64,000 nucleotides of DNA from Rhodanobacter sp. 7MK24 (lineage in GTDB: Bacteria; Pseudomonadota; Gammaproteobacteria; Xanthomonadales; Rhodanobacteraceae): positions 62,001 through 126,000 of the forward strand of contig NZ_JACYXL010000011.1 in NCBI RefSeq assembly GCF_014842995.1, given 5' to 3'. Below, piece by piece: positions 1-64,000 of this stretch. The stretch's first letter is position 1. Each line of letters starts with the position of its first letter. The position numbers and the translations under genes were made by a program. The notes beneath the pieces are model-generated. The model did no database searches and was not told the origin of the DNA. It was given only the letters and a program-made list of their open reading frames with translations.

Positions 1-266
1 TGCGGCTCTTCCGCCGCGTCGTAGACCGCGGCCAGCACGGAGGCCGCCGCGGCGTAAAGCAGCACCGGTACGTCGTCGCGCAGGCGCAGGCCGGCCAGCA
101 GGGCGGCGATCTGCGGGTCAGGGTGCAGCGGCAGGCCGAGGGCCTGTGCCCGTGCGCGCATGGCTTCCAGCGATTCGGGCGGTATCGCGCGGGATTCGCT
201 GCTGCTGCCGCCCGACAGGCGCAGGGTGACCTTGCGTGGGGGCGCGGTGAAGGTTGGCGTGTTCAT
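1..266 (-). CDS. FlhB C-terminal-domain-like protein (partial, runs off left edge)
   Basis: The gene starts at the ATG read leftward from 266 and is still open at position 1, so only 88 codons are visible. The product begins MNTPTFTAPPRKVTLRLSGG and continues with a stretch (about residues 45-88) resembling the cytoplasmic tail of the flagellar/type III export switch protein FlhB: a charged region, then PLHPDPQIAALLAGL and VPVLLYAAAASVLAAVYD. Stand-alone proteins of this type commonly lie next to fliK in Gammaproteobacteria and are thought to assist or mimic the FlhB substrate-specificity switch. Here its start overlaps the stop of the upstream fliK gene in an ATGA arrangement, which indicates translational coupling. 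The true length is unknown because of the window edge. Confidence 0.75.
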   Translation of the reverse strand, partial: MNTPTFTAPPRKVTLRLSGGSSSESRAIPPESLEAMRARAQALGLPLHPDPQIAALLAGLRLRDDVPVLLYAAAASVLAAVYDAAEEP

Positions 267-1552
267 GCGGTGGCCTGCAGCAGCACGGCGCTGTAGCGGT
301 TCGGCGGCTCGGGCAAGCCAAGCTGGCAGCTCAATTGGTCGAGCAGCAGGCCGCAGGCGGCCAGCCGATGGCGCAGGGCGGTGAACTGGCGTTCCAATCG
401 CTGCACGGTATCGGACTGGGCGGCCCACAGACGCACCGAAAGGCGCGGTTCGCGCAATTGCAGTTCGCCTTGCACCGCGCCCAGCGCGGGCAGGTCGAGT
501 GCGAAGCCGAGGTTCCAGCCGCGGCTGCCGTCGTTGGCGTCGGCGGTGTATTCCAACCGCAACTGCAGCACGTCGCGGCCATGCTCGCCCTGCAACGGGA
601 TCTCGATCATCCATGCCGGCAGCGGCCCGTTGCCGGACTCCAGTTGCGCCACCTCGATCCGCGCCAGTGCGCCGCGCACGTCGCCTTGCAGGCGATCCAG
701 CAGGGGTTGCACGTTGTCGTCCAGCAGCGCCGGCGGCAGCTCCGCGCGCGGCTGTGCCTGCAGGCCCCGCTGCAGCAGCGGAGGCGGGGTATCGCTGCGG
801 CTGTCCGGTGCCGCCGCGGCTGTACGCGGGGTGCTGGCATATGCCCCCTCGTATTCAACCTGGGTGTCGCCTGGGTTGTTCGGAGTCTCCGGGGCAGTAT
901 CGACCCGGTCGAGCAGTACGCTGGCCAGGCGCAGCAGCGCCGCCTTCCAGTCGTCCTGCATGGGTGCCGCGGTATAGCTTTGCGGATTGGCGAGCAGGGA
1001 TTCGAGGAACACGCCGCTGCGTTCGATAGCCATACGCAGGCCTTCGCCGCTGGCGATTTCCGCCGGGCTGTGCATGGCCTGTTCCAGCATGGCTAGCGCG
1101 CCGCGCAGGTCGGGTGGCAGCAGGCGCAGCACGGGTCGCTCCGCCAATGCATCGAGCGTGGCCAGCAAGGGCGCGTAACCATTCTGCTGCGGCAGGCTTT
1201 CGCGCAGGGCGCGCTGCAGGACGGGATCGAAGGACTGCTGCCCGACCACCTCCATTTGCGGCAGGGGGCCAAGGCTCAATACGCGCACCTGGAACTGCGC
1301 CGGCAGTTGGCCGCCCGCCACGTCCGTTTCCACCGCGATGTTGCCGATCTGCACCACCTGCAAGCCCTGCGGGCTCAGGCCCAGCGGTCGCGCCAGCAGC
1401 ACACTGCCAATGCGCCAACTCTGCGCCGCGCTGCCTGCGGCAGCGCCGGCCCAGGTCAGGGCGGCAACACTGGTGATCGGCTGGATGTTCAAAGTGGTTC
1501 CTGCAAGTGGATTGCGGACACGGCTAGGGTTGTCCCGTTGGAAATCGGCCAA
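263..1552 (-). CDS. fliK: Flagellar hook-length control protein FliK
   Basis: This 429-residue protein is long, Gln/Leu/Ala-rich and of low complexity in the middle (around residues 215-260, with Pro/Ala/Ser runs). Its C-terminal half contains a globular region (about 290-400) with the alternating hydrophobic pattern of the FliK C-terminal domain, including WMIEIPLQGEHGRDVLQLRL. FliK is secreted by the flagellar export apparatus and tells FlhB to switch from hook to filament substrates. The FlhB-tail-like gene follows with an ATGA overlap, which supports the call. FliK sequences are poorly conserved, so the family call rests on layout, composition and neighbour more than on motifs. Confidence 0.8.
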   Translation of the reverse strand: MADFQRDNPSRVRNPLAGTTLNIQPITSVAALTWAGAAAGSAAQSWRIGSVLLARPLGLSPQGLQVVQIGNIAVETDVAGGQLPAQFQVRVLSLGPLPQMEVVGQQSFDPVLQRALRESLPQQNGYAPLLATLDALAERPVLRLLPPDLRGALAMLEQAMHSPAEIASGEGLRMAIERSGVFLESLLANPQSYTAAPMQDDWKAALLRLASVLLDRVDTAPETPNNPGDTQVEYEGAYASTPRTAAAAPDSRSDTPPPLLQRGLQAQPRAELPPALLDDNVQPLLDRLQGDVRGALARIEVAQLESGNGPLPAWMIEIPLQGEHGRDVLQLRLEYTADANDGSRGWNLGFALDLPALGAVQGELQLREPRLSVRLWAAQSDTVQRLERQFTALRHRLAACGLLLDQLSCQLGLPEPPNRYSAVLLQATA

Positions 1553-1783
1553 TTGCGCAGAAACTTGAGGCGATTCTACAAGCCGGAGCTGTCCCCAACC
1601 GCCAAGCGCCCCGCGGATTGCCTTCCGATCGCAAACAGTCGGCGTCCGCTCGTCTGGTCAGTGCCGTTCAGAGACGGATCCGGGAGATCGGGCGGATCCA
1701 GGCGCGCCTGCGCCATCGCCGCATATGGTCCGTATGCCCGTGCGCTCCGGATGCGTGGTGCCTGGGAAACGGGCTCCTGTCCC

Positions 1784-1810
1784 TAAAGCATGCCCCGTGG
1801 CGGTCGATAA
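1784..1810 (+). promoter_or_regulatory. Sigma-28 (FliA) type promoter for the chemotaxis operon
   Basis: TAAA at 1784-1787 is followed after exactly 15 bases by GTCGATAA at 1803-1810. The enterobacterial FliA consensus is TAAA-N15-GCCGATAA, so 11 of 12 specified bases match with ideal spacing. It lies 42 bp upstream of the first che-operon start codon (1853) and points toward it. It would place the chemotaxis genes in the late flagellar regulon. The remainder of 1553-1852 shows no gene I can support. Confidence 0.75.
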
Positions 1811-1852
1811 GCCCATTTGTCAGCGCCATCGGGCGCGAACGGAGCGCAAGGC

Positions 1853-2182
1853 ATGGCCGGCAAACGGGCAGCAAAGCGGGATGGCGAGCAGCACGACGAA
1901 GTGGCGACGGTGGTACTGCCGGCGGACTGCCGCATAGGTGCCCAGGCCGTGCTGCAAGCCGAATTGTCGGAGGCGCTGCGCGGTGGCGCGATCGAGTTCG
2001 ACGGCAGCCAGGTGGAGCGCGTGGACACGGCCGCGCTGCAATTGCTGGTGCTGTTTCGACGCGCGCTTGACGCGCGCGGCGGCACGCTGTCCTGGCGCTC
2101 CGTCAGCACGGCTTTGAACGATGCAGCCAGCCTGTTGGGGCTGGCGCGGATTCTGGAACTGCCGGCCGTCGGGCCGGCCTAA
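1853..2182 (+). CDS. STAS-domain protein, first gene of che operon
   Basis: The 109-residue product is a single STAS domain like those of anti-sigma-factor antagonists (SpoIIAA type). The usual DSSGL-like segment that carries the phosphorylatable Ser reads VDTAALQLLVLF (about residues 57-68), so Thr stands where Ser is normal. I chose the ATG at 1853 because GGAG lies 8 bases upstream; an in-frame TTG at 1817 would overlap the sigma-28 spacing region and has no clear ribosome site. It is followed after 12 bases by cheY. STAS proteins open chemotaxis operons in several Gammaproteobacteria, but their role there is poorly defined. It may be a scaffold or partner of an unlinked kinase/phosphatase. 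Confidence 0.85.
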   Translation: MAGKRAAKRDGEQHDEVATVVLPADCRIGAQAVLQAELSEALRGGAIEFDGSQVERVDTAALQLLVLFRRALDARGGTLSWRSVSTALNDAASLLGLARILELPAVGPA

Positions 2183-2194
2183 CGAGGTGGGAGC

Positions 2195-2557
2195 ATGGCA
2201 AAGATCCTGGCGGTAGACGATTCGGCTTCGATGCGCGGCATGGTGGCCTTCACCCTGCGTGGCGCGGGCCACGAGGTGACCGAGGCCGAGAATGGCCAGC
2301 TGGCGCTGGACGCGGCCGGCGCGGGTGCGTTCGACCTGGTGCTGGCCGACGTCAACATGCCCGTGATGGACGGCATCAGCATGGTGCGCGCGTTGCGCGC
2401 CAAGCCCGAGTACCAGGGCGTCCCCATCCTGATGCTCACCACCGAATCGAACACCGAGAAGAAGATGGAAGGCAAGGCCGCCGGCGCCACCGGCTGGCTG
2501 GTCAAGCCGTTCGATCCCGAACAATTGCTGGCGACCGTCAAGCGCGTGCTGGGCTGA
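2195..2557 (+). CDS. cheY: Chemotaxis response regulator CheY
   Basis: This 120-residue single-receiver protein begins MAKILAVDDSASMRGMVAFTL. The acidic pair is in AVDDS, the phospho-acceptor Asp in LVLADVNMPVMDG (about residue 52), the conserved Thr/Ser in MLTTES and the Lys in WLVKPFDPEQL. There is no output domain, so it acts as the diffusible signal that takes phosphate from CheA and binds the flagellar switch. A GAGG ribosome site precedes the ATG. Lying between the STAS gene and cheA, 10 bp from the latter, it is very probably the cognate target of that kinase. Confidence 0.95.
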   Translation: MAKILAVDDSASMRGMVAFTLRGAGHEVTEAENGQLALDAAGAGAFDLVLADVNMPVMDGISMVRALRAKPEYQGVPILMLTTESNTEKKMEGKAAGATGWLVKPFDPEQLLATVKRVLG

Positions 2558-2567
2558 GGAAGAACAC

Positions 2568-4577
2568 ATGGGCGCGGTCGACCTGTCACAGTTCCACAAG
2601 ACCTTCTTCGAAGAAAGCCTGGAAGGCCTCGACGCGATGGAGGCGGCATTGCTGGCACTGGACTCGGGTTCGACCGACCACGAGTTGGTGCACACCATCT
2701 TCCGTGCGGCGCACTCCATCAAGGGCGGCGCGGCAACGTTCGGCTTCGCCGACGTGGCCGCGTTCACCCACGTGGCCGAATCGCTGCTGGAAGAGGTGCG
2801 CAGCGAGCGTCGCGCAGTGGACACCGGCCTGACCGATCTCCTGCTGCGCTCGGTCGATTGCCTGCGTGCCATGCTCGACCGCACCGCCAAGCACCAGCCC
2901 GCGGCCGATGCGACCAGCGAGGCATTGCGCGCTGAATTGACGGAGCTGGTGGAAGGCAAGATCGCGGCCGCGCCTGCGGCCGCAAAGGCCACTGCCGCGC
3001 CGGTAGCCGGCTGGGACATCCGTTTCGTCGCGATGCCCCACCTGCTGCAGACCGGCAACGAGCCGTTGCGCCTGTTCCGGGAGTTGCAACAGCTCGGAAC
3101 GCTTGAAGTGGTGCGCGCCTTCGTCAGCGACGCTGCTCCTGCGGATTTCGCGGCGCTAGACCCAAGCCAGTGCTACATGGGCTGGGAATTGCGCCTGCAC
3201 GGCGCGGTGGCGCGCGGCGATCTCGATGCGGTGTTCGAATGGCTGGACGGCGATTGCGAGCTCGCCATCGAACCGCTGGCCGCGTCGCCGGCAGAACAGG
3301 CCGCACCAGCCGCAGCCCCCGTCTCTTCCGCCCCTTCCGCCGTGGTTCCCGCGGCTGCGCCCGCCCGCGAAGCGGCCGCGGCCGGCGGTGGCGGTGGCGA
3401 GGGAGGATCGATCCGCGTGGGTATCGACAAGGTCGATGCCTTGATCGACATGATGGGCGAGCTGGTCATCACGCAGTCCATGCTCAACAACATTGGCGAG
3501 AACTTCGACCTGTCGCAGCTGGAGCGGTTGCGCGAAGGCCTGGCCCAGCTCGAACGCAACACGCGCGAATTGCAGGAAAGCGTGATGCGCATCCGCATGC
3601 TGCCGATCGGCTCCGTGTTCAACCGCTTCCCGCGGCTGGTGCGCGACCTCGAACGCAAGCTGGGCAAGCAGGTGAGGCTGGAACTGCAAGGCGAGCAAAC
3701 CGAGCTGGACAAGACGGTACTGGAGAAGATCGGCGATCCGTTGGTGCACCTGGTGCGCAATGCCATCGACCACGGTCTGGAGATGCCCGCGCAGCGGCGT
3801 GCCGCGGGCAAGCCCGAGGCCGGCACGCTCACGCTGGATGCGCATCACGAAGGCGGCAACATCGTGGTACGCATCAGCGACGACGGTGCCGGACTCAACC
3901 ACGAGCGCATCCTTGCCAAGGGCATCGAGCGCGGCCTGGTCAAGCCAGGCCACCAGCTCAGCGACGACGAAGTGGCCGAACTGATCTTCCAGCCCGGCTT
4001 CTCCACCGCAGCGCAGGCCACCGACCTTTCCGGTCGCGGCGTAGGCATGGATGTCGTGCGCCGCAACGTGCGCGACCTCGGCGGCAGCGTGAGCGTGAAG
4101 AGCGTGGCAGGCAAGGGCAGCACCTTCACCATCGCCTTGCCGTTGACGCTGGCCATCATCGATGGCCTGGTCACCGAGGTGGGCGAGGAACGCTACATCG
4201 TGCCGCTGATCTCCATCGTCGAATCGCTGCGCCTGCCGGCCGATGCCGTGCGCAAGATTGCCGGCGGCGGCGAAGTATTCCAGTTCCGCGGGGAGTACCT
4301 GCCGGTCATCCGGCTGCACCGCGCCTTCGGTTGCGCCAATGCCATCGCGGAGGTCGAGCGCGGCATCGTGGTGGTGGTGGAGGACGAGGGTCAGCGTGTT
4401 GGTTTGCTGGTCGATGAACTGGTCGGTCAACAGCAGGCGGTCATCAAGTCGCTGGAAAAGCATTACGAGCGGGTGCAAGGCGTATCGGGCGCCACCATCG
4501 TCAGTGACGGTTCGGTGGCGCTGATTGTCGACGTGGGGGGGGTGGCGCGCCTCGGGCGACGCAGCAAGGCAGCCTGA
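2568..4577 (+). CDS. cheA: Chemotaxis histidine kinase CheA
   Basis: The 669-residue kinase has the full class order. An HPt (P1) domain carries phospho-accepting His49 in [15 protein letters not shown] middle region (about 145-240) may be P2, followed by an Ala/Pro/Gly-rich linker to about 280. A dimerisation domain starts near [18 protein letters not shown]. The ATPase domain has the N box [13 protein letters not shown] (about 393), the G1 box [14 protein letters not shown] and the G2 box [10 protein letters not shown] (about 488). A CheW-like domain runs from about 520 to the end. It receives receptor signals via CheW and phosphorylates CheY and CheB. A run of eight G lies near its 3' end (4535-4542). 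The stop at 4575-4577 precedes the first receptor gene by 34 bp. Confidence 0.97.
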
Positions 4578-4611
4578 TCGCCGATTGGTGCGCGAAACAG
4601 GGGGAAGGCAG

Positions 4612-6348
4612 ATGTCGTCCGCGAACTGGTCGTTCCATCGCCTGAGCGTCAACGCGCGGACGGTGCTGGTGGTCGTGGTGGTGGTGGCCGGCCTGTTCGG
4701 CCTCACCTTGATGAACGCCCTGCAAAGCCGCACCAAGCAGATGGATGGATTGCAGAACCTGTTGCGCGGCCATATCGAGTCCGCGGTGTCGGTGGCGCAA
4801 GGTTTCCATGACCGCGCGCAGAAAGGCGAGTTCAGCGAGGCGGAAGCCGAGAAGCAGGCATTGGCGCAGCTCCGCGCAATGCGCTGGAACAACGGGGCCG
4901 GATACATCTTCGTGTTCGGCGACGACTACACCTTGCTGATGCACCCGGTGTTGCTGAAAAGCGAAGGCAGCAACGTGCGCGACACGGCCGACCAGAACGG
5001 CGTGTTGCTCTATCAGGCCATCCACGACGTCGATGCGAAGGATGGCGGTGGCATCACCTATTACGACTGGCCGAAGCCGCCCAGCATGAAAGTCGTGGGC
5101 AAGATGGCGTATTCGCAACCGTTCAAGCCGTGGAACGTGCACATCGGCACGGGCGCCTATTTCGACGACATCGACGCGCAGTTCCATCGCGAACTGACCC
5201 TGGATTTGCTGTGGGCCAGCGCGGTGGGCGCGCTGGTGATCGCGCTGGTGTGGCTGTCGATGAGCAGCATCCGGCGAAGCATCGGAGGCGAGCCGTCGTT
5301 CGCAGTGGAGATGACCGGGCGGATGGCGGACGGCGACCTGTCGCTGGGCGGGGCGGAGAAGCTCGAGCTCCCGCCGGGCAGCATGATGCACGCGATGCAG
5401 CGGCTGCACGTGAAGCTGGTGGAGGTGATCGGGCAGGTGCAGCAGGGCTCGCAGGTGGTGAGCGGCGCAGCGCTGGAGATCGCGCGCGGCAACGACGACC
5501 TGAGCCAGCGTACCCAGGAGCAGGCATCGAGCCTGGAAGAGACCGCGGCCTCGATGGAGGAGATGACCGCGACGGTGAAGCAGAACGCGGAAAACGCGAG
5601 CCATGCCAACCAGTTGGCGGGCGGCGCGCGGGAGCAGGCCGAGCGCGGCGGCAAGGTGGCGTCGCAGGCGGTATCGGCGATGGCGGAGATCACGGCCTCG
5701 AGCCGGAAGATCAGCGACATCGTGGGCCTGATCGACGAGATCGCGTTCCAGACCAACCTGCTCTCGCTGAATGCGGCGGTGGAAGCGGCGCGTGCAGGGG
5801 AACAGGGCCGTGGCTTTGCGGTAGTGGCGAGCGAGGTGCGCAGCCTGTCGCAGCGCAGCGCGGCGGCGGCGAAAGAGATCAAGGCGCTGATCGGCGAGAG
5901 CGTGGAGCGGGTGGAAGCCGGCGGCGCGTTGGTGGGGCAGACCGGCACGGCGCTGTCGGAAATCGTGGAGAGCGTGCGCAAGGTCACCGACATCGTGGCG
6001 GAGATCGCGGCGGCGAGCCAGGAGCAATCGTCGGGCATCGACCAGGTGAACCGGGCGGTGATGCAGATGGATGAAGTGACGCAGCAGAACGCGGCGCTGG
6101 TGGAACAGGCGGCCGCGGCGGCGCAGGCGATGCAGGAGCAGGCGGCGGCGCTGCGGCGGCAGACGGCGTTCTTCCGGCTGGACGGCATGGCCAAGGCCGA
6201 GGCGGTGCAGGAGGTGCAGGAGGTGCAGGCGATCAAGCCGGTGCCGGTGGCGGCACGCAAGGTGTCGGCGTCGCGCGAGCTGGCGCGCCCGGCGCGGCCG
6301 CCTGCAGCTGCGGCTGCGCGTGCCGATAGCGGTTGGACAGAGTTCTGA
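4612..6348 (+). CDS. Methyl-accepting chemotaxis protein with single Cache domain (copy 1)
   Basis: The 578-residue receptor has a membrane segment at about residues 12-32 and a periplasmic sensor to about 195. The sensor contains [15 protein letters not shown] and [14 protein letters not shown], typical of single-Cache type 2 domains that bind small organic acids or amino acids. A second membrane segment lies at about 199-217, followed by a HAMP-like stretch and a long coiled-coil signalling domain with the hairpin tip [20 protein letters not shown]. It ends in GWTEF, a WxxF-type tail like the CheR-tethering pentapeptide of other receptors. I chose the ATG at 4612, preceded by GGGGAAGG; an earlier in-frame start at 4525 would lie inside cheA. 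Its 3' two-thirds are almost identical to the next gene. Confidence 0.95.
5231..6348 (+). repeat. Tandem duplicated receptor module, copy 1
   Basis: From the second membrane segment to the stop codon this stretch matches 7032-8143 with only about a dozen scattered, mostly synonymous substitutions. There are also two small in-frame indels near the end (a GCC, and one 9-base GAGGTGCAG unit). The two upstream Cache halves differ clearly, so the identity is confined to the signalling half. It is a direct repeat of about 1.1 kb in tandem genes. Confidence 0.95.
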
Positions 6349-6415
6349 TTCTGGGTTTCCGGCGCGCCCGATGCCGAGGCATCGCGGCCGGCATCCATGA
6401 TGTGAGGTTGGTGCG

Positions 6416-8143
6416 ATGGAAAGAAAGAAGTGGTCGCTCGGCAGTTTGAGCCTGCATGCCCGCGTGGTCGTCGTGATCGTGGTAGTGCTGGCCGGCCTGA
6501 CCGCGCTTACCGTGATGAACGCATGGCAGAGCCGGTCGGTGCAGATGGTGGACCTGGAGCATCGGCTGCAAGGCGAGATCGAATCGGCGGCGGAAATCGC
6601 GCAGGGCTACCACGTACGCGCCGGGAAAGGCGAGTTCAGCGAGGCTGAAGCCCGGCGGCGGGCACTGGCGCAGATCGGCAACATCCGCTGGGACAAGGGC
6701 AGCGGCTACGTCTTCGTGTTCGGCACGGACCTGGTGATGCGCATGCATCCGTTGCGGCCCGACTGGACCGGCAAGGACATCAGCGCCGAGACCGATGCGA
6801 AGGGCATGCCGCACTACCGGATGATGTCGGAGGCCGACGTCAAGGATGGCCAGGACCTGATCCGCTATACGCAGAAAATGCCCGACGGCAGCAGCAAGGA
6901 CAAAATCACCTATTCGCAGCTGTTCAAGCCGTGGGGTCTCAACTTCGCGGCAGGCGCCTATTTCGACGACATCGATGCGAAATTTCGCCACGACCTGTTG
7001 GTGAACCTGGCGTGGGCCGGCCTGCTGGGTGCGCTGGTGATCGCGCTGGTCTGGCTGTCGATGAGCAGCATCCGGCGAAGCATTGGAGGCGAGCCGTCGT
7101 TCGCGGTGGAGATGACCGGGCGGATGGCGGACGGAGACCTGTCGCTGGGCGGGGCGGAGAAGCTCGAGCTCCCGCCGGGCAGCATGATGCACGCGATGCA
7201 GCGGCTGCACGTGAAGCTGGTGGAGGTGATCGGACAGGTGCAGCAGGGCTCGCAGGTGGTGAGCGGCGCAGCGCTGGAGATCGCGCGCGGCAACGACGAC
7301 CTGAGCCAGCGTACCCAGGAGCAGGCATCGAGCCTGGAAGAGACCGCGGCCTCGATGGAAGAGATGACCGCGACGGTGAAGCAGAACGCGGAAAACGCGA
7401 GCCATGCCAACCAGTTGGCGGGCGGCGCGCGGGAGCAGGCCGAGCGCGGCGGCAAGGTGGCGTCGCAGGCGGTATCGGCGATGGCGGAGATCACGGCCTC
7501 GAGCCGGAAGATCAGCGACATCGTGGGCCTGATCGACGAGATCGCGTTCCAGACCAACCTGCTCTCGCTGAATGCGGCGGTGGAAGCGGCGCGCGCAGGG
7601 GAACAGGGCCGTGGCTTTGCGGTGGTGGCGAGCGAGGTGCGCAGCCTGTCGCAGCGCAGCGCGGCGGCGGCGAAAGAGATCAAGGCGCTGATCGGCGAGA
7701 GCGTGGAGCGGGTGGAAGCCGGCGGCGCGTTGGTGGGGCAGACCGGCACGGCGCTGTCGGAAATCGTGGAGAGCGTGCGCAAGGTCACCGACATCGTGGC
7801 GGAGATCGCGGCGGCGAGCCAGGAGCAATCGTCGGGCATCGACCAGGTGAACCGGGCGGTGATGCAGATGGATGAAGTGACGCAGCAGAACGCGGCGCTG
7901 GTGGAACAGGCGGCTGCGGCGGCGCAGGCGATGCAGGAGCAGGCGGCGGGGCTGCGGCGGCAGACGGCGTTCTTCCGGCTGGACGGCGCCATGGCCAAGG
8001 CCGAGGCGGTGCAGGAGGTGCAGGCGATCAAGCCGGTGCCGGTGGCGGCACGCAAGGTGTCGACGTCGCGCGAGCTGGCGCGCCCGGCGCGGCCGCCTGC
8101 AGCCGCGGCTGCGCGTGCCGATGGCGGTTGGACCGAGTTCTGA
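6416..8143 (+). CDS. Methyl-accepting chemotaxis protein with single Cache domain (copy 2)
   Basis: This 575-residue receptor has the same architecture as its upstream neighbour: membrane segment (about 14-34), Cache-type periplasmic sensor with [15 protein letters not shown] and [14 protein letters not shown], second membrane segment, HAMP, and signalling hairpin with the tip [20 protein letters not shown], ending GGWTEF. The sensor differs substantially from copy 1, while the cytoplasmic half is nearly identical. The pair therefore looks like a duplication with diverging ligand specificity and a homogenised signalling domain. The ATG at 6416 follows GAGGTTGGTGCG, a usable ribosome site. It precedes cheW by 100 bp. 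Confidence 0.95.
7032..8143 (+). repeat. Tandem duplicated receptor module, copy 2
   Basis: This is the downstream partner of the direct repeat at 5231-6348. Differences are single bases (for example GTC for GTG, ATT for ATC, GGA for GGC) and small in-frame indels close to the C-terminal tail. Confidence 0.95.
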
Positions 8144-8243
8144 GACGGGGCGCCGTCGCAAGGGCGCTCAAGAGTTCGCCGGGCAAGCCGATACCGTTTA
8201 CGCATCCGGTGTCCCGGGATGACTATCACGAGGTAGATGATCC

Positions 8244-8750
8244 ATGTACGAAGACAAGGCGGACACGGCGCCGACCGTGCAGCAGCTGACCTTCAGCCTG
8301 GCGGGTGAGGAGTACGGCGTCGAGATCCTGTCGGTGCGCGAAATCCGCGGCTGGTCGCGCGTCACCCGCATCCCGCAAGCCCCCGATTACCTGCTCGGCG
8401 TATTGAACCTGCGTGGCGCAGTGGTGCCGGTGATGGATCTGCGCCTGCGTTTCGGGCTCGAGCGCGAAAGCTACGGCGACAGCACGGTGATGATCGTGGT
8501 GGCCGTGGCCGAGCGTCTGTTCGGCATCGTGGTCGATGCGGTGTCCGACGTGGTGGACGTGGACCCGGCCTCGATCAGGCCGGTGCCGGACATGGGCGCC
8601 ATCGTCGATACCCGCTACCTGAAGGGGCTCGCCACCCATGCGGAGCGCATGGTGATGCTGCTTGACGTGGAAAAGCTGATGCGCCCCGAAGACGTTGAGA
8701 CGCTGAACACCGTACTGCCGGGAGTTCGCGATGTCGAAGTTGCCGCCTGA
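8244..8750 (+). CDS. cheW: Chemotaxis coupling protein CheW
   Basis: The 168-residue product is one CheW domain. It contains [19 protein letters not shown], then [26 protein letters not shown] (the conserved NLRG...P..D.R core), and [11 protein letters not shown]-type sequence reading [13 protein letters not shown]. CheW bridges receptors to CheA in the chemosensory array. A GAGG lies about 9 bases before the ATG. Its last 20 bases overlap the next receptor gene if that gene starts at 8731. Confidence 0.95.
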
Positions 8751-10509
8751 CACTGGAATGCTGATGAATATCAAGAAATTCGTTTTGGGTCTCCGTTTTT
8801 CGAAGCTGCAGAACCTTTCCGTCAAGGGACGCCTGATCGGCATGGTCGGCCTGCTGTCGGGCATGCTGGTGGTGGGTGCGGTCGCGGGTTTGAGCGTCAT
8901 GGCCTGGCAGAAAGAAGGCATGCGCATGAGCTACGACAACGGCATGGTGCCGGTGAGCCTGATGGCCGAGCTGCGCGTCAAGTCGCTGATGAACTTCATC
9001 GTGCTCGGCGAAGCGGCTTCCGTGGTCGGCAAACCCGACCAGGTGAAGCAGAAGCTCGCCGAGTTCGACAAGAACCAGGCGGACTTCCCGGGATTGGCCA
9101 AGCAGTTGGCCGCGGTGCAGATGAGTCCGGAAGTCGCCAAGCAGTACAAGGCGTTGACTGCCACTGAAGGCGACTATGTCAGCAGCTTGAACGATGTCCG
9201 CAGCGCCTTGGCGCAGGGCGATGACGGTGCACACGACCTCTTGGAAATGGAAGTGCGTCCGGCCCTGATGATGCGTATAGACCAGCTCAACAAGCTGATC
9301 CAGGTGCAACGCGACGAGGTGAAGCAGACGTACGACAACCAGTCGGACCGCTACAACAAGGTGCGCGCGCTGGTGCTGTTCGGCATGGTCGGCGGCCTGC
9401 TCCTCGCGGCACTGGTGGCGGTCCTGCTGATCCGCTCGATCACCGGCGCGTTGAAGCGCCTGATGGAGGTGGCCAGTGCCATCGCCGAGGGGCGGCTGGG
9501 CCACGACATCAAGGTGGTAAGGCACGACGAGCTGGGCAGCCTGCTTGCAGCCTTCCGCACAATGGACGAACGCCTCAGCGCCATCGTGGGCGAGGTACGC
9601 CAGGGCTCCGACGCGGTCAACAGCGCGGCGCAGGAGATCGCACGCGGCAACGACGACCTCAGCCAGCGCACGCAGGAACAGGCCTCCAGCCTCGAGGAAA
9701 CCGCTTCGTCGATGGAGGAGATGACCTCCACCGTGAAGCAGAACGCAGAGAACGCCAGCCATGCCAACCAGCTGGCGCGCGGTGCACGCGAGCAGGCCGA
9801 GCAGGGTGGCGAAGTGGCCGGCCGGGCCGTCGCCGCGATGGGTGAAATCGATGCCTCCAGCCGCAAGATCGGCGAGATCGTGGGGCTGATCCAGGACATC
9901 GCCTTCCAGACCAACCTGCTGGCGCTGAACGCGGCGGTCGAAGCCGCACGGGCTGGCGAGCAGGGCCGCGGCTTCGCCGTGGTGGCCAGCGAGGTGCGCA
10001 ACCTGGCCCAGCGCAGCGCCGGCGCGGCGAAGGAGATCAAGACCCTGATCGCCGAGAGCGCGGAGAAGGTGCGCAGCGGCTCGGAGCTGGTCAACCAGTC
10101 CGGCAAGGCGTTGGCCGACATCGTCGAAAGCGTGAAGAAGGTCACCGACATCGTGGCCGAGATTGCTGCGGCCAGCAACGAGCAGTCCGCTGGCATCGAC
10201 CAGGTCAACAACGCCGTGATGCAGATGGACGAGATGACCCAGCAGAACGCCGCCCTGGTCGAGCAGGCCTCGGCCGCCGCCCGTGCTATGCAGGAGCAGG
10301 CCGAGGATCTGACGGCCCAGGTCGGCTTCTTCCGGCTGGCCGGACGCGCCGCGGCGGCGAAGCCGGGTGCGCCGGCGAATGCGAAGCCGGCACCCGCGAA
10401 GGCGGAAGTGGCCAAGGCCACCGAGGCGGTGTTCGCCGCCGTGCGCAAGGCGCCGCCGCCGCGTGCCATCGCCGCCGAGGCTGATTCCGGCGCCTGGAAG
10501 GAGTTCTGA
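8731..10509 (+). CDS. Methyl-accepting chemotaxis protein with four-helix-bundle-like sensor
   Basis: The 592-residue receptor has a membrane segment at about 33-55 ([20 protein letters not shown]) and a helical periplasmic region to about 205 that resembles a four-helix-bundle (Tar-type) ligand domain. A second membrane segment lies at about 210-235, followed by HAMP and a signalling domain with [20 protein letters not shown]. It ends GAWKEF, again a WxxF-type tail. The 8731 ATG has GGAG 6 bases upstream and overlaps the end of cheW. ATG codons at 8758 and 8764 are alternatives that would remove the overlap. Unlike the two Cache receptors it shares no long DNA identity with its neighbours. 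Confidence 0.93.
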
Positions 10510-10511
10510 GC

Positions 10512-11396
10512 ATGGCTGTCGCCACCGCCAGTGCGTCCAGCAGCAAGGCGCCGTCCGGTGACGACGCGATCCTGCTGGGCGATGCCGAGTTTCGCTTCCT
10601 GCGCGATTTCGTGTACGAGCACCTGGGCATCTCGCTGGGCGAGCACAAGCGCCAGCTGGTGCAGGGGCGGCTGGCGCGGCGCCTGCGTGCGCTGCGTCTG
10701 CCCGACTACGCCGCTTATTGCGAATTCCTGCGCAGCGACCCGGCCGGCGAGTTGGGCGAGCTGGCCAGCGTCATCAGCACCAACGTCACCTCGTTCTTCC
10801 GCGAGCCGCACCATTACGAGCTGATGGAAAAGCAGCTGCTGCCGCAGTGGATCAAGAAGAAGCGGAGCGAGGGTGGCCGGCTGCGCATATGGTCGGCCGG
10901 TTGTTCCACCGGCGAAGAGCCCTACGCCATGGCGATGGTGCTGGCCGAGGTGCTGGAGCAATGCGGCGCCAGCGGCATGGATGCAAAGATCCTCGCCACC
11001 GACCTGTCGCCGCAAGCGCTGGACCAGGCGCGGAACGGCGTGTACGCGCTGGACAAACTCGGCGGCATCAGCGAAGAACGGCGCCGCCGATGGATGATGC
11101 GCGGCGCCGGGGAGTACGAAGGCTACGCCTGCGTGCATCCGCGCCTGCGCGAGCTGGTGACGGTGCAGCCGCTCAACCTGCTGCACGAGTGGCCGATGCG
11201 CGGGCCGTTCGACGCGATCTTCTGCCGCAACGTGGTGATCTATTTCGATCAGCCGACCAAGCAGAGGCTGTTCAGCCGCTACGCCGCGCTGCTGCCGGCG
11301 GGCGGCTATCTGTTCCTTGGCCACTCCGAGTCGTTGCACGGCATCAACGAGGACTTCGAGCTGGTTGGGCGTACCGCCTACAGGAAGCGCGGATGA
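10512..11396 (+). CDS. cheR: Chemotaxis protein methyltransferase CheR
   Basis: The 294-residue enzyme methylates receptor glutamates using S-adenosylmethionine. An N-terminal helical domain (about 20-90, FLRDFVYEHLGISLGEHKRQLV) precedes the Rossmann domain with the SAM-binding signature RIWSAGCSTGEEPYAMAMVL, the acidic ATDLS strand end, and FDAIFCRNVVIYFD. The gene starts two bases after the preceding receptor gene stops and overlaps cheD by ATGA. The WxxF receptor tails in this operon are plausible tethering sites for it. Confidence 0.96.
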   Translation: MAVATASASSSKAPSGDDAILLGDAEFRFLRDFVYEHLGISLGEHKRQLVQGRLARRLRALRLPDYAAYCEFLRSDPAGELGELASVISTNVTSFFREPHHYELMEKQLLPQWIKKKRSEGGRLRIWSAGCSTGEEPYAMAMVLAEVLEQCGASGMDAKILATDLSPQALDQARNGVYALDKLGGISEERRRRWMMRGAGEYEGYACVHPRLRELVTVQPLNLLHEWPMRGPFDAIFCRNVVIYFDQPTKQRLFSRYAALLPAGGYLFLGHSESLHGINEDFELVGRTAYRKRG

Positions 11397-12058
11397 TGAA
11401 CACGCAGCGCATCGAGCGCCGGATCGACCGGCGCACCGTACCGACAGTGACCGAGGCGCCGCCCGGTTATGAACATCTGCGGCGGTTCTGGGATCCGGTG
11501 CAGGGCTGCATGACCGTCAAGGTGCTGCCGGGCGAGTTCTACGTGAGTTCGCAGGAGGAAATGGTGAGCACCGTGCTCGGCTCCTGCGTGTCCGCCTGCA
11601 TCCACGATCCGGTGCGCGGCATCGGCGGCATGAATCACTTCATGCTGCCCGAATCCAAGGGCGGCAGCGACAGCTGGGCCTCCACCGTGGGTCGTGCAGC
11701 GCGCTACGGCTCGGATGCGATGGAACACCTCATCAACGATCTGCTGAAGGCGGGCGCGCAGCGCGCCGACCTCAGCGTCAAGCTCTTCGGCGGCGGCCGC
11801 GTGCTGGCCCAGATGAGCGATGTGGGCCAGCGCAACATCGAGTTCGTGCGCCGCTACATCTCCACCGAGAAACTCAAGGTGGTGGCCGAAGACCTGGGCG
11901 ACATCTATCCGCGCCAGGTGCAGTTTTTCCCGCAGAGTGGCAAGGCGCGCGTGCGTCAGCTGCGCCGCAGCGACGACGTGAAGCTGGTGGCCGGCGAGCG
12001 CACCTACCTCAAGCAGTTGGCGAACGATCCGATAAAGGGCGAGGTCGAGCTGTTCTGA
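11393..12058 (+). CDS. cheD: Receptor glutamine deamidase CheD
   Basis: The 221-residue protein carries the CheD motif STVLGSCVSACIHDP with catalytic Cys65, followed by GGMNHFMLPE with His82. The family deamidates receptor glutamines and in some species interacts with CheC. An N-terminal extension of about 40 residues precedes the domain. The start overlaps the cheR stop: ATG at 11393 gives ATGA, and the adjacent ATG at 11396 is equally possible. The C-terminus reads GEVELF. Nearly the same hexapeptide, GEIELF, ends the short receptor-like protein three genes downstream, which is unlikely to be chance. Confidence 0.95.
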   Translation: MMNTQRIERRIDRRTVPTVTEAPPGYEHLRRFWDPVQGCMTVKVLPGEFYVSSQEEMVSTVLGSCVSACIHDPVRGIGGMNHFMLPESKGGSDSWASTVGRAARYGSDAMEHLINDLLKAGAQRADLSVKLFGGGRVLAQMSDVGQRNIEFVRRYISTEKLKVVAEDLGDIYPRQVQFFPQSGKARVRQLRRSDDVKLVAGERTYLKQLANDPIKGEVELF

Positions 12059-12102
12059 CGCCGGTGTCTCCGGTGCGGCAGCCCGCATAGCCAGGGTGAG
12101 CA

Positions 12103-13194
12103 ATGGAAAGAGTGCGCGTACTTGTAGTCGACGATTCCGCATTGGTGCGCAAGCTGATGTCGACCATGCTTACCTGTGATCCGGAGATCGAGGTGGTGGG
12201 CACGGCGCCGGATCCCTTCATCGCCCGCGAGAAAATCAAGCAATTGAATCCCGACGTGCTCACGCTGGACGTCGAGATGCCGCGCATGGACGGCCTTACC
12301 TTCCTGGAAAACCTGATGCGGCTGCGGCCGATGCCGGTGGTGATGGTGTCCACGCTCACCACCGCCGGCGCGGACGTCACCCTGCGCGCACTCGAGTTGG
12401 GCGCGGTGGACTTCTACGCCAAGCCGAACGCCGATCTCGCCGCCAGTTTCGGCGACAGCGCGCAGGAGCTGTGCGCCAAGGTCAAGCACGCGGCGCTGAC
12501 CAGGCCCAAGGCGCGCACCACCGTCCGCCCGCTGGAGGTGGCTCCACGCCTGACGGCCGATGCGGTGCTGCCTCGCTCGCAGGCCCCCGGCAGCCGCGGC
12601 GGCAGCCCGATCATCGCCATTGGCGCTTCCACCGGCGGTACCGAAGCGGTGCGCGTGGTGCTGGAAATGATGCCGCCGGATGCGCCGCCGATCCTGGTGA
12701 CTCAGCACATTCCGGCCGCCTTCAGCGGTCCATTCGCTGCGCGCATGGACCGCTGCTCGGCGATGCGCGTGTGCGAGGCGAGCGACGGTCAGCCGATCCA
12801 GCAGGGCACGGCCTACATCGCACCCGGCAGCCACCATCTGCTGGCGATGTGGGACGGTGCCAAGTTCGTGTGCCGCCTGCACGATGGCCCGCCGGTGAAT
12901 CGGCACCGCCCCAGCGTGGACGTATTGTTCCGCTCGCTGGCGGCCACCGCCGGCGCCTCCACCATCGGTGCCCTGCTCACCGGCATGGGCGACGACGGCG
13001 CGCGCGGCCTGCTCGAGCTACGCCAGGCCGGCGCCCCCACCCTGGTTCAGGACGAAGCCAGTTCGGTGGTATGGGGCATGCCCGGTGCTGCCTGGAAGCT
13101 CGGCGCCGCGCCGGAAATGCTGCCGATCGACCACATCGCGGATCGCCTGCTCGCGCTGGCGCACCACCCCCACCACGGCGCCAAGCGCGCCTGA
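12103..13194 (+). CDS. cheB: Receptor methylesterase / response regulator CheB
   Basis: The 363-residue protein has an N-terminal receiver domain with phospho-acceptor Asp56 in [12 protein letters not shown] and a C-terminal esterase domain. The catalytic triad reads Ser176 ([12 protein letters not shown]), His202 (TQHIPAAFS) and Asp298 (GMGDDGARG); the 26 and 96 residue spacings equal those of the E. coli enzyme. It removes methyl groups from receptors and is activated by phosphorylation from CheA. It sits 44 bp after cheD. Confidence 0.97.
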
Positions 13195-13209
13195 CCCGGA
13201 TCACGGATC

Positions 13210-14406
13210 ATGCCATTCACTCTCGCGCAACTTTTCCGACGCCCGCAGGCCGGCTGGATCGCCAGCGTCGTCGTCCTGCTGCTGACCTTGCTGTGGCACC
13301 CGGCGTGGCTGGCGCCGTTGGCGGTGCTGGCCGTCACCGCGGCCTGGTTCATTGCGACGCGCAGCGAACAGTCGCTGGCCGCGCCGGTCGCCGCTCCGGT
13401 CGTGGCAGCGTCCAGCGCAAGCGTGGAGCCGGTGCGCGCGGCGATGGAGGACGTGCGCAGCGCGCTGGTCGATGAACTCGGCCACGCCACCCGCGAACTG
13501 CACCAAGGCCTGGATTTGCTGCGCGACGCCGTCTCCGAGTTGGGCGGCGGCTTCGACGGCTTGTCCACCAAGACCGCGCTGCAGCAGTCGCTGCTCAAGC
13601 AGATCATCGACGTGCAGGACGGTGGCGTGTCAGTGCAGGACTTTGCCGCCCGCACCGGCGATCTGCTGGAACACTTCGTGGGCATGATCGTGCAGATGTC
13701 ACGCGAAAGCCTGCGCATCGTCTACCGCATCGACGGCATGGCGAAGGAGATGGATGCGGTGTTCGGCCTGCTCAAGAACGTCAACACCATCGCCGAGGAA
13801 ACCAACCTGCTGGCGCTGAACGCAGCGATCGAGGCGGCACGTGCCGGCGAATCCGGCCGCGGCTTCGCGGTGGTGGCCGGCGAGATCCGCAACCTGGCCA
13901 GCAATTCCAACCAGCTCAACGAGCGCATCGGCGGCCACGTCGAGCGCGCGCGCACCGCCATGGAGCAGCTGCGCGGGCTGATCGGCGCGATGGCTTCGCA
14001 GGATCTCAACGTGGCGCTGTCGGCCAAGGGCGGCATCGACGCCATGACGGCGCATGTCACCGAGAGCGACGCGCGCACCAACAAGGTGGCCGACCAGGTG
14101 GTCGAGATCAGCCGCGGCCTCACCAGCGACGTCTCCACCACCGTACGCTCGCTGCAGTTCGAAGACATCCTGCGCCAGCTGATCGGTCAGACCCGCGAGC
14201 GCCTGGTGGACCTGCAGGAAATCACCAGCGAGTGCACGCGCGACATCGAGGACCTGGCCTGCACTCCGCTCGAAGCGGAGGCGCTGGAAGAGCGTGCCCA
14301 GCGCGTGCGCAGCCGGCTGGCGATCCAGCGCGAGAAAGCGCGCCTGCGCTCGCGCGGCCCGGCGTTGCAGAACTCGATGGACGCCGGCGAGATCGAACTT
14401 TTCTGA
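13210..14406 (+). CDS. Short membrane-anchored receptor-like signalling protein
   Basis: This 398-residue protein starts with two closely spaced hydrophobic segments (about residues 16-55, [14 protein letters not shown] and [16 protein letters not shown]) with almost no periplasmic loop. A coiled-coil follows, containing an MCP-type hairpin tip ([20 protein letters not shown] and [14 protein letters not shown]). There is no ligand domain and no HAMP that I can see. It probably senses a cytoplasmic or membrane state, or modulates the array. It ends GEIELF, like CheD. It lies 15 bp after cheB and 10 bp before a STAS gene, so it is a stable part of the operon. I infer a signalling rather than classical receptor role. 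Confidence 0.85.
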
Positions 14407-14416
14407 GGGCTACACC

Positions 14417-14716
14417 ATGATCGTCCAACACGACGCCGAGCTCGATTGCCTCACCCTGCAACTGGGCGAGCGCTTCGACTTCAGCATTCACCGCGATTTC
14501 CACGATGCCTGCCTTGGCGAAGGCAAGCGTGCGCGCAGCTACGTGATCGACCTGGGTGAGGTCACCGGAATGGACAGCTCCGCGCTCGGCATGCTGCTGT
14601 TGCTGCGCGAACACGCCGGCGCGGACCGCGCCGACATCCGCATCGTCAATGCCTCGGGCGAGTTGCGCAGCACCCTGCGCGTCGCCGGCTTCGACAAGCT
14701 GTTCGTGCTGCACTGA
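14417..14716 (+). CDS. STAS-domain protein, last gene of che operon
   Basis: The 99-residue product is a single STAS domain with the canonical segment VTGMDSSALGMLLLL, whose first or second Ser is the phosphorylation site in anti-sigma-factor antagonists. It starts at 14417, ten bases after the receptor-like gene. Compared with the STAS protein that opens the operon, this one keeps the Ser. The pair thus brackets the chemotaxis operon. Its partner kinase is not in the window. Confidence 0.85.
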   Translation: MIVQHDAELDCLTLQLGERFDFSIHRDFHDACLGEGKRARSYVIDLGEVTGMDSSALGMLLLLREHAGADRADIRIVNASGELRSTLRVAGFDKLFVLH

Positions 14717-14834
14717 CCCGGCGAGCGCCCGTGCGTACGAGGCGCGTCCCCCGGTGCGGTCGCTAAAGTTTTCTGCAGCGCGACCGAAAAAAGATGCATC
14801 GCGGTTTCCCCTTAGTCCCCCTTTGGAGTCCTTC

Positions 14835-15185
14835 ATGAAAGCTTTTGTTGCCGCCGTCGCCCTGTTGCTGGCCCCGCTGGCTGCCCATGCTGCCTGCTCG
14901 GCCACTGACTTCGCGATCAAGGATTTCAAGCCCGTGCCTGCGGGCGCGCGCATGAGCCTGAAGGGCACGCTGGTCAACAATTGCGCCTCGGCCGCGGCCG
15001 CGCAGATCCGCATCGACGGCAAGGACGACTCGGGCAAGGTGCTGCAGAGCAAGCAGGTGTGGCCGGCTGGCACCTCCAACATCGCCCCCGGCGATTCGGT
15101 GAACTTCGACCTGGGCCGCATGTTTCATCCCGATCCCGGCATGACCACGTTCACGGTCAGCGTGGCCGACGTGCGCGCCTGGTAA
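14835..15185 (+). CDS. Small secreted protein of unknown function
   Basis: The 116-residue product begins MKAFVAAVALLLAPLAAHA, a signal peptide cut after AHA. The mature part has two Cys (about 21 and 50) that could form a disulfide. It also has an alternating beta pattern, with DFAIKDFKPVPAGARMSLKG and FTVSVADVRAW, resembling small immunoglobulin-like periplasmic proteins. GGAG lies 6 bases before the start. It is 118 bp beyond the che operon and has its own terminator downstream. I do not recognise a named family. Confidence 0.8.
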   Translation: MKAFVAAVALLLAPLAAHAACSATDFAIKDFKPVPAGARMSLKGTLVNNCASAAAAQIRIDGKDDSGKVLQSKQVWPAGTSNIAPGDSVNFDLGRMFHPDPGMTTFTVSVADVRAW

Positions 15186-15775
15186 ATCGCGGCAACCTTC
15201 CGTGAAGAGCGGCGGCGCGGCGGGAACGCCACGCCGCCGTTTTGTTGTTGCCGCAAGGCGGACGGCGAGAGCCAGTTCGGGCTCTGCGGCTAGCCGTTTC
15301 CAGCTTGCGGCGCGGATGTTTCGCGTTATCGCGAGTAACAAGGCGTTTTCGGTCGCCTGCCGATGCCCGAGTCCTCTCTCTTTGCCGCCTGATTCAATCC
15401 ATCGGGCCTGCGAGCAGGTTGTGCTGAGTACGCCGAAACCATTCCCGCCCATGCGATGGGCGGTGCGGTCACGCTGCATCGTGTCTGGAAACTGACGGCT
15501 TTGCTATTCGTCATTCCAGTGAAGACCGGACAAGCGCGGCACTCAGAATGCCGCGGCCGGCCTGCGAGGGGCGGGTGCGGTGAGCCATCCAGCAGCGGTC
15601 ATGTTTGTTCAAGCCATACGGTCATGGATCATCGGCTTCGCTGGCGTGAGCCTCTTCTGGCCTGGGCTGGAATGACAGGCAGGGCCTTTGGGTGCAATCG
15701 AATCCCGGCACGGATCGCATGGAGGCTTTGAACAGGCTCTAAGCTGCGTGCGGCTTCCCATGCATGAGGCGCCCC
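15186..15775. other. Intergenic region with terminator and degraded repeats
   Basis: No gene is supportable in these 590 bp. Besides the terminator it holds one copy of a dispersed repeat (15321-15362, related to 34982-35024). It also holds an inverted pair GTCATTCCAG (near 15511) and CTGGAATGAC (near 15667), resembling the intergenic GTCATTCC elements common in Xanthomonadales. TTGAACAGGCTC (15728-15739) recurs at 30019-30030 upstream of prc. Confidence 0.5.
15211..15249 (+). terminator. Rho-independent terminator after the small secreted protein
   Basis: A 12-bp stem (15211-15222 pairing with 15227-15238, one G-T pair) closes a GGAA tetraloop and is followed by GTTTTGTTGTT. It lies 25 bp after the stop codon. 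Confidence 0.8.
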
Positions 15776-17283
<1,508 letters not shown>

Positions 17284-17287
<4 letters not shown>

Positions 17288-17310
17288 GAGCGCACTGAGT
17301 GCGTTCCTAC
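17284..17310. repeat. GTAG-type REP palindrome
   Basis: The palindrome has arms GTAGGAGCGCAC and TGCGTTCCTAC around a short loop and starts with the GTAG tetranucleotide typical of REP sequences served by RAYT transposases. It lies between the convergent glpK and PfkB-kinase genes and may act as a bidirectional terminator or mRNA-end stabiliser. The TAG at 17285-17287 is the glpK stop codon. Confidence 0.8.
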
Positions 17311-17324
17311 GCGGCGCGCTTCGG

Positions 17325-18260
17325 TCAGTCCAGCGCCTGGCCGAACTGGTCCTTGAACTCCGCGGCGAACTCGGCCCAGCTGAAGTGCTGGTTCTGCGTC
17401 CCCGGGTGTTCCACCTTGAGCGCGCCCATCAGCGAGGCCATCCGGCCGATGGTGGGCCAATCCTTGCCGCGCATGATGCCGAAGATCAGGCCGGCGCGGT
17501 ACGCATCGCCACAGCCGGTGGGATCGACCACGCGGCGCTCGCGTGCCGGCGGGATCTCGTGCGTGATGCCGCCGGCGTGGATCAGGGAGCCGCGCGGCCC
17601 CAGCGTGACGATGTAGGCCTGCACGCGGCTGGCGATCTCTTCCGCGCTCCAGCCGGTGCGCGTCTGCAGCAGCTGCGACTCGTAATCGTTGACGATCACG
17701 TAGGTCGCCTTTTCGATCATCGCGCGGAACTCGTCGCCGCTGAACAGCGGCATCGCCTGGCCCGGGTCGAAGATGAAGGGCACGCCGCGCGCCGCGAATT
17801 CCTCGACGTGCTGCAGCATCGCCTCACGGCCGTCGGGCGCGACGATGCCGAATTCGATGTCGGGGATCTCGCGCACGTGATTGTCGTGCGCGCTGGACAT
17901 CGCGCCGGGATGGAAGGCGGTGATCTGGTTGTTGTCCAGGTCGGTGGTGATGAAGCACTGCGGGGTGAACTGGTCGTCGAACACGCGCACGCGGTCCAGC
18001 GCGATGCCGCACTTCTCCATGTGTGCGCGGTAGGGCGCGAAATCCTGGCCCACCGCGGCCACCGGCAACGGATCGCCGCCCAGCAGCTTGAGGTTGTAGG
18101 CGATGTTGCCCGCGCAGCCGCCGAACTCGCGGCGCATCCGCGGCACCAGGAAGGACACATTCAGGATGTGCATCTGGTCGGGCAGGATGTGGTTCTTGAA
18201 TTGGTCCTGGAACACCATGATGGTGTCGTAGGCCAGCGATCCGCAGATGACGGCAGACAT
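17325..18260 (-). CDS. PfkB-family carbohydrate/adenosine kinase
   Basis: The 311-residue protein has the ribokinase-fold signatures. These are an N-terminal GSLAYDTIMVF, a glycine-rich FGGCAGNIAYNLKLLGGDPLPVAAVGQDF (PfkB signature 1) and the C-terminal PTGCGDAYRAGLIFG, with catalytic Asp in the GCGD anion-hole loop. Close relatives in Xanthomonadales are usually called adenosine kinase or sugar kinase; the substrate cannot be read from sequence. The ATG at 18260 is preferred over an upstream in-frame start at 18347, because the intervening residues are not family-like. It diverges from mreB. Confidence 0.9.
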   Translation of the reverse strand: MSAVICGSLAYDTIMVFQDQFKNHILPDQMHILNVSFLVPRMRREFGGCAGNIAYNLKLLGGDPLPVAAVGQDFAPYRAHMEKCGIALDRVRVFDDQFTPQCFITTDLDNNQITAFHPGAMSSAHDNHVREIPDIEFGIVAPDGREAMLQHVEEFAARGVPFIFDPGQAMPLFSGDEFRAMIEKATYVIVNDYESQLLQTRTGWSAEEIASRVQAYIVTLGPRGSLIHAGGITHEIPPARERRVVDPTGCGDAYRAGLIFGIMRGKDWPTIGRMASLMGALKVEHPGTQNQHFSWAEFAAEFKDQFGQALD

Positions 18261-18450
18261 GGTTGCGTGATTGCCCCAAGCGTGGTGGGGGCCGCGCTGG
18301 GCGCGGCCGACAAACCCGGATCCGTGGATCCGGCCAAAGGGTCGCATCGTATCGTGAACGGGCGTTCATGGCGACTCCGCAAACTTGACACGGAATCTCA
18401 GGAATGTGCGGAAAGCAGCGATGCGGAAGGCTTTTTTAACGTCTTTTCAG

Positions 18451-19568
<1,118 letters not shown>

Positions 19569-19580
19569 GCCGCGCGCAAC

Positions 19581-20618
19581 ATGGCGCGGCCGCGCGACGA
19601 ATCCTCGCCCCTGTTCGCCGGCAATGCCGCGGGCACGCTGCGGCTGATCGTCTATTTGGCCCTGGCCCTGGTGTTGATGGTGCTCGACCATCGCAACGGC
19701 TGGCTGTGGCGCGTGCGCTACGCGGCTTCGATGGTGGTGGAACCGGTGTACCGCCTGGCCAACCTGCCCAGTGCCGGCATGCGCACGCTCAGCGTGGCGT
19801 TCGCCGACCGCAAACTGCTCACCGAACAGAACCAGCGGCTGCGCGAAGACCTGCTGCTGGCCAATGCGCGGCTCAATCGCATGGCCGGTGTGGCCGAGCA
19901 GAACCAGCATCTCAAGGAGCTGCTGGACACCCAGCGCAGCCTCAACATCAACGTGCAGCTGGCGCGCGTCGTCGGCGTGGACCTGGGTGCCTACCAGCAG
20001 CGGCTGGTACTGAACCTCGGCACGCGCGACGGCGTGAAGCAGGGCCAGCCGGTGATCGATGCGCATGGCGTGATGGGGCAGGTCGTCGAGGTGCTGCCGA
20101 AGACCTCGGTGGTGATGCTGGTGACCGATCCGGCGCACGCGATTCCGGTGGTGGTGGAACGCTCCGGCCTGCGCACGGTGGCCTACGGCGCGCGCGACGG
20201 CAGCGGCTTGGTACTGCCGAACATTCCGCTGGCTGCCGACGTGCAGCCGGGCGACAAGTTGCTCACTTCCGGCCTCGGCGGGCGTTTCCCGCCGGGCTTC
20301 CCGGTGGGCAAGGTGGTGGCGGTGGCGCCAGGCGTTTCCGGCATGTTCCGGGTGGCGGAGGTGCAGCCGGCGGCCGATATCGATCGCAGCGAAGACGTGC
20401 TGCTGCTGCATGACCAGGCCGAACCCGAAGGTCCGCCCGCTCCGCTGATTCCGGCCGGGCCGCCCGCCGCGTTGGCGCCTGCGCAGGCTGCGGCGGCCGG
20501 CAACACGCCGGCGGCGGCATCGACCGGCGCCGTGCGGACCACCTTGCCGCGTGCCACCGCCAACCTGCCCGCTGCGACCTCTGCCGCAACGCCCGCGGCG
20601 GCCGGGAGCGCGCGATGA
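19581..20618 (+). CDS. mreC: Rod-shape protein MreC
   Basis: The 345-residue protein has a short cytoplasmic start and one membrane segment (about 20-38, LRLIVYLALALVLMVLDHR). A coiled coil (about 70-115) is followed by the periplasmic beta-barrel-type domain with the signature VQLARVVGVDLGAYQQRLVLN. The C-terminal 65 residues are an Ala/Pro/Thr-rich tail beyond the conserved domain. MreC links MreB to PBP2 and activates it. It overlaps mreD by four bases. Confidence 0.95.
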   Translation: MARPRDESSPLFAGNAAGTLRLIVYLALALVLMVLDHRNGWLWRVRYAASMVVEPVYRLANLPSAGMRTLSVAFADRKLLTEQNQRLREDLLLANARLNRMAGVAEQNQHLKELLDTQRSLNINVQLARVVGVDLGAYQQRLVLNLGTRDGVKQGQPVIDAHGVMGQVVEVLPKTSVVMLVTDPAHAIPVVVERSGLRTVAYGARDGSGLVLPNIPLAADVQPGDKLLTSGLGGRFPPGFPVGKVVAVAPGVSGMFRVAEVQPAADIDRSEDVLLLHDQAEPEGPPAPLIPAGPPAALAPAQAAAAGNTPAAASTGAVRTTLPRATANLPAATSAATPAAAGSAR

Positions 20619-21100
20619 ATCGCCAGCGCCTGTCCTCCTGGTGGTTCGCCGGTACGCTGCTGTTCGCGTTGCTGTCGATGCTGGTGCCGTTGCCGGCGGT
20701 GCTGGAGCCGTTCAAGCCGTACTGGCCGGCGCTGGTGCTGCTGTACTGGACGCTGGAGTCGGAGGATCGCGTCAGCCTGGGCCTCGCCTTCCTGCTTGGC
20801 CTGGGTGCCGACCTGTTCGACGGCGTGCTGCTGGGCGAACAGGCCCTGCGCCTTTGTGCGCTGGTGTTCATCGTGCTGCGCTTCCGTTCGCGGCTGCGCT
20901 TCTTCCCGATGTGGCAGCAGGCGCTGGCGGTGCTGGCGCTGCTGCTGAACGACCGCATTCTGCTGCTGATGGTGCGGCTGCTGTCCGGCGCGACGATGCC
21001 CCCGGCCAGCTGGTGGATCGCCCCGTTCGTGGGCGCCGCGCTTTGGCCGTTCCTGTTCCTGCTGCTGGACGACCTGCGCATGCGTTTGCGCCTGCAGTGA
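20615..21100 (+). CDS. mreD: Rod-shape protein MreD
   Basis: The 161-residue protein is almost entirely hydrophobic with about five membrane helices, for example LLFALLSMLVPLPAV and LGLAFLLGLGADLFDGVLLGE; the latter is the typical MreD signature. It is a membrane component of the elongasome. Its ATGA start overlaps the mreC stop, and mrdA begins 7 bp later. Confidence 0.93.
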   Translation: MNRQRLSSWWFAGTLLFALLSMLVPLPAVLEPFKPYWPALVLLYWTLESEDRVSLGLAFLLGLGADLFDGVLLGEQALRLCALVFIVLRFRSRLRFFPMWQQALAVLALLLNDRILLLMVRLLSGATMPPASWWIAPFVGAALWPFLFLLLDDLRMRLRLQ

Positions 21101-21107
21101 GCATGCG

Positions 21108-23141
21108 ATGAAGCTGCGGCGCGCGATCAAGGACTCACGCAGCGAACTCGAGCTGTTCCGCCGCCGTGCGCTGGCGGGCTTCGCGCTGATCGTGCTGGCC
21201 CTCATCGGCCTGGTGGTCCGTTATGCGACCCTGCAGGTGTCGCGCTACGACGAATTCGCCGCGCGCTCGGAGAACAACCGCGTCAAGCCCATTGCGATAC
21301 CGCCGGCCCGCGGCCTGATCTTCGACCGCAATGGCGTGTTGCTGGCCGACAACGTGCCTGCGTTCCGGCTCGAAGTGGTGCCCGAGCAGGTGACCGACAT
21401 GAAGGCTCTGCTGGAGCAGCTTGGTCAGGTCATTCCGCTCAGCCAGGACGACCTAGACGCTTTCCATAAGCTGCTCAAGCAAAGCCACCGCTTCGAGAGC
21501 GTGCCGCTGAAGATGCGCCTGACCGAGGACGAGATCGACCGCTTCGCGGTGAACCGCTGGCGCTTCCCCGGCGTGGACGTGGTGCCCTACCAGAACCGGC
21601 GCTATCCGCTGGGCGAACTGTTCGCGCACGTGATCGGCTACGTGGCGCGCATCGACGCGGACGACCTCGACCGGCTCGATCCCGGAAGCTACAAGGGCAC
21701 CACCCATGTGGGCCGCATCGGCGTCGAGCGTTCCTACGAGGACATGCTGCACGGCACCCCGGGTTACGAACTGGTGGAAGTGAACGCGGACGGCCGCACG
21801 CAACGCGTGTTGCAGACGCATCCGGCCATTGCCGGCAAGAACATCTACCTCAGCATCGACGCGCGCATCCAGAAGGCCGCCGAGCAGGCGCTGGCGGGTC
21901 AGGTCGGTTCGGCGGTGGCGATCGATCCGCGCAACGGACAGGTGCTGGCGATGGTCAGCGTGCCGAGCTTCGATCCCAACCTGTTCGTCGATGGCATCAG
22001 CCATATCGATTACGGCACCCTGAACACCGCGCCGGACAAGCCGCTGCTCAACCGCGCCCTGCGCGGCGTGTATCCGCCCGGCTCCACGGTGAAGCCCTTC
22101 CTGGCGCTGGGCGGCTTGGAACTGGGCCTGCGCACGCCGTCGGACAGCGTGCTTTCCACGGGCACGTTCTGCGTCCCCGGCACCACCTTCTGCCGCCGCG
22201 ACGACCGCCGTGGCGGCTTTGGCACGGTGAACCTGCGCATGGCCATCATGTGGTCGGTGAACACCTACTTCTACAAGCTCGCGCTGGACATGGGCATCGA
22301 CCGCTACGACGACTGGATGAGCCGCTTCGGCTTCGGCCAGCCCACCGGCATCGACCTCAATGGCGAATCCAGCGGCATCCTGCCCTCGCGCGAATGGAAG
22401 GCCAAGCGCTACAAGACGTCGTGGTTCCCCGGCGAAACTATCATCGCAGGCATCGGGCAGGGCTACTGGACGGTGACGCCGATGCAAATGGCGCACGCGT
22501 TGTCCATCCTCGCCGGGCACGGCGTGCCGTACGCGCCGCGGCTGGTGATGGCTACGCAGACCGACGTGGATGCGCCGAAGCAGCCGCTGCCCAATCCGCC
22601 CAGTGGCCCATCGGTCATCAACAATCCGGCCGACTGGCAAGCCGTGGTGGATGGCATGCAGATGGTGGTGAACGACCCGCGCGGCACCGGCTACGGGCTG
22701 GGCAAGGGCTTCCCGTACACCATCGCCGGCAAGAGCGGCACCGCCGAAATCTACTCGCGCCACACCGACGCGTACAACGAGAACACCAGCCTCGCCTACC
22801 TCGCCAGCCGCCATCGGGCGTGGTTCGAGATGTTCGCGCCGGCGGAGGAGCCGCGCATCGCGGTGGTGGTGTCGCTGGAAAACGGTGCATGGGGCGCGTC
22901 GTCGGCCGGCCCCATCGCGCGCAAGATCCTCGACGCGTGGCTGGCCACTCAGTCGGACGCGCCGCCGGATACGCCGCTGCAACCAGGCAGCCTGTCTTCT
23001 CCCGATGTCGTGTCGGGTGCGCCGGCGCCGCCGAACGCGCCGGCATCGAGTGCGTCGACGCCTGGCGCGGCGACGGATGCATCGCAGGACACGCCCCAGG
23101 ACGAGCCCGCGAACACGTCGTCGCAGGAGAACCCGCCATGA
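21108..23141 (+). CDS. mrdA: Penicillin-binding protein 2 (elongation transpeptidase)
   Basis: The 677-residue protein has one membrane anchor (about 24-43, AGFALIVLALIGLVVRYATL) and a dimerisation domain with RGLIFDRNGVLLADN. The transpeptidase domain carries active Ser326 in GSTVKPF, SVN in MWSVNTYFY and the KSG triad at Lys542 (AGKSGTAEIY). It crosslinks peptidoglycan during side-wall growth with RodA. The last about 50 residues (Pro/Ala/Ser/Asp-rich) are a disordered extension beyond the usual end. Its stop overlaps rodA by ATGA. Confidence 0.97.
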   Translation: MKLRRAIKDSRSELELFRRRALAGFALIVLALIGLVVRYATLQVSRYDEFAARSENNRVKPIAIPPARGLIFDRNGVLLADNVPAFRLEVVPEQVTDMKALLEQLGQVIPLSQDDLDAFHKLLKQSHRFESVPLKMRLTEDEIDRFAVNRWRFPGVDVVPYQNRRYPLGELFAHVIGYVARIDADDLDRLDPGSYKGTTHVGRIGVERSYEDMLHGTPGYELVEVNADGRTQRVLQTHPAIAGKNIYLSIDARIQKAAEQALAGQVGSAVAIDPRNGQVLAMVSVPSFDPNLFVDGISHIDYGTLNTAPDKPLLNRALRGVYPPGSTVKPFLALGGLELGLRTPSDSVLSTGTFCVPGTTFCRRDDRRGGFGTVNLRMAIMWSVNTYFYKLALDMGIDRYDDWMSRFGFGQPTGIDLNGESSGILPSREWKAKRYKTSWFPGETIIAGIGQGYWTVTPMQMAHALSILAGHGVPYAPRLVMATQTDVDAPKQPLPNPPSGPSVINNPADWQAVVDGMQMVVNDPRGTGYGLGKGFPYTIAGKSGTAEIYSRHTDAYNENTSLAYLASRHRAWFEMFAPAEEPRIAVVVSLENGAWGASSAGPIARKILDAWLATQSDAPPDTPLQPGSLSSPDVVSGAPAPPNAPASSASTPGAATDASQDTPQDEPANTSSQENPP

Positions 23142-24265
23142 TCGAGATGCTGCATGTGCGGATGAAGCGCCTGCTGCGCCGCGTGCTGACGCGGCCGCGC
23201 ATCGACCTGCCGCTGGCGGGGGCCTTGCTGCTGCTGGCGGTGGCGGGACTTTGCACGCTCTATAGCGCTGCCGCTGGCGATGGCGGCCCAACGAGCGGTC
23301 AGGTGGTCGGGCAGGCCCTGCGCTTCGTGCTGGGCTTCGTGCTGATGCTGCTGATCTCGCGCATCCCGCCATCGGTCCTGCGCAACTGGACGCCGTGGCT
23401 CTACGCCGGCAGCACCTTGTTGCTGGTGGTGGTGTCGGTGCTGGGCGAGGGGCGCGGCGCCGACCGCTGGTTGAACCTGGGCGTGATGCGCTTCCAGCCC
23501 TCCGAACTGGCCAAGCTCACCATGCCGATGATGGTGGCGTGGTACCTGCATCCGCGCCAATTGCCGCCGCGCTGGAAGGACATCGCGATGGTGGGCGTGC
23601 TGATTGCCATTCCCGCCTATCTGATCGGCAAGCAACCGGACCTGGGAACGGCACTGCTGGTGGCGGCGGCCGGCAGCTTCGCGCTGTTCCTCTCGGGCAT
23701 GGCGTGGTGGCGCATCGGCCTGCTGCTGGTCGGAGCGGCCGGCATGGCGCCGATCGCCTGGCATTTCATGCATGGGTATCAACGCGGCCGCATCCTTACC
23801 ATGCTCAATCCGGAGTCCGACCCGCTGGGCAACGGCTGGCACATCATCCAGTCGCAGATCGCGGTGGGTTCCGGCGGGGCGTTTGGCAAGGGCTGGATGC
23901 ACAGCTCGCAGGCGCAACTGGACTTCCTTCCCGAGCACACCACCGACTTCATCTTCGCGGTGTTCTCCGAGGAGTTCGGCCTGGTCGGCGTGTGCCTGAT
24001 GATGGTGCTGTACGCCTTCATCATCGGACGCTGCCTGTGGATCGCGATGGAAGCGCGCGAGACCTACTCGCGCCTGCTCGCCGGCGCGATCGGCATGAGC
24101 CTGTTCGTCTACGTGTTCGTCAACGGCGGCATGGTCTCCGGCATGCTGCCGGTGGTGGGCGTGCCGATGCCGATGGTGAGCTACGGTGGCACCTCGGCGG
24201 TGACCTTGCTGGTGGGCTTCGGCATGCTGATGTCGATCCACGCGCACCGCAAGCGGCACGACTGA
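23138..24265 (+). CDS. mrdB: Rod-shape SEDS glycosyltransferase RodA
   Basis: The 375-residue protein has about ten membrane helices. SEDS-family motifs are RWLNLGVMRFQPSELAKL, IGKQPDLGTALLV (with the catalytic-region Asp), and SGMLPVVGVPMPMVSYGGTS near the end. It polymerises glycan strands from lipid II in partnership with PBP2. The start is fixed by the ATGA overlap with mrdA at 23138. Confidence 0.96.
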   Translation: MIEMLHVRMKRLLRRVLTRPRIDLPLAGALLLLAVAGLCTLYSAAAGDGGPTSGQVVGQALRFVLGFVLMLLISRIPPSVLRNWTPWLYAGSTLLLVVVSVLGEGRGADRWLNLGVMRFQPSELAKLTMPMMVAWYLHPRQLPPRWKDIAMVGVLIAIPAYLIGKQPDLGTALLVAAAGSFALFLSGMAWWRIGLLLVGAAGMAPIAWHFMHGYQRGRILTMLNPESDPLGNGWHIIQSQIAVGSGGAFGKGWMHSSQAQLDFLPEHTTDFIFAVFSEEFGLVGVCLMMVLYAFIIGRCLWIAMEARETYSRLLAGAIGMSLFVYVFVNGGMVSGMLPVVGVPMPMVSYGGTSAVTLLVGFGMLMSIHAHRKRHD

Positions 24266-24383
24266 ATTGAAGAGTGCGGCAATGGATGGACGCCCATGTG
24301 ATCTTCGCGATCAAGGACGATCGCAAAAGCCATGCGAAGTGCGTGTTACGCTTCGGCGCAGCCGTTGCCGAAGTCGACAAGCC

Positions 24384-25403
24384 ATGCCCGTAAATGCCAC
24401 GCCGCACCGTATCTGCAGCCTGTTTTCGCTTGCCCTGCTGTTGATCGTCGCGTCGTTGCCGGTGTTGGCGGACACCCATCCCGGCCAGTCCGCGCTGGTG
24501 CAGGAGGTGGCGCGCGACACCGGCAAGGACCCTGCCGCGCTGAATGCGCTGCTCGACCAGGCGCAGATGCAGCAAAGCATCCTCGATGCGATGAACCGCC
24601 CGGCGGAATCCAAGCCGTGGAGCGCGTACCGGCCGATCTTCCTCACCCAGAAACGCATCGACGACGGCGTGGCGTTCTATCGCGCGAACCGCGCGTTGCT
24701 GGAGCGCATCGGTCAGCAGTACGGCGTGGACCCGCAATACATCGTGGCGATCATCGGCGTGGAGACGTCCTACGGGCGCGTCACCGGCAAGTACAAGGTG
24801 CTCGATGCGCTGGTGACGCTGGGCTTCTACTACCCGAAGCGCGCGCCCTATTTCCGCCAGCAGTTGAAGACCTTGCTGGAATTGCCCGACAGCCAACTCG
24901 CCGGTCCGCTGTCCACCCTCACCGGTTCCTATGCCGGCGCGCAGGGCTGGGGCCAGTTCATGCCCGACAGCATCCGCGACTTCGCGGTGGACGAGGATGG
25001 CGATGGCCGCATCGATCTGATGAACTCGCTGCCCGACATCCTTGCCAGCGTGGCGAACTACTTCGCCAAACACGGCTGGGTCGCCGGCGGCCCCGTCGCG
25101 GCGCGCGCGCAGGCGGACGGCGCGGCCAAGCCGCTGGGCGACTGGCAGTCGAAGCCGCAATGGCCGCTGGAACAGCTGGAGGCCTGGGGGTATGCGCCGT
25201 TCCAGCACCTGAATCCCGGCGAGCCGACCAGTCTGCTGACATTGGCCGGCATGAGCGGATCGGAGCAGTGGTTCACCTTCAACAATTTCCAGGTGATCAC
25301 CACCTACAACCGCAGCCCGATGTACGCGATGGCGGTGCACCAGCTGGCGCAGGCCATCATGGATGGCGTACACGACGCGGACAACGGGGGCGGCGCCCAA
25401 TGA
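24384..25403 (+). CDS. mltB: Membrane-bound lytic murein transglycosylase B
   Basis: The 339-residue protein has a signal sequence (about residues 1-29, CSLFSLALLLIVASLPVLA). There is no clear lipobox, so it may be soluble in the periplasm unlike E. coli MltB. The catalytic Glu127 lies in AIIGVETSYGRVTGKY. AGAQGWGQFMPDSIRDFAVDEDGDGRIDL contains the family GxxQFxPS-type motif and an EF-hand-like Asp cluster. It cleaves glycan strands to 1,6-anhydro products. The ATG at 24384 gives the proper signal peptide. rlpA follows with an ATGA overlap. Confidence 0.95.
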   Translation: MPVNATPHRICSLFSLALLLIVASLPVLADTHPGQSALVQEVARDTGKDPAALNALLDQAQMQQSILDAMNRPAESKPWSAYRPIFLTQKRIDDGVAFYRANRALLERIGQQYGVDPQYIVAIIGVETSYGRVTGKYKVLDALVTLGFYYPKRAPYFRQQLKTLLELPDSQLAGPLSTLTGSYAGAQGWGQFMPDSIRDFAVDEDGDGRIDLMNSLPDILASVANYFAKHGWVAGGPVAARAQADGAAKPLGDWQSKPQWPLEQLEAWGYAPFQHLNPGEPTSLLTLAGMSGSEQWFTFNNFQVITTYNRSPMYAMAVHQLAQAIMDGVHDADNGGGAQ

Positions 25404-26320
25404 GGTCGTGGCGCGGCCTGCCGTTGCTGGTGCTGGCGTTCCTGCTGGCTGCCTGCGGCGGCCGACCGGCCACGCGACCTGCGACGCCGACGGCCGGTGC
25501 CGCTGCGCCGTCGGAAAGCGCTCATCACGGCTGGTTCCATCGTGGCGACGACACCAGCCTGCCGCAGGACAAGCGCTACGGGGACAGCAGCGACAGCTCG
25601 CCCACGGGTGCGCCGCCGGCCTTCATCTACAGCCTGCCCGAACCGGTGCCGCAGGCGGAACCGCATTCGCTGTACGGCAACAAGTCGCCCTACACCGTGC
25701 TGGGCCAGAGCTACCGCGTGCTGGCCAGTGCGCGCGGCTACGACGAACGCGGCATCGCGTCCTTCTACGGCAACAAGTTCCATGGCTACAAGACATCCAG
25801 CCTTGAGGACTATGACATGTACAAGTTCACCGCCGCGAGCAAGGTGTTGCCGCTGCCCAGCTACGCGCGGGTGACCAACCTCTCGAACGGCAAGAGCGTG
25901 ATCGTACGCATCAACGACCGCGGGCCGTTCCATGAGAACCGCATCATCGACCTGTCGTATGCCGCCGCCGTGCGCATCGGCGTCTGGCCCAAGGGGACCG
26001 GGCTGGTCGAAGTGCAGGGCATCGATCCGGGTGCGCCGGAACAGGAACCACCGCCACCCGCGCCGGTCACAAGCCAAGGCGGGTCACTAGGCATCTACCT
26101 GCAGGTGGGCGCCTTTTCCGATCCGGCCAATGCCGAGCGGGTGGCCGCGCAGTTGCGCCAAGCCAATTTCGCGCCGGTACAGCTTGAACAGGTTCAGATC
26201 AACGACCGCACCATCCACCGCGTGCGCGTTGGGCCGCTGGACAGCGTGGATCGCGCTGACGAAGTGACCAACCGCATCGAGGGCATGGGGCTGCCGCGGC
26301 CGAAGGTCGCGGTAAACTGA
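25400..26320 (+). CDS. rlpA: Septal-ring lytic transglycosylase RlpA (lipoprotein)
   Basis: The 306-residue lipoprotein has a lipobox LLAAC with Cys19. A low-complexity linker leads to the double-psi beta-barrel domain (about 115-205), with RGIASFYGNKFHGYKTSS and VRINDRGPFHENRIIDLS holding the conserved His and Asp. A C-terminal SPOR domain (about 230-306, IYLQVGAFSDPANAERVAAQL) binds denuded glycan at division sites. RlpA cleaves such glycans. It overlaps mltB by four bases, in the same context as in Pseudomonas and E. coli. Confidence 0.95.
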   Translation: MRSWRGLPLLVLAFLLAACGGRPATRPATPTAGAAAPSESAHHGWFHRGDDTSLPQDKRYGDSSDSSPTGAPPAFIYSLPEPVPQAEPHSLYGNKSPYTVLGQSYRVLASARGYDERGIASFYGNKFHGYKTSSLEDYDMYKFTAASKVLPLPSYARVTNLSNGKSVIVRINDRGPFHENRIIDLSYAAAVRIGVWPKGTGLVEVQGIDPGAPEQEPPPPAPVTSQGGSLGIYLQVGAFSDPANAERVAAQLRQANFAPVQLEQVQINDRTIHRVRVGPLDSVDRADEVTNRIEGMGLPRPKVAVN

Positions 26321-26381
26321 CGCACTTTTCCATCGACGGCATCCATGGGTGCCGTCCAGCAGATACCGGAACACGATCACG

Positions 26382-27665
26382 ATGAGTTTTATCCGCCGCA
26401 TCCTGACCCCGCTTGCCGCCGCCGCGCTGGTGGCCGGCGTCGCCGTTGCCCAGACGCCGCCGCACCCGACGACCCCGCCGCATCCCAGCGGAGTGCCGAA
26501 CCCGGTGGTGGCGCCGATGCCGGTGCCGCCGCCGCCGGACGTGGATGCGCAGAGCTGGGTGCTGATGGACTACGCCACCGGCCAGATCCTCGCCTCGAAG
26601 GCTCCGGACGACCGGCGGCCGCCGGCCTCGCTGACCAAGGTGATGACCGACTACGTGGTGTCCGCCGAGATCGCCAACGGCCGCCTCCACAACAACGACC
26701 AGGTCACCATCAGCGAGCACGCGTGGCGCAGCGGCGGCGGCGGCACCGACGGCTCCACCAGCTTCCTCAAGCTGGGGAGCCAGGTGGAGCTGGACGATCT
26801 GCTGAAGGGCATGATCATCCAGTCCGGCAACGACGCGGCGATCGCGCTGGCCGAGCACGCCGCCGGCTCCGAGGACGCGTTCGCCAACCTGATGAACGCC
26901 TATGCCAAGCAGCTCGGCATGGTGAATTCGCATTTCGTCAATGCATCGGGCTATCCGGTGGACGACCACTACTCCACCGCGCACGACATCGCGATCCTGT
27001 CGCGCGCGCTGATCCATGACTTCCCCGAGGACTATGCGATCTCCAAGATCAAGGAGTTCGAGTGGAACGGCATCAAGCAGCAGAACCGCAATGCGCTGCT
27101 GTGGCGCGACCCTTCCGTGGACGGCATCAAGACCGGCCACACCGCCGCTGCCGGTTTCTGCCTCGACGCTTCGGCCAAGCATGGCGACGAGCGCATGATC
27201 GCCGTGGTGATGGGCGCCAGCACCGACAAGGCCCGTGCCGATGCGGCGATGGCGTTGCTCAACTACGGCTTCCGCTTCTACGAAACCCACAAGCTGTATG
27301 ACGCCAGCAAGCCGCTGGCTACCCCGCGTTTGTGGAAGGGCGAGGCGAACGCCTTGCCGATCGGGGTGGCCGAGGATGTCCTGGTGACGGTGAAGACCGG
27401 CCAGTACGACCAGCTCAAGGCTGCGATGGACATCCCCGCCACCCTGATCGCGCCGTTCAAGAAGGGCCAGCAGGTAGGTACGCTGCATATCACGCTGGAC
27501 GGCCAACCGATCAAGGACGTGCCGCTGGTTGCGTTGAACGAAGCGCCGCAGGGCGGCTTCTTCTCGCGCCTGTGGGACTCGATCCTGCTCTGGTTCCACG
27601 GCAACAAGAAGGCCGACGCGGATGCGCCCGCACCTGCACCGGCCGCCCCGGCGAGCGCGAAGTGA
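26382..27665 (+). CDS. dacC: D-alanyl-D-alanine carboxypeptidase (PBP5/6 type)
   Basis: The 427-residue exported enzyme starts MSFIRRILTPLAAAALVAGV (signal peptide). It carries the SxxK motif at Ser83 (ASLTKVM), SGNDAAIALAEH and KTGHTAAAG, then a C-terminal PBP5-type beta domain. A final stretch includes FFSRLWDSILLWFHG, a likely amphipathic membrane anchor, and an Ala/Pro tail. It trims the terminal D-Ala from stem peptides. The ATG at 26382 gives the best signal peptide; the one at 26349 lies too far upstream. It shares one base with ybeD (TGATG). Confidence 0.95.
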   Translation: MSFIRRILTPLAAAALVAGVAVAQTPPHPTTPPHPSGVPNPVVAPMPVPPPPDVDAQSWVLMDYATGQILASKAPDDRRPPASLTKVMTDYVVSAEIANGRLHNNDQVTISEHAWRSGGGGTDGSTSFLKLGSQVELDDLLKGMIIQSGNDAAIALAEHAAGSEDAFANLMNAYAKQLGMVNSHFVNASGYPVDDHYSTAHDIAILSRALIHDFPEDYAISKIKEFEWNGIKQQNRNALLWRDPSVDGIKTGHTAAAGFCLDASAKHGDERMIAVVMGASTDKARADAAMALLNYGFRFYETHKLYDASKPLATPRLWKGEANALPIGVAEDVLVTVKTGQYDQLKAAMDIPATLIAPFKKGQQVGTLHITLDGQPIKDVPLVALNEAPQGGFFSRLWDSILLWFHGNKKADADAPAPAPAAPASAK

Positions 27666-27955
27666 TGCAAGAGATCGATTTCAGCCAGGCGAAGCGGGAA
27701 GGCAAGGGCTTTCGCTTTCCCGGCGAATTCGAGATCACCGCGGTGGGCAAGGCCGACGCCGACCTGCCCGCGCGCGTGCCGCAGCTGCTGGAACGCAGCG
27801 GCCTGCACGTGCTGCACGAAACCGTGCGGCATCGCCACTCCGGCGGCGGCAACTACGTTTCCGTCACCGTGAGTTTCCGTTGCGACAGCCGGGAGCAGTA
27901 CGACAGTGCGCATGCCGCGCTGCGTGCCGACCCGGATATCCGCTACACGCTGTAA
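27665..27955 (+). CDS. ybeD: DUF493 family protein YbeD
   Basis: The 96-residue protein has the small alpha/beta DUF493 fold pattern: [20 protein letters not shown], then [40 protein letters not shown]. Its function is unestablished; the ACT-like fold suggests a regulatory role. The place between the carboxypeptidase and lipB is conserved from E. coli, which makes the call firm. Confidence 0.93.
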
Positions 27956-28041
27956 CCGGCCGAGGACGGCCACCACTGCGCCCTTGGCTTTGCGGTGGCT
28001 GACCGCATCTTCTGTTCCTTCCTGCTCTGCCTGGTCCTGCC

Positions 28042-28710
28042 ATGTCACTGCCGCTCAAGATCCGTCGCCTAGGCCGTCAACCCTATGCGACGACATGGAA
28101 GGCGATGAGCGCGTTCACCGACAACCGCACCGCCGACACGGTGGACGAGTTCTGGCTGCTGGAGCACGACCCGGTGTTCACCCTGGGCCAGGCCGGCAAG
28201 ATGGAGCACGTGCTGGCGCCCGGCGAGATCCCGGTGGTTCCGGTGGACCGCGGCGGGCAGGTGACGTATCACGGCCCCGGCCAGATCGTGGGTTATCCGC
28301 TGATCGACCTGCGCCGTGCCGGGGTGGGCGTGCGCGAACTGGTCAACAGGATCGAGCAGGCCATCATCGAAACGCTGGCGCACTGGAACATCGTCGCCGA
28401 GCGCCGCGAGGGCGCGCCCGGTGTCTACGTGGCCGAGGCCAAGGTGGCCGCCTTGGGCCTGCGTGTGCGCCGCGGCTGCAGCTTCCATGGCCTCGCCTTC
28501 AACGTGAACATGAACCTCGAACCCTTCCATCGCATCAATCCTTGCGGCTACAAGGGTTTGGCGGTGACGCAGGTGCTAGACTTGGGCGGCCCGTCGCGTT
28601 TGGCGGACGTGGAAGATGTGCTGGCGGAAGAGTTCTGCCGCCAGTTCGGTTTCCGCGCCGAACCGGCCACCCCCGTCATCCCCGAACTCCCCGCACGCGA
28701 ATCCGCATGA
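28042..28710 (+). CDS. lipB: Octanoyl-[acyl-carrier-protein]:protein octanoyltransferase
   Basis: The 222-residue enzyme moves octanoyl groups from acyl carrier protein to lipoyl domains. It has the family segments [38 protein letters not shown] and [12 protein letters not shown]. The catalytic pair is Lys134 (EAKVAALG) and Cys168, one residue off the E. coli numbering. The stop overlaps lipA by ATGA, so the two steps of lipoate synthesis are coupled. Confidence 0.97.
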
Positions 28711-29714
28711 GCGAAGTCTCCGCTTCACCCGCCAAGTCCATCCCGATCAGCGTCGTCAGCGGCGCGCCCGCGGGCGAAAAGCAACTCGGCAACGACAAGA
28801 TCGCGCTGAACCGCGCCGGCTTCGACACCGGCACGCCGGTGCTGCGCAAGCCGAGCTGGATCCGCGTACGCCTGCCGCCAGGCAATGCCGTACAACAGCT
28901 GAAGTCGCGCCTGCGCGAGAACTCGCTGGTGACGGTGTGCGAGGAAGCCTCGTGCCCGAACATCCACGAGTGCTTCAGCAAGGGCACCGCCACCTTCATG
29001 ATCCTCGGCGAGGTGTGCACGCGCCGCTGCTCGTTCTGCGACGTGGCGCATGGCCGCCCGGCCGCGCCCGATCCGCTGGAGCCGGCGCGCCTGGCCGAGA
29101 CCATCCGCGACATGCGCCTGAAGTACGTGGTGATCACCTCGGTGGACCGCGACGACCTGCGCGACGGCGGCGCTGAGCATTTCGCGGCGTGCATCCGCGC
29201 CACGCGCCACGCCAGCCCCAACATCCGCATCGAGATCCTCACGCCCGACTTCCGCGGCAAGGGCCGCATGGAGCGCGCGCTGGAAGTGCTGAAGGACTTC
29301 CCGCCGGACGTGTTCAACCACAATCTGGAAACCGTGCCGCACCTGTACCGAGAAGTGCGTCCGGGCGCCGACTACCAGTGGTCGCTGGACCTGCTCAAGC
29401 GCTTCAAGGCGCAGCATCCCGACGTACCCACCAAGTCCGGCATCATGCTGGGCCTGGGCGAGACGCGCGAGCAGGTGCTCGAAACCATGCGCGACCTGCG
29501 TGCGCACGACGTCGAGATGATCACCATCGGCCAGTACCTTCAGCCCACGCCGCACCATCATCCGGTGGTGCGCTACTGGACGCCCGAGGAATTCGACGAA
29601 CTGCGCGAGGAAGGCGAGGCGATGGGCTTCCATCACGTCGCCTCCGGCCCGCTGGTGCGCTCTTCCTACCACGCCGACCTGCAGGCCCATGCGGCCGGTG
29701 TCGCCGACCTTTGA
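28707..29714 (+). CDS. lipA: Lipoyl synthase
   Basis: The 335-residue radical-SAM enzyme inserts sulfur at C6 and C8 of octanoyl groups. It carries the auxiliary cluster motif [12 protein letters not shown] (CX4CX5C), the radical-SAM motif CTRRCSFC (CX3CX2C), and the C-terminal [12 protein letters not shown] with the conserved RSSY serine. The first about 35 residues are a variable extension. The start at 28707 is fixed by the four-base overlap with lipB. Confidence 0.97.
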
Positions 29715-30035
29715 GATGAGAGCCTATCGCATGCCTTCCCATGGCTCGCGTAGCGTTGTCGTAGCCGCCGGTTGGTGGCGCGCGGCGCGGCGCTTGCGTG
29801 GTTGGCAGGCCGGGCCGCGCGCGGTCGCATGGCAGCTACGGCAGGGCGGCTCTTCCCCGCTCCTCAAAGCCGAGTCCATCCGTGGACTCTCCCCGTGTGT
29901 GGACCGGATCTGTTTGCCCGCATCCCTGCGTCATCACTTAGTCGTGGACGGACGTCCACCCTCCCGCTCTTCCTTGGTCTGCGCGCAAACGGTTTCCGGC
30001 GCGGGCGATGCGAAGGCATTGAACAGGCTCCAACC
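29715..30035. other. Intergenic region between lipA and prc
   Basis: I see no gene in these 321 bp. The last part, 29992-30019, matches 6355-6382 (after the first receptor gene) at 24 of 28 positions. It ends in TTGAACAGGCTC, also found at 15728-15739, so it appears to contain remnants of short dispersed intergenic repeats. Confidence 0.4.
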
Positions 30036-32315
30036 ATGACCTTTCGTCCCGCGCTGGCCCTGCTGCTGGGCTTGACCGTCACCTGTGCCTTTGCGCAATC
30101 CGCCGCCGACCTCGGCGCAGGCAGCCAACGCAAGGCGGCCACGTGGCCACTCAAACCCGATGCGACGCAGGCGCAGGCGGCGCAGCTTTCCGCGCGCTTC
30201 CTCACCCGCTTCCACTACGACGCGCAGCCGCTGGACGATGCGATGTCGCAGAAGATCTACAAGGCTTACATCAAGCTGCTGGATCCGGACAAGGTGTTCT
30301 TCACCCAGCAGGACATGGACCAGTTCGCGCCGGACCAGACTCAGCTGGACGACGCGATCTGGAACCAGGACCTCACGGTCCCGTTCGGCATCTACAACAA
30401 GTTCCTGCAGCGCGCCGTGCAGCGCATGAGCTATGCGCGCGACCTGCTCAAGGGCGGCTTCGATTTCAACGGCGACGAGAGCTACCAGTACGACCGCAAG
30501 GACGCCACCTGGGCGAAGGACGACGCGGCGCTGAACGATCTGTGGCGCAAGCGCACCATGAACGACTGGTTGCGCCTCAAGCTCGCCGGCAAGGGCGACG
30601 ACGACATCCGCAAGACGCTCACCAAGCGCTACAGCAACTACATCGAGCGTGTGAAGCAGCTGGACGGCGAAGACGCCTTCCAGACCTTCATGACCGCTTA
30701 CGCCAACACCACCGACCCGCACACCGACTACCTCAGCCCGCGCGCGGCCGAGGACTTCGCGATCCAGATGAAGCTGTCGCTGGAAGGCATCGGCGCGCAG
30801 CTGCAGTCGCGCGACGACTACACCATCGTCTTCAGCCTGGTGCCCGGCGGCCCGGCGGAGAAGTCCGGCAAGCTCAAGCCCGGCGACCGCATCCTGGGTG
30901 TGGGCCAGGGCGACAGCGGCCCGTTCACCGACGTGATCGGCTGGCGCATCGACGACGTGGTGAACCTGATCCGCGGCAAGAAGGACACCACGGTGCGGCT
31001 GGAGATCCTGCCCGCCGACGCCGGTCCCGACGGCAAGCACGAGGTCATCAGCCTCGTGCGCAAGAAGGTCAACATCGAAGAGAGCGCGGCCAAGAAGAAG
31101 ATCATCGAGATCAAGGACGGCAATGGCGTCCGCAAGATCGGTGTGATCGACCTGCCGAGCTTCTACTCCGATTTCGGTGCACGCAGCGAAGGCGACAAGG
31201 ACTTCCGCAGCGCCACCCGCGACGTGGCGAAGCTGATCGGCGAGCTGAAGGCAGCCGGCGTGCAGGGCATCATCGTGGACCTGCGCGGCAATGGCGGCGG
31301 TTCGCTGGCCGAGGCCGATTCGATGACCGGGCTGTTCACCGGCAAGGGCCCCGTGGTGCAGGTGCGCGATGCGCGCGGCCAGGTGGACGTGCAGGGCGCG
31401 GACAACACCACGCCGCTGTGGGACGGTCCGCTGGCAGTGATGGTGAACCGCGGCACGGCCTCGGCTTCGGAGATCTTCTCCGCGGCGATCCAGGACTACG
31501 GCCGCGGCATCATCATCGGCACGCCCACCTTCGGCAAGGGCACGGTGCAGACCCTGATCGACCTCGACCACTACAGCCAGAACCCCGACGGCAAGCCGCA
31601 GTACGGCGAGCTGAAGATGACGGTGCAGGAGTTCTTCCGCATCAATGGCGGTTCCACCCAGATCAAGGGCGTGACGCCGGACATCGCCTTCCCGAGCAAT
31701 GGCGACGCCAAGGACTTCGGCGAATCCACCTACGACAACGCCTTGCCGTGGACACATATCGCGCCGGCCGACTACAAGGTCGAGGGCGACGTGAAGGCCT
31801 ACGTGCAGCAGCTGGATGGCGAGCACGATGCGCGCGTCGCGAGCTCGCCTGCGTGGAAGCTGATGCTGGACCAGCTGGCGCAGTACAAGACCATGCGCGA
31901 CCAGACCTCGGTGTCGCTGAACTTCGCCAAGCGCGAGGCCGAGCGCAAGCAGCAGGATGCGCTGCAGGCCAGTTTCCGCGATCGCCAGAAGGCGATCGAC
32001 GGCAGCGATGCCTATCTCAAGGACCAGGACGGTGCGCTCGACGACGGCCTCGACCCCGGCGAACGCAGCCTCAAGACCGAACTGCAGCAGCAGAAGGACG
32101 CCAAGGATGCACCCGACGCCCAACTGCGCGAGGCCGCGCACATCGTGTCCGACGAAGTCGACATGCTGAAGACCGATCCCAAGGCTGCCACCGTGATCCT
32201 GCCTCCCGGCAGCGATTACCTTGCCCAACTGGTTGCGGCCGCTGCGCAGAAGCCGGCCGCCGCAGTCACGTCGGCCAAGCCCGCCGCAGCGGCATCCGCC
32301 ACCGCGGCGCACTGA
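30036..32315 (+). CDS. prc: Carboxy-terminal processing (tail-specific) protease Prc
   Basis: The 759-residue periplasmic protease starts with a signal peptide (MTFRPALALLLGLTVTCAFA). It has an N-terminal helical domain, a PDZ domain (about 245-330, IGAQLQSRDDYTIVFSLVPGG) and the S41 catalytic domain with Ser476 in RGTASASEIFSAA and Lys501 in PTFGKGTVQ. The 25-residue Ser-Lys spacing equals that in E. coli Prc. A DUF3340-like helical C-terminus ends in an Ala/Pro tail. It degrades or trims proteins with nonpolar C-termini, including lipid-wall enzymes. I chose the ATG at 30036 for its signal sequence. Confidence 0.96.
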   Translation: MTFRPALALLLGLTVTCAFAQSAADLGAGSQRKAATWPLKPDATQAQAAQLSARFLTRFHYDAQPLDDAMSQKIYKAYIKLLDPDKVFFTQQDMDQFAPDQTQLDDAIWNQDLTVPFGIYNKFLQRAVQRMSYARDLLKGGFDFNGDESYQYDRKDATWAKDDAALNDLWRKRTMNDWLRLKLAGKGDDDIRKTLTKRYSNYIERVKQLDGEDAFQTFMTAYANTTDPHTDYLSPRAAEDFAIQMKLSLEGIGAQLQSRDDYTIVFSLVPGGPAEKSGKLKPGDRILGVGQGDSGPFTDVIGWRIDDVVNLIRGKKDTTVRLEILPADAGPDGKHEVISLVRKKVNIEESAAKKKIIEIKDGNGVRKIGVIDLPSFYSDFGARSEGDKDFRSATRDVAKLIGELKAAGVQGIIVDLRGNGGGSLAEADSMTGLFTGKGPVVQVRDARGQVDVQGADNTTPLWDGPLAVMVNRGTASASEIFSAAIQDYGRGIIIGTPTFGKGTVQTLIDLDHYSQNPDGKPQYGELKMTVQEFFRINGGSTQIKGVTPDIAFPSNGDAKDFGESTYDNALPWTHIAPADYKVEGDVKAYVQQLDGEHDARVASSPAWKLMLDQLAQYKTMRDQTSVSLNFAKREAERKQQDALQASFRDRQKAIDGSDAYLKDQDGALDDGLDPGERSLKTELQQQKDAKDAPDAQLREAAHIVSDEVDMLKTDPKAATVILPPGSDYLAQLVAAAAQKPAAAVTSAKPAAAASATAAH

Positions 32316-32329
32316 GGCCACCTGCAATA

Positions 32330-32371
32330 CGGAAACGACCAGGGGCGCTGCGGCGCCCCTGGTCGTTTCCG
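32330..32371. terminator. Perfect 19-bp hairpin after prc
   Basis: Arms 32330-32348 and 32353-32371 pair without mismatch around a four-base loop, 15 bp after the prc stop. There is no T tract on the + strand; arm ends with GTTTCC and GGAAAC allow some pausing in both directions. Confidence 0.65.
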
Positions 32372-32436
32372 TGCCGCTGACTTGACCTCGCGGCGGTGCT
32401 GCGCGAGCGTGTCGCCATCCGCGCCGGGAGGTTGCC

Positions 32437-33045
32437 ATGGATCCGCTGTCGAACATCGCGCTGGCCGGCGGCCTGGCATGGGCCAGCGGGTTCCGCCTCT
32501 ACGCCACCGTGTTCGTCGCCGGCATGCTCGGACGGCTGGGCTGGGTACACCTGCCGCCAGGACTGGCGATGCTCACCGACGCCTGGGTGCTGGCGGTTTC
32601 CGGAGTGCTCGCTTTGGGCGAATTCCTTGCCGACAAGGTCCCCGCATTCGACAGCGTCTGGGACGCGATCCACACCTTCGTCCGCATCCCGGTGGGCATG
32701 CTGCTGGCATGGGGCGTGTTCAAGGACTCGGGTGCGGGCACGCAGGTGGCTGCTGCACTGCTGGGCGGGGCGCTCACCGCCGGCACGCACCTGGCCAAGA
32801 CTGGCGGCCGCGCGCTGATCAACACCTCGCCCGAACCGTTGAGCAACTGGACGGCCAGTGCCGGCGAGGACCTCACCTGGGTGGGCGGCCTCTACCTGAT
32901 GTGGCGCCACCCGTTGGCCTTGCTGGTGTTGCTGGCGCTGTTTGTATTGCTGCTGTGCTGGTTGCTGCCCAGGCTGCTGCGCGGCTTGCGCACATTGGGG
33001 CAGCGGCTGCGCCGGATCGGCGGCTTCCTCTCCGGCGCGGGTTGA
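32437..33045 (+). CDS. DUF4126 family membrane protein
   Basis: The 202-residue protein has the DUF4126 pattern. An N-terminal SNIALAGGLAWASGFRLYAT is followed by about five hydrophobic segments, LGEFLADKVPAFDSVWDAIHTFVRIP, and GALTAGTHLAKTGGRALINTSPEP. The C-terminal helix (about 165-185) is strongly hydrophobic and followed by Arg-rich residues. The family is widespread but uncharacterised. It lies between prc and a REP-like palindrome. Confidence 0.88.
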   Translation: MDPLSNIALAGGLAWASGFRLYATVFVAGMLGRLGWVHLPPGLAMLTDAWVLAVSGVLALGEFLADKVPAFDSVWDAIHTFVRIPVGMLLAWGVFKDSGAGTQVAAALLGGALTAGTHLAKTGGRALINTSPEPLSNWTASAGEDLTWVGGLYLMWRHPLALLVLLALFVLLLCWLLPRLLRGLRTLGQRLRRIGGFLSGAG

Positions 33046-33071
33046 CCGTCCCGCCACCGGCGATCACTTCG

Positions 33072-33150
33072 GTAGAAGTGCACCCTGTGCGCGATTGCCT
33101 TGCGCTTCGATCAAGGCACAAGGCAATTCGCGCCCAGGGTGCGCTCCTAC
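33072..33150. repeat. Long GTAG-type REP palindrome
   Basis: The left arm begins GTAGAAGTGCACCCTG (33072) and the right arm ends CAGGGTGCGCTCCTAC (33150). Together they can form an imperfect stem of about 31 bp around a 14-17 base loop. It resembles the REP at 17284-17310 (shared GTAGGAGCGCAC theme) and again sits between convergent genes. Confidence 0.75.
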
Positions 33151-33163
33151 ACGAGTTCCGGCG

Positions 33164-34894
33164 TCAGGGTTTCGCGCTCTTGCGCTGCTGTTTCATCCAC
33201 TGCACGAACTCGGTGAGGCGCGGCTCGTCGCGCAGCAGTTTTGAATGCGGGTCTATCGTCACCAGCGCGCCGGCCGGCACCGCAAGGCTGCCGTGGCCGT
33301 CGGTCATCGGCACGCTTTGCACGGTGTCGTCCACCTGCACGTCCACCGGCATCGGGAAGGGCAGGTTGTTCGGTGCCTGCCAGGCGAGATCCAGCGTGTC
33401 GCCATGGCGCTTTGCATCCAGCTTGGGGAGCGCGGCCTGGTACAGGTAGACCTTGAAGAACCAGTCGTAGTCCTTGCCGGTGACCTGGTTCACGATGCGC
33501 ATGAAGTCGGCGCTGGTGCGGTACTGCGGCGCGAAGTTGCCCGGCTTGGGATCGGGACGGCCGTACACCAGCAGGCGGATGCTGTCGTAGAACGCTCGCT
33601 CGCCGATCAGGCGATGCAGCGACTCGAGCATCAAGGCGCCCTTGTTGTAGATGTCCTGCCCGGGGCCGCCACGCGCGTCTTCGTACACGGCCTCCTCGGT
33701 GCGCGGCGTGCCGGACACCACCGGGTGGTGATTCTCGACCATGATGCGCAGACGGTTGAGCCAGCCGTAGTACGTGGAGTCGCCGTCGAGGTACTGCGCA
33801 TACAGCGGCTGCATCAGGGTCGCGAAACCTTCGTGCAGCCACATGTCATCCCAATTCGCGTTGGTCATCTGGTTGCCGAACCATTCGTGCGCGAACTCGT
33901 GCTGCAGCAGGTCGTCGAAGCCGCCGCCGTTTTTCGCGTACTGGTTGCCGTAGGCGTTGATGGTCTGGTGCTCCATGCCCTTGTACGGGGTTTCCACCAC
34001 GCCCATCTTCTCGTCGCCCCATGGGTAGGGGCCGATCTTCGCCTCGAAGAAATCCAGCATGCGCGGGAACTCGGCGAACAGCGCCTTCGCCTGTGCGTCC
34101 TCGCCGGCCAGGTACCAGTACTGCAACGGAATCGTGTTGCCGTAGCGGCTCTTGTATTCGCCGGCGAGCTCCTTGTACGGGCCCACGTTGATCGAGATGG
34201 CGTAGGTGGTGGGATGCTTGGCGCGCCAGTGGTAGGTCCGCGTCTTGCCCTCGTCGCTGACGCCGACCAGCACGCCGTTGCCGGGCGCCACCAGCGGCTT
34301 GGGCACGTTCACATAGAGATCGACGAGATCGGGCTTGCCGTCGGGCTGGTCGATGCAGGGCCAGAACAGGTCGCAGCCTTCGCCTTCCACCGCGCTGCCC
34401 ACCCAGGGCTGGCCGTCCTTGGTGTGGCTCCAGACGAAGCCGCCGTCCCACGGCGCCATCTTCGCCACGTGCGGTTTGCCGCCGTAGGCGATGGTGACGC
34501 TGACCTTGCCGCCCTTGGCCACAACGTGCGGCAACTGGATACGCAGACGACCTTCCGGATTGCTCCATGCACTGGCGGGCAGCGGTTGGCCGTCCACGCT
34601 GATCGCACTCACCGGCAGGTTGCGATCCAGATCCACCATCAGGACATCGGTGGCTTCCAGTGCGCCGAAGGTGAGCGTGGCACTGGCGGCTATGCTCCGC
34701 GTATCCGGTGTCACCGCGATGTGCAGTTCGGCGTGGTCGAAGTGCACGCGCTTCTGCTCGGCCGGCATCGGTGTGCCGGAATCCTTGGTCAACGCGGTGA
34801 GCGGTGGCTGGCTGGGCGCAGCGGTCTGGGCCAGCGTGGGACCAGCGATGCCCAGACCGAGGGCCAGGCTGAGTGTGAGCAGGGTGGGGCGCAT
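33164..34894 (-). CDS. M1-family metallopeptidase (exported)
   Basis: The 576-residue protein has a signal peptide (MRPTLLTLSLALGLGIAG to about residue 23). The gluzincin zinc site is His332-Glu333-Phe-Ala-His336 with Glu355 in MWLHEGFATL. The N-terminal exopeptidase motif reads GMEHQ (307-311) instead of GAMEN. It would cleave N-terminal residues from peptides in the periplasm. The ATG at 34894 is preferred over 34930 because it starts the signal peptide. It lacks the long C-terminal domain of PepN, so it belongs to the shorter leukotriene-hydrolase-like group. Confidence 0.92.
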   Translation of the reverse strand: MRPTLLTLSLALGLGIAGPTLAQTAAPSQPPLTALTKDSGTPMPAEQKRVHFDHAELHIAVTPDTRSIAASATLTFGALEATDVLMVDLDRNLPVSAISVDGQPLPASAWSNPEGRLRIQLPHVVAKGGKVSVTIAYGGKPHVAKMAPWDGGFVWSHTKDGQPWVGSAVEGEGCDLFWPCIDQPDGKPDLVDLYVNVPKPLVAPGNGVLVGVSDEGKTRTYHWRAKHPTTYAISINVGPYKELAGEYKSRYGNTIPLQYWYLAGEDAQAKALFAEFPRMLDFFEAKIGPYPWGDEKMGVVETPYKGMEHQTINAYGNQYAKNGGGFDDLLQHEFAHEWFGNQMTNANWDDMWLHEGFATLMQPLYAQYLDGDSTYYGWLNRLRIMVENHHPVVSGTPRTEEAVYEDARGGPGQDIYNKGALMLESLHRLIGERAFYDSIRLLVYGRPDPKPGNFAPQYRTSADFMRIVNQVTGKDYDWFFKVYLYQAALPKLDAKRHGDTLDLAWQAPNNLPFPMPVDVQVDDTVQSVPMTDGHGSLAVPAGALVTIDPHSKLLRDEPRLTEFVQWMKQQRKSAKP

Positions 34895-34981
34895 GGGCGA
34901 TCTCTCTGCGGGAGTCCAATCCCGCACCATGCCACTTTGCCGGGTGGTGTGACATCGCCGAAAGTCATGTATGGCGCCGTC

Positions 34982-35024
34982 TCGCGGTTGCCGCGATTAA
35001 CAGAGCGGTTTCGACCACCTGCCG
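34982..35024. repeat. Dispersed intergenic repeat, copy 2
   Basis: This 43-base stretch aligns with 15321-15362, sharing GCGAnTAACA, GCGnTTTCG and CCTGCCG blocks. A partly complementary segment follows, so it may also fold (CGGTTTCG at 35006 with CGAAACCG near 35033). Confidence 0.4.
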
Positions 35025-35082
35025 CAGGCGACCGAAACCGATCGGTTACTTGTCCAGGCAATGGACAAAGGGGGGAGAGAGC

Positions 35083-36468
35083 TCACCCCTTCTTGCCATA
35101 GCGTTGCTGCAACAGTGCGAAGACTGCGCGCAACCCCATTGCCTCACCCCCACGGGGCCTGCCAGGCCGATCCCCATCGTTCCACGCATACGTGTCGAGG
35201 TGCAGCCAAGGCAATCCCGCCGGTACAAAGCGTTCGAGATAGAGCGCCGCGGTGATCGCACCGGCATGTCGCGAAGGCCCTGCATTGGCGAAGTCGGCGA
35301 GGTAGGAATCCAGCATCCTGCGATACGGGCGCCACAGCGGCAGCCGCCACAGCGGATCGTCCACCGCGCGACCGGCCGCCAGCGCGGCATCGGCCAGCGC
35401 ATCGTCGTTGCCGAACAACGCGGGGAGATCCGGACCCAGCGCCACGCGGGCGGCGCCGGTGAGGGTGGCGAAGTCGATCAGCAGCTCGGGCTGCTGCTCG
35501 GCGCCGTAGGCCATCGCGTCGCACAGCACCAGACGGCCTTCGGCGTCGGTATTGTCGATCTCCACGCTGTGGCCGGCGCGGGTGACGACGACCTCGCCGG
35601 GACGCAGCGCATTGCCGCTCACCGCGTTTTCGACCGCAGGCACCAGCAGGGTGAGGCGCACCGGCAGCTTCGCCTGCATCACCAGTTGCGCCAGTGCGAT
35701 GGCATGCGCGGCGCCACCCATGTCCTTCTTCATCCAGCGCATGCCGTCGGAGGGCTTGAGGTCGAGGCCGCCGGTGTCGAAGCACACGCCCTTGCCCACG
35801 ATCACCAGCTTCGGGTGTTGTTCCTTGCCCCAGGTGAGTTCCACCAGTCGCGGCGCGCGATGGCTGGCGCGGCCCACGGCGTGGATGGTGGGGAAATTCG
35901 CTTTCAGGAGTTCGTCGCCGATCCAGTCGCGCACCTTGGCCTTGTACGTCTTGCCGAGGCGCTCGATGGCCTCGCCCAGTTGCTTGGGCCCCATGTCCTC
36001 TGTCGGCGTGTTGACGAGATCGCGCACCAGCGTCGTGGCTTCGGCCAGCGGTTGCACGGCGGCGAGCGTGGCAGTGTCCACCGCGAGGGTGGCCGGCGCG
36101 CGTTTCGCTTTGCGGTAGCGCGTGAACTGGTAGGCACCCAACGCCCAGCCCAGCGCGGCTTGCACGGGAGCCAGCGCAACGCCTTCGGCTGCGAGCCGAT
36201 AGACGCCCTCCGGCAACGTCATCGGCAACGCGGCGAGTGCGGCCAGCGGGTCGCTCGCGTCCACGCCTACCAGCACGCGCGCGAGCTTGCCGTGCGTGTC
36301 GGCAAGCAGGATCGAACTGCCTGGCTTCGCGTCGAAACCGCTCGTGTCCAGCCAGCGGCGCTGCGCGGCATCCAGCCGTTTTTTCGCGGCGGCGAGATGG
36401 CGCACATCGGTGGCTTCGATGGCGATGCAATGGCGGGGGGCGGTGGAATGGTCGAGCAGGGCGGACAT
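35083..36468 (-). CDS. M17-family leucyl aminopeptidase
   Basis: The 461-residue cytosolic metallopeptidase has the M17 metal-binding and catalytic segments VGKGVCFDTGGLDLKPSDGM, KKDMGGAAHAIALA (catalytic Lys), and NTDAEGRLVLCDAM, the family signature containing metal ligands Asp and Glu. It removes N-terminal residues from peptides. GAGG lies seven bases before the ATG at 36468. Xanthomonadales carry this type as a second copy besides pepA. It is followed downstream by a 188-bp gap before the M1 peptidase gene. Confidence 0.95.
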   Translation of the reverse strand: MSALLDHSTAPRHCIAIEATDVRHLAAAKKRLDAAQRRWLDTSGFDAKPGSSILLADTHGKLARVLVGVDASDPLAALAALPMTLPEGVYRLAAEGVALAPVQAALGWALGAYQFTRYRKAKRAPATLAVDTATLAAVQPLAEATTLVRDLVNTPTEDMGPKQLGEAIERLGKTYKAKVRDWIGDELLKANFPTIHAVGRASHRAPRLVELTWGKEQHPKLVIVGKGVCFDTGGLDLKPSDGMRWMKKDMGGAAHAIALAQLVMQAKLPVRLTLLVPAVENAVSGNALRPGEVVVTRAGHSVEIDNTDAEGRLVLCDAMAYGAEQQPELLIDFATLTGAARVALGPDLPALFGNDDALADAALAAGRAVDDPLWRLPLWRPYRRMLDSYLADFANAGPSRHAGAITAALYLERFVPAGLPWLHLDTYAWNDGDRPGRPRGGEAMGLRAVFALLQQRYGKKG

Positions 36469-36529
36469 GGATGGCCTCGTGGCGTGCGTGTTTCGCAACC
36501 GCGGATGATGCGCCGATGTCGTCGCGCGG

Positions 36530-37228
36530 TCACGCCGTGGCGTGGGTTTCCAGCCAGTCGGCGAGTTCGCGCAGATCGGCGAAGCTGAGCTCCGGCGCCT
36601 CGCCCAGTTCGGCGGGCCATGTTTCGCCGTGGCGGTTGATCCATGCGGCGCGCAAGCCGGCCCGGCGCGCGCCGACCACGTCGAGTTCGGGATCGTCGCC
36701 GACATGCAGCACCTCGTGCGAGGCCACGCCGAAGCGCGAGGCGGCGGCAAGGAAGATGCGCGGGTCGGGCTTGGCCGCACCAACGTCGCGCGAGCAGACA
36801 TGGTGGGCGAAATGTGCCTGCACACCGGTACGCACGAGATCGGCGTTGCCGTTGGTAAGGCTGGCCAGTGGCCAGCGCGCCGCCAGGTACTGCAGCGCCG
36901 GCAGGCTGTCGGGCCACAGCTGCACCGTGTTGCGGGCGGCGTAGTAGACCTCCCATAGCGCGTCCAGCGGTGCGTCGGCGATGCCGCAGGAGGCGAAGAC
37001 GTGCTGTTGGGTGAGCTTGCGCTGGGTGGTGAAATCGTGGGCGAGGTCGGGCCGCGCCTCGGCCATCCGGGCACGCAGCTCGCGCATGGCCGGGATGGGC
37101 CATGCGCGGGCCACGTCGGGCCAGTGTTCGCGCAGGTAGTCGTCCACCGCCCGGTCTGCGAGTTCGAGGGCCGGCATCACCGGCCACAGGGTGTCGTCGA
37201 GATCGAGCGTGATGGCGCGAATCGGCAC
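36530..37228 (-). CDS. HAD-family hydrolase (YigB-like)
   Basis: The 232-residue protein has HAD motif I AITLDLDDTLWPV with nucleophile Asp9 and acid/base Asp11, motif II SLTNGNA, motif III Lys in GAAKPDPRIF and motif IV HVGDDPELDVVGA. A helical cap is inserted after motif I. Relatives such as YigB hydrolyse flavin-precursor and sugar phosphates; the substrate here is unknown. It is 61 bp upstream of the M17 gene and 4 bp downstream of the LysM gene, so it is likely co-transcribed. Confidence 0.9.
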   Translation of the reverse strand: MPIRAITLDLDDTLWPVMPALELADRAVDDYLREHWPDVARAWPIPAMRELRARMAEARPDLAHDFTTQRKLTQQHVFASCGIADAPLDALWEVYYAARNTVQLWPDSLPALQYLAARWPLASLTNGNADLVRTGVQAHFAHHVCSRDVGAAKPDPRIFLAAASRFGVASHEVLHVGDDPELDVVGARRAGLRAAWINRHGETWPAELGEAPELSFADLRELADWLETHATA

Positions 37229-37232
37229 GACG

Positions 37233-38492
37233 TCAGTTGCGGCTGAGCTGCAGCGACTGGCCGAGCTTGATGTTGTCGCTCTTGAGATGGTTCCAGTCGC
37301 GCAGGTCGGCCACGGTCACGCCGGTCTTCTGGGCGATGCCGGACAGGGTGTCGCCCTTGACCACGGTATAGGTCTTGTCGGTGCCGCCCGTGGACTTGCT
37401 GGCGTTGCCGGCGGAAGTGCCAGCGGTGCTTGCCGTCTTCGTGGCATCGGCGTTCGGCGGCGACACCGGCGCTTGCGCCGCGTCAGGCGCGAGCGCCGGA
37501 ACCACGGCGTAGCTGGGCACCGGTGCCTTGGCATGGCTCGCGGTGGATTCGGCGTAGACCTTGTCGCGGCGATCTTGGTCTTTCGCCACCAGCGCGGCGC
37601 CGTCCTGGTAAGGCAGCACCGCGTGGCTGCGCAGCACGGCCTTGGCCTTGTCGCCCTGCAGGAAGTCGATGAACTCCTTCACGGCAGCGGCCTTGGTGCT
37701 GTTCGGATTGGTCACCAGGTACAGCGGGGTGTACAGCGGATAGCTGCCGTCGACGACGTTCGCCTCGGTCGGCGCAACGCCGTCGATCGGGATGGTGCGC
37801 AGCTTGGGGTTGCTGCTGACGTTGGCCAGCGTGGAAAGACCCAGTCCGTTCGGGTTGAGCGCGATGCCGTCTTCCAGCGCCTTGGTGTTGAGGTACAGGC
37901 GCGGTGCGGAGATCTGCTGGTCGCCGTGGCCGAACAGCAGGGTGCGCAGGCTGTATTCCACGCCGTCGTTGGGGCTGATCACCGCGTACAGGTCGATGGG
38001 TGCGTCCTTGCCGCCCACGTCCTTCCAGTTGGTGATCTTGCCGAAATAGATGTCGTGCAGCTGGCGCACGGTGAGGTTGCGCACGGGATTGGACGGATTG
38101 GCGATCATCACCAGCGCATCCCAGGCCACCGGCGTGAAGGTGAGGTGGCCGTCCTCGGGGGTGCCGTCGCTGTTGCGTGCGCTACCGGCGAGATCGGCCG
38201 TGCCGGCCGCCACCGCATCGATGCCCGAGGCGGTGTTGAACGGCTCCAGCTTGATCGGCGTATGGCCGGTGCGCTGCCATTCCTTCGCCATGTCGATCAC
38301 CACGGCGCGCGCGGTGGTGACGTCGCCGCGCCAGATCAACGCGGGTGCCTTGCTGCTCTTGCTTTTGCTGCTGCTGGTCTTGTGGTGGACGGTGGTGGAT
38401 TTCGTCGTTGCCGTCGTGGCGGCGAAAGCGGGGGCGGCGAGGCAGGCGCCGAGCAGGAGGACGGGTAACAGGCGGACAGCACGAACGGTCAT
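37233..38492 (-). CDS. PstS-like periplasmic binding protein with C-terminal LysM domain
   Basis: The 419-residue protein has a signal peptide (RAVRLLPVLLLGACLAAPAFA) and a Ser/Lys/Thr-rich linker. A PstS-type solute-binding domain (about 55-300) includes FNTASGIDAVAAGTADLAGSAR and VRQLHDIYFGKITNWKDVGG, typical of phosphate-binding proteins. A Pro/Ala linker leads to a LysM domain (about 370-417, TYTVVKGDTLSGIAQKTGV) that binds peptidoglycan. No pstCAB genes are adjacent. It may be a wall-anchored phosphate or anion sensor/scavenger; binding domain plus LysM is an uncommon fusion. ATG 38492 is chosen for the signal peptide. Confidence 0.88.
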   Translation of the reverse strand: MTVRAVRLLPVLLLGACLAAPAFAATTATTKSTTVHHKTSSSKSKSSKAPALIWRGDVTTARAVVIDMAKEWQRTGHTPIKLEPFNTASGIDAVAAGTADLAGSARNSDGTPEDGHLTFTPVAWDALVMIANPSNPVRNLTVRQLHDIYFGKITNWKDVGGKDAPIDLYAVISPNDGVEYSLRTLLFGHGDQQISAPRLYLNTKALEDGIALNPNGLGLSTLANVSSNPKLRTIPIDGVAPTEANVVDGSYPLYTPLYLVTNPNSTKAAAVKEFIDFLQGDKAKAVLRSHAVLPYQDGAALVAKDQDRRDKVYAESTASHAKAPVPSYAVVPALAPDAAQAPVSPPNADATKTASTAGTSAGNASKSTGGTDKTYTVVKGDTLSGIAQKTGVTVADLRDWNHLKSDNIKLGQSLQLSRN

Positions 38493-38707
38493 GTGACGGA
38501 ATACCCCGACAGGAATGGAAGGCGAAGGAGGCGGAGGGTGGCGGCGCGTGATCCCGGCCGGCGCACAGAGTGGACGAACACCGGATATTTCAACGGCCTG
38601 GGCCAAAAACATCAAGCATGCAGCCGCGCTTGTGCGACGCAGGCACGTCTGTCGGCATGCTCCCGTTCACGCATGTGTGCCATGCGTCAGCGCATGGCAC
38701 ACCGCCA

Positions 38708-40090
38708 TTACTGAACGATCACATAGTGCGTGCCATCGTCGTCGGCCACCACCAGCGCGAGTTGCCGCGGCCGCACGCCGGCGAGTTCGCGCAGCATGCG
38801 CAGGCCGGTGATGCGCACATTGCCCACGCCGATCACCACGTCGCCTGCTTGCAGGCCTGCGGCGGCGGCGCGGCTGTTCGGCTGCACCGCGCCCACCGCG
38901 ACGCCGTACATGCCCTGGCCGCGCTGGTTCTGGTCGAGATCGGTGAAGGTGACGCCGGCGAGGCGCGGGTCGAGCTTGGCGCCGTCGATGCTGGCGAGTT
39001 GCTCCGGACGCAGCGTGGCGCTGACTTCGCGCACCTTGCCGTTGTGCAGCACGCTCAGCTTCACCGTGCTGCCCACCGGCAGCAGGCCTTCGGCGTTGCG
39101 CAGGTCGTTCACGCTGCGCAGCGGCTTGTCGTCGAGCGAGGTCAGCACGTCGCCGGGTTGCAGGCCGGCCTGCTCCGCGGGCGAGCCCGCATCGACACCG
39201 GTGACCACCACGCCCTTGTCCTGTGCGACGCCGAGCAGTTGCGCGATGCGCGGAGTGATGTCCTGCGACTGCACGCCCAGCGTGCCGCGCGCCACCTTGC
39301 CGTGCGCGATCAGCTGCCGCATCACCTCGGCGGCGAGGTTGCTGGGGATGGCGAAGCCGATGCCCACGTTGCCGCCGGAGGGCGAGAAGATCATGGTGTT
39401 GATGCCGACCAGTTCGCCGCGCAGGTTCACCAGGGCGCCCCCGGAGTTGCCGGGATTGATCGAGGCATCGGTCTGGATGAAGTTCTGGTAGCCCGACTTG
39501 CTCAACCCCGAGCGCCCCAGCGCGGAGACGATGCCCGACGTCACCGTTTCGCTGAGCCCGAACGGCTCGCCGACCGCCACCACGAAGTCGCCCACGCGCA
39601 GGCCCGAGGAGTCGGCCAGCGGCAGCGCCTGCAGGTTCGGTGCATTGATGCGGATCACCGCCACGTCGGTGTCGGGGTCGGTGCCGACCAGGGTGGCCTT
39701 GTACGTGTGGCCGCCCTGCAGGGTCACGGTGATGTCGTCGGCGCCGCCCACCACGTGGTTGTTGGTGAGGATGTAGCCCTTGGCTGCGTCCACGATCACG
39801 CCCGAGCCCAGGCTCTGTTCCACACGCTCGCGCGGCGTGGCCGGCAGGCCGAAGAACTGGCGGAACACCGGATCGTCGAAATACGGATTGCGCACCTGCA
39901 CGTGTGTCGTGGTGGAAATGTTCACCACCGCCGGCGTCACCTTTTCCAGCATCGGGGCCAGCGAAGGCATGGGTTGGCCGTCTACCGCGGGCGGCATCGT
40001 GGCATGGCTGGTGCCGGGCACGGTGGCGCCGAGCAGCAATGCGCAGGCGCCGGCAAACCAGAGCAGGAAATGCGGGTGACGGGATGACAT
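38708..40090 (-). CDS. degQ: Do-family periplasmic serine protease (DegQ/DegP type)
   Basis: The 460-residue exported protease has a signal peptide (to about residue 30). The trypsin-like domain has triad His112 (TNNHVVGG), Asp142 (DTDVAVIRI) and Ser216 (NPGNSGGAL), and is followed by two PDZ domains (about 260-345 and 375-455). It degrades misfolded periplasmic proteins and can act as a chaperone. The Q-linker is short, like DegQ rather than DegP. It diverges from the ribonucleotide reductase gene, leaving 336 bp between them. Confidence 0.93.
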   Translation of the reverse strand: MSSRHPHFLLWFAGACALLLGATVPGTSHATMPPAVDGQPMPSLAPMLEKVTPAVVNISTTTHVQVRNPYFDDPVFRQFFGLPATPRERVEQSLGSGVIVDAAKGYILTNNHVVGGADDITVTLQGGHTYKATLVGTDPDTDVAVIRINAPNLQALPLADSSGLRVGDFVVAVGEPFGLSETVTSGIVSALGRSGLSKSGYQNFIQTDASINPGNSGGALVNLRGELVGINTMIFSPSGGNVGIGFAIPSNLAAEVMRQLIAHGKVARGTLGVQSQDITPRIAQLLGVAQDKGVVVTGVDAGSPAEQAGLQPGDVLTSLDDKPLRSVNDLRNAEGLLPVGSTVKLSVLHNGKVREVSATLRPEQLASIDGAKLDPRLAGVTFTDLDQNQRGQGMYGVAVGAVQPNSRAAAAGLQAGDVVIGVGNVRITGLRMLRELAGVRPRQLALVVADDDGTHYVIVQ

Positions 40091-40426
40091 GCGGACTCCT
40101 CGTGCGGGATGCGGAAGCGGCGCGCCTTCGACTGCTGACGATGGGCCATGGTTCCCCGTGTCGATGCGCTTACGGGGGCCAAAACCACTTTACATCGGCC
40201 GCTCTCAGCAGTACCTTGCGAAGAGTTCGCAATCACAACATCTTGTGCCTCCCTGCGATCGAGCGGACAAGCACTGGTGTGGTTATCGCTTCATGGGGGG
40301 GGCTGGTCCGGCATCCGGACGGCAAGGCGGCGCAGCGGCATCAGGACGCCGCAGGCGATGTGATCGACAGCGACGACGGCAATCAAAACAACAAGGCCGC
40401 AAGGCCGCAGAGAGGTCAGGGAGCCG
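40091..40426. other. Divergent intergenic region degQ / nrdJ
   Basis: No gene is supported in this 336-bp region. It holds a candidate NrdR box (40234-40247), an eight-G run near 40295-40302 and presumably promoters for both flanking genes. I looked for a cobalamin riboswitch and saw no B12-box-like element. Confidence 0.5.
40234..40247 (+). promoter_or_regulatory. Candidate NrdR box
   Basis: CACAACATCTTGTG is an imperfect palindrome resembling the NrdR repressor site (ACACwATATmTtGTG-type). It lies about 180 bp upstream of the reductase start. NrdR boxes normally come in pairs 31-32 bp apart; I do not find a convincing second box at that distance, so the call is tentative. Confidence 0.45.
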
Positions 40427-42589
40427 ATGAGCACAGCGCGCGCGCCAGTCACGGGTTCAGAATTGCAACGCGACGCCGCCGCGGCCATTCCGCTGCAGCC
40501 TGCTTCCCAGGACATCTGGGACAAGAAGTACCGTCTGCGCAGCAAGGCCGGCGTGCCGGTGGACGCCGATGTCGATGGCACCTGGCAGCGCGTCGCGCGC
40601 GCATTGTCCGAGGTGGAAGCCACGCCCGAGCTGCGCGAGCACTGGAACGAACGGTTCCTGTGGGCGCTGCGCCGTGGCGCGATCCCGGCCGGCCGCATCA
40701 CCTCCAATGCCGGCGCGCTGGAGCACAAGCCCGCCACGTCCACCATCAACTGCACCGTGTCCGGCACCGTGCGCGATTCGATGGACGACATCCTGGAGAA
40801 GGTGCACGAGGCGGGCCTCACGCTGAAGGCCGGCTGCGGCATCGGCTACGAGTTCTCGACGCTGCGTCCGCGCGGCGCCTACGTGTCGGGTGCGGGCGCC
40901 TACACCAGCGGCCCGCTGTCCTTCATGGATATCTACGACAAGATGTGTTTCACCGTGTCGTCCGCCGGCGGCCGCCGCGGCGCGCAGATGGGCACGTTCG
41001 ACGTCAGCCATCCCGACGTCAAGGAATTCATCCGCGCCAAGCGCGAAGACGGCCGCCTGCGCCAGTTCAACCTCAGCCTGCTGGTGACCGACGGTTTCAT
41101 GCAGGCGGTGGAGCATGACCAGGACTGGCCGCTGGTGTTCCCCATCCACGTGAAGGAGCGCGACGAGCTCGACCTCGACGACGCCACCACGGTGGTGTGG
41201 CGCGAATGGCCCACGCACGAGAACTACGTCGACCGCGAGGACGGCCTGGTCGCTTGCAAGATCTACGGCCACATCCGCGCGCGGCACCTGTGGGACATGA
41301 TCATGGTCTCCACGTACGACTACGCGGAGCCCGGTTTCATCCTGATCGACAAGGTCAACGAGATGAACAACAACTGGTGGTGCGAGCACATCCGCGCCAC
41401 CAATCCCTGCGGCGAGCAGCCGCTGCCGCCGTACGGCTCCTGCCTGCTCGGCTCGATCAACCTCACGACCTTCGTGCGCGATCCGTTCGGGCCCAAGGCA
41501 CGCTTCGACTGGGACGAATACCGCGAAGTGGTGAAGGTGTTCACCCGCATGCTCGACAACGTGGTGGAGATCAACGGCCTGCCGCTGCAGCAGCAGCGCG
41601 ACGAGATCACCAGCAAGCGCCGCCACGGCATGGGCTACCTCGGCCTCGGCTCCACCATCGCCATGCTCAAGATGCGCTACGGCAGCGCCGAGGCGGTGTC
41701 CTTCACCGAGGACGTCTCGCGCGAAATGGCCGTGGCCGGCTGGGAAGTGGCGCTGGACCTGGCGAAGGAAAAGGGCACCGCGCCCGTGCTCGCCAAGGAC
41801 TACACCGTCACCGGCGACATGCTGCGCCGCCGTCCGGAAATGCTGCGCGACGGCTGGAAGATCGGCCAGAGCATCCCCGGCCGCGTGCTGCACGCCAAGT
41901 ACAGCCGCTACATGCAGCGCATTGCCGAAGTGGCGCCCAACCTGGTCGAGCAGCTGGCCGAAACCGGCGCGCGCTTCACCCACCACAGCTCCATCGCGCC
42001 CACCGGCACCATCTCGCTGTCGCTGGCCAACAACGCCAGCAACGGCATCGAGCCCAGCTTCGCCCACCACTACTCGCGCAACGTGATCCGCGAGGGCAAG
42101 AAGTCGAAGGAAAAGGTCGAGGTCTACAGCTACGAGCTGCTGGCCTACCGCGCGCTGATCAACGCCAACGCCATGCCGTTCAGCGACGACCCGCAGGCCA
42201 AGCTGCCCGACTACTTCGTGGCCGCCGACGACATCAGCCCGAAGCAGCACGTGGACATCCAGGCCGCCGCGCAGAAGTGGGTCGATTCGTCGATCTCCAA
42301 GACCGCGAACGTACCCACGGACTACCCGTACGAAGACTTCAAGGACATCTACTTCTACGCCTACAAGCAGGGGCTGAAAGGGTGCACCACCTTCCGCTTC
42401 AATCCCGCCGCTTTCCAGGGCGTGCTGGTGAAGGAAGCCGACCTTGCCAGCACCCTCTACCACTTCGAGCTGGAGGACGGTAGTGTTGTCGAACTTCGCG
42501 GCAACGAAGAAGTGGAATACGACGGCGAGATGCATACCGCCGCCAACCTGTTCGATGCCTTGAAGGAAGGCTATTACGGCAAGTTCTGA
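40427..42589 (+). CDS. nrdJ: Adenosylcobalamin-dependent (class II) ribonucleotide reductase, catalytic chain
   Basis: The 720-residue protein has the ten-stranded barrel motifs of class II reductases. Cys109 lies in STINCTVSG, and NPCGEQPLPPYGSCLLGSINL carries the radical Cys328 and Glu330. RRHGMGYLGLGSTIAMLKM and ATAPTGTISL-type sequence reading SIAPTGTISLSLANNASNG complete the set. It reduces ribonucleotides to deoxyribonucleotides with B12 as radical source. The C-terminal redox-Cys domain is absent here and is supplied by the separate gene at 43384, as in the NrdJa/NrdJb arrangement of Pseudomonas. GTCAGGGAGCCG precedes the ATG. Confidence 0.95.
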   Translation: MSTARAPVTGSELQRDAAAAIPLQPASQDIWDKKYRLRSKAGVPVDADVDGTWQRVARALSEVEATPELREHWNERFLWALRRGAIPAGRITSNAGALEHKPATSTINCTVSGTVRDSMDDILEKVHEAGLTLKAGCGIGYEFSTLRPRGAYVSGAGAYTSGPLSFMDIYDKMCFTVSSAGGRRGAQMGTFDVSHPDVKEFIRAKREDGRLRQFNLSLLVTDGFMQAVEHDQDWPLVFPIHVKERDELDLDDATTVVWREWPTHENYVDREDGLVACKIYGHIRARHLWDMIMVSTYDYAEPGFILIDKVNEMNNNWWCEHIRATNPCGEQPLPPYGSCLLGSINLTTFVRDPFGPKARFDWDEYREVVKVFTRMLDNVVEINGLPLQQQRDEITSKRRHGMGYLGLGSTIAMLKMRYGSAEAVSFTEDVSREMAVAGWEVALDLAKEKGTAPVLAKDYTVTGDMLRRRPEMLRDGWKIGQSIPGRVLHAKYSRYMQRIAEVAPNLVEQLAETGARFTHHSSIAPTGTISLSLANNASNGIEPSFAHHYSRNVIREGKKSKEKVEVYSYELLAYRALINANAMPFSDDPQAKLPDYFVAADDISPKQHVDIQAAAQKWVDSSISKTANVPTDYPYEDFKDIYFYAYKQGLKGCTTFRFNPAAFQGVLVKEADLASTLYHFELEDGSVVELRGNEEVEYDGEMHTAANLFDALKEGYYGKF

Positions 42590-42630
42590 CACGCAGTCCA
42601 CGACGCAACGATCACCGAGGGGTACACCGC

Positions 42631-43221
42631 ATGTCCAACGATCCTGAAATCGAAGTGCAAGACAGTGTGACGCCGGCTGCTCCCGTGGAGCCGGTGATCG
42701 AAGCTCCGGCCGCCGCCGTGCCTGCGCCGGCCGCTCCGGCTGCGGCACCGAAGAAGGCGGCAGCCAGGAAGAAGGCTGCGCCAAAGAAGGCTGCTGCGAA
42801 GAAGGCTGCGCCGAAGAAGGCGGCAAAGAAGAAAGCCGCGCCGAAAAAGGCGGCTGCGAAGAAGGCTCCGGCCAAGAAGGCTGCCGCGAAGAAGGCAGTC
42901 AAGAAGGCCGTGAAGAAGGCGGCGGCGAAGAAGGCCGCCCCCAAGAAAGCCGCCAAGAAGAAAGTCGCGAAGAAGGCCGCCGCCAAGAAAGCGGTGAAGA
43001 AGGTCGCGAAGAAGGTTGCCGGCAAGGCGAAGAAGCCCGCCAAGGCCGCAAAGAAGGTCAGCAGCAAGAAGACGGCGAAGAAAGCCGCTCCGAAGAAGAC
43101 AGCCAAGAAGGCTGCCGTGAAGAAGGCCGCCAAGGCGGTCAAGAGGTCCACTGCCAGCAAGAAGGCGAGCGTCAAGTCGGCGAAGAAACCCGCCGCCAAG
43201 AAGGCCGCCCGCAAGAAGTAA
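42631..43221 (+). CDS. Histone H1-like Lys/Ala-rich DNA-binding protein
   Basis: The 196-residue product has an acidic N-terminal 40 residues (SNDPEIEVQDSVTPAAP). About 150 residues of KKAA-type repeats with many AAKKAAPKKAA units follow, with no other fold. This composition matches bacterial histone H1-like proteins (AlgP and chlamydial Hc type), which bind DNA without sequence specificity. It starts 42 bp after nrdJ and is followed by a strong terminator. It is thus read with nrdJ but separated from the reductase's second chain. The repeats make it prone to length change. Confidence 0.9.
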   Translation: MSNDPEIEVQDSVTPAAPVEPVIEAPAAAVPAPAAPAAAPKKAAARKKAAPKKAAAKKAAPKKAAKKKAAPKKAAAKKAPAKKAAAKKAVKKAVKKAAAKKAAPKKAAKKKVAKKAAAKKAVKKVAKKVAGKAKKPAKAAKKVSSKKTAKKAAPKKTAKKAAVKKAAKAVKRSTASKKASVKSAKKPAAKKAARKK

Positions 43222-43230
43222 GTCCCGAAA

Positions 43231-43267
43231 CGGCCGGCCCGGCCTTGCGCCGGGCCGGCCGTTTTTC
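43231..43267 (+). terminator. Rho-independent terminator after the histone H1-like gene
   Basis: Arms 43231-43242 and 43250-43261 form a perfect 12-bp GC stem with a seven-base loop and are followed by TTTTTCT. It lies between the H1-like gene and the second reductase chain. Confidence 0.9.
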
Positions 43268-43383
43268 TCTTGGAGGCGATGCGCTTTTGCCCGCCATCCC
43301 TCCAGCCTGCATCGGAACGACGAGTTCCGCAAAACCCGCAAGTCCGTTTCCCCGCGCCGCCGTCCACTCAGGTAAAGAACATC

Positions 43384-44130
43384 ATGGCGATCAAGATCGA
43401 AAAGAAGATCAAGGGCTACAACGTCGTCAAGCCCGAGGACAAGGCCGCGCCCGCCGCAGCATCCGCCTCCGATACGGCCAAGGCCGAGCCGCGCCAGGCC
43501 GAAGTCATCCAGATGCACGAGAGCCTGGAGCGTCCCGAGACGCTGATCGGCTCCACCTTCAAGATCAAGTCGCCGCTGTTCGAGCACGCGCTGTACGTCA
43601 CCATCAACGACATCGTGCTCAACGCCGGCACCAAGCACGAGCAGCGCCGCCCCTTCGAGATCTTCATCAACTCGAAGAACATGGACCACTTCCAGTGGAT
43701 CGTGGCGCTCACCCGCATCCTCTCCGCCGTGTTCCGCAAGGGCGGCGACGTCACCTTCCTGGTGGAGGAGATGAAGGCCGTGTTCGACCCGCGCGGCGGC
43801 TACTTCAAGGCCGGCGGCGTCTACATGCCCAGCATCGTCGCCGAGATCGGCGCGGTGATCGAACAGCACATGAAGAACATCGGGCTCATCCACGACCCCG
43901 AGATGAGCGACAGCCAGCGTGCGCTGATCGCGGAGAAGCGCGCTGCCTACGAGGCGGCCAGCGCAAAAAAAAACTCTGACGTGAGCGCAGCTGCGGCTGC
44001 TGAAAGCACCGAATCCAACGGCAGCTTCCCGCCCGGCGCCACGTTGTGCCAGAAGTGCAACACGCAGGCGCTGGTACTGATGGATGGGTGCCAGACTTGC
44101 TTGAATTGCGGGTATTCGAAGTGTGGTTGA
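43384..44130 (+). CDS. Class II ribonucleotide reductase C-terminal chain (NrdJb-like, TSCPD domain)
   Basis: The 248-residue protein has an Ala-rich lead (about 20-45). A TSCPD-type domain follows with SPLFEHALYVTINDIVLNAGTKHEQRRPFEIFINSKNMDHFQW. The C-terminal Cys-rich segment CQKCNT...CQTCLNCGYSKCG would bind zinc and hold the cysteines that reduce the active site. It is the missing C-terminal part of the chain encoded by nrdJ. The ATG at 43384 has GGTAAAG upstream. A run of nine A (43965-43973) lies between the two domains and is unusual in this GC-rich DNA. Confidence 0.88.
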   Translation: MAIKIEKKIKGYNVVKPEDKAAPAAASASDTAKAEPRQAEVIQMHESLERPETLIGSTFKIKSPLFEHALYVTINDIVLNAGTKHEQRRPFEIFINSKNMDHFQWIVALTRILSAVFRKGGDVTFLVEEMKAVFDPRGGYFKAGGVYMPSIVAEIGAVIEQHMKNIGLIHDPEMSDSQRALIAEKRAAYEAASAKKNSDVSAAAAAESTESNGSFPPGATLCQKCNTQALVLMDGCQTCLNCGYSKCG

Positions 44131-44155
44131 TTGGCAGCAATAATTGATTGAAATG

Positions 44156-44187
44156 AAAAGGAGTGGCGTGATGCCGCTCCTTTTTCG
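44156..44187 (+). terminator. Rho-independent terminator after the NrdJb-like gene
   Basis: AAAAGGAGTGGC (44156-44167) pairs with GCCGCTCCTTTT (44173-44184) with one G-T pair around a GTGAT loop, then T continues. The A-rich left arm makes it bidirectional. Confidence 0.85.
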
Positions 44188-44285
44188 TTATAGCGCCGAG
44201 AAATCACACCTCATGATTGATGTTATTAGTTCGATTGCCGGCGGAATTAGAATTTGACCGTTCAACGGTATGCGCTGGAGGGTTG

Positions 44286-45227
44286 ATGTATCGATGGTTC
44301 AAGGAGTTCTGGGTTGGTTCGGAACCTGTCGAGTTCGTGAGCTCGTATGGCCTGTTGGAATCTGTGGCGCGGCTGAAGGCTGCCACGAAAAGGTGGTCGC
44401 TCTTCAACGTTTCCGAACAAGCTGCGGTTGGGCGAGTGAGTGAAGCGCACGTTTCGTTGCAACGAGTGATCCCGATGGTGGCGAACTCGTTCAAGCCAGT
44501 ATTCGTAGGTCGGTTTGAGCAAGTACAGGGCAAGGTGCTGCTGACGGGGCGGTTCAGGCTCAGCTGGTTTGTGCGACTTTTCATGGCGTATTGGTTCGGA
44601 TTTTGTGCGCTGTCCGTCGTGCTGTCGCTGGCGACAACCGTTCTCAAACCTACGGCGGCACTCATGCCGTTGGCGGGTGTTGGCATGTTTGCGCTGGGGC
44701 TTGGCATGACACGTCTATTCGCCTGGTTTTCTCGCAATGACCCCGCGTGGCTTTCCGGTGTGATCCGCTCGGCGCTGCATGCGCCGATATCTGTGGAAGC
44801 GGGCCTGGCATCGCCGACAACGAGCACGTCCAGTACGCGTCCGACGTTTATCTTGATCGTCACTGGGGTCTTCTGCCTGTTCGGCGTTATGTCTTTCGTT
44901 GGGGCGCTGCAGAGTGTGACGCTAAACGGTATCCACGCAGGTGGTTTGTTGGCGACGCGCTTTCCAGGCGCTGTGCGTATTGCTGCAACTGTTCAAGGCG
45001 CACTACTGCTGGCGTGCGCCTATGGCATCTATCGCCGCTATCTATTCGCATGGTGGAGCGGATTCGCGGTGCTGTTGCTGGGCCAGACCTACTCGCTGGT
45101 CGAACTCCTGACTCGCGAGGATCTCGGCAATGCGCGCATGCCAAGCTTGTTGTTTGGTCTCGTGTCGATCGTCATCGCGAGCATTTGGGGGCGTTGGTGG
45201 TACGCGCAGAGAGTTCACTTTTCTTGA
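44286..45227 (+). CDS. Membrane protein of unknown function
   Basis: I do not recognise this 313-residue protein. An N-terminal soluble part of about 95 residues (MYRWFKEFWVGSEPVEFVSS onward) precedes two membrane segments (about 100-125 and 128-150). A loop follows, then three or four more hydrophobic segments (from about 195 to 300, including PTFILIVTGVFCLFGVMSFVG). The start at 44286 has GGAGGG immediately upstream, better than the in-frame ATG at 44217. Base composition is lower in GC than the neighbouring operons, which suggests acquired DNA. Confidence 0.7.
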   Translation: MYRWFKEFWVGSEPVEFVSSYGLLESVARLKAATKRWSLFNVSEQAAVGRVSEAHVSLQRVIPMVANSFKPVFVGRFEQVQGKVLLTGRFRLSWFVRLFMAYWFGFCALSVVLSLATTVLKPTAALMPLAGVGMFALGLGMTRLFAWFSRNDPAWLSGVIRSALHAPISVEAGLASPTTSTSSTRPTFILIVTGVFCLFGVMSFVGALQSVTLNGIHAGGLLATRFPGAVRIAATVQGALLLACAYGIYRRYLFAWWSGFAVLLLGQTYSLVELLTREDLGNARMPSLLFGLVSIVIASIWGRWWYAQRVHFS

Positions 45228-45441
45228 AAATTGCAGTGATCCCTGTGGCTAAAAGAGGGTTGGGGGATTGTGTTGGGAACACGACCCGCGTAGCGGTTGG
45301 CGATATCGCCGACCACGCGCCGGTTCTCAAGCAAGCTGGCAGTGTTTACCGTCAGTTCGTGCCAGTGCTCGATGGCGTGCGGTCGCTCGTGAAAATGCCG
45401 GATGACGTTGATGGCAAGGACGCGGGCAAGTTCGCCAGCGG
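45215..45441 (-). pseudogene. Possible gene remnant of unknown family
   Basis: Read leftward, this stretch keeps one open frame of about 75 codons (ARVLAINVIRHFHERPHAIE, then HWHELTVNTASLLENRRVV) ending at 45215, with no plausible start. Just beyond it, near 45490-45520, GAAACAGGGGT occurs twice, followed by CAGTGTGCACC. Such GGGGTCAG-GTGCAC motifs are, as I recall, frequent beside transposase relics in this group. I infer debris from an insertion event, but cannot name it. Confidence 0.3.
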
Positions 45442-45575
45442 ATGCTCTAGAGCTACGGCCACAAAGGGATGGAGGCGAAACAGGGGTGCGAAACAGGGGT
45501 CAGTGTGCACCTTTAGAAGGTCGATCCTGATCCTGGTTTCTATGTAATGGGACTGGGACAAAGGCTGGGAGGCAA

Positions 45576-46451
45576 ATGAGGCAGCGTACTTTCGATGTCC
45601 TCGCGGTCGTTGGCGTCTTCGTGGCCTATACCGCCACGATCCGGCTGGCCATGGGCCTCGACCTTGCGGGCTGCCTGCTGGGCGGAGCGGCCAATACGAT
45701 TCCCGTGGTCATCTTCGGGGTGGCGGTGCGCCGCATCGTCGCGCAGCGCCTGGTCGGGCGTGCTGCCGGAATCCAGCTCGTCGCCCACTTGTTGCTCTGC
45801 GCGGCGTTCACGGCACTCTCGTATCTGTTGTTGATCGTGCTGCTCGGCCTGTTCAACGGCGCCGGTCCCGACGGTTTTGTAGTGCGTCCTTTCTCGCTCA
45901 GCGGAGCCGCCTGGCAGTCGCTGGAGAACGTGACGACCTACGCCTTGATCGCAGCGGTGTCCTACCTGCAGGTCCCGGACCGGGCTCAACTTGCGTTGCA
46001 CCGTGAGTCAACTGGAGACGATGCGGCCGTCGCAATCGCTGTGCTCCCGGCCAGCGCCGCGGAGGCGGGGCGCCCCGCGGTGCCGGATGCTCCCGCAGCA
46101 GAGTCCGAAGCGCGCGCCGACGGCGGCCTCTCCCGTTATTTCGTCCGGATAGGCGACGAGCTCAGGCCGCTCGACATGGATACGGTGGTGAGCATCGGCG
46201 GTGCGGACGACTACGCCGAAGTGCGTACGCAGAGCGGCAAGCACCTGGTCCGCGTGACGCTGGCGGAATTCGCCAAGTCGCTCGATCCGGCGAAATATGT
46301 CCGCGTGCATCGCTCATGGATCGTGAACACCCATCGCATCGCCCGCGCCGAGCCGGCCGGTGGCGGTCGCTTGCTGCTGCACATGGATAACGGCCAGACC
46401 ATCTCGACCAGCCGCGACGGGGCGAAGCTGCTGCGCAACCGGGTCATCTGA
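45576..46451 (+). CDS. Membrane-bound LytTR-domain transcriptional regulator
   Basis: The 291-residue protein has about four membrane helices in residues 5-140 and a flexible linker (about 145-185). A C-terminal LytTR DNA-binding domain (about 190-291) has SIGGADDYAEVRTQSGKHLVRVTL and YVRVHRSWIVNTHRIA, the characteristic RVHRS(W/F)IVN motif. Such one-component LytTR regulators sense membrane or extracellular cues. GGGAGG lies five bases before the start. It probably controls the adjacent hydrolase gene 149 bp downstream, in the same direction. Confidence 0.88.
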   Translation: MRQRTFDVLAVVGVFVAYTATIRLAMGLDLAGCLLGGAANTIPVVIFGVAVRRIVAQRLVGRAAGIQLVAHLLLCAAFTALSYLLLIVLLGLFNGAGPDGFVVRPFSLSGAAWQSLENVTTYALIAAVSYLQVPDRAQLALHRESTGDDAAVAIAVLPASAAEAGRPAVPDAPAAESEARADGGLSRYFVRIGDELRPLDMDTVVSIGGADDYAEVRTQSGKHLVRVTLAEFAKSLDPAKYVRVHRSWIVNTHRIARAEPAGGGRLLLHMDNGQTISTSRDGAKLLRNRVI

Positions 46452-46600
46452 CCATCCCGCCGTTCCCGTTCGCCGCAGCGTAGTGTCCATTCGCCGATTT
46501 TCCGGCCTTTCCTTTCCGAATCCCGCGACCATCGCGCCGTCCTGGCCTTCTGGCCCGGGACGAACCGACCTTGGCTCGAATGATCCGGAGAAAGAACTGC

Positions 46601-48838
46601 ATGAAAGTCTTCGTCCTGCCCATCCTGCTTGCCTGGGGCCTCGTCGCCGCCGGTGCCCATGCCAGCGTGGCCCCGGCCACCAAGGCCGCGTTGCCCGGCA
46701 TCGCGGCGTCACTGATCGCAAGCCATGCCTCGGCCGCGGCACCGGCCGAGTTGATCGTGCTTTATCGGCTGCAGCTCGCCGCCGGACGCTATGCCGACGC
46801 CGAGGCGACCCTGGATCGCCTCGCCGCTGCCTATCGGTCCAGCGAGTCCAGGCTGGTTCCCTCGGTCGTGCCCTGGCAGACCTATGCGCGCGCGAAAGCC
46901 TACGAGGCGAACGGGAGCGAGGCTTCTGCCGCCTTGCGCCGCGCGTTTTCCGAACTCTACGGGTCCCTCCCGGACGACCAGGCCGTGGACGTCGGCCCCT
47001 GGTACGAAGTCGACCTGGATGCCGTGCGCGCCAAGGTGGCGGAGCAGGAGAAAGCCTGCGCCGGGATGCGGCTGGCGGATTGTCCTTCGGCCGCAAACCT
47101 GATTGCGGCTCGCCAGGGATTGGCCGCATGGACCTACCTGGTGCCCGCCTTGAAGCCGCTGCTTGAGGCTGACACGCAACGCCGCTTCCTGGTCGACGAC
47201 CAGGTCCTGATCCCGACGCCGGATGGCGCGAAGATCGCGGCAATCCTCGTGCGTCCGCGTTCCGCCCAATCGACCAGGCTGACTGCTCTGCTGAATTTCA
47301 CGATCTACGCCAACGATGACTGGAGCATGGACGACGCCAAGAAAATGGCTGCCCATGGCTACGCCGGCGTGGTCGCCTATACACGAGGCAAAGGCCGCAG
47401 TCCCGGCGCCGTGGTGCCCTATGTCCATGATGGCGACGACGCCGCAACGGTAATCGCATGGCTGGCGCGCCAGGCCTGGAGCGACGGTCGCGTCGGCATG
47501 TTCAGCGGCAGCTACAACGGCTTCACCCAGTGGGCCGCCGCCAAGCACCGTCCGCCGGCGCTGAAGGCGATCGCCACCCACGCCACCAATGCCCCGGGCA
47601 TCGATACGCCGATGCAGGGCAACGTGTTCCAGAGCTTCATCTACTACTGGCCGTTCTACATCACGGACACCAAGGGCCTCGACGACAAGGCCTTCGACGA
47701 CCGCGCCCATTGGACCGGACTCGAGCGCCAGTGGTACGTCAGCGGCAAGCCCTATCGCGACCTGGACAAGATCGACGGCAGGCCCAACCCGATCTTCGAT
47801 ACCTGGCTGAAGCATCCGTCCTACGACGCCTACTGGCGGCGCCTGATCCCCTATGGCCGCGAGTTCGCCGACATCGATATTCCAGTCTTCGTCGAAACGG
47901 GCTACTACGACGGCGGCATGGTGGGCGCGTTGTATTACTTCCAGCAACATCTCACGTATCGCCCGTCGGCCGACGACCGGATGCTGATCGGCCCTTACCA
48001 CCACATCGCCATGCAGACCGGCGTGCTGCCCGAGATCGATGGCTATGTCGTCGACAAGGCGGCGCTGCTCGACCTTCAGGAGGTGCGGCTGAAGTGGTTC
48101 GAGCACGTGTTCCGCGGCGCACCGCTGCCCGACCTGCTCAGCGACCGGGTCAACTTCGAAGTGATGGGCGCGAACACCTGGCGGCACGTGTCCACGCTCG
48201 CCGACATGGCTGCGAGCTACCGACGCTTCTATCTCACCGGTCGTCACGAAGCCGACCGGTTGCTGTTCGATGGCGCTCCGGACAAGCAGTCCCTTCCGCC
48301 TGAGCTCGTGGTGAATTTCGCTGATCGCAGTGATGCGGATTTCAGTCCGCCAGCAGGCATGCCCGACACGCGCAACGCCCTCGTGTTCGAAACACAGAAG
48401 CTGACCAAAGCGCTGGAGATCGACGGCTTGTTTCAAGGGCGATTCGAGGTCGTCACCAACAAGCGCGACTTCGATCTGGCGGTCAACTTCTACGCGTTGA
48501 CGCCTGATGGCAAGTATCTCGACCTGGCCTCTTATCTCGGCCGGGCGAGCTACATGCAGGACCGTACCCACCGGCATCTGCTGCAACCCGGCCAGCCGAT
48601 CACCCTCGCATTCCAGAGCCAGATGGTGACCGCGCGCCTGCTCCCGGCAGGAAGCCGCATCGTGGCCGTGGTTGGCGTGCCCAAGACTCCCCAGATCCAG
48701 ATCAATTACGGCACGGGCCGCGACGTGAGCACCGAATCGATGGCCGACGCAGGTGAGCCCCTGCGGATCCGCTGGCTGGCCGGCAGCTATCTCGAACTCG
48801 GTATGCGCGGAAGCCTCGAATTCGCGTGGAGCCGCTGA
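46601..48838 (+). CDS. CocE/NonD-family serine hydrolase (X-Pro dipeptidyl-peptidase-like)
   Basis: The 745-residue exported protein has a signal peptide (MKVFVLPILLAWGLVAAGAHA) and an N-terminal helical region unlike the core family (about 25-170). The alpha/beta-hydrolase domain has nucleophile Ser304 in MFSGSYNGF, and a C-terminal jelly-roll domain (about 540-740) is typical of S15/CocE proteins. Such enzymes cleave X-Pro dipeptides or esters, or acyl groups from glutaryl compounds. The ATG at 46601 has GGAG about ten bases upstream; the in-frame ATG at 46571 would spoil the signal peptide. Confidence 0.9.
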   Translation: MKVFVLPILLAWGLVAAGAHASVAPATKAALPGIAASLIASHASAAAPAELIVLYRLQLAAGRYADAEATLDRLAAAYRSSESRLVPSVVPWQTYARAKAYEANGSEASAALRRAFSELYGSLPDDQAVDVGPWYEVDLDAVRAKVAEQEKACAGMRLADCPSAANLIAARQGLAAWTYLVPALKPLLEADTQRRFLVDDQVLIPTPDGAKIAAILVRPRSAQSTRLTALLNFTIYANDDWSMDDAKKMAAHGYAGVVAYTRGKGRSPGAVVPYVHDGDDAATVIAWLARQAWSDGRVGMFSGSYNGFTQWAAAKHRPPALKAIATHATNAPGIDTPMQGNVFQSFIYYWPFYITDTKGLDDKAFDDRAHWTGLERQWYVSGKPYRDLDKIDGRPNPIFDTWLKHPSYDAYWRRLIPYGREFADIDIPVFVETGYYDGGMVGALYYFQQHLTYRPSADDRMLIGPYHHIAMQTGVLPEIDGYVVDKAALLDLQEVRLKWFEHVFRGAPLPDLLSDRVNFEVMGANTWRHVSTLADMAASYRRFYLTGRHEADRLLFDGAPDKQSLPPELVVNFADRSDADFSPPAGMPDTRNALVFETQKLTKALEIDGLFQGRFEVVTNKRDFDLAVNFYALTPDGKYLDLASYLGRASYMQDRTHRHLLQPGQPITLAFQSQMVTARLLPAGSRIVAVVGVPKTPQIQINYGTGRDVSTESMADAGEPLRIRWLAGSYLELGMRGSLEFAWSR

Positions 48839-48846
48839 CTTCCTTT

Positions 48847-48881
48847 CATCGCCTTGGACCGTTCAACGGTCCAAGGCGATG
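48847..48881. terminator. Hairpin after the CocE-type hydrolase gene
   Basis: CATCGCCTTGGACCGTT (48847-48863) pairs with 48865-48881 in a near-perfect 16-17 bp stem. It lies eight bases after the stop codon. There is no T tract, so it may act by pausing or as an RNA-end stabiliser. Confidence 0.6.
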
Positions 48882-48933
48882 ATGCTCGGGATGAGCTGTT
48901 TGCGATGTTCGTGATATCGCTACTTCCTGCCGC

Positions 48934-48960
48934 TGTCCGCTTTGGGTCGGAAGCGGACAT
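48934..48960 (+). repeat. 27-bp palindromic repeat, copy A
   Basis: TGTCCGCTT and AAGCGGACA flank a central TGGGTCGG. The same motif recurs at 51013-51039 and 52573-52599, all in the same orientation and all intergenic. Confidence 0.8.
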
Positions 48961-48998
48961 GCGACTCGGCCTCACATCAGCTTCCGGTTCGATCACTT

Positions 48999-49280
48999 CT
49001 AGCCATTCGAGCGCCAATGCCCCACCGTTGACCCGAGCATCGCTAGGAGACAGACGAGCAATGCAAAGACGCTCGAAGGCAAATCTTTCAGTTGGCGGAT
49101 TGCACCGGTCAGCCCAATCCCTGCGGCGATACCAATCGCAATGAAGGGCTTGATAGTGTGAAATCCAAGGAGCGTAAGGACGAACATCGGCAAAAGAACA
49201 CCGACCAGTGCAGCCAGGAATGACGTGCCAAAAGATTTAAGCAACTTCAAGATCACCTGCCTGTACTTAGCTACCAGCAC
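48999..49280 (-). CDS. Small membrane protein of unknown function
   Basis: The 93-residue product, starting at a GTG at 49280, has three hydrophobic segments: SFLAALVGVLLPMFVLTLLG, PFIAIGIAAGIGLTG and VFALLVCLLAMLGSTVG. The pattern is coherent for a small integral membrane protein. There is no strong ribosome site, and no family is recognised. It is read leftward, convergent with the hydrolase gene. Confidence 0.45.
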   Translation of the reverse strand: MLVAKYRQVILKLLKSFGTSFLAALVGVLLPMFVLTLLGFHTIKPFIAIGIAAGIGLTGAIRQLKDLPSSVFALLVCLLAMLGSTVGHWRSNG

Positions 49281-49361
49281 CCACGGAGCGAGTCACTCAC
49301 CAGTAGGCAAGAAAAGGTCTGCTTCTGATCGGTAGATGGCACTCAGCCATCGCACCGGAAA

Positions 49362-50648
49362 CTAATTTTGCAAGCCAGGCCTGACGACATGCCAACCGGC
49401 GCCGGCGGGAGCGTCAGGTAAGGTGTATCCCTCGCTTCCCAGGTAGCTGTCGATCACCGGTTCAGCTTGCGGATTGGTAGTGTCTATGGTCCACACAACG
49501 AGCTTGCCGGCGCTGTTTGCCCAAAGTATTTCTTGGTTATTCGGCACGCAATAGCACGCGGAGGAGGTGAAATGACCGGCAGCGACCACCTGATAACCGG
49601 GCATCAAGAATTGCTGGCCTGCACCCCCAGCAACGATCCAGTTATTCGTCCACCACAATGTGTTACTGGTGTCAGGGGCGACGGTGTCAAACATAGTAAG
49701 CGGCGCCATTTCACCAAGGTTGTTTCGCTGCAGCAGCCCGGCAACAAATGCCCAGTTTCCGGGGAGATATCCAAAAAATGATGCATTCAGCATCTTGCCC
49801 TGAGGTAACCACAGATAGGTAGGTGCCGTGCCGCTCTGACTGATTTGTCCTTGCCAGTAGATCGCCGGTGTTGTGCCATTGGGTGAGTCGAATGCAGTCT
49901 CGATGAAAGCGATGTGGTAGCCACAGGTCACGGAGATTGTCGTACGACTGACCACCTGGGTTCCTTTCATCAGCCAGTAGCCGAATTCGCAGGCACTTTG
50001 GTTTTCCCAGATCAGATCGTCGTAACCGTCACCGTCGATGTCGGCGGCGCCGACCAAGGTCCAGCCCGCAGGGTAAGTGCCAATGTATGCGGCATCGAAC
50101 CCAGAACCATGGCTGGTCCAGAGGTAGAGGTCGCGACTGTTGCTGGTCCAGACCAGATCGGCCAGGCCGTCATTGTTGAAATCACCCGTAGCAGCAATCC
50201 AGTAACCGGGCGTTACAGAAATGATCTGTGAAGCTTGCGTCGTAATCGTTCCCTTGGGATATGGCACTGGATAGAGCAACCACCAACCAAATTGATGCGT
50301 CTCATCGTTCATCCACAACAGATCCGATGTGCAATCCCCGTTGATGTCGTAAGGCACCGCAGCATGTAGTCCGCTGCTATTGATACAAGTCGCCGCCGAT
50401 GGCCGCGCGCTACCCGCCAGGGCTGGTGGGATTGAAGCCGTGGCTATCGATGGGCCACTGCATGCCTCGCCGAGGCAAAGCGATGTTTGGGTCGCAGGGA
50501 AGGCGCGTTCCGCCTCAGTCGTCGTTTCGGCGTGCGGATGCATGTCGATGTACTTAGTTACGGCAGCGCTGTCAGACGCACGCGCGACAGACGATAGCAT
50601 CAGGTACACGGAAAGCAGCAGAGCTCTCTCAAGGGCTTCCTTGACCAT
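49362..50648 (-). CDS. Secreted VCBS/FG-GAP repeat protein
   Basis: The 428-residue protein has an N-terminal signal segment (ALLLSVYLMLSSVARA). Repeats with the pattern DxNxDGxxDLxW recur: YDINGDCTSDLLWMN, GDFNNDGLADLVWTS, ADIDGDGYDDLIWEN, then degenerate ones. These are calcium-binding loops of FG-GAP/VCBS beta-propeller blades. The function is probably extracellular binding; no catalytic site is visible. Paired Cys (for example CYC near 370) could form disulfides. GC content is lower than in the chemotaxis or wall genes, and repeats flank it, which suggests an accessory gene. Confidence 0.82.
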   Translation of the reverse strand: MVKEALERALLLSVYLMLSSVARASDSAAVTKYIDMHPHAETTTEAERAFPATQTSLCLGEACSGPSIATASIPPALAGSARPSAATCINSSGLHAAVPYDINGDCTSDLLWMNDETHQFGWWLLYPVPYPKGTITTQASQIISVTPGYWIAATGDFNNDGLADLVWTSNSRDLYLWTSHGSGFDAAYIGTYPAGWTLVGAADIDGDGYDDLIWENQSACEFGYWLMKGTQVVSRTTISVTCGYHIAFIETAFDSPNGTTPAIYWQGQISQSGTAPTYLWLPQGKMLNASFFGYLPGNWAFVAGLLQRNNLGEMAPLTMFDTVAPDTSNTLWWTNNWIVAGGAGQQFLMPGYQVVAAGHFTSSACYCVPNNQEILWANSAGKLVVWTIDTTNPQAEPVIDSYLGSEGYTLPDAPAGAGWHVVRPGLQN

Positions 50649-51012
50649 CTTGTCCCCCTAAATTGACTGAAGCAAAGCGCAAACGCACGCAGTTGGTCAG
50701 ACCCTCGCGCCTTTGCCGGAGTGAATGCCCCTTTAGCTGATGCCGCCCGCCGCATCATGGTGCCGGCCGGAATCTACGTGTATTCCCAGGAAGCTGCAAA
50801 CAGGCGGATACCTTACGATTCGCAAGTCTTCGCGCTTTGCCATCCATTGGATGCCGCGCGCACACGGGCGAACGACTGTGATGAGTAGGTGGCCCGAGGC
50901 ATATCACCGATCGGTGACGCAGAGTTTGGCGGCCTTATGCCAGTGGCTACTGAATTGTGTTTCGGCGACGCCCGAACCAGGCGCTGAAATTGAGTTCGCG
51001 GGCCATCAGTCA

Positions 51013-51039
51013 TATCCGTTTTGGGTCGAAGCCGGACGT
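51013..51039 (+). repeat. 27-bp palindromic repeat, copy B
   Basis: TATCCGTTTTGGGTCGAAGC begins this copy, which ends CGGACGT. It shares the central TTGGGTCG with copy A and is the most diverged of the three. Confidence 0.7.
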
Positions 51040-51121
51040 CCCGTAATTCTCGCTATTCTGCAGTGTTGTAACCCTCCGAAGGCATAACCTTGACGAGCGT
51101 TCGGTCCCAGTTCTCGGCCAG

Positions 51122-51154
51122 AAAAAAGCCCCTGATCCTCAGGAGTTTTTTTTT
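51122..51154. terminator. Bidirectional terminator-like hairpin
   Basis: Six A, then a short stem CCTGA/TCAGG, then nine T (51146-51154). It would end leftward transcription of the beta-helix gene or rightward read-through. Confidence 0.55.
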
Positions 51155-51269
51155 GACATGCTGATCAGCGGTTCTACTGGAAAGCGGTAATCACATCTGT
51201 GGTTCTGCTATCAGTCGGCGCATGGGTCTGCGGTGATCAGTCCACCATGCGCCATGGGCTATGAAAGCC

Positions 51270-52160
51270 TTACTGAACCAGGGCAGCTCCATTCGGTGCG
51301 CCAGGGGTGGTGTTGCCGGCCGAGAGATTGTTGGCGGCCGACTGAACACTACCGCCACCCGATCCGATGCCGATACCGTTGTTTAAGATGCTGACGTTTG
51401 ACAGGGTAACCGCCCCTCCGGCCGACGTTTGTATTCCGGTGCCATTGAGAGCAACGGCGCTGTCGGCCAGGTCGATATATCCAACGGAAGCATAGACCCC
51501 GTAGGTCTTGTTGCTCTGGATGTTGGAATGGGTGATGTCGACCACGCCACGCTTGGTCTGTACGCCCACGTTAGCTCCCTGGATCGTTACGTTCTTCAGA
51601 AACGCGACGACGGGACCCGGGCCAGACGTGCTATCGATCGAAACACCTATGGCACCACCCGTCATGACCGAGTCCAGCACCGACACATAAGTCGGGGTCG
51701 TCACGTCTATTTCGACGTTATCCGTGGTGAATCCGTCGAAGGTGCAGTGATCGATGATCACTTTGCCAGCGCTCAAAATCATAACGCCGGAAATCCCGCT
51801 GCCAATGCCGCTGAACTCAAGATTGCGCAGAACCACGGTGTCGGTCGAACCGGCGTTGATGACAACGCCGTTGGTGCCGGAGACAAGGATGCTTGCCAGC
51901 TCACCGCCGCCGCTGAGCGTCATGGCTTTGGTAATGGTCACCCCGCCAAAGCCACCCGGATCAAGCACGGATATCTCGCCCGCCGCCACCGTTTTGGAAA
52001 TGGCTCCTGCAAAGGTTTTGCACGGAGCGGTTCGGCTGCAGGGATTGGCGTCGTCGCCCACCCCCGATACCCAGGTACGCGTTGATTGTGCATGTGCCGT
52101 TGTCGCAAAACCGAACGCGACCAGGACAGACAGCTGGACTATCTTCAGAAAACGCTTCAT
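51270..52160 (-). CDS. Secreted right-handed beta-helix protein
   Basis: The 296-residue protein has a signal peptide (MKRFLKIVQLSVLVAFGFATTAHA), then TRTWVSGVGDDANPCSRTAP and CKTFAGAISKT, a start seen in a group of secreted pectate-lyase-like proteins. The rest is a ladder of short beta repeats (for example VVLRNLEFSGIGSGISGV, VIIDHCTFDGFTTDNVEI, VTLSNVSILNNGIGI) that would form a parallel beta-helix. No pectate-lyase catalytic Asp/Arg set is apparent. It may be a surface or matrix carbohydrate-binding protein. Confidence 0.82.
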   Translation of the reverse strand: MKRFLKIVQLSVLVAFGFATTAHAQSTRTWVSGVGDDANPCSRTAPCKTFAGAISKTVAAGEISVLDPGGFGGVTITKAMTLSGGGELASILVSGTNGVVINAGSTDTVVLRNLEFSGIGSGISGVMILSAGKVIIDHCTFDGFTTDNVEIDVTTPTYVSVLDSVMTGGAIGVSIDSTSGPGPVVAFLKNVTIQGANVGVQTKRGVVDITHSNIQSNKTYGVYASVGYIDLADSAVALNGTGIQTSAGGAVTLSNVSILNNGIGIGSGGGSVQSAANNLSAGNTTPGAPNGAALVQ

Positions 52161-52613
52161 TGAATTTCCCTGTAGGTAAAAACGTTAACGTCCATGTGTC
52201 CGGACTCTTACGACGCGTCGTACGGCCGGGCTCAGGGATGCACTAGCTTTGTCGGTCGCGGATACGTCGCGACGACGGGCTAGCATATAGCAACCGATAA
52301 AAAGTGCGACGAGCATCGCGATTCGATGATTCCATGCCAAGGCACGAGAAGCCTCCGGCAAACCATTTCAGCAGGGCCAGACATATCCTTCGCCGAGAGC
52401 AGGCGCGTCACCACCAACTGGGAAGCCAACCCAAGCATCGCCCATGTGTGTCCCATGGAGACAAAGGAACCGCAGCCATGGCGGCCCCTTATTTTCTCGG
52501 GCCTGGAGGGGGCACGTTCCAACTCCCTTTGCAGCGATACCTATTGCCAAAGCCTGGATCCGGCGCCCCATTTATCCGCTCCGGGTCGAAAGCGGACCTC
52601 AGGCAGACGAATG
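52161..52613. other. Intergenic region, no gene seen
   Basis: About 450 bp upstream of the beta-helix gene. It includes palindrome copy C (52573-52599) and a near-palindromic CCGACGCGTCG-like patch around 52210. Nothing else is supportable. Confidence 0.45.
52573..52599 (+). repeat. 27-bp palindromic repeat, copy C
   Basis: TATCCGCTCCGGGTCGAAAG begins this copy, which ends CGGACCT. The arms TCCGCT and AGCGGA pair around CCGGGTCGAA. It has the same orientation as copies A and B. Confidence 0.75.
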
Positions 52614-53399
52614 CTACTTGCCCGTCGGATCCAAATTTCGCACCCCGCGATACGAATCCGCCACCACCCATGCCGCCGCCGTCAGCACCCAGGTCGCATA
52701 GGTCTCGCCCCAGTTGAAAGCACTGATATGGCCGGCGGCAACCATGGGCAGCCAGATCAGCAGCAGGAACAGGCCCATCATCAAGGCCGAGAGGGTGGCG
52801 GCCAGCCGGGCGAGCACGTTTAAGAGAATTGCCACGCCGGCGGCGAGATACGCGGCACCGGTCAGGTAGGCCCAGAACACCGGTACATGTAGCCAGTGGG
52901 GAATCAGCGGGGCGGTGAGGTTGAGATAGACGAAGTGCGAGAAGCCGAAGGCGATTAACGCCAGGCCGTAGAGTACGCGTGCCATGCGCAGGCCTCGGTT
53001 GCCGACAGCGAAGTCGAGACGGCGCCGGTCTGCATCGGTGGCGAACCACGCATACAGTATCCATGCACCTGCCACGATCACTGCCATCTCACTGCAGTAT
53101 TGATACGAGCCTTCCGTGAGCGGTGCCTGGGCGATCAGCGGCAACTTGAACACCAGCAGCCACAACAGCGCATAGAAAAACAGCACGCGCGCGGCCAGCG
53201 CAGTCGAGCGTGGCCAGAACAGGCCGAGGCCGCATGCCAGCGAAACCGCGGCGCAGAGATAGGCAAGAGGTTTTGCGGCCGGCACGTGATCGAACACCGG
53301 CTGCCATATGACAGTGAATCCGCCCTCGATCAGGCCCAGGATGCCGAGGGCAATCAGGGTCGCCGCAAACACTGTATGTCCCACGCTCGCAATACGCAT
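52614..53399 (-). CDS. DoxX-like multi-helix membrane protein
   Basis: The 261-residue protein has about eight membrane helices arranged as two similar four-helix halves. The second half contains RVLYGLALIAFGFSHFVYLNLTAPLIPHWLHVP and AYLTGAAYLAAGVAILL, which resembles DoxX/DUF-type quinol-oxidase-related membrane proteins. The first half (LIALGILGLIEGGFTVIWQP) is analogous. Function is unknown. It is a separate unit, 34 bp downstream of the serine hydrolase gene on the same strand, so it may be co-transcribed. Confidence 0.75.
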   Translation of the reverse strand: MRIASVGHTVFAATLIALGILGLIEGGFTVIWQPVFDHVPAAKPLAYLCAAVSLACGLGLFWPRSTALAARVLFFYALLWLLVFKLPLIAQAPLTEGSYQYCSEMAVIVAGAWILYAWFATDADRRRLDFAVGNRGLRMARVLYGLALIAFGFSHFVYLNLTAPLIPHWLHVPVFWAYLTGAAYLAAGVAILLNVLARLAATLSALMMGLFLLLIWLPMVAAGHISAFNWGETYATWVLTAAAWVVADSYRGVRNLDPTGK

Positions 53400-53433
53400 C
53401 GCTTGATCCTCTCAATGATGTCGTGCTGCCACC

Positions 53434-54627
53434 CTAATGCGCCAACTCTTCTTCCACGGCACTGAAGGCCGATTTGCCGCCGATGCGTTGGTCTGGCATG
53501 CCGGTCGCAAACCACACCACGCCGGTCCCGTTTTTGCGGTCTACCCACAGGCCGGCTTGCAGCCCATAGGCCGAACCGGAATGCCCCACGCGCGCCACGC
53601 CGTCGCCGAACGGATCGTCGCGGCAGCCTTTTACTGGCGTGGCCAATGTCTGCACGGCGAGGCCGTAGCGGCAGAAGAAGCCTTGGTCGACGTCGCCGCT
53701 GTCTTCCTCGTAGGTCAGGCCGTCGCCGGGACGGTATTGCCACTCCGGGGTGATCATCGCCTGGATGGAGCTGGATTTGAGCAGGCGCTTGCCGTCGATC
53801 GTGCCATTGCCCAGCAGCAGTTCGCCGATGCGCGCCAGGCCCTTGGCGGAAATGCGCAAGCCACCCTGCGGCGAGAACAATGCGCCGTTGGTGCCGGCGT
53901 GCCAGCGCTTGAGGTCGCAGCTGCCGTCGCTGGCCGGTGTCACCGGGCAGGCGGGCTTCCGGCCGTGGTTGTCGTCCTTCACCGGCTTGCCACCGGCGTC
54001 GTACAGCACCACCGCACGGGAGGCGGTGGCGTCGCTGCACAACGCCCAGTTGAAGCAGGCGTCGATACCCAGCGGCCGCAGCACCAGACGCGCCATCAGT
54101 TGGTCGAAGCGCTCGCCGGTGGCGCGCTCCATGATCTGCGCCACCAGCGGAAAGTTGAGGTTGGTGTAGTGGAAGTAGCTGCCCGGCGCATGCCTGGTGT
54201 CCCAGGCGCGCGGGTCCTTGACGATGTCGCGCAGCTCGCCGCCCAACGGTGATTGCCAGTAGCCGGCGTTGTCGGTGAGGCTGGAGCGGTGCGACAGCAG
54301 CATGCGCAGGGTGATTGGCACCTGCGGAAAAGCTGGGTTGCGCAGCCGCCAGCCGAGCAGGCCGGATGCATCCGCATCCAGGTTCAGCTTGCCTGCCTCC
54401 ACCAGGCGCATCACGCCCAGCGTGGTGACCAGCTTGGAGATGGAGGCGATGCGTACCGGGTCGTCCGCGGTGACCTCGCGACCCGCGGCCTTGTCGGCAT
54501 AGCCGTGCACGCGGATGGCGGTGATGCCGTCGCGGTTGAAGGCGACGCGCACCGTGGCAACGGGGTCGCCGGCCCATGCATCGGCGCAAAGCAGGAGCAA
54601 CAGACAGACGATCCAGCGCAAGGCCAT
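53434..54627 (-). CDS. Serine hydrolase of the class C beta-lactamase family
   Basis: The 397-residue exported protein has a signal peptide ([19 protein letters not shown]). SxxK catalytic residues are Ser62 and Lys65 ([10 protein letters not shown]), the Tyr motif is [14 protein letters not shown] and the third motif is [11 protein letters not shown]. The family includes AmpC, D-aminopeptidases and esterases such as EstB; substrate here is unknown. Four Cys in the middle ([18 protein letters not shown]) could form disulfides. The ATG at 54627 is preferred over 54648. Confidence 0.88.
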
Positions 54628-54737
54628 GATCCGCTCCGCTCGCGGCAACAGGGGCGGAACGGATTAAGGCATAGCGGGGCGGCGATGGGAATCCGCCGGC
54701 GCGCGTCTATTCCGCGCCAGCTATCGCCACGGTTATC

Positions 54738-55145
54738 TCACGCGCCTGCAGAACCGCTGGCGGCCGTCGCGCTCGCGGGTGCGCCAGCGGAGGCCGGTGC
54801 GCCGGTCGTGGGGTTCTTGTGCGACTTCTTGTTCTTGCGCTTCGCTGCCTTCGTCCCCTTGGTCCTTTGCTTGTCGGCCTTCGCCGCCTGCTTGGCGGCC
54901 TTGCTGGCCTGCTTGGCAGCCTGCTTCTTGGCCTTCAGGGTTTGCTTGTTGGCTTTGGCGGTTTGCTTGGCGGCCTTGGAGGCGGCCTTGGAGGCGGCCT
55001 TGGAGGCGGAGTTCGATGTCGTCGCTGGTGCAGCGGCAGCCGGGGCGGACTGGGCCTGTTGAGCCTGTTGGGTCTGCGCCAGTGCAGGAACGGAAAGAGC
55101 CACGCCCGCGGCGAGCAGGGAGGCTATTGCAAGAGTGCGGATCAT
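54738..55145 (-). CDS. Lys/Ala-rich exported protein
   Basis: The 135-residue product has a signal peptide (MIRTLAIASLLAAGVALSVPALA), a Gln/Ala stretch, then about 70 residues of Lys-Ala repeats (SKAASKAASKAAKQTAKANK). An NKKSHK patch and an Ala/Ser/Gly tail follow. It looks like an H1-like composition routed to the periplasm, possibly a cationic coat or nucleic-acid-binding protein. No family is recognised. The ATG at 55145 gives the signal peptide. Confidence 0.7.
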   Translation of the reverse strand: MIRTLAIASLLAAGVALSVPALAQTQQAQQAQSAPAAAAPATTSNSASKAASKAASKAAKQTAKANKQTLKAKKQAAKQASKAAKQAAKADKQRTKGTKAAKRKNKKSHKNPTTGAPASAGAPASATAASGSAGA

Positions 55146-55284
55146 GGTTATCGGTCTCGGATTTTTTGGGGATTGCCGCGGAACCGGCGCAACATGCAAG
55201 CAAGCGCGGCAGGATCCGTCAACATTGCATGGGTGTCGACGTACCGTGACTGAACCGTCAATCGTGAGACCGAAGCCCTTCCCG

Positions 55285-55695
55285 CTACAGGTGCCGCGTC
55301 TCGGCGGGCGTTTCGTCCCAGTTGTCGTTGAGGCCGTCGTAATACGTTACGGGTGCCCGCAGCAACTCATCGACGTCGAGGCCGTCGAGGCACATGACGT
55401 TGATGTTGTAGTACTTGCTGCCGCTCATGTTGGGCATGTCGACCCATTCGAACGCCCGGATGCCGCAGTGCCTGCAGAACTGATGGTGCGCGACCGAGTT
55501 TCCGCGCCCCCGATAGTCCGTGAGATCGCTTTCGCCTGACAGCAGCCGGAATGCCTGCGGAAGGGCGTTGATCGACCATAGACGCATCTTGGTGCAGATC
55601 GTGCAGTTGCACTTGCCGGTGCCGGCGCTGACATCGAGATCCGCTTCGAAGCGGACGGCGCCGCAGTGACAGCTTCCGGTGTACGTCTTGAGCAT
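55285..55695 (-). CDS. GFA-family zinc protein
   Basis: The 136-residue protein has the glutathione-dependent formaldehyde-activating enzyme (GFA) zinc sites: SCHCGAVRFEA, CNCTICTK and FCRHCG. Most members have no proven enzyme activity; some bind glutathione adducts. The length fits the family. It stands alone between the Lys-rich protein gene and the lasso-locus regulator, with about 140 bp on each side. Confidence 0.9.
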   Translation of the reverse strand: MLKTYTGSCHCGAVRFEADLDVSAGTGKCNCTICTKMRLWSINALPQAFRLLSGESDLTDYRGRGNSVAHHQFCRHCGIRAFEWVDMPNMSGSKYYNINVMCLDGLDVDELLRAPVTYYDGLNDNWDETPAETRHL

Positions 55696-55834
55696 GGGAA
55701 CCCGCTGATCTTTTTTCAGAAACGTGCCAGGGATGTTTCTTGCGACAACGCGCGCTCCTTCGACGAGCCGTGTCTTGGCCGCAGAAAGCTATTGCGGGTA
55801 CGACGGGCTCCGGGAGCTTGTCGTGCCCTGCGGT

Positions 55835-56206
55835 TCAATGCTCGCAGAGAAAGGCTATCAGGCCAGCGCGGCGCTTCGCGCTGAGCCCGCGCATGGCCGT
55901 GATCACGCTGCGCTCCTGCGGCGACAGCGTTTCGTAGCTGGAGGCTTGCTCGCCCACACCGGAAGTCGCCGGCTCGCGTCCCATCGCCAGCCAGTCCAGG
56001 CTGCAGCGGTATTCCACGGCCATCTCGATCAGTCGCGACAGTTCCGGCAGGGCGCGTCCGGCGAACCACAGTCTGGCGGTTTCACGGGCTACGCCGAAAT
56101 GCGCGGCAACCGTGACCACGCGCTGGCGCCCGCCAGGCACGCCGGCTTCGTTGCAGGCGTGCTGCAGGCGGCCGGCGAAATCGACATAGGGTGCGGGACG
56201 GGGCAT
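55835..56206 (-). CDS. Helix-turn-helix regulator divergent from the lasso locus
   Basis: The 123-residue protein has an N-terminal helix-turn-helix region (about 15-75) with VVTVAAHFGVARETARLWFAGRALPELSRLIEMA, resembling phage-repressor (XRE)-type domains. A short helical C-terminal part ends in SAKRRAGLIAFLCEH. ATG 56206 is taken as start; a TTG at 56224 would add six residues. It diverges from the TonB-receptor promoter, and an inverted repeat overlapping that promoter (56264-56284) is a natural operator. It likely regulates uptake and processing genes of the lasso peptide. Confidence 0.8.
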   Translation of the reverse strand: MPRPAPYVDFAGRLQHACNEAGVPGGRQRVVTVAAHFGVARETARLWFAGRALPELSRLIEMAVEYRCSLDWLAMGREPATSGVGEQASSYETLSPQERSVITAMRGLSAKRRAGLIAFLCEH

Positions 56207-56263
56207 GCGGACCAGGACGTACAACGGGAACCCAAGTCATTCTTGCAAGCCGACCAATCACGT

Positions 56264-56284
56264 TTGGCAAGTTTTGCTTGTCAA
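56264..56284. promoter_or_regulatory. Candidate operator (inverted repeat)
   Basis: TTGGCAAG (56264-56271) and CTTGTCAA (56277-56284) form an inverted repeat with one mismatch and a five-base spacer, overlapping the -35 element of the rightward promoter. A related half-site palindrome CTTGCAAG lies at 56242-56249. It is a likely binding site for the divergently encoded helix-turn-helix protein. Confidence 0.6.
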
Positions 56285-56306
56285 TACAAATTTGAATTGC
56301 TATTCT
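56278..56306 (+). promoter_or_regulatory. Sigma-70 promoter for the TonB receptor / isopeptidase genes
   Basis: TTGTCA (56278-56283) is separated by exactly 17 bases from TATTCT (56301-56306), in an AT-rich pocket. It directs transcription rightward and overlaps the operator candidate. Confidence 0.7.
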
Positions 56307-56411
56307 ATAACCCTAACGTGACGCCGTTGCAGACAGAGCCAGTACTGCTCTTGATCGGCACACGCGCACGAACAGCTTCGGTGACAACGCCGGTGCGGGT
56401 CGGTACGGGGA

Positions 56412-56762
56412 ATGTCCCTGCCTGAGGGCGGGGTGGCAGCCAGCAGCGAGCCGTCCAAGCACGGTTTGCGCGAGGGAAAACAATGGAAAGGCAATCGGAG
56501 AAGCCGCCTGGGCGCGGCTGGCGCGTCCGCGCGCGCCTCGAAGCAGCCGGCCCGGCACGAGCGGCCGGGTTGGCGGCGGCTGCTGTGTGTCGATCCGCGC
56601 CTGCAATGGGTACGACGACGAATGCCCATGGCTGGCGACCCCGTGCTGCCCATGCATGCCGGATGCCGTACCGGTCGCACCGAACGACTTTGCCTGGCTC
56701 GACTCGGGATCAACCCGGGTGCGGGCAGGGCCAACCTGGGGAAAGCAAAGGACGCAGCATGA
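56412..56762 (+). CDS. Possible small basic protein coupled to the TonB receptor
   Basis: This 116-codon frame (MSLPEGGVAASSEPSKHGLR onward) has mostly G/C third positions and ends in a TGA that overlaps the receptor ATG as ATGA (56759-56762). That overlap is the usual sign of translational coupling. The product is Arg/Gly/Ala-rich with Trp-Arg-Arg patches and four Cys, and no recognised family. A GGGGA sits directly before the start, giving poor ribosome spacing. It could instead be untranslated leader; the region 56307-56758 is otherwise empty. Confidence 0.4.
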   Translation: MSLPEGGVAASSEPSKHGLREGKQWKGNRRSRLGAAGASARASKQPARHERPGWRRLLCVDPRLQWVRRRMPMAGDPVLPMHAGCRTGRTERLCLARLGINPGAGRANLGKAKDAA

Positions 56763-59167
56763 AGACAAGCACGCTACGCAATGCCATTTCCATCGCCCTG
56801 CTCGTCGCCGCTGGCGGTGCGAGCGATTGGGCCGCAGCCCAAGACACCACGACAGAAGCAAGTGCGCAAGGCGCGGTATCGACAGTCGACACTCCGGCCA
56901 ACAAGCAACCAAAAAAGGCGGCGAGCAAGACGGCGGTGCCAGCGGTGACGAACCTGGAGGCCACAACGGTCACCGGCACGCGTATCCGCGGCGGCAGCAC
57001 ACCATCGCCGGTCATCACGATCGGCAGCGAGCAGATGCAGGACGAGGGTTTCACGGATCTCGGTGAGGTGATTCGCAGCCTGCCGCAGAACTTCTCGGGA
57101 GGACAGAACCCAGGCGTGCTCAGCGGCAACCTGGCCGGCGCAGGCAACGCCAACCAGAACCTGACGGGCGGTTCGAGCCTGAACCTGCGTGGTCTCGGCG
57201 CCGATGCAACGTTGACGTTGCTCGACGGACGCCGCATGGCCTATGGCGGCTTCACCCAGGCGGTGGATATCAGCGCGATACCGGTGGCGGCGGTGGAGCG
57301 TATCGAGATAGTCCCGGATGGTGCGTCGGCGATCTACGGTTCCGATGCGGTGGGTGGCGTGGGCAACGTGATCCTCAAGCGAGACTACGACGGTGTAACT
57401 GTGGGCACGCGCTATGGCGAAGCCACCGACGGTGGGCTGATTACGCGGGAGTACGACATCACCGCCGGCACCACCTGGCGCAGCGGCGGTCTGATCGCAA
57501 CCTACAAGGACGAATCGGTCGATCCCGTCTACAGCAGCCAGCGCAGCTACACCACGCAGCTGGTCAATCCGACGACCCTGTATCCGGGTAGTGACCTGCA
57601 CAGCGGCCTGCTCAGCGTCCACCAGTCGCTTGGAGACTCTGCCGAATTGCGCCTGGATGCGTTGCGTACCGCGCGCGACCAACTGTTTCTGTACAACAAC
57701 AGCGGTATCAACAGCCGGGCCGCGCCGGACACGACGACGACCCTCGTCTCGCCCAGTCTGGAGATCTGGCTGCCGAATGACTGGACGCTGTCGCTCGCTG
57801 CGACTTCCGGCTGGGACGAGCACCACGAATATCTGGTGCAGACCGTGGTCGCCAGCGGTGTGGCGGCGATCACCGATGCCTGCTACTGCAACGAAAGCCG
57901 CAGCTACGAGCTTGGCGCGGAAGGGCCCTTGTTCGCATTGCCCGGAGGCGACGCACGGTTGGCGGCCGGCATCGGCTACCGGGAGAACACGTTCCGCGAT
58001 GTCGACCACGTCAATACGGTCGACACCTTCCGCGGTAGCGAAGGCGCCCGCTTTGCGTACGCGGAATTCAACCTTCCGCTGATCGGTCCCGACCAGCAGG
58101 TCCGCGGTGTCCAGCGCCTGGAGGTGACAGCTGCGGTGCGTGGCGAGGACTACAGCACTTTCGGTGGCGTGACCACGCCGAAGCTGGGCGTGATCTACGG
58201 TCCCAGTCCCGACTTCACCTTGAAGGCGTCCTGGGGCAAGTCCTTCAAAGCACCCACGCTCTTCGAGCAGGACTACGCGCAGAACGCATATCTCTTTTCG
58301 CCGCGCAGCTTCGGCGGCGTCGGCTATCCGGCCGATGCCACCGTGCTGGTTCTGGACGGCGGCAACCGGCAACTAAAGCCGGAACGTGCCTCCACGCAGT
58401 CGGCGTCGCTGGCGTTCCATCCCGAGTCGGTGCGCGAGCTGGAAGCGGAGTTGAGCTGGTTTCGCATCGACTACCACGATCGGGTGATCCAGCCGATCGC
58501 CAACTCCAGCCAGGCTTTGAACAACGCGATCTACGCACCGTACGTCGATCTTGCACCGACGCCGCAGGCGCAGGCGCAGGTGATTGCCAGTGCGCAATCG
58601 CTCTACGACTTTGCCGGAGCACCTTACGACCCGAGCAAGGTGGCAGCGATCATCTACACGCAATACGCCAACACCGCTCAGCAGCGTATTCAGGGCATCG
58701 ACCTGTCGGGATCGTATCGGCTCGAACTGGGGCAGGGTGCGTTGATCCTGCGCGGGTCGACAAGCTGGCTGGACAGCACGCAGCAAACCCTTCCCACTGC
58801 GCCGGCCTATGCCTTGTCGGGCACGCTTTTCAATCCGCCGAAGGTCAGCGGACGCCTCGGCACGGACTGGAAGCGGGGAGGATTCACCGCGTCGCTCTTT
58901 GCCAACTACCGGAGCGGGGTCATCAACCGGATCGACAGCGTGAAATCCGCCTCGTTCACCACGTTCGATGCGGCGCTTCGCTATTCCGTCGGCAAGCGTG
59001 ACGACGCATGGTCGGGAATGGAGTTCGCCCTGTCGCTGGACAATGCACTGGATCGCCATCCGCCGCTGTACCGCGTGGTCTCGCCTCGCTACGTGGCGCC
59101 CTACGACTCGACCAACTATTCGGCGATCGGTCGCTTCCTGAGTCTCTCCGTGTCCAAGCACTGGTGA
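56759..59167 (+). CDS. TonB-dependent outer-membrane receptor of the lasso-peptide locus
   Basis: The 802-residue receptor has a signal peptide (about 1-28), a TonB-box-like LEATTVTGTRIRGG (about 61-74) and a plug domain. The plug contains DLGEVIRSLPQNFSGGQNPG and LNLRGLGADATLTLLDGRR, and VERIEIVPDGASAIYGSDAVGGVGNVI. A 22-strand barrel follows, ending in aromatic Trp (SVSKHW). Such receptors sit beside isopeptidase-type lasso clusters, where they are thought to import the lasso peptide or a complex. GGGGAAAGCAAAGGA lies upstream of the ATG. The isopeptidase gene follows after 56 bp. Confidence 0.93.
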   Translation: MKTSTLRNAISIALLVAAGGASDWAAAQDTTTEASAQGAVSTVDTPANKQPKKAASKTAVPAVTNLEATTVTGTRIRGGSTPSPVITIGSEQMQDEGFTDLGEVIRSLPQNFSGGQNPGVLSGNLAGAGNANQNLTGGSSLNLRGLGADATLTLLDGRRMAYGGFTQAVDISAIPVAAVERIEIVPDGASAIYGSDAVGGVGNVILKRDYDGVTVGTRYGEATDGGLITREYDITAGTTWRSGGLIATYKDESVDPVYSSQRSYTTQLVNPTTLYPGSDLHSGLLSVHQSLGDSAELRLDALRTARDQLFLYNNSGINSRAAPDTTTTLVSPSLEIWLPNDWTLSLAATSGWDEHHEYLVQTVVASGVAAITDACYCNESRSYELGAEGPLFALPGGDARLAAGIGYRENTFRDVDHVNTVDTFRGSEGARFAYAEFNLPLIGPDQQVRGVQRLEVTAAVRGEDYSTFGGVTTPKLGVIYGPSPDFTLKASWGKSFKAPTLFEQDYAQNAYLFSPRSFGGVGYPADATVLVLDGGNRQLKPERASTQSASLAFHPESVRELEAELSWFRIDYHDRVIQPIANSSQALNNAIYAPYVDLAPTPQAQAQVIASAQSLYDFAGAPYDPSKVAAIIYTQYANTAQQRIQGIDLSGSYRLELGQGALILRGSTSWLDSTQQTLPTAPAYALSGTLFNPPKVSGRLGTDWKRGGFTASLFANYRSGVINRIDSVKSASFTTFDAALRYSVGKRDDAWSGMEFALSLDNALDRHPPLYRVVSPRYVAPYDSTNYSAIGRFLSLSVSKHW

Positions 59168-59223
59168 TGACTGCCGGCTGCCGGATGCAGTCCATGTTTC
59201 CTCGTTGTCGAAGAGGGCCGATC

Positions 59224-61311
59224 ATGTCCATGCCGAAGTGCATCGTGTGGCACCTGCTGATTGCAGGTGCCTTGCTGGCAACCTCCGCGTCCGCGTGTCA
59301 TGCGTCCGCGATCTCACCCCGCCGGCTGCTGGAAGTGGCCGATATCGCTGGTCCGACGATATCGCCGGATGGCCACAGTGTGGCGTTCCGGATCGAACGC
59401 GCGTCCGTGGGGCGGAATACCTACGACACTGTCTGGTACGTACAGGGTCTGGACGATGCGTTGCCTAGACGTGTCGCGGATGGCGGCATTCCGTTGCGCG
59501 ATTCGGCAGGCGGATCCTTGCCGCCCAAGGTGGTTTGGTCCCCCGACAGTCGTTGGATCTACTACCGCGCCGTGGTCGACGGAAAAATCGACATATGGCG
59601 CGCGGAAGCCGACGGCTCCAGCGCGGAACCACTGACGCATGATGCGGCTGACGTGCGCGATTTCGCCTTGGTCGATGGCGGTCATGCCCTCAGATACAGT
59701 GTCGGTGCGATGCGCGAAGAGGTGTTGGCGGCGGAGCTGGCCGAATACGACAGCGGCATCCATATCGACGATACCGTGCCGATCGGCCAGGGGCTGTTCC
59801 GCTCCGGCGACGTCGCGGGCCGCCTGGTGACACAGCGCTTCGGCAAGGTCTGGTTCGACCGCGCTCCGCTGCTCGGCGATGTGCCGGATCGCTGGATGGA
59901 GATCGACCTCGCCTCAGGAACGAAACGAGCGCTTGCAGGCCCGGATGTGCCTGCAGAGCCATCGCTGGCTCCAGGCAAGGCAGGTGTCGATGGCGATCCC
60001 TGGGAATCCGTCCGCAATCCGCAGGACGGCAGAGTGGCCTGGCTTACGCGTATCGGCGATCGTGGCGGACAACAGCAGCGTCCGGATGTCCTGCTATCCG
60101 CGTTGCCCCGTGCACATGCGAGTCGCGCCGTTCGCTGCATCTCGGAGCTGTGTACGGGCAGGGCCATCAGCGGGATGCAGTGGCGTCCGGATCATGACGA
60201 AGTGCTGTTCACCGTCACCGATCCCCACCAAGGCCAGGCGCAGTCGATCCTTCGATGGAATGTGGCGACGGGGCAGGTACGCGTAGTCGTGGAGACCACG
60301 GGATTGGTCAACGGTGGCCGCGATCCAGCATGGAGCTGCGGCGTATCGGACGGCGCGCTGGCGTGTGTGACGGCAGAAGCCGACCAGCCGCCGCGATTGG
60401 AGAGGGTTGATCTGGAAAGTGGGGAGCGTCATGTCCTGTTCGATCCCAATGCAGCGCTCGCAAAGGACATGGCAGCGGTCGCGCCCGCACGCCTGCTGCG
60501 ATGGCAGGACAAGCAAGGGCGATGGTTCGCCGGCCAGTTCTATTCGGCCCGACATGGTGGCGCTGGACCCGCTCCGCTGTTCGTCACCTATTACAGCTGC
60601 CCGGGATTTGTACGGGGCGGGGTAGGGGACGAATGGCCGCTAGCCACGTTGGCGCAGGCCGGCATCTCGGCGCTGTGCATCAACCACCCACCGGGTTACA
60701 TCATGGACGCAGTGGCGCGATATGGAGAGGGATTGGCGGCGGTTGAAAGTGCGGTTGAGCTGCTGTCCCGGGAAGGTGAGATCGACCCCTCGCGCGTGGG
60801 GATGGGCGGATTGAGCTTTGGCAGCGAGGTGACAATGTGGACGCTCAGCCAATCCAATGTGCTTGCGGCTGCATCCGTCTCGACCCCGGTGCTGTCACCG
60901 TTTTACTACGTGATGGGCAGCATCAAGGGCAAAGCCTTCTTCAAAGGCCTGCGGGATCTGTGGGGGCTGGGTTCACCGAACGAGACACCGGAGCGCTGGA
61001 AGGTACTCTCGCCGGTTTTCCAAGTGGACAGGATCCACGCCCCGATCCTCTTTCAGCACTCCGAACAGGAGTACATGCTCGCGTTGGACTATGAGATTCC
61101 GTTGATCCGGAAGCACAAGGCGGATCTCTATGTGTTCCCGAACGAACCGCATCAGAAGTTCCAGCCGCGGCACAAGCTGGCCGTGTACGAAAGAAACCTC
61201 GACTGGTTTCGGTTCTGGCTGCAGGGCTACGAAGACCCGGACCCCTCGAAGAAGGTGCAGTACGCCCGCTGGCGGCAGATGAAGGCGGCCATGGCGGCGC
61301 GCGCACCGTGA
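59224..61311 (+). CDS. AtxE2-type lasso peptide isopeptidase
   Basis: The 695-residue protein has a signal peptide (about 1-29) and an N-terminal beta-propeller with SPRRLLEVADIAGPTISPDGHSVAFRIERASVG. The prolyl-oligopeptidase catalytic domain has nucleophile Ser531 in GMGGLSFGSEVT, a Glu in HSEQEY (Glu614 or 616) and His643 in NEPHQKF. These spacings are close to those I recall for AtxE2. Such enzymes cleave the isopeptide bond of a threaded lasso peptide and linearise it. It ends KKVQYARWRQMKAAMA. It is convergent with the cyclase gene, only 17 bp away. Confidence 0.93.
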   Translation: MSMPKCIVWHLLIAGALLATSASACHASAISPRRLLEVADIAGPTISPDGHSVAFRIERASVGRNTYDTVWYVQGLDDALPRRVADGGIPLRDSAGGSLPPKVVWSPDSRWIYYRAVVDGKIDIWRAEADGSSAEPLTHDAADVRDFALVDGGHALRYSVGAMREEVLAAELAEYDSGIHIDDTVPIGQGLFRSGDVAGRLVTQRFGKVWFDRAPLLGDVPDRWMEIDLASGTKRALAGPDVPAEPSLAPGKAGVDGDPWESVRNPQDGRVAWLTRIGDRGGQQQRPDVLLSALPRAHASRAVRCISELCTGRAISGMQWRPDHDEVLFTVTDPHQGQAQSILRWNVATGQVRVVVETTGLVNGGRDPAWSCGVSDGALACVTAEADQPPRLERVDLESGERHVLFDPNAALAKDMAAVAPARLLRWQDKQGRWFAGQFYSARHGGAGPAPLFVTYYSCPGFVRGGVGDEWPLATLAQAGISALCINHPPGYIMDAVARYGEGLAAVESAVELLSREGEIDPSRVGMGGLSFGSEVTMWTLSQSNVLAAASVSTPVLSPFYYVMGSIKGKAFFKGLRDLWGLGSPNETPERWKVLSPVFQVDRIHAPILFQHSEQEYMLALDYEIPLIRKHKADLYVFPNEPHQKFQPRHKLAVYERNLDWFRFWLQGYEDPDPSKKVQYARWRQMKAAMAARAP

Positions 61312-61328
61312 GCTGGGCCGCATGACTT

Positions 61329-63044
61329 TCAGGTTTGATGTCGGACCCAGTTCTCGACAGCGCACAGGTCGAATATCCGCATGAACCTGTCGTCTCGCGA
61401 GGCCAGGTCGCGATCGAAGAATTGCCGGAGGGAGTCGGTGTCGAGAAGGCCTTGTCCTTCGAGCTGGCCAGTCAGGAGGTAATCCTGGAACAGGCGCTTG
61501 TTCCGGCGATAGACCGCGCCGGAGTAGTTCATGAAGCTTCCTTTGCTGCGTCGATGCAGAATTTCGGAGGGAAGCAGATCCGCAAACGCGTCACGGGCCA
61601 CAGCTCGATTCCGGCCTCCGGTTATCCACATCCAGCTTGGAACCTTGAGGCAGGCTTCCACGACGGGTTGGGACAGCAGAGGCATTCGCAGATGCCACTT
61701 CGCGCCGCGCGCCAGCCCGTCCCTGAAGACCTGGGTGCCGGCCAGGTCGAAGATGCGTTCCCGATCGCCAGCCAACGCGTCGTCGGGCGCCTCAAACCAG
61801 GGATGGGGTTCCAGCATCGCTGGCGCTGGCTTGGTGGACAGGAATGACATGTCGGGCCTTCGCGGAGGCTTCGGCCGAACGAGCAGTTTCCTGAGGGACA
61901 GCCTGCCTGCCTTCCAGAAAGTGCATTGGTGGAGTTCGGCGAGATCGCGGATCGCACGGATGCCGGCAATCGTTCCACGTTCCCTGAGCGCGTCGGCTGC
62001 CGGTGCGGCGGTTCGTGTGTAGCAGAAGACGGTATCGCCGCCACCGCCGGAAAAGAAGCTGTTGATGCCAAGCCGCTTGCCGAACGCCTCGTTCAATTCA
62101 TTGGCCGCATGCTGCAGGAACCACGTGCTCGGTGCTACCGCGTGCGCTGGAATCCGGAAGCCGGGCTGCGTTTCGTCGAAGCCCAGTCTTTCGACATGCA
62201 GTTCCGCACCCAGCACATCCGCCATCAATGACGCGTACCTTCGTTCATCGGCACCGGGTACGGGCGTGACTAGATTGCAACATGCCACGCGTGCGTTCGC
62301 GTCTTGCAGGCAGGCGGCGACGATGGAGGAGTCCAGTCCTCCGGACAGCTCAAGCAGAAGGGATTGATCCGTCTCGGCCCAGCGCTTCACCGTGGATGAC
62401 ACCGCACTTCGAACGTCGGCTTGAGCCTCAAACCTGTCGCGATGTCTGCGCGATGGGGCGACGAATGGCCATGGCGACCACGCTTGCTCCAAGGAATACC
62501 GGTTTCCCCGTACGTGGAGTTGGCAACCCGGCAGCAGTTCGCGCAGACCGGCAAGACCGGTGCGCCCGGCCTTGTGGTGCGGGTAGATCAGGTGGCCGCC
62601 GATGAAATCCCAGTCAATTGCCCTGCTGTACAGACCCGACCGCTCCGCGATCGTTATGTCCGAGGTGATGAAGCGCTTGCTGGGCGAGTAGACGCAGTCG
62701 ACACCGCCAGACGGATCGCGCATGACCGTCGCGGCATCCGAATCACGTCCGGATGGCTGCAGAAGCAAGTATTCGCCCCAGAAATTGTCGACGAAGAAAT
62801 CGACGAGTCGGCGTGGGGAGGAAAGGCGGGACAAATCCGAACTTCCATCCGCGCGCGGAAAGGCATGTCCGACCAGCGCGCCAACGGATGCAAGAGAGAG
62901 TACGGGTGTGTCTCCATCGGCATACAGGTCGATACACCCCAAGGCCAGCTTGTGGTGAAGCCCGAGCTCTTGCAGTCTCTCATCGATACATGCGCCATCC
63001 TCTCTCCGGCCACACCCGTCGAGCAATGCGATGTATCGGTACAT
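61329..63044 (-). CDS. Lasso peptide cyclase (C protein, asparagine synthetase-like)
   Basis: The 571-residue protein has an N-terminal glutamine-amidotransferase-like domain without the catalytic Cys2. The synthetase domain (from about 200) has the PP-loop LSGGLDSS (Ser234-Ser240 region). In lasso biosynthesis this enzyme adenylates a Glu or Asp side chain and closes the ring on the N-terminal amine. FFSGGGGDTVF and a C-terminal RRSKGSF segment are typical of the family. It overlaps the B gene: the ATG at 63044 gives TGATG, and a GTG at 63047 is the alternative. It is thus translationally coupled to B. Confidence 0.95.
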   Translation of the reverse strand: MYRYIALLDGCGRREDGACIDERLQELGLHHKLALGCIDLYADGDTPVLSLASVGALVGHAFPRADGSSDLSRLSSPRRLVDFFVDNFWGEYLLLQPSGRDSDAATVMRDPSGGVDCVYSPSKRFITSDITIAERSGLYSRAIDWDFIGGHLIYPHHKAGRTGLAGLRELLPGCQLHVRGNRYSLEQAWSPWPFVAPSRRHRDRFEAQADVRSAVSSTVKRWAETDQSLLLELSGGLDSSIVAACLQDANARVACCNLVTPVPGADERRYASLMADVLGAELHVERLGFDETQPGFRIPAHAVAPSTWFLQHAANELNEAFGKRLGINSFFSGGGGDTVFCYTRTAAPAADALRERGTIAGIRAIRDLAELHQCTFWKAGRLSLRKLLVRPKPPRRPDMSFLSTKPAPAMLEPHPWFEAPDDALAGDRERIFDLAGTQVFRDGLARGAKWHLRMPLLSQPVVEACLKVPSWMWITGGRNRAVARDAFADLLPSEILHRRSKGSFMNYSGAVYRRNKRLFQDYLLTGQLEGQGLLDTDSLRQFFDRDLASRDDRFMRIFDLCAVENWVRHQT

Positions 63045-63727
63045 CACACGATCCGTATCGGCGTGTGCGTGATGGCATTGCCCACGGTATCGTTCAAGAC
63101 GATGTCATCCACCTGCACCCAGCAGTGTGCGGAGAAGGGATCGAGAGCGATTCCGAACACGACATGCGCATGAATCCGCCTTCTGAGCAGGAATTTCGTC
63201 ATCGCGACGGAATCCAGCAGGCAACGCATCTCAATCGGTACATAAAGGCGTGCACGACGGAATATGGCGGCTGCTTCAGAGAGTCGTCGCTCCGAAAATT
63301 CTGCAAGCGCCCCAGTGCCCGCGGTCTGGATGCGCCTTTCAGCTGCAAGGCCGTCGAGGAGGTTCTTGAGCGTGGAAATCTTCAGCTTTATCCGTGTGAT
63401 CAGGACGATTGCGAAAACCTCCATCAGCTCTGAGACGCGAAGTTTCCGCGACGGAAGCGATGCTTCCATGGCGCTGCGAATGACGGGCTCGATGCTTGGA
63501 CTGTCGCCAGTCATCGGATGCAATGGTTCAACGAGGATGCGGCGTTCCACCAATGTGCTTATGTCCGGACCGGGACACTCAGCTCCATCCAGGTAGGCAA
63601 CCAGCGCCTGTTCCATCAGGAATGGCAACTGGAAGTACCGATCATCGCCGACGTCCAGAAAGACCAGCCTATCGTCGACCCTGCAGTACGAAAGATCGTC
63701 ACGCAACACGTAGCGGGTCATGCCCAT
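63044..63727 (-). CDS. Lasso peptide B protein (leader-binding domain plus transglutaminase-like protease)
   Basis: The 227-residue protein joins an N-terminal RRE/PqqD-like domain (about 1-80, with VDDRLVFLDVGDDRYFQLP) to a transglutaminase-like Cys protease. Cys169 lies in EMRCLLDS, His201 in SAHCWVQVDD and Asp213 in VLND. The 32 and 12 residue spacings equal those I recall for McjB (Cys150, His182, Asp194). It recognises the leader and cuts it off to free the ring amine. Two starts are possible (63727 or 63721); GAGG lies nine bases before the second, so it is the better-spaced. Confidence 0.93.
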   Translation of the reverse strand: MGMTRYVLRDDLSYCRVDDRLVFLDVGDDRYFQLPFLMEQALVAYLDGAECPGPDISTLVERRILVEPLHPMTGDSPSIEPVIRSAMEASLPSRKLRVSELMEVFAIVLITRIKLKISTLKNLLDGLAAERRIQTAGTGALAEFSERRLSEAAAIFRRARLYVPIEMRCLLDSVAMTKFLLRRRIHAHVVFGIALDPFSAHCWVQVDDIVLNDTVGNAITHTPIRIV

Positions 63728-63741
63728 ATCCCTCGAAGGAG

Positions 63742-63771
63742 AAGGGACGCGCCCGGCGGGGCGCGTCCCTT
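63742..63771 (-). terminator. Intergenic hairpin between lasso genes A and B
   Basis: A perfect 13-bp stem, 63742-63754 with 63759-63771, has a four-base loop and A/T at its ends. It lies 4 bp after the precursor stop and 14 bp before the B start. Similar hairpins between A and B genes of lasso loci attenuate read-through, so precursor mRNA exceeds enzyme mRNA. Confidence 0.85.
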
Positions 63772-63775
63772 GGAC

Positions 63776-63916
63776 TCAGTCCTGAGAAATTCCCGCGGGG
63801 CTGAAGCCGCCAATGACTTCGTTCGTCAGCGGGCCGCCCTGGGTTTCGACGCTGGCGATGCCGAGCACGGTGACGTCTTCCGACGCGGTGGTGTCGATGT
63901 TTTCGTTTGTGTTCAT
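63776..63916 (-). CDS. Lasso peptide precursor, xanthomonin-like
   Basis: The 46-residue precursor has a 26-residue leader (MNTNENIDTTASEDVTVLGI then ASVETQ) and a 20-residue core GGPLTNEVIGGFSPAGISQD (codons 27-46, 63838-63779). Thr sits at leader position -2, as required by lasso proteases. Core Gly1 and Glu7 predict a seven-residue ring; later Phe12 and the residues around Gly10-Gly11 would form the loop and plug. The core resembles xanthomonin I (GGPLAGEEIGGFNVPG from memory), including IGGF and the PLxxE spacing. AGGAG lies six bases before the ATG. An in-frame ATG at 63958 lies upstream of the ribosome site and is not favoured. Confidence 0.93.
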   Translation of the reverse strand: MNTNENIDTTASEDVTVLGIASVETQGGPLTNEVIGGFSPAGISQD

Positions 63917-63933
63917 CTCAGTCTCCTGCAGTC

Positions 63934-63956
63934 GCGTCATGGCAATTCCATGACGC
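63934..63956. promoter_or_regulatory. Perfect inverted repeat upstream of the lasso precursor
   Basis: GCGTCATGG (63934-63942) and CCATGACGC (63948-63956) pair perfectly around five bases, 18 bp upstream of the precursor start. It could be an operator or a 5' leader hairpin. Confidence 0.6.
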
Positions 63957-63960
63957 ATGC

Positions 63961-63990
63961 AGCGTAGGAGCCGGGAATTTTGATTTTCAA
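63961..63990 (-). promoter_or_regulatory. Weak sigma-70 promoter candidate for the lasso precursor
   Basis: Read leftward, TTGAAA (63990-63985) and TACGCT (63966-63961) are separated by 18 bases. The -10 is poor, and the promoter may lie beyond the window edge. Confidence 0.3.
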
Positions 63991-64000
63991 ATGATTATTG

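Follow-up and report, generated by a model that had tools for sequence, protein, structure and literature searches.

A xanthomonin-type lasso peptide gene cluster predicted in Rhodanobacter sp. 7MK24, and unlinked receptor-isopeptidase units in related genomes

Lasso peptide clusters of the isopeptidase type have been described, in the part available to us of one account (PMC9266682), as carrying as standard a GntR regulator before the precursor gene and a TonB transporter, with a sigma/anti-sigma pair beyond the isopeptidase, and the isopeptidases are stated there to act on the cognate peptide only. A core with a predicted seven-residue ring, from S. acidaminiphila, has been in print since 2015 (PMC4675943) and, for xanthomonin I, a crystal structure without four tail residues is mentioned in the portion seen of a 2026 review (PMC13352647). 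Lasso clusters have also been reported on the basis of antiSMASH for R. lycopersici and R. geophilus, according to an excerpt of a further paper (PMC11596576).

The locus described here lies towards one end of a stretch of 64,000 nucleotides from Rhodanobacter sp. 7MK24, which we refer to as the window. Its genes, their families, their conserved key residues, their conserved layout and the clade of the cyclase are directly apparent: a precursor gene (A), a leader peptidase gene (B) and a cyclase gene (C) are all on the minus strand, while an isopeptidase gene (E) and a TonB-dependent receptor gene converge on them from the plus strand. It is very probable that they form a complete isopeptidase-type lasso cluster of the xanthomonin clade, in which B and C would make a seven-ring peptide that the receptor would take up again and E would open.

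Gene A (63776–63916, minus strand; 46 codons and a stop) encodes a leader, MNTNENIDTTASEDVTVLGIASVETQ, which ends with Thr at −2 and Gln at −1, followed by the core GGPLTNEVIGGFSPAGISQD (63779–63838, minus strand). The core starts with Gly1, has Glu7 as its first acidic residue and Asp20 as the sole other, carries Val at position 8 and terminates in ISQD; retranslation of the minus-strand frame reproduced the letters of the first-pass annotation, namely Gly1, Glu7 as the first acid, Thr at −2 and the ISQD end. A mechanical list of open reading frames opens the gene 14 codons further upstream, at 63958, and the start was placed at the ATG at 63916 because a GGAG ribosome-binding site precedes it and relatives start likewise. 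The product scores 41.7 bits against the Pfam Subterisin family PF24178 (cut-off 27) and 49.6 bits against the NCBIfam benenodin family NF033522 (cut-off 33), the latter matching once in the source genome and nowhere in 14 control genomes. A chance reading frame is excluded by these scores, by the single genomic match and by the controls without a match, and the location of B and C next on the same strand argues likewise. Thr at −2, Gly1, an acid within positions 7–9 and adjoining B and C genes mark the locus as a lasso cluster, and Gly1 with Glu7 as its ring partner, predicted from sequence, as one of xanthomonin type. Ring closure via Asp20 was set aside, this being the C-terminal residue. 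The last four residues may be trimmed, as first suggested; among 17 aligned precursors the G-I-S near the C-terminus shows little or no variation. No second precursor was found between A and B of the window cluster, unlike in loci L036, L119, L120 and L121, and a PDB sequence search with the core, covering chains of at least 20 residues, yielded no match.

Among the named systems, the Xanthomonas locus L120 carries cores which we take to be xanthomonins I and II, the first of which also occurs in L121. Like the window core they start with GGPL and have Glu7, IGG or MGG at positions 9–11 and GIS at 16–18, and their clusters share the module order of the window and have cyclases in one starred set of nine with it. 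They differ in having Ala5, Gly6 and Glu8 in place of Thr5, Asn6 and Val8, in residues 12–15, in the genus and in the presence of two precursors in each locus rather than one; C and B of the window are 64% and 54% identical, respectively, to those of L120. The earlier claim that residues 5, 6 and 8 depart from the known members is true against these Xanthomonas cores. The nearest cores are those of Dyella lutea (L034/L068), GGPLTNEVIGGFAPMGISQE, and Rhodanobacter sp. A1T4 (L055/L067), GGPLMNEVIGGFTTAGISQD, in which three and four residues, respectively, differ from the window core; in A1T4, unlike in the window, E and the receptor are on a separate contig, and no report on either cluster was found in the open-licence literature. 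R. thiooxydans LCS2 (L065/L082) shares the module and the leader type, but its core GVLPIGNEFMGHAATPGITE, presumably rhodanodin, has the acid at position 8 rather than 7 and its cyclase falls in a different clade. The S. acidaminiphila cluster (L100; PMC4675943) is similar in its module, in a leader ending in VLGVASVETQ and in a predicted seven-residue ring with Glu7, and is dissimilar in its core GILQGNEPMGGEPVPGISEE and in its cyclase, which belongs to another clade.

The first-pass annotation had described a seven-residue ring as known mainly from the xanthomonins, and the comparison limits this, the signature being common in Lysobacterales relatives. From 70 precursor reads, made with a pattern that fixes Gly1 and Thr(−2) and leaves an acid at 7 or 8 free, 65 distinct related cores were obtained (L118 is absent, its repeats failing the leader pattern), and in 43 of them, the class of the window core, the acid is at 7 only, in 11 at 8 only and in 11 at both, with at least one of the two positions acidic in every core. 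A predicted seven-residue ring is ordinary in this leader family, an acid at position 7 being the common state (54 of the 65 cores). On a quick cyclase tree of 57 rows, with SH-aLRT supports only, the window falls in a starred set of nine (support 100) consisting of eight GGPL clusters and L088; the set includes the Xanthomonas cyclases of L120 and L121, whose xanthomonin identity is presumed from their cores. The GGPL group by itself has a support of 82, and the cyclases of the window, Dyella lutea and A1T4 form a starred set of three (98). Just three changes between acid 7 and acid 8 are needed on this tree, counted with rows carrying both acids omitted and with L094, whose two cores represent one class each, taken as 7, and predicted ring size thus follows cyclase lineage. 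Since residue 8 of the window core is Val, its ring closure is less ambiguous than that of the Glu7-Glu8 xanthomonin cores.

The original proposal of a xanthomonin-like lasso peptide with a predicted Gly1-Glu7 ring is thus backed by the family matches, the intact A-B-C-E-receptor module that relatives share and the cyclase tree. That it would be a new member also agrees with a scan of 84,980 species, one genome each, which gave 40 loci: none of the cores from 38 of them (all except L101 and L105) is identical to that of the window, where the scan may omit records of the window's own genome and the Sphingomonas loci L101 and L105 and the weakly matching L066 were left out when cores were read. 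No description of the core was found in the accessible parts of the open-licence literature, where none of five core strings turned up. A new xanthomonin-type member is supported, well so as a gene cluster, the molecule itself being predicted.

The processing genes adjoin the precursor. B (63044–63727, minus strand; 227 aa), a leader peptidase with a lasso B2 domain, matches NF033537 with 75 bits (cut-off 33) and also Transglut_core3. C (61329–63047, minus strand; 572 aa), an asparagine-synthase-like lasso cyclase with the motif SGGLDSS at 235, matches PF00733 with 112.7 bits and scores below the cut-off of each NCBIfam cyclase model matched. E (59224–61311, plus strand; start inferred, the frame opening at 59008) has a signal-like N-terminus and scores 655.3 bits against NF033523, the Atxe2-family isopeptidase model (cut-off 400). 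It aligns with the solved AtxE2 structure 5txc (1.8e-50), such that the Ser of its GLSFG motif meets the AtxE2 Ser that reads Ala in a second entry, 5txe, and Glu 616 and His 643 align as well. Residues C169, D172 and H201 of B and S235, D239 and S240 of C are kept in all 58 aligned relatives, and S531, E616 and H643 of E in all 55, after four near-duplicate or partial loci had been dropped and with loci lacking the gene uncounted. In the interval between A and B there is a strong hairpin (63742–63771, minus strand); the stretch 63724–63780 folds at −31.9 kcal/mol (z −3.39) and the hairpin received no terminator score in a terminator scan.

The receptor (56759–59167, plus strand; start inferred, the frame opening at 56483) has a Plug domain and a beta-barrel and no STN domain. 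An AtxE2-type isopeptidase and a TonB transporter adjoin the biosynthetic genes, and a GntR-like regulator (L003) precedes A immediately beyond the window; these features are as given for the isopeptidase type in the available part of PMC9266682, and the sigma/anti-sigma pair placed there beyond the isopeptidase was not found. As no FecR- or ECF-like tblastn match at 1e-6 occurs in window positions 40001–64000 and the receptor lacks STN, the window cluster appears to be a variant without this pair. No exporter gene for the peptide was identified. Upstream of the receptor is a small open reading frame (55835–56224, minus strand) without a Pfam match that looks helix-turn-helix-like by eye; similar frames are seen in L061 (85%) and, next to the receptor, in L034 (62%).

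The regulator L003, upstream of A, matches Pfam GntR with 46 bits, and 61 of 63 loci have such a regulator; in two of these, L058 and L062, it is several kb away from A. A palindrome, CGTCATGG-AATTG-CCATGACG (63935–63955), with perfect arms, ends 18 nt before the ATG of gene A and is conserved about 20 nt before precursors across loci. Of 62 loci, three of which repeat another's genome, 58 have the pattern, GTCATG or GCCATG, a short spacer and CATGAC or CATGGC, shortly ahead of their first precursor; it is absent in L041, L055, L072 and L132, near forms being found in the last three. Within the window it occurs before A and once elsewhere (38679), E and the receptor having none in front of them. 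Of the distinct upstream stretches, 67 when those of the second precursors in tandem pairs are counted, 47 contained an inverted repeat with perfect 8-bp arms, against six of 1340 shuffles, and four of the 47 (L036, L088, L119 and L120) differ in sequence. The arms covary, from GTCATG/CATGAC to GCCATG/CATGGC, yet G-T and C-A pairs both occur singly, and the palindrome is a candidate for either a DNA operator or an RNA hairpin in the 5' UTR. A promoter scan gave no sigma-70-like site at the expected place before A and one further upstream; by eye, a putative promoter, TTGAAA-18-TACGCT, precedes the palindrome.

From these genes we infer leader cleavage, ring closure, threading, export, re-uptake and regulation. 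B would recognise Thr(−2) and remove the leader by cleavage behind Gln(−1); C would activate Glu7 with ATP and join it to the amino group of Gly1, so that a ring of seven residues encircles the tail. The lasso peptide would then leave the cell, and it, or one like it, would re-enter through the TonB receptor to be opened by E, while the GntR regulator and the palindrome probably control production.

The sequence does not by itself prove threading, and ring size varies within the leader family (in 11 of 65 cores the acid stands at 8 instead of 7), so that a processed peptide might instead be closed at another residue or form an unthreaded branched cycle. We consider this quite unlikely, given that the core offers only Glu7 and the C-terminal Asp20, that an acid at position 7 is the prevalent state and that acid position tracks cyclase lineage. 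A product acting chiefly as an antibacterial toxin against near relatives, with the receptor as its entry to target cells, would recall astexin-1, which derives from an isopeptidase cluster and has narrow activity, but antimicrobial activity is absent from the rest of the known lasso peptides of the isopeptidase type (both according to the part seen of PMC9266682). The retention of receptor and isopeptidase with the precursor, and the lack of an identified immunity exporter in the module, also make such a role unlikely. Decaying clusters are known in the group, L041 having a partial C, a remnant of E and a degraded palindrome, and the window cluster could likewise be silent or decayed with nothing made; all five of its genes are open, however, with conserved residues kept and a perfect palindrome, and we judge this very unlikely.

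Within the Rhodanobacteraceae the precursor family was matched in 31 of 233 genomes, 29 above cut-off, and order-wide in 36 of 398, 32 above cut-off. The isopeptidase exceeded its cut-off in 30 of the 233, weaker S9 matches occurring in all of them, and precursor and isopeptidase co-occur in 29 genomes, with the precursor alone in G077 and G167 and the isopeptidase alone in G199. The A-B-C-E-receptor module is present in most of the relatives compared. L041 (G143:C11) is an extra lasso cluster whose precursor is still readable and which is apparently decaying. In G175 the cluster is split at the C/E junction, GntR-A-B-C and E-receptor lying on separate contigs (L055 and L133), which suggests two separable cluster halves. 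In L118 (7471–7800, plus strand; G445:C1) a single open frame ahead of a full B-C-E-receptor module encodes three lasso cores in tandem, each following a leader-like stretch (LGTASTETR, LGIASEETR and IGIASEETQ), and is a candidate lasso precursor of the multi-core kind. A piece of a Lysobacterales-like lasso cluster occurs in L104, a contig of 3133 bases under the name Paenibacillus dendritiformis, where contamination is likely.

The 30 genomes contain 41 isopeptidases above cut-off, 11 of which have no A, B or C adjoining in the stretch examined: four in G162, two each in G168 and G192 and one each in G169, G199 and G175. Those of G162 (in the region of L135, L136 and L049, G162:C16:149000–191000) stand in a row, with FecR near each, upstream of the genome's own complete cluster, and G192 (R. 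thiooxydans LCS2) has its own eight-type core. In the window's genus, L134 (G199:C3) is a receptor-isopeptidase unit in a genome without a precursor match, possibly a consumer without production. The G175 unit is a split cluster with its own A-B-C half on another contig and thus provides no evidence for a foreign ligand.

The unlinked receptors differ in their domains from the linked ones. STN was detected in all 11 at E 0.001 or better, two of the matches (25.7 and 22.5 bits) lying below the gathering score of 28.4, against 10 of 55 linked receptors (nine of 53 at E 0.01, plus L049 with the domain and L131 without it). FecR adjoins nine of the 11 (L133 and L134 excepted) and two of the 55 (L064 and L128), a count that may be low since most loci were covered to about 1 kb past the receptor; L124 has an ECF-like match alone, without FecR. 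Fisher tests of unlinked versus linked receptors gave 3e-7 for STN and 8e-8 for FecR, with kinship ignored. On an isopeptidase tree of 66 rows the 11 are scattered, with 10 changes against a shuffled mean of 10.4. L136d forms a pair with the LCS2 enzyme (100); L138b, from LCS2, groups with enzymes of the GPGGVIEP type (100), L135a with those of the GGTGQSEANG type (100) and L138a with that of Dyella lutea (97). L137a and L139 fall in a GQGGNIEP-like set (100), the placement of L135b next to L064 is weakly supported (94), and L136c stands without a near neighbour. E of the window belongs to a starred set of eight (99) with L133, L134, L137b, L138a, L034, L037 and L039, a set that does not define one ligand, as the clusters L037 and L039 differ from that of the window in core type and in cyclase clade.

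Because isopeptidases are described as cognate-specific in the part seen of PMC9266682, foreign ligands are a fair reading of the unlinked units. The want of A, B and C beside these units, with STN in all of them and FecR near nine, suggests that they may serve the sensing or uptake of lasso peptides from other strains. For L134, L137b and L138a, whose isopeptidases fall in the starred group of window E and whose host genomes have a different type of precursor or no precursor match, the window peptide or a close relative would then be a candidate ligand. The accessible open-licence literature yielded no description of such units. A broader reading, which we advance tentatively and would not call probable, is that isopeptidase-type lasso peptides, including that of the window, are shared goods or signals which other strains sense and exploit, and that the unlinked units are receptors for foreign lassos, STN with FecR and a sigma factor sensing the peptide and the isopeptidase opening it.

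The predicted peptide of the window would place a xanthomonin-type lasso peptide in the Rhodanobacteraceae, with a ring call unconfused by an acid at position 8, and the tracking of predicted ring size with cyclase lineage offers matched enzyme sets with which to ask how ring size is set. The unlinked units, dispersed among isopeptidases from clusters of other species and bearing a signalling domain, would make the function of isopeptidase-type lasso peptides directly testable.
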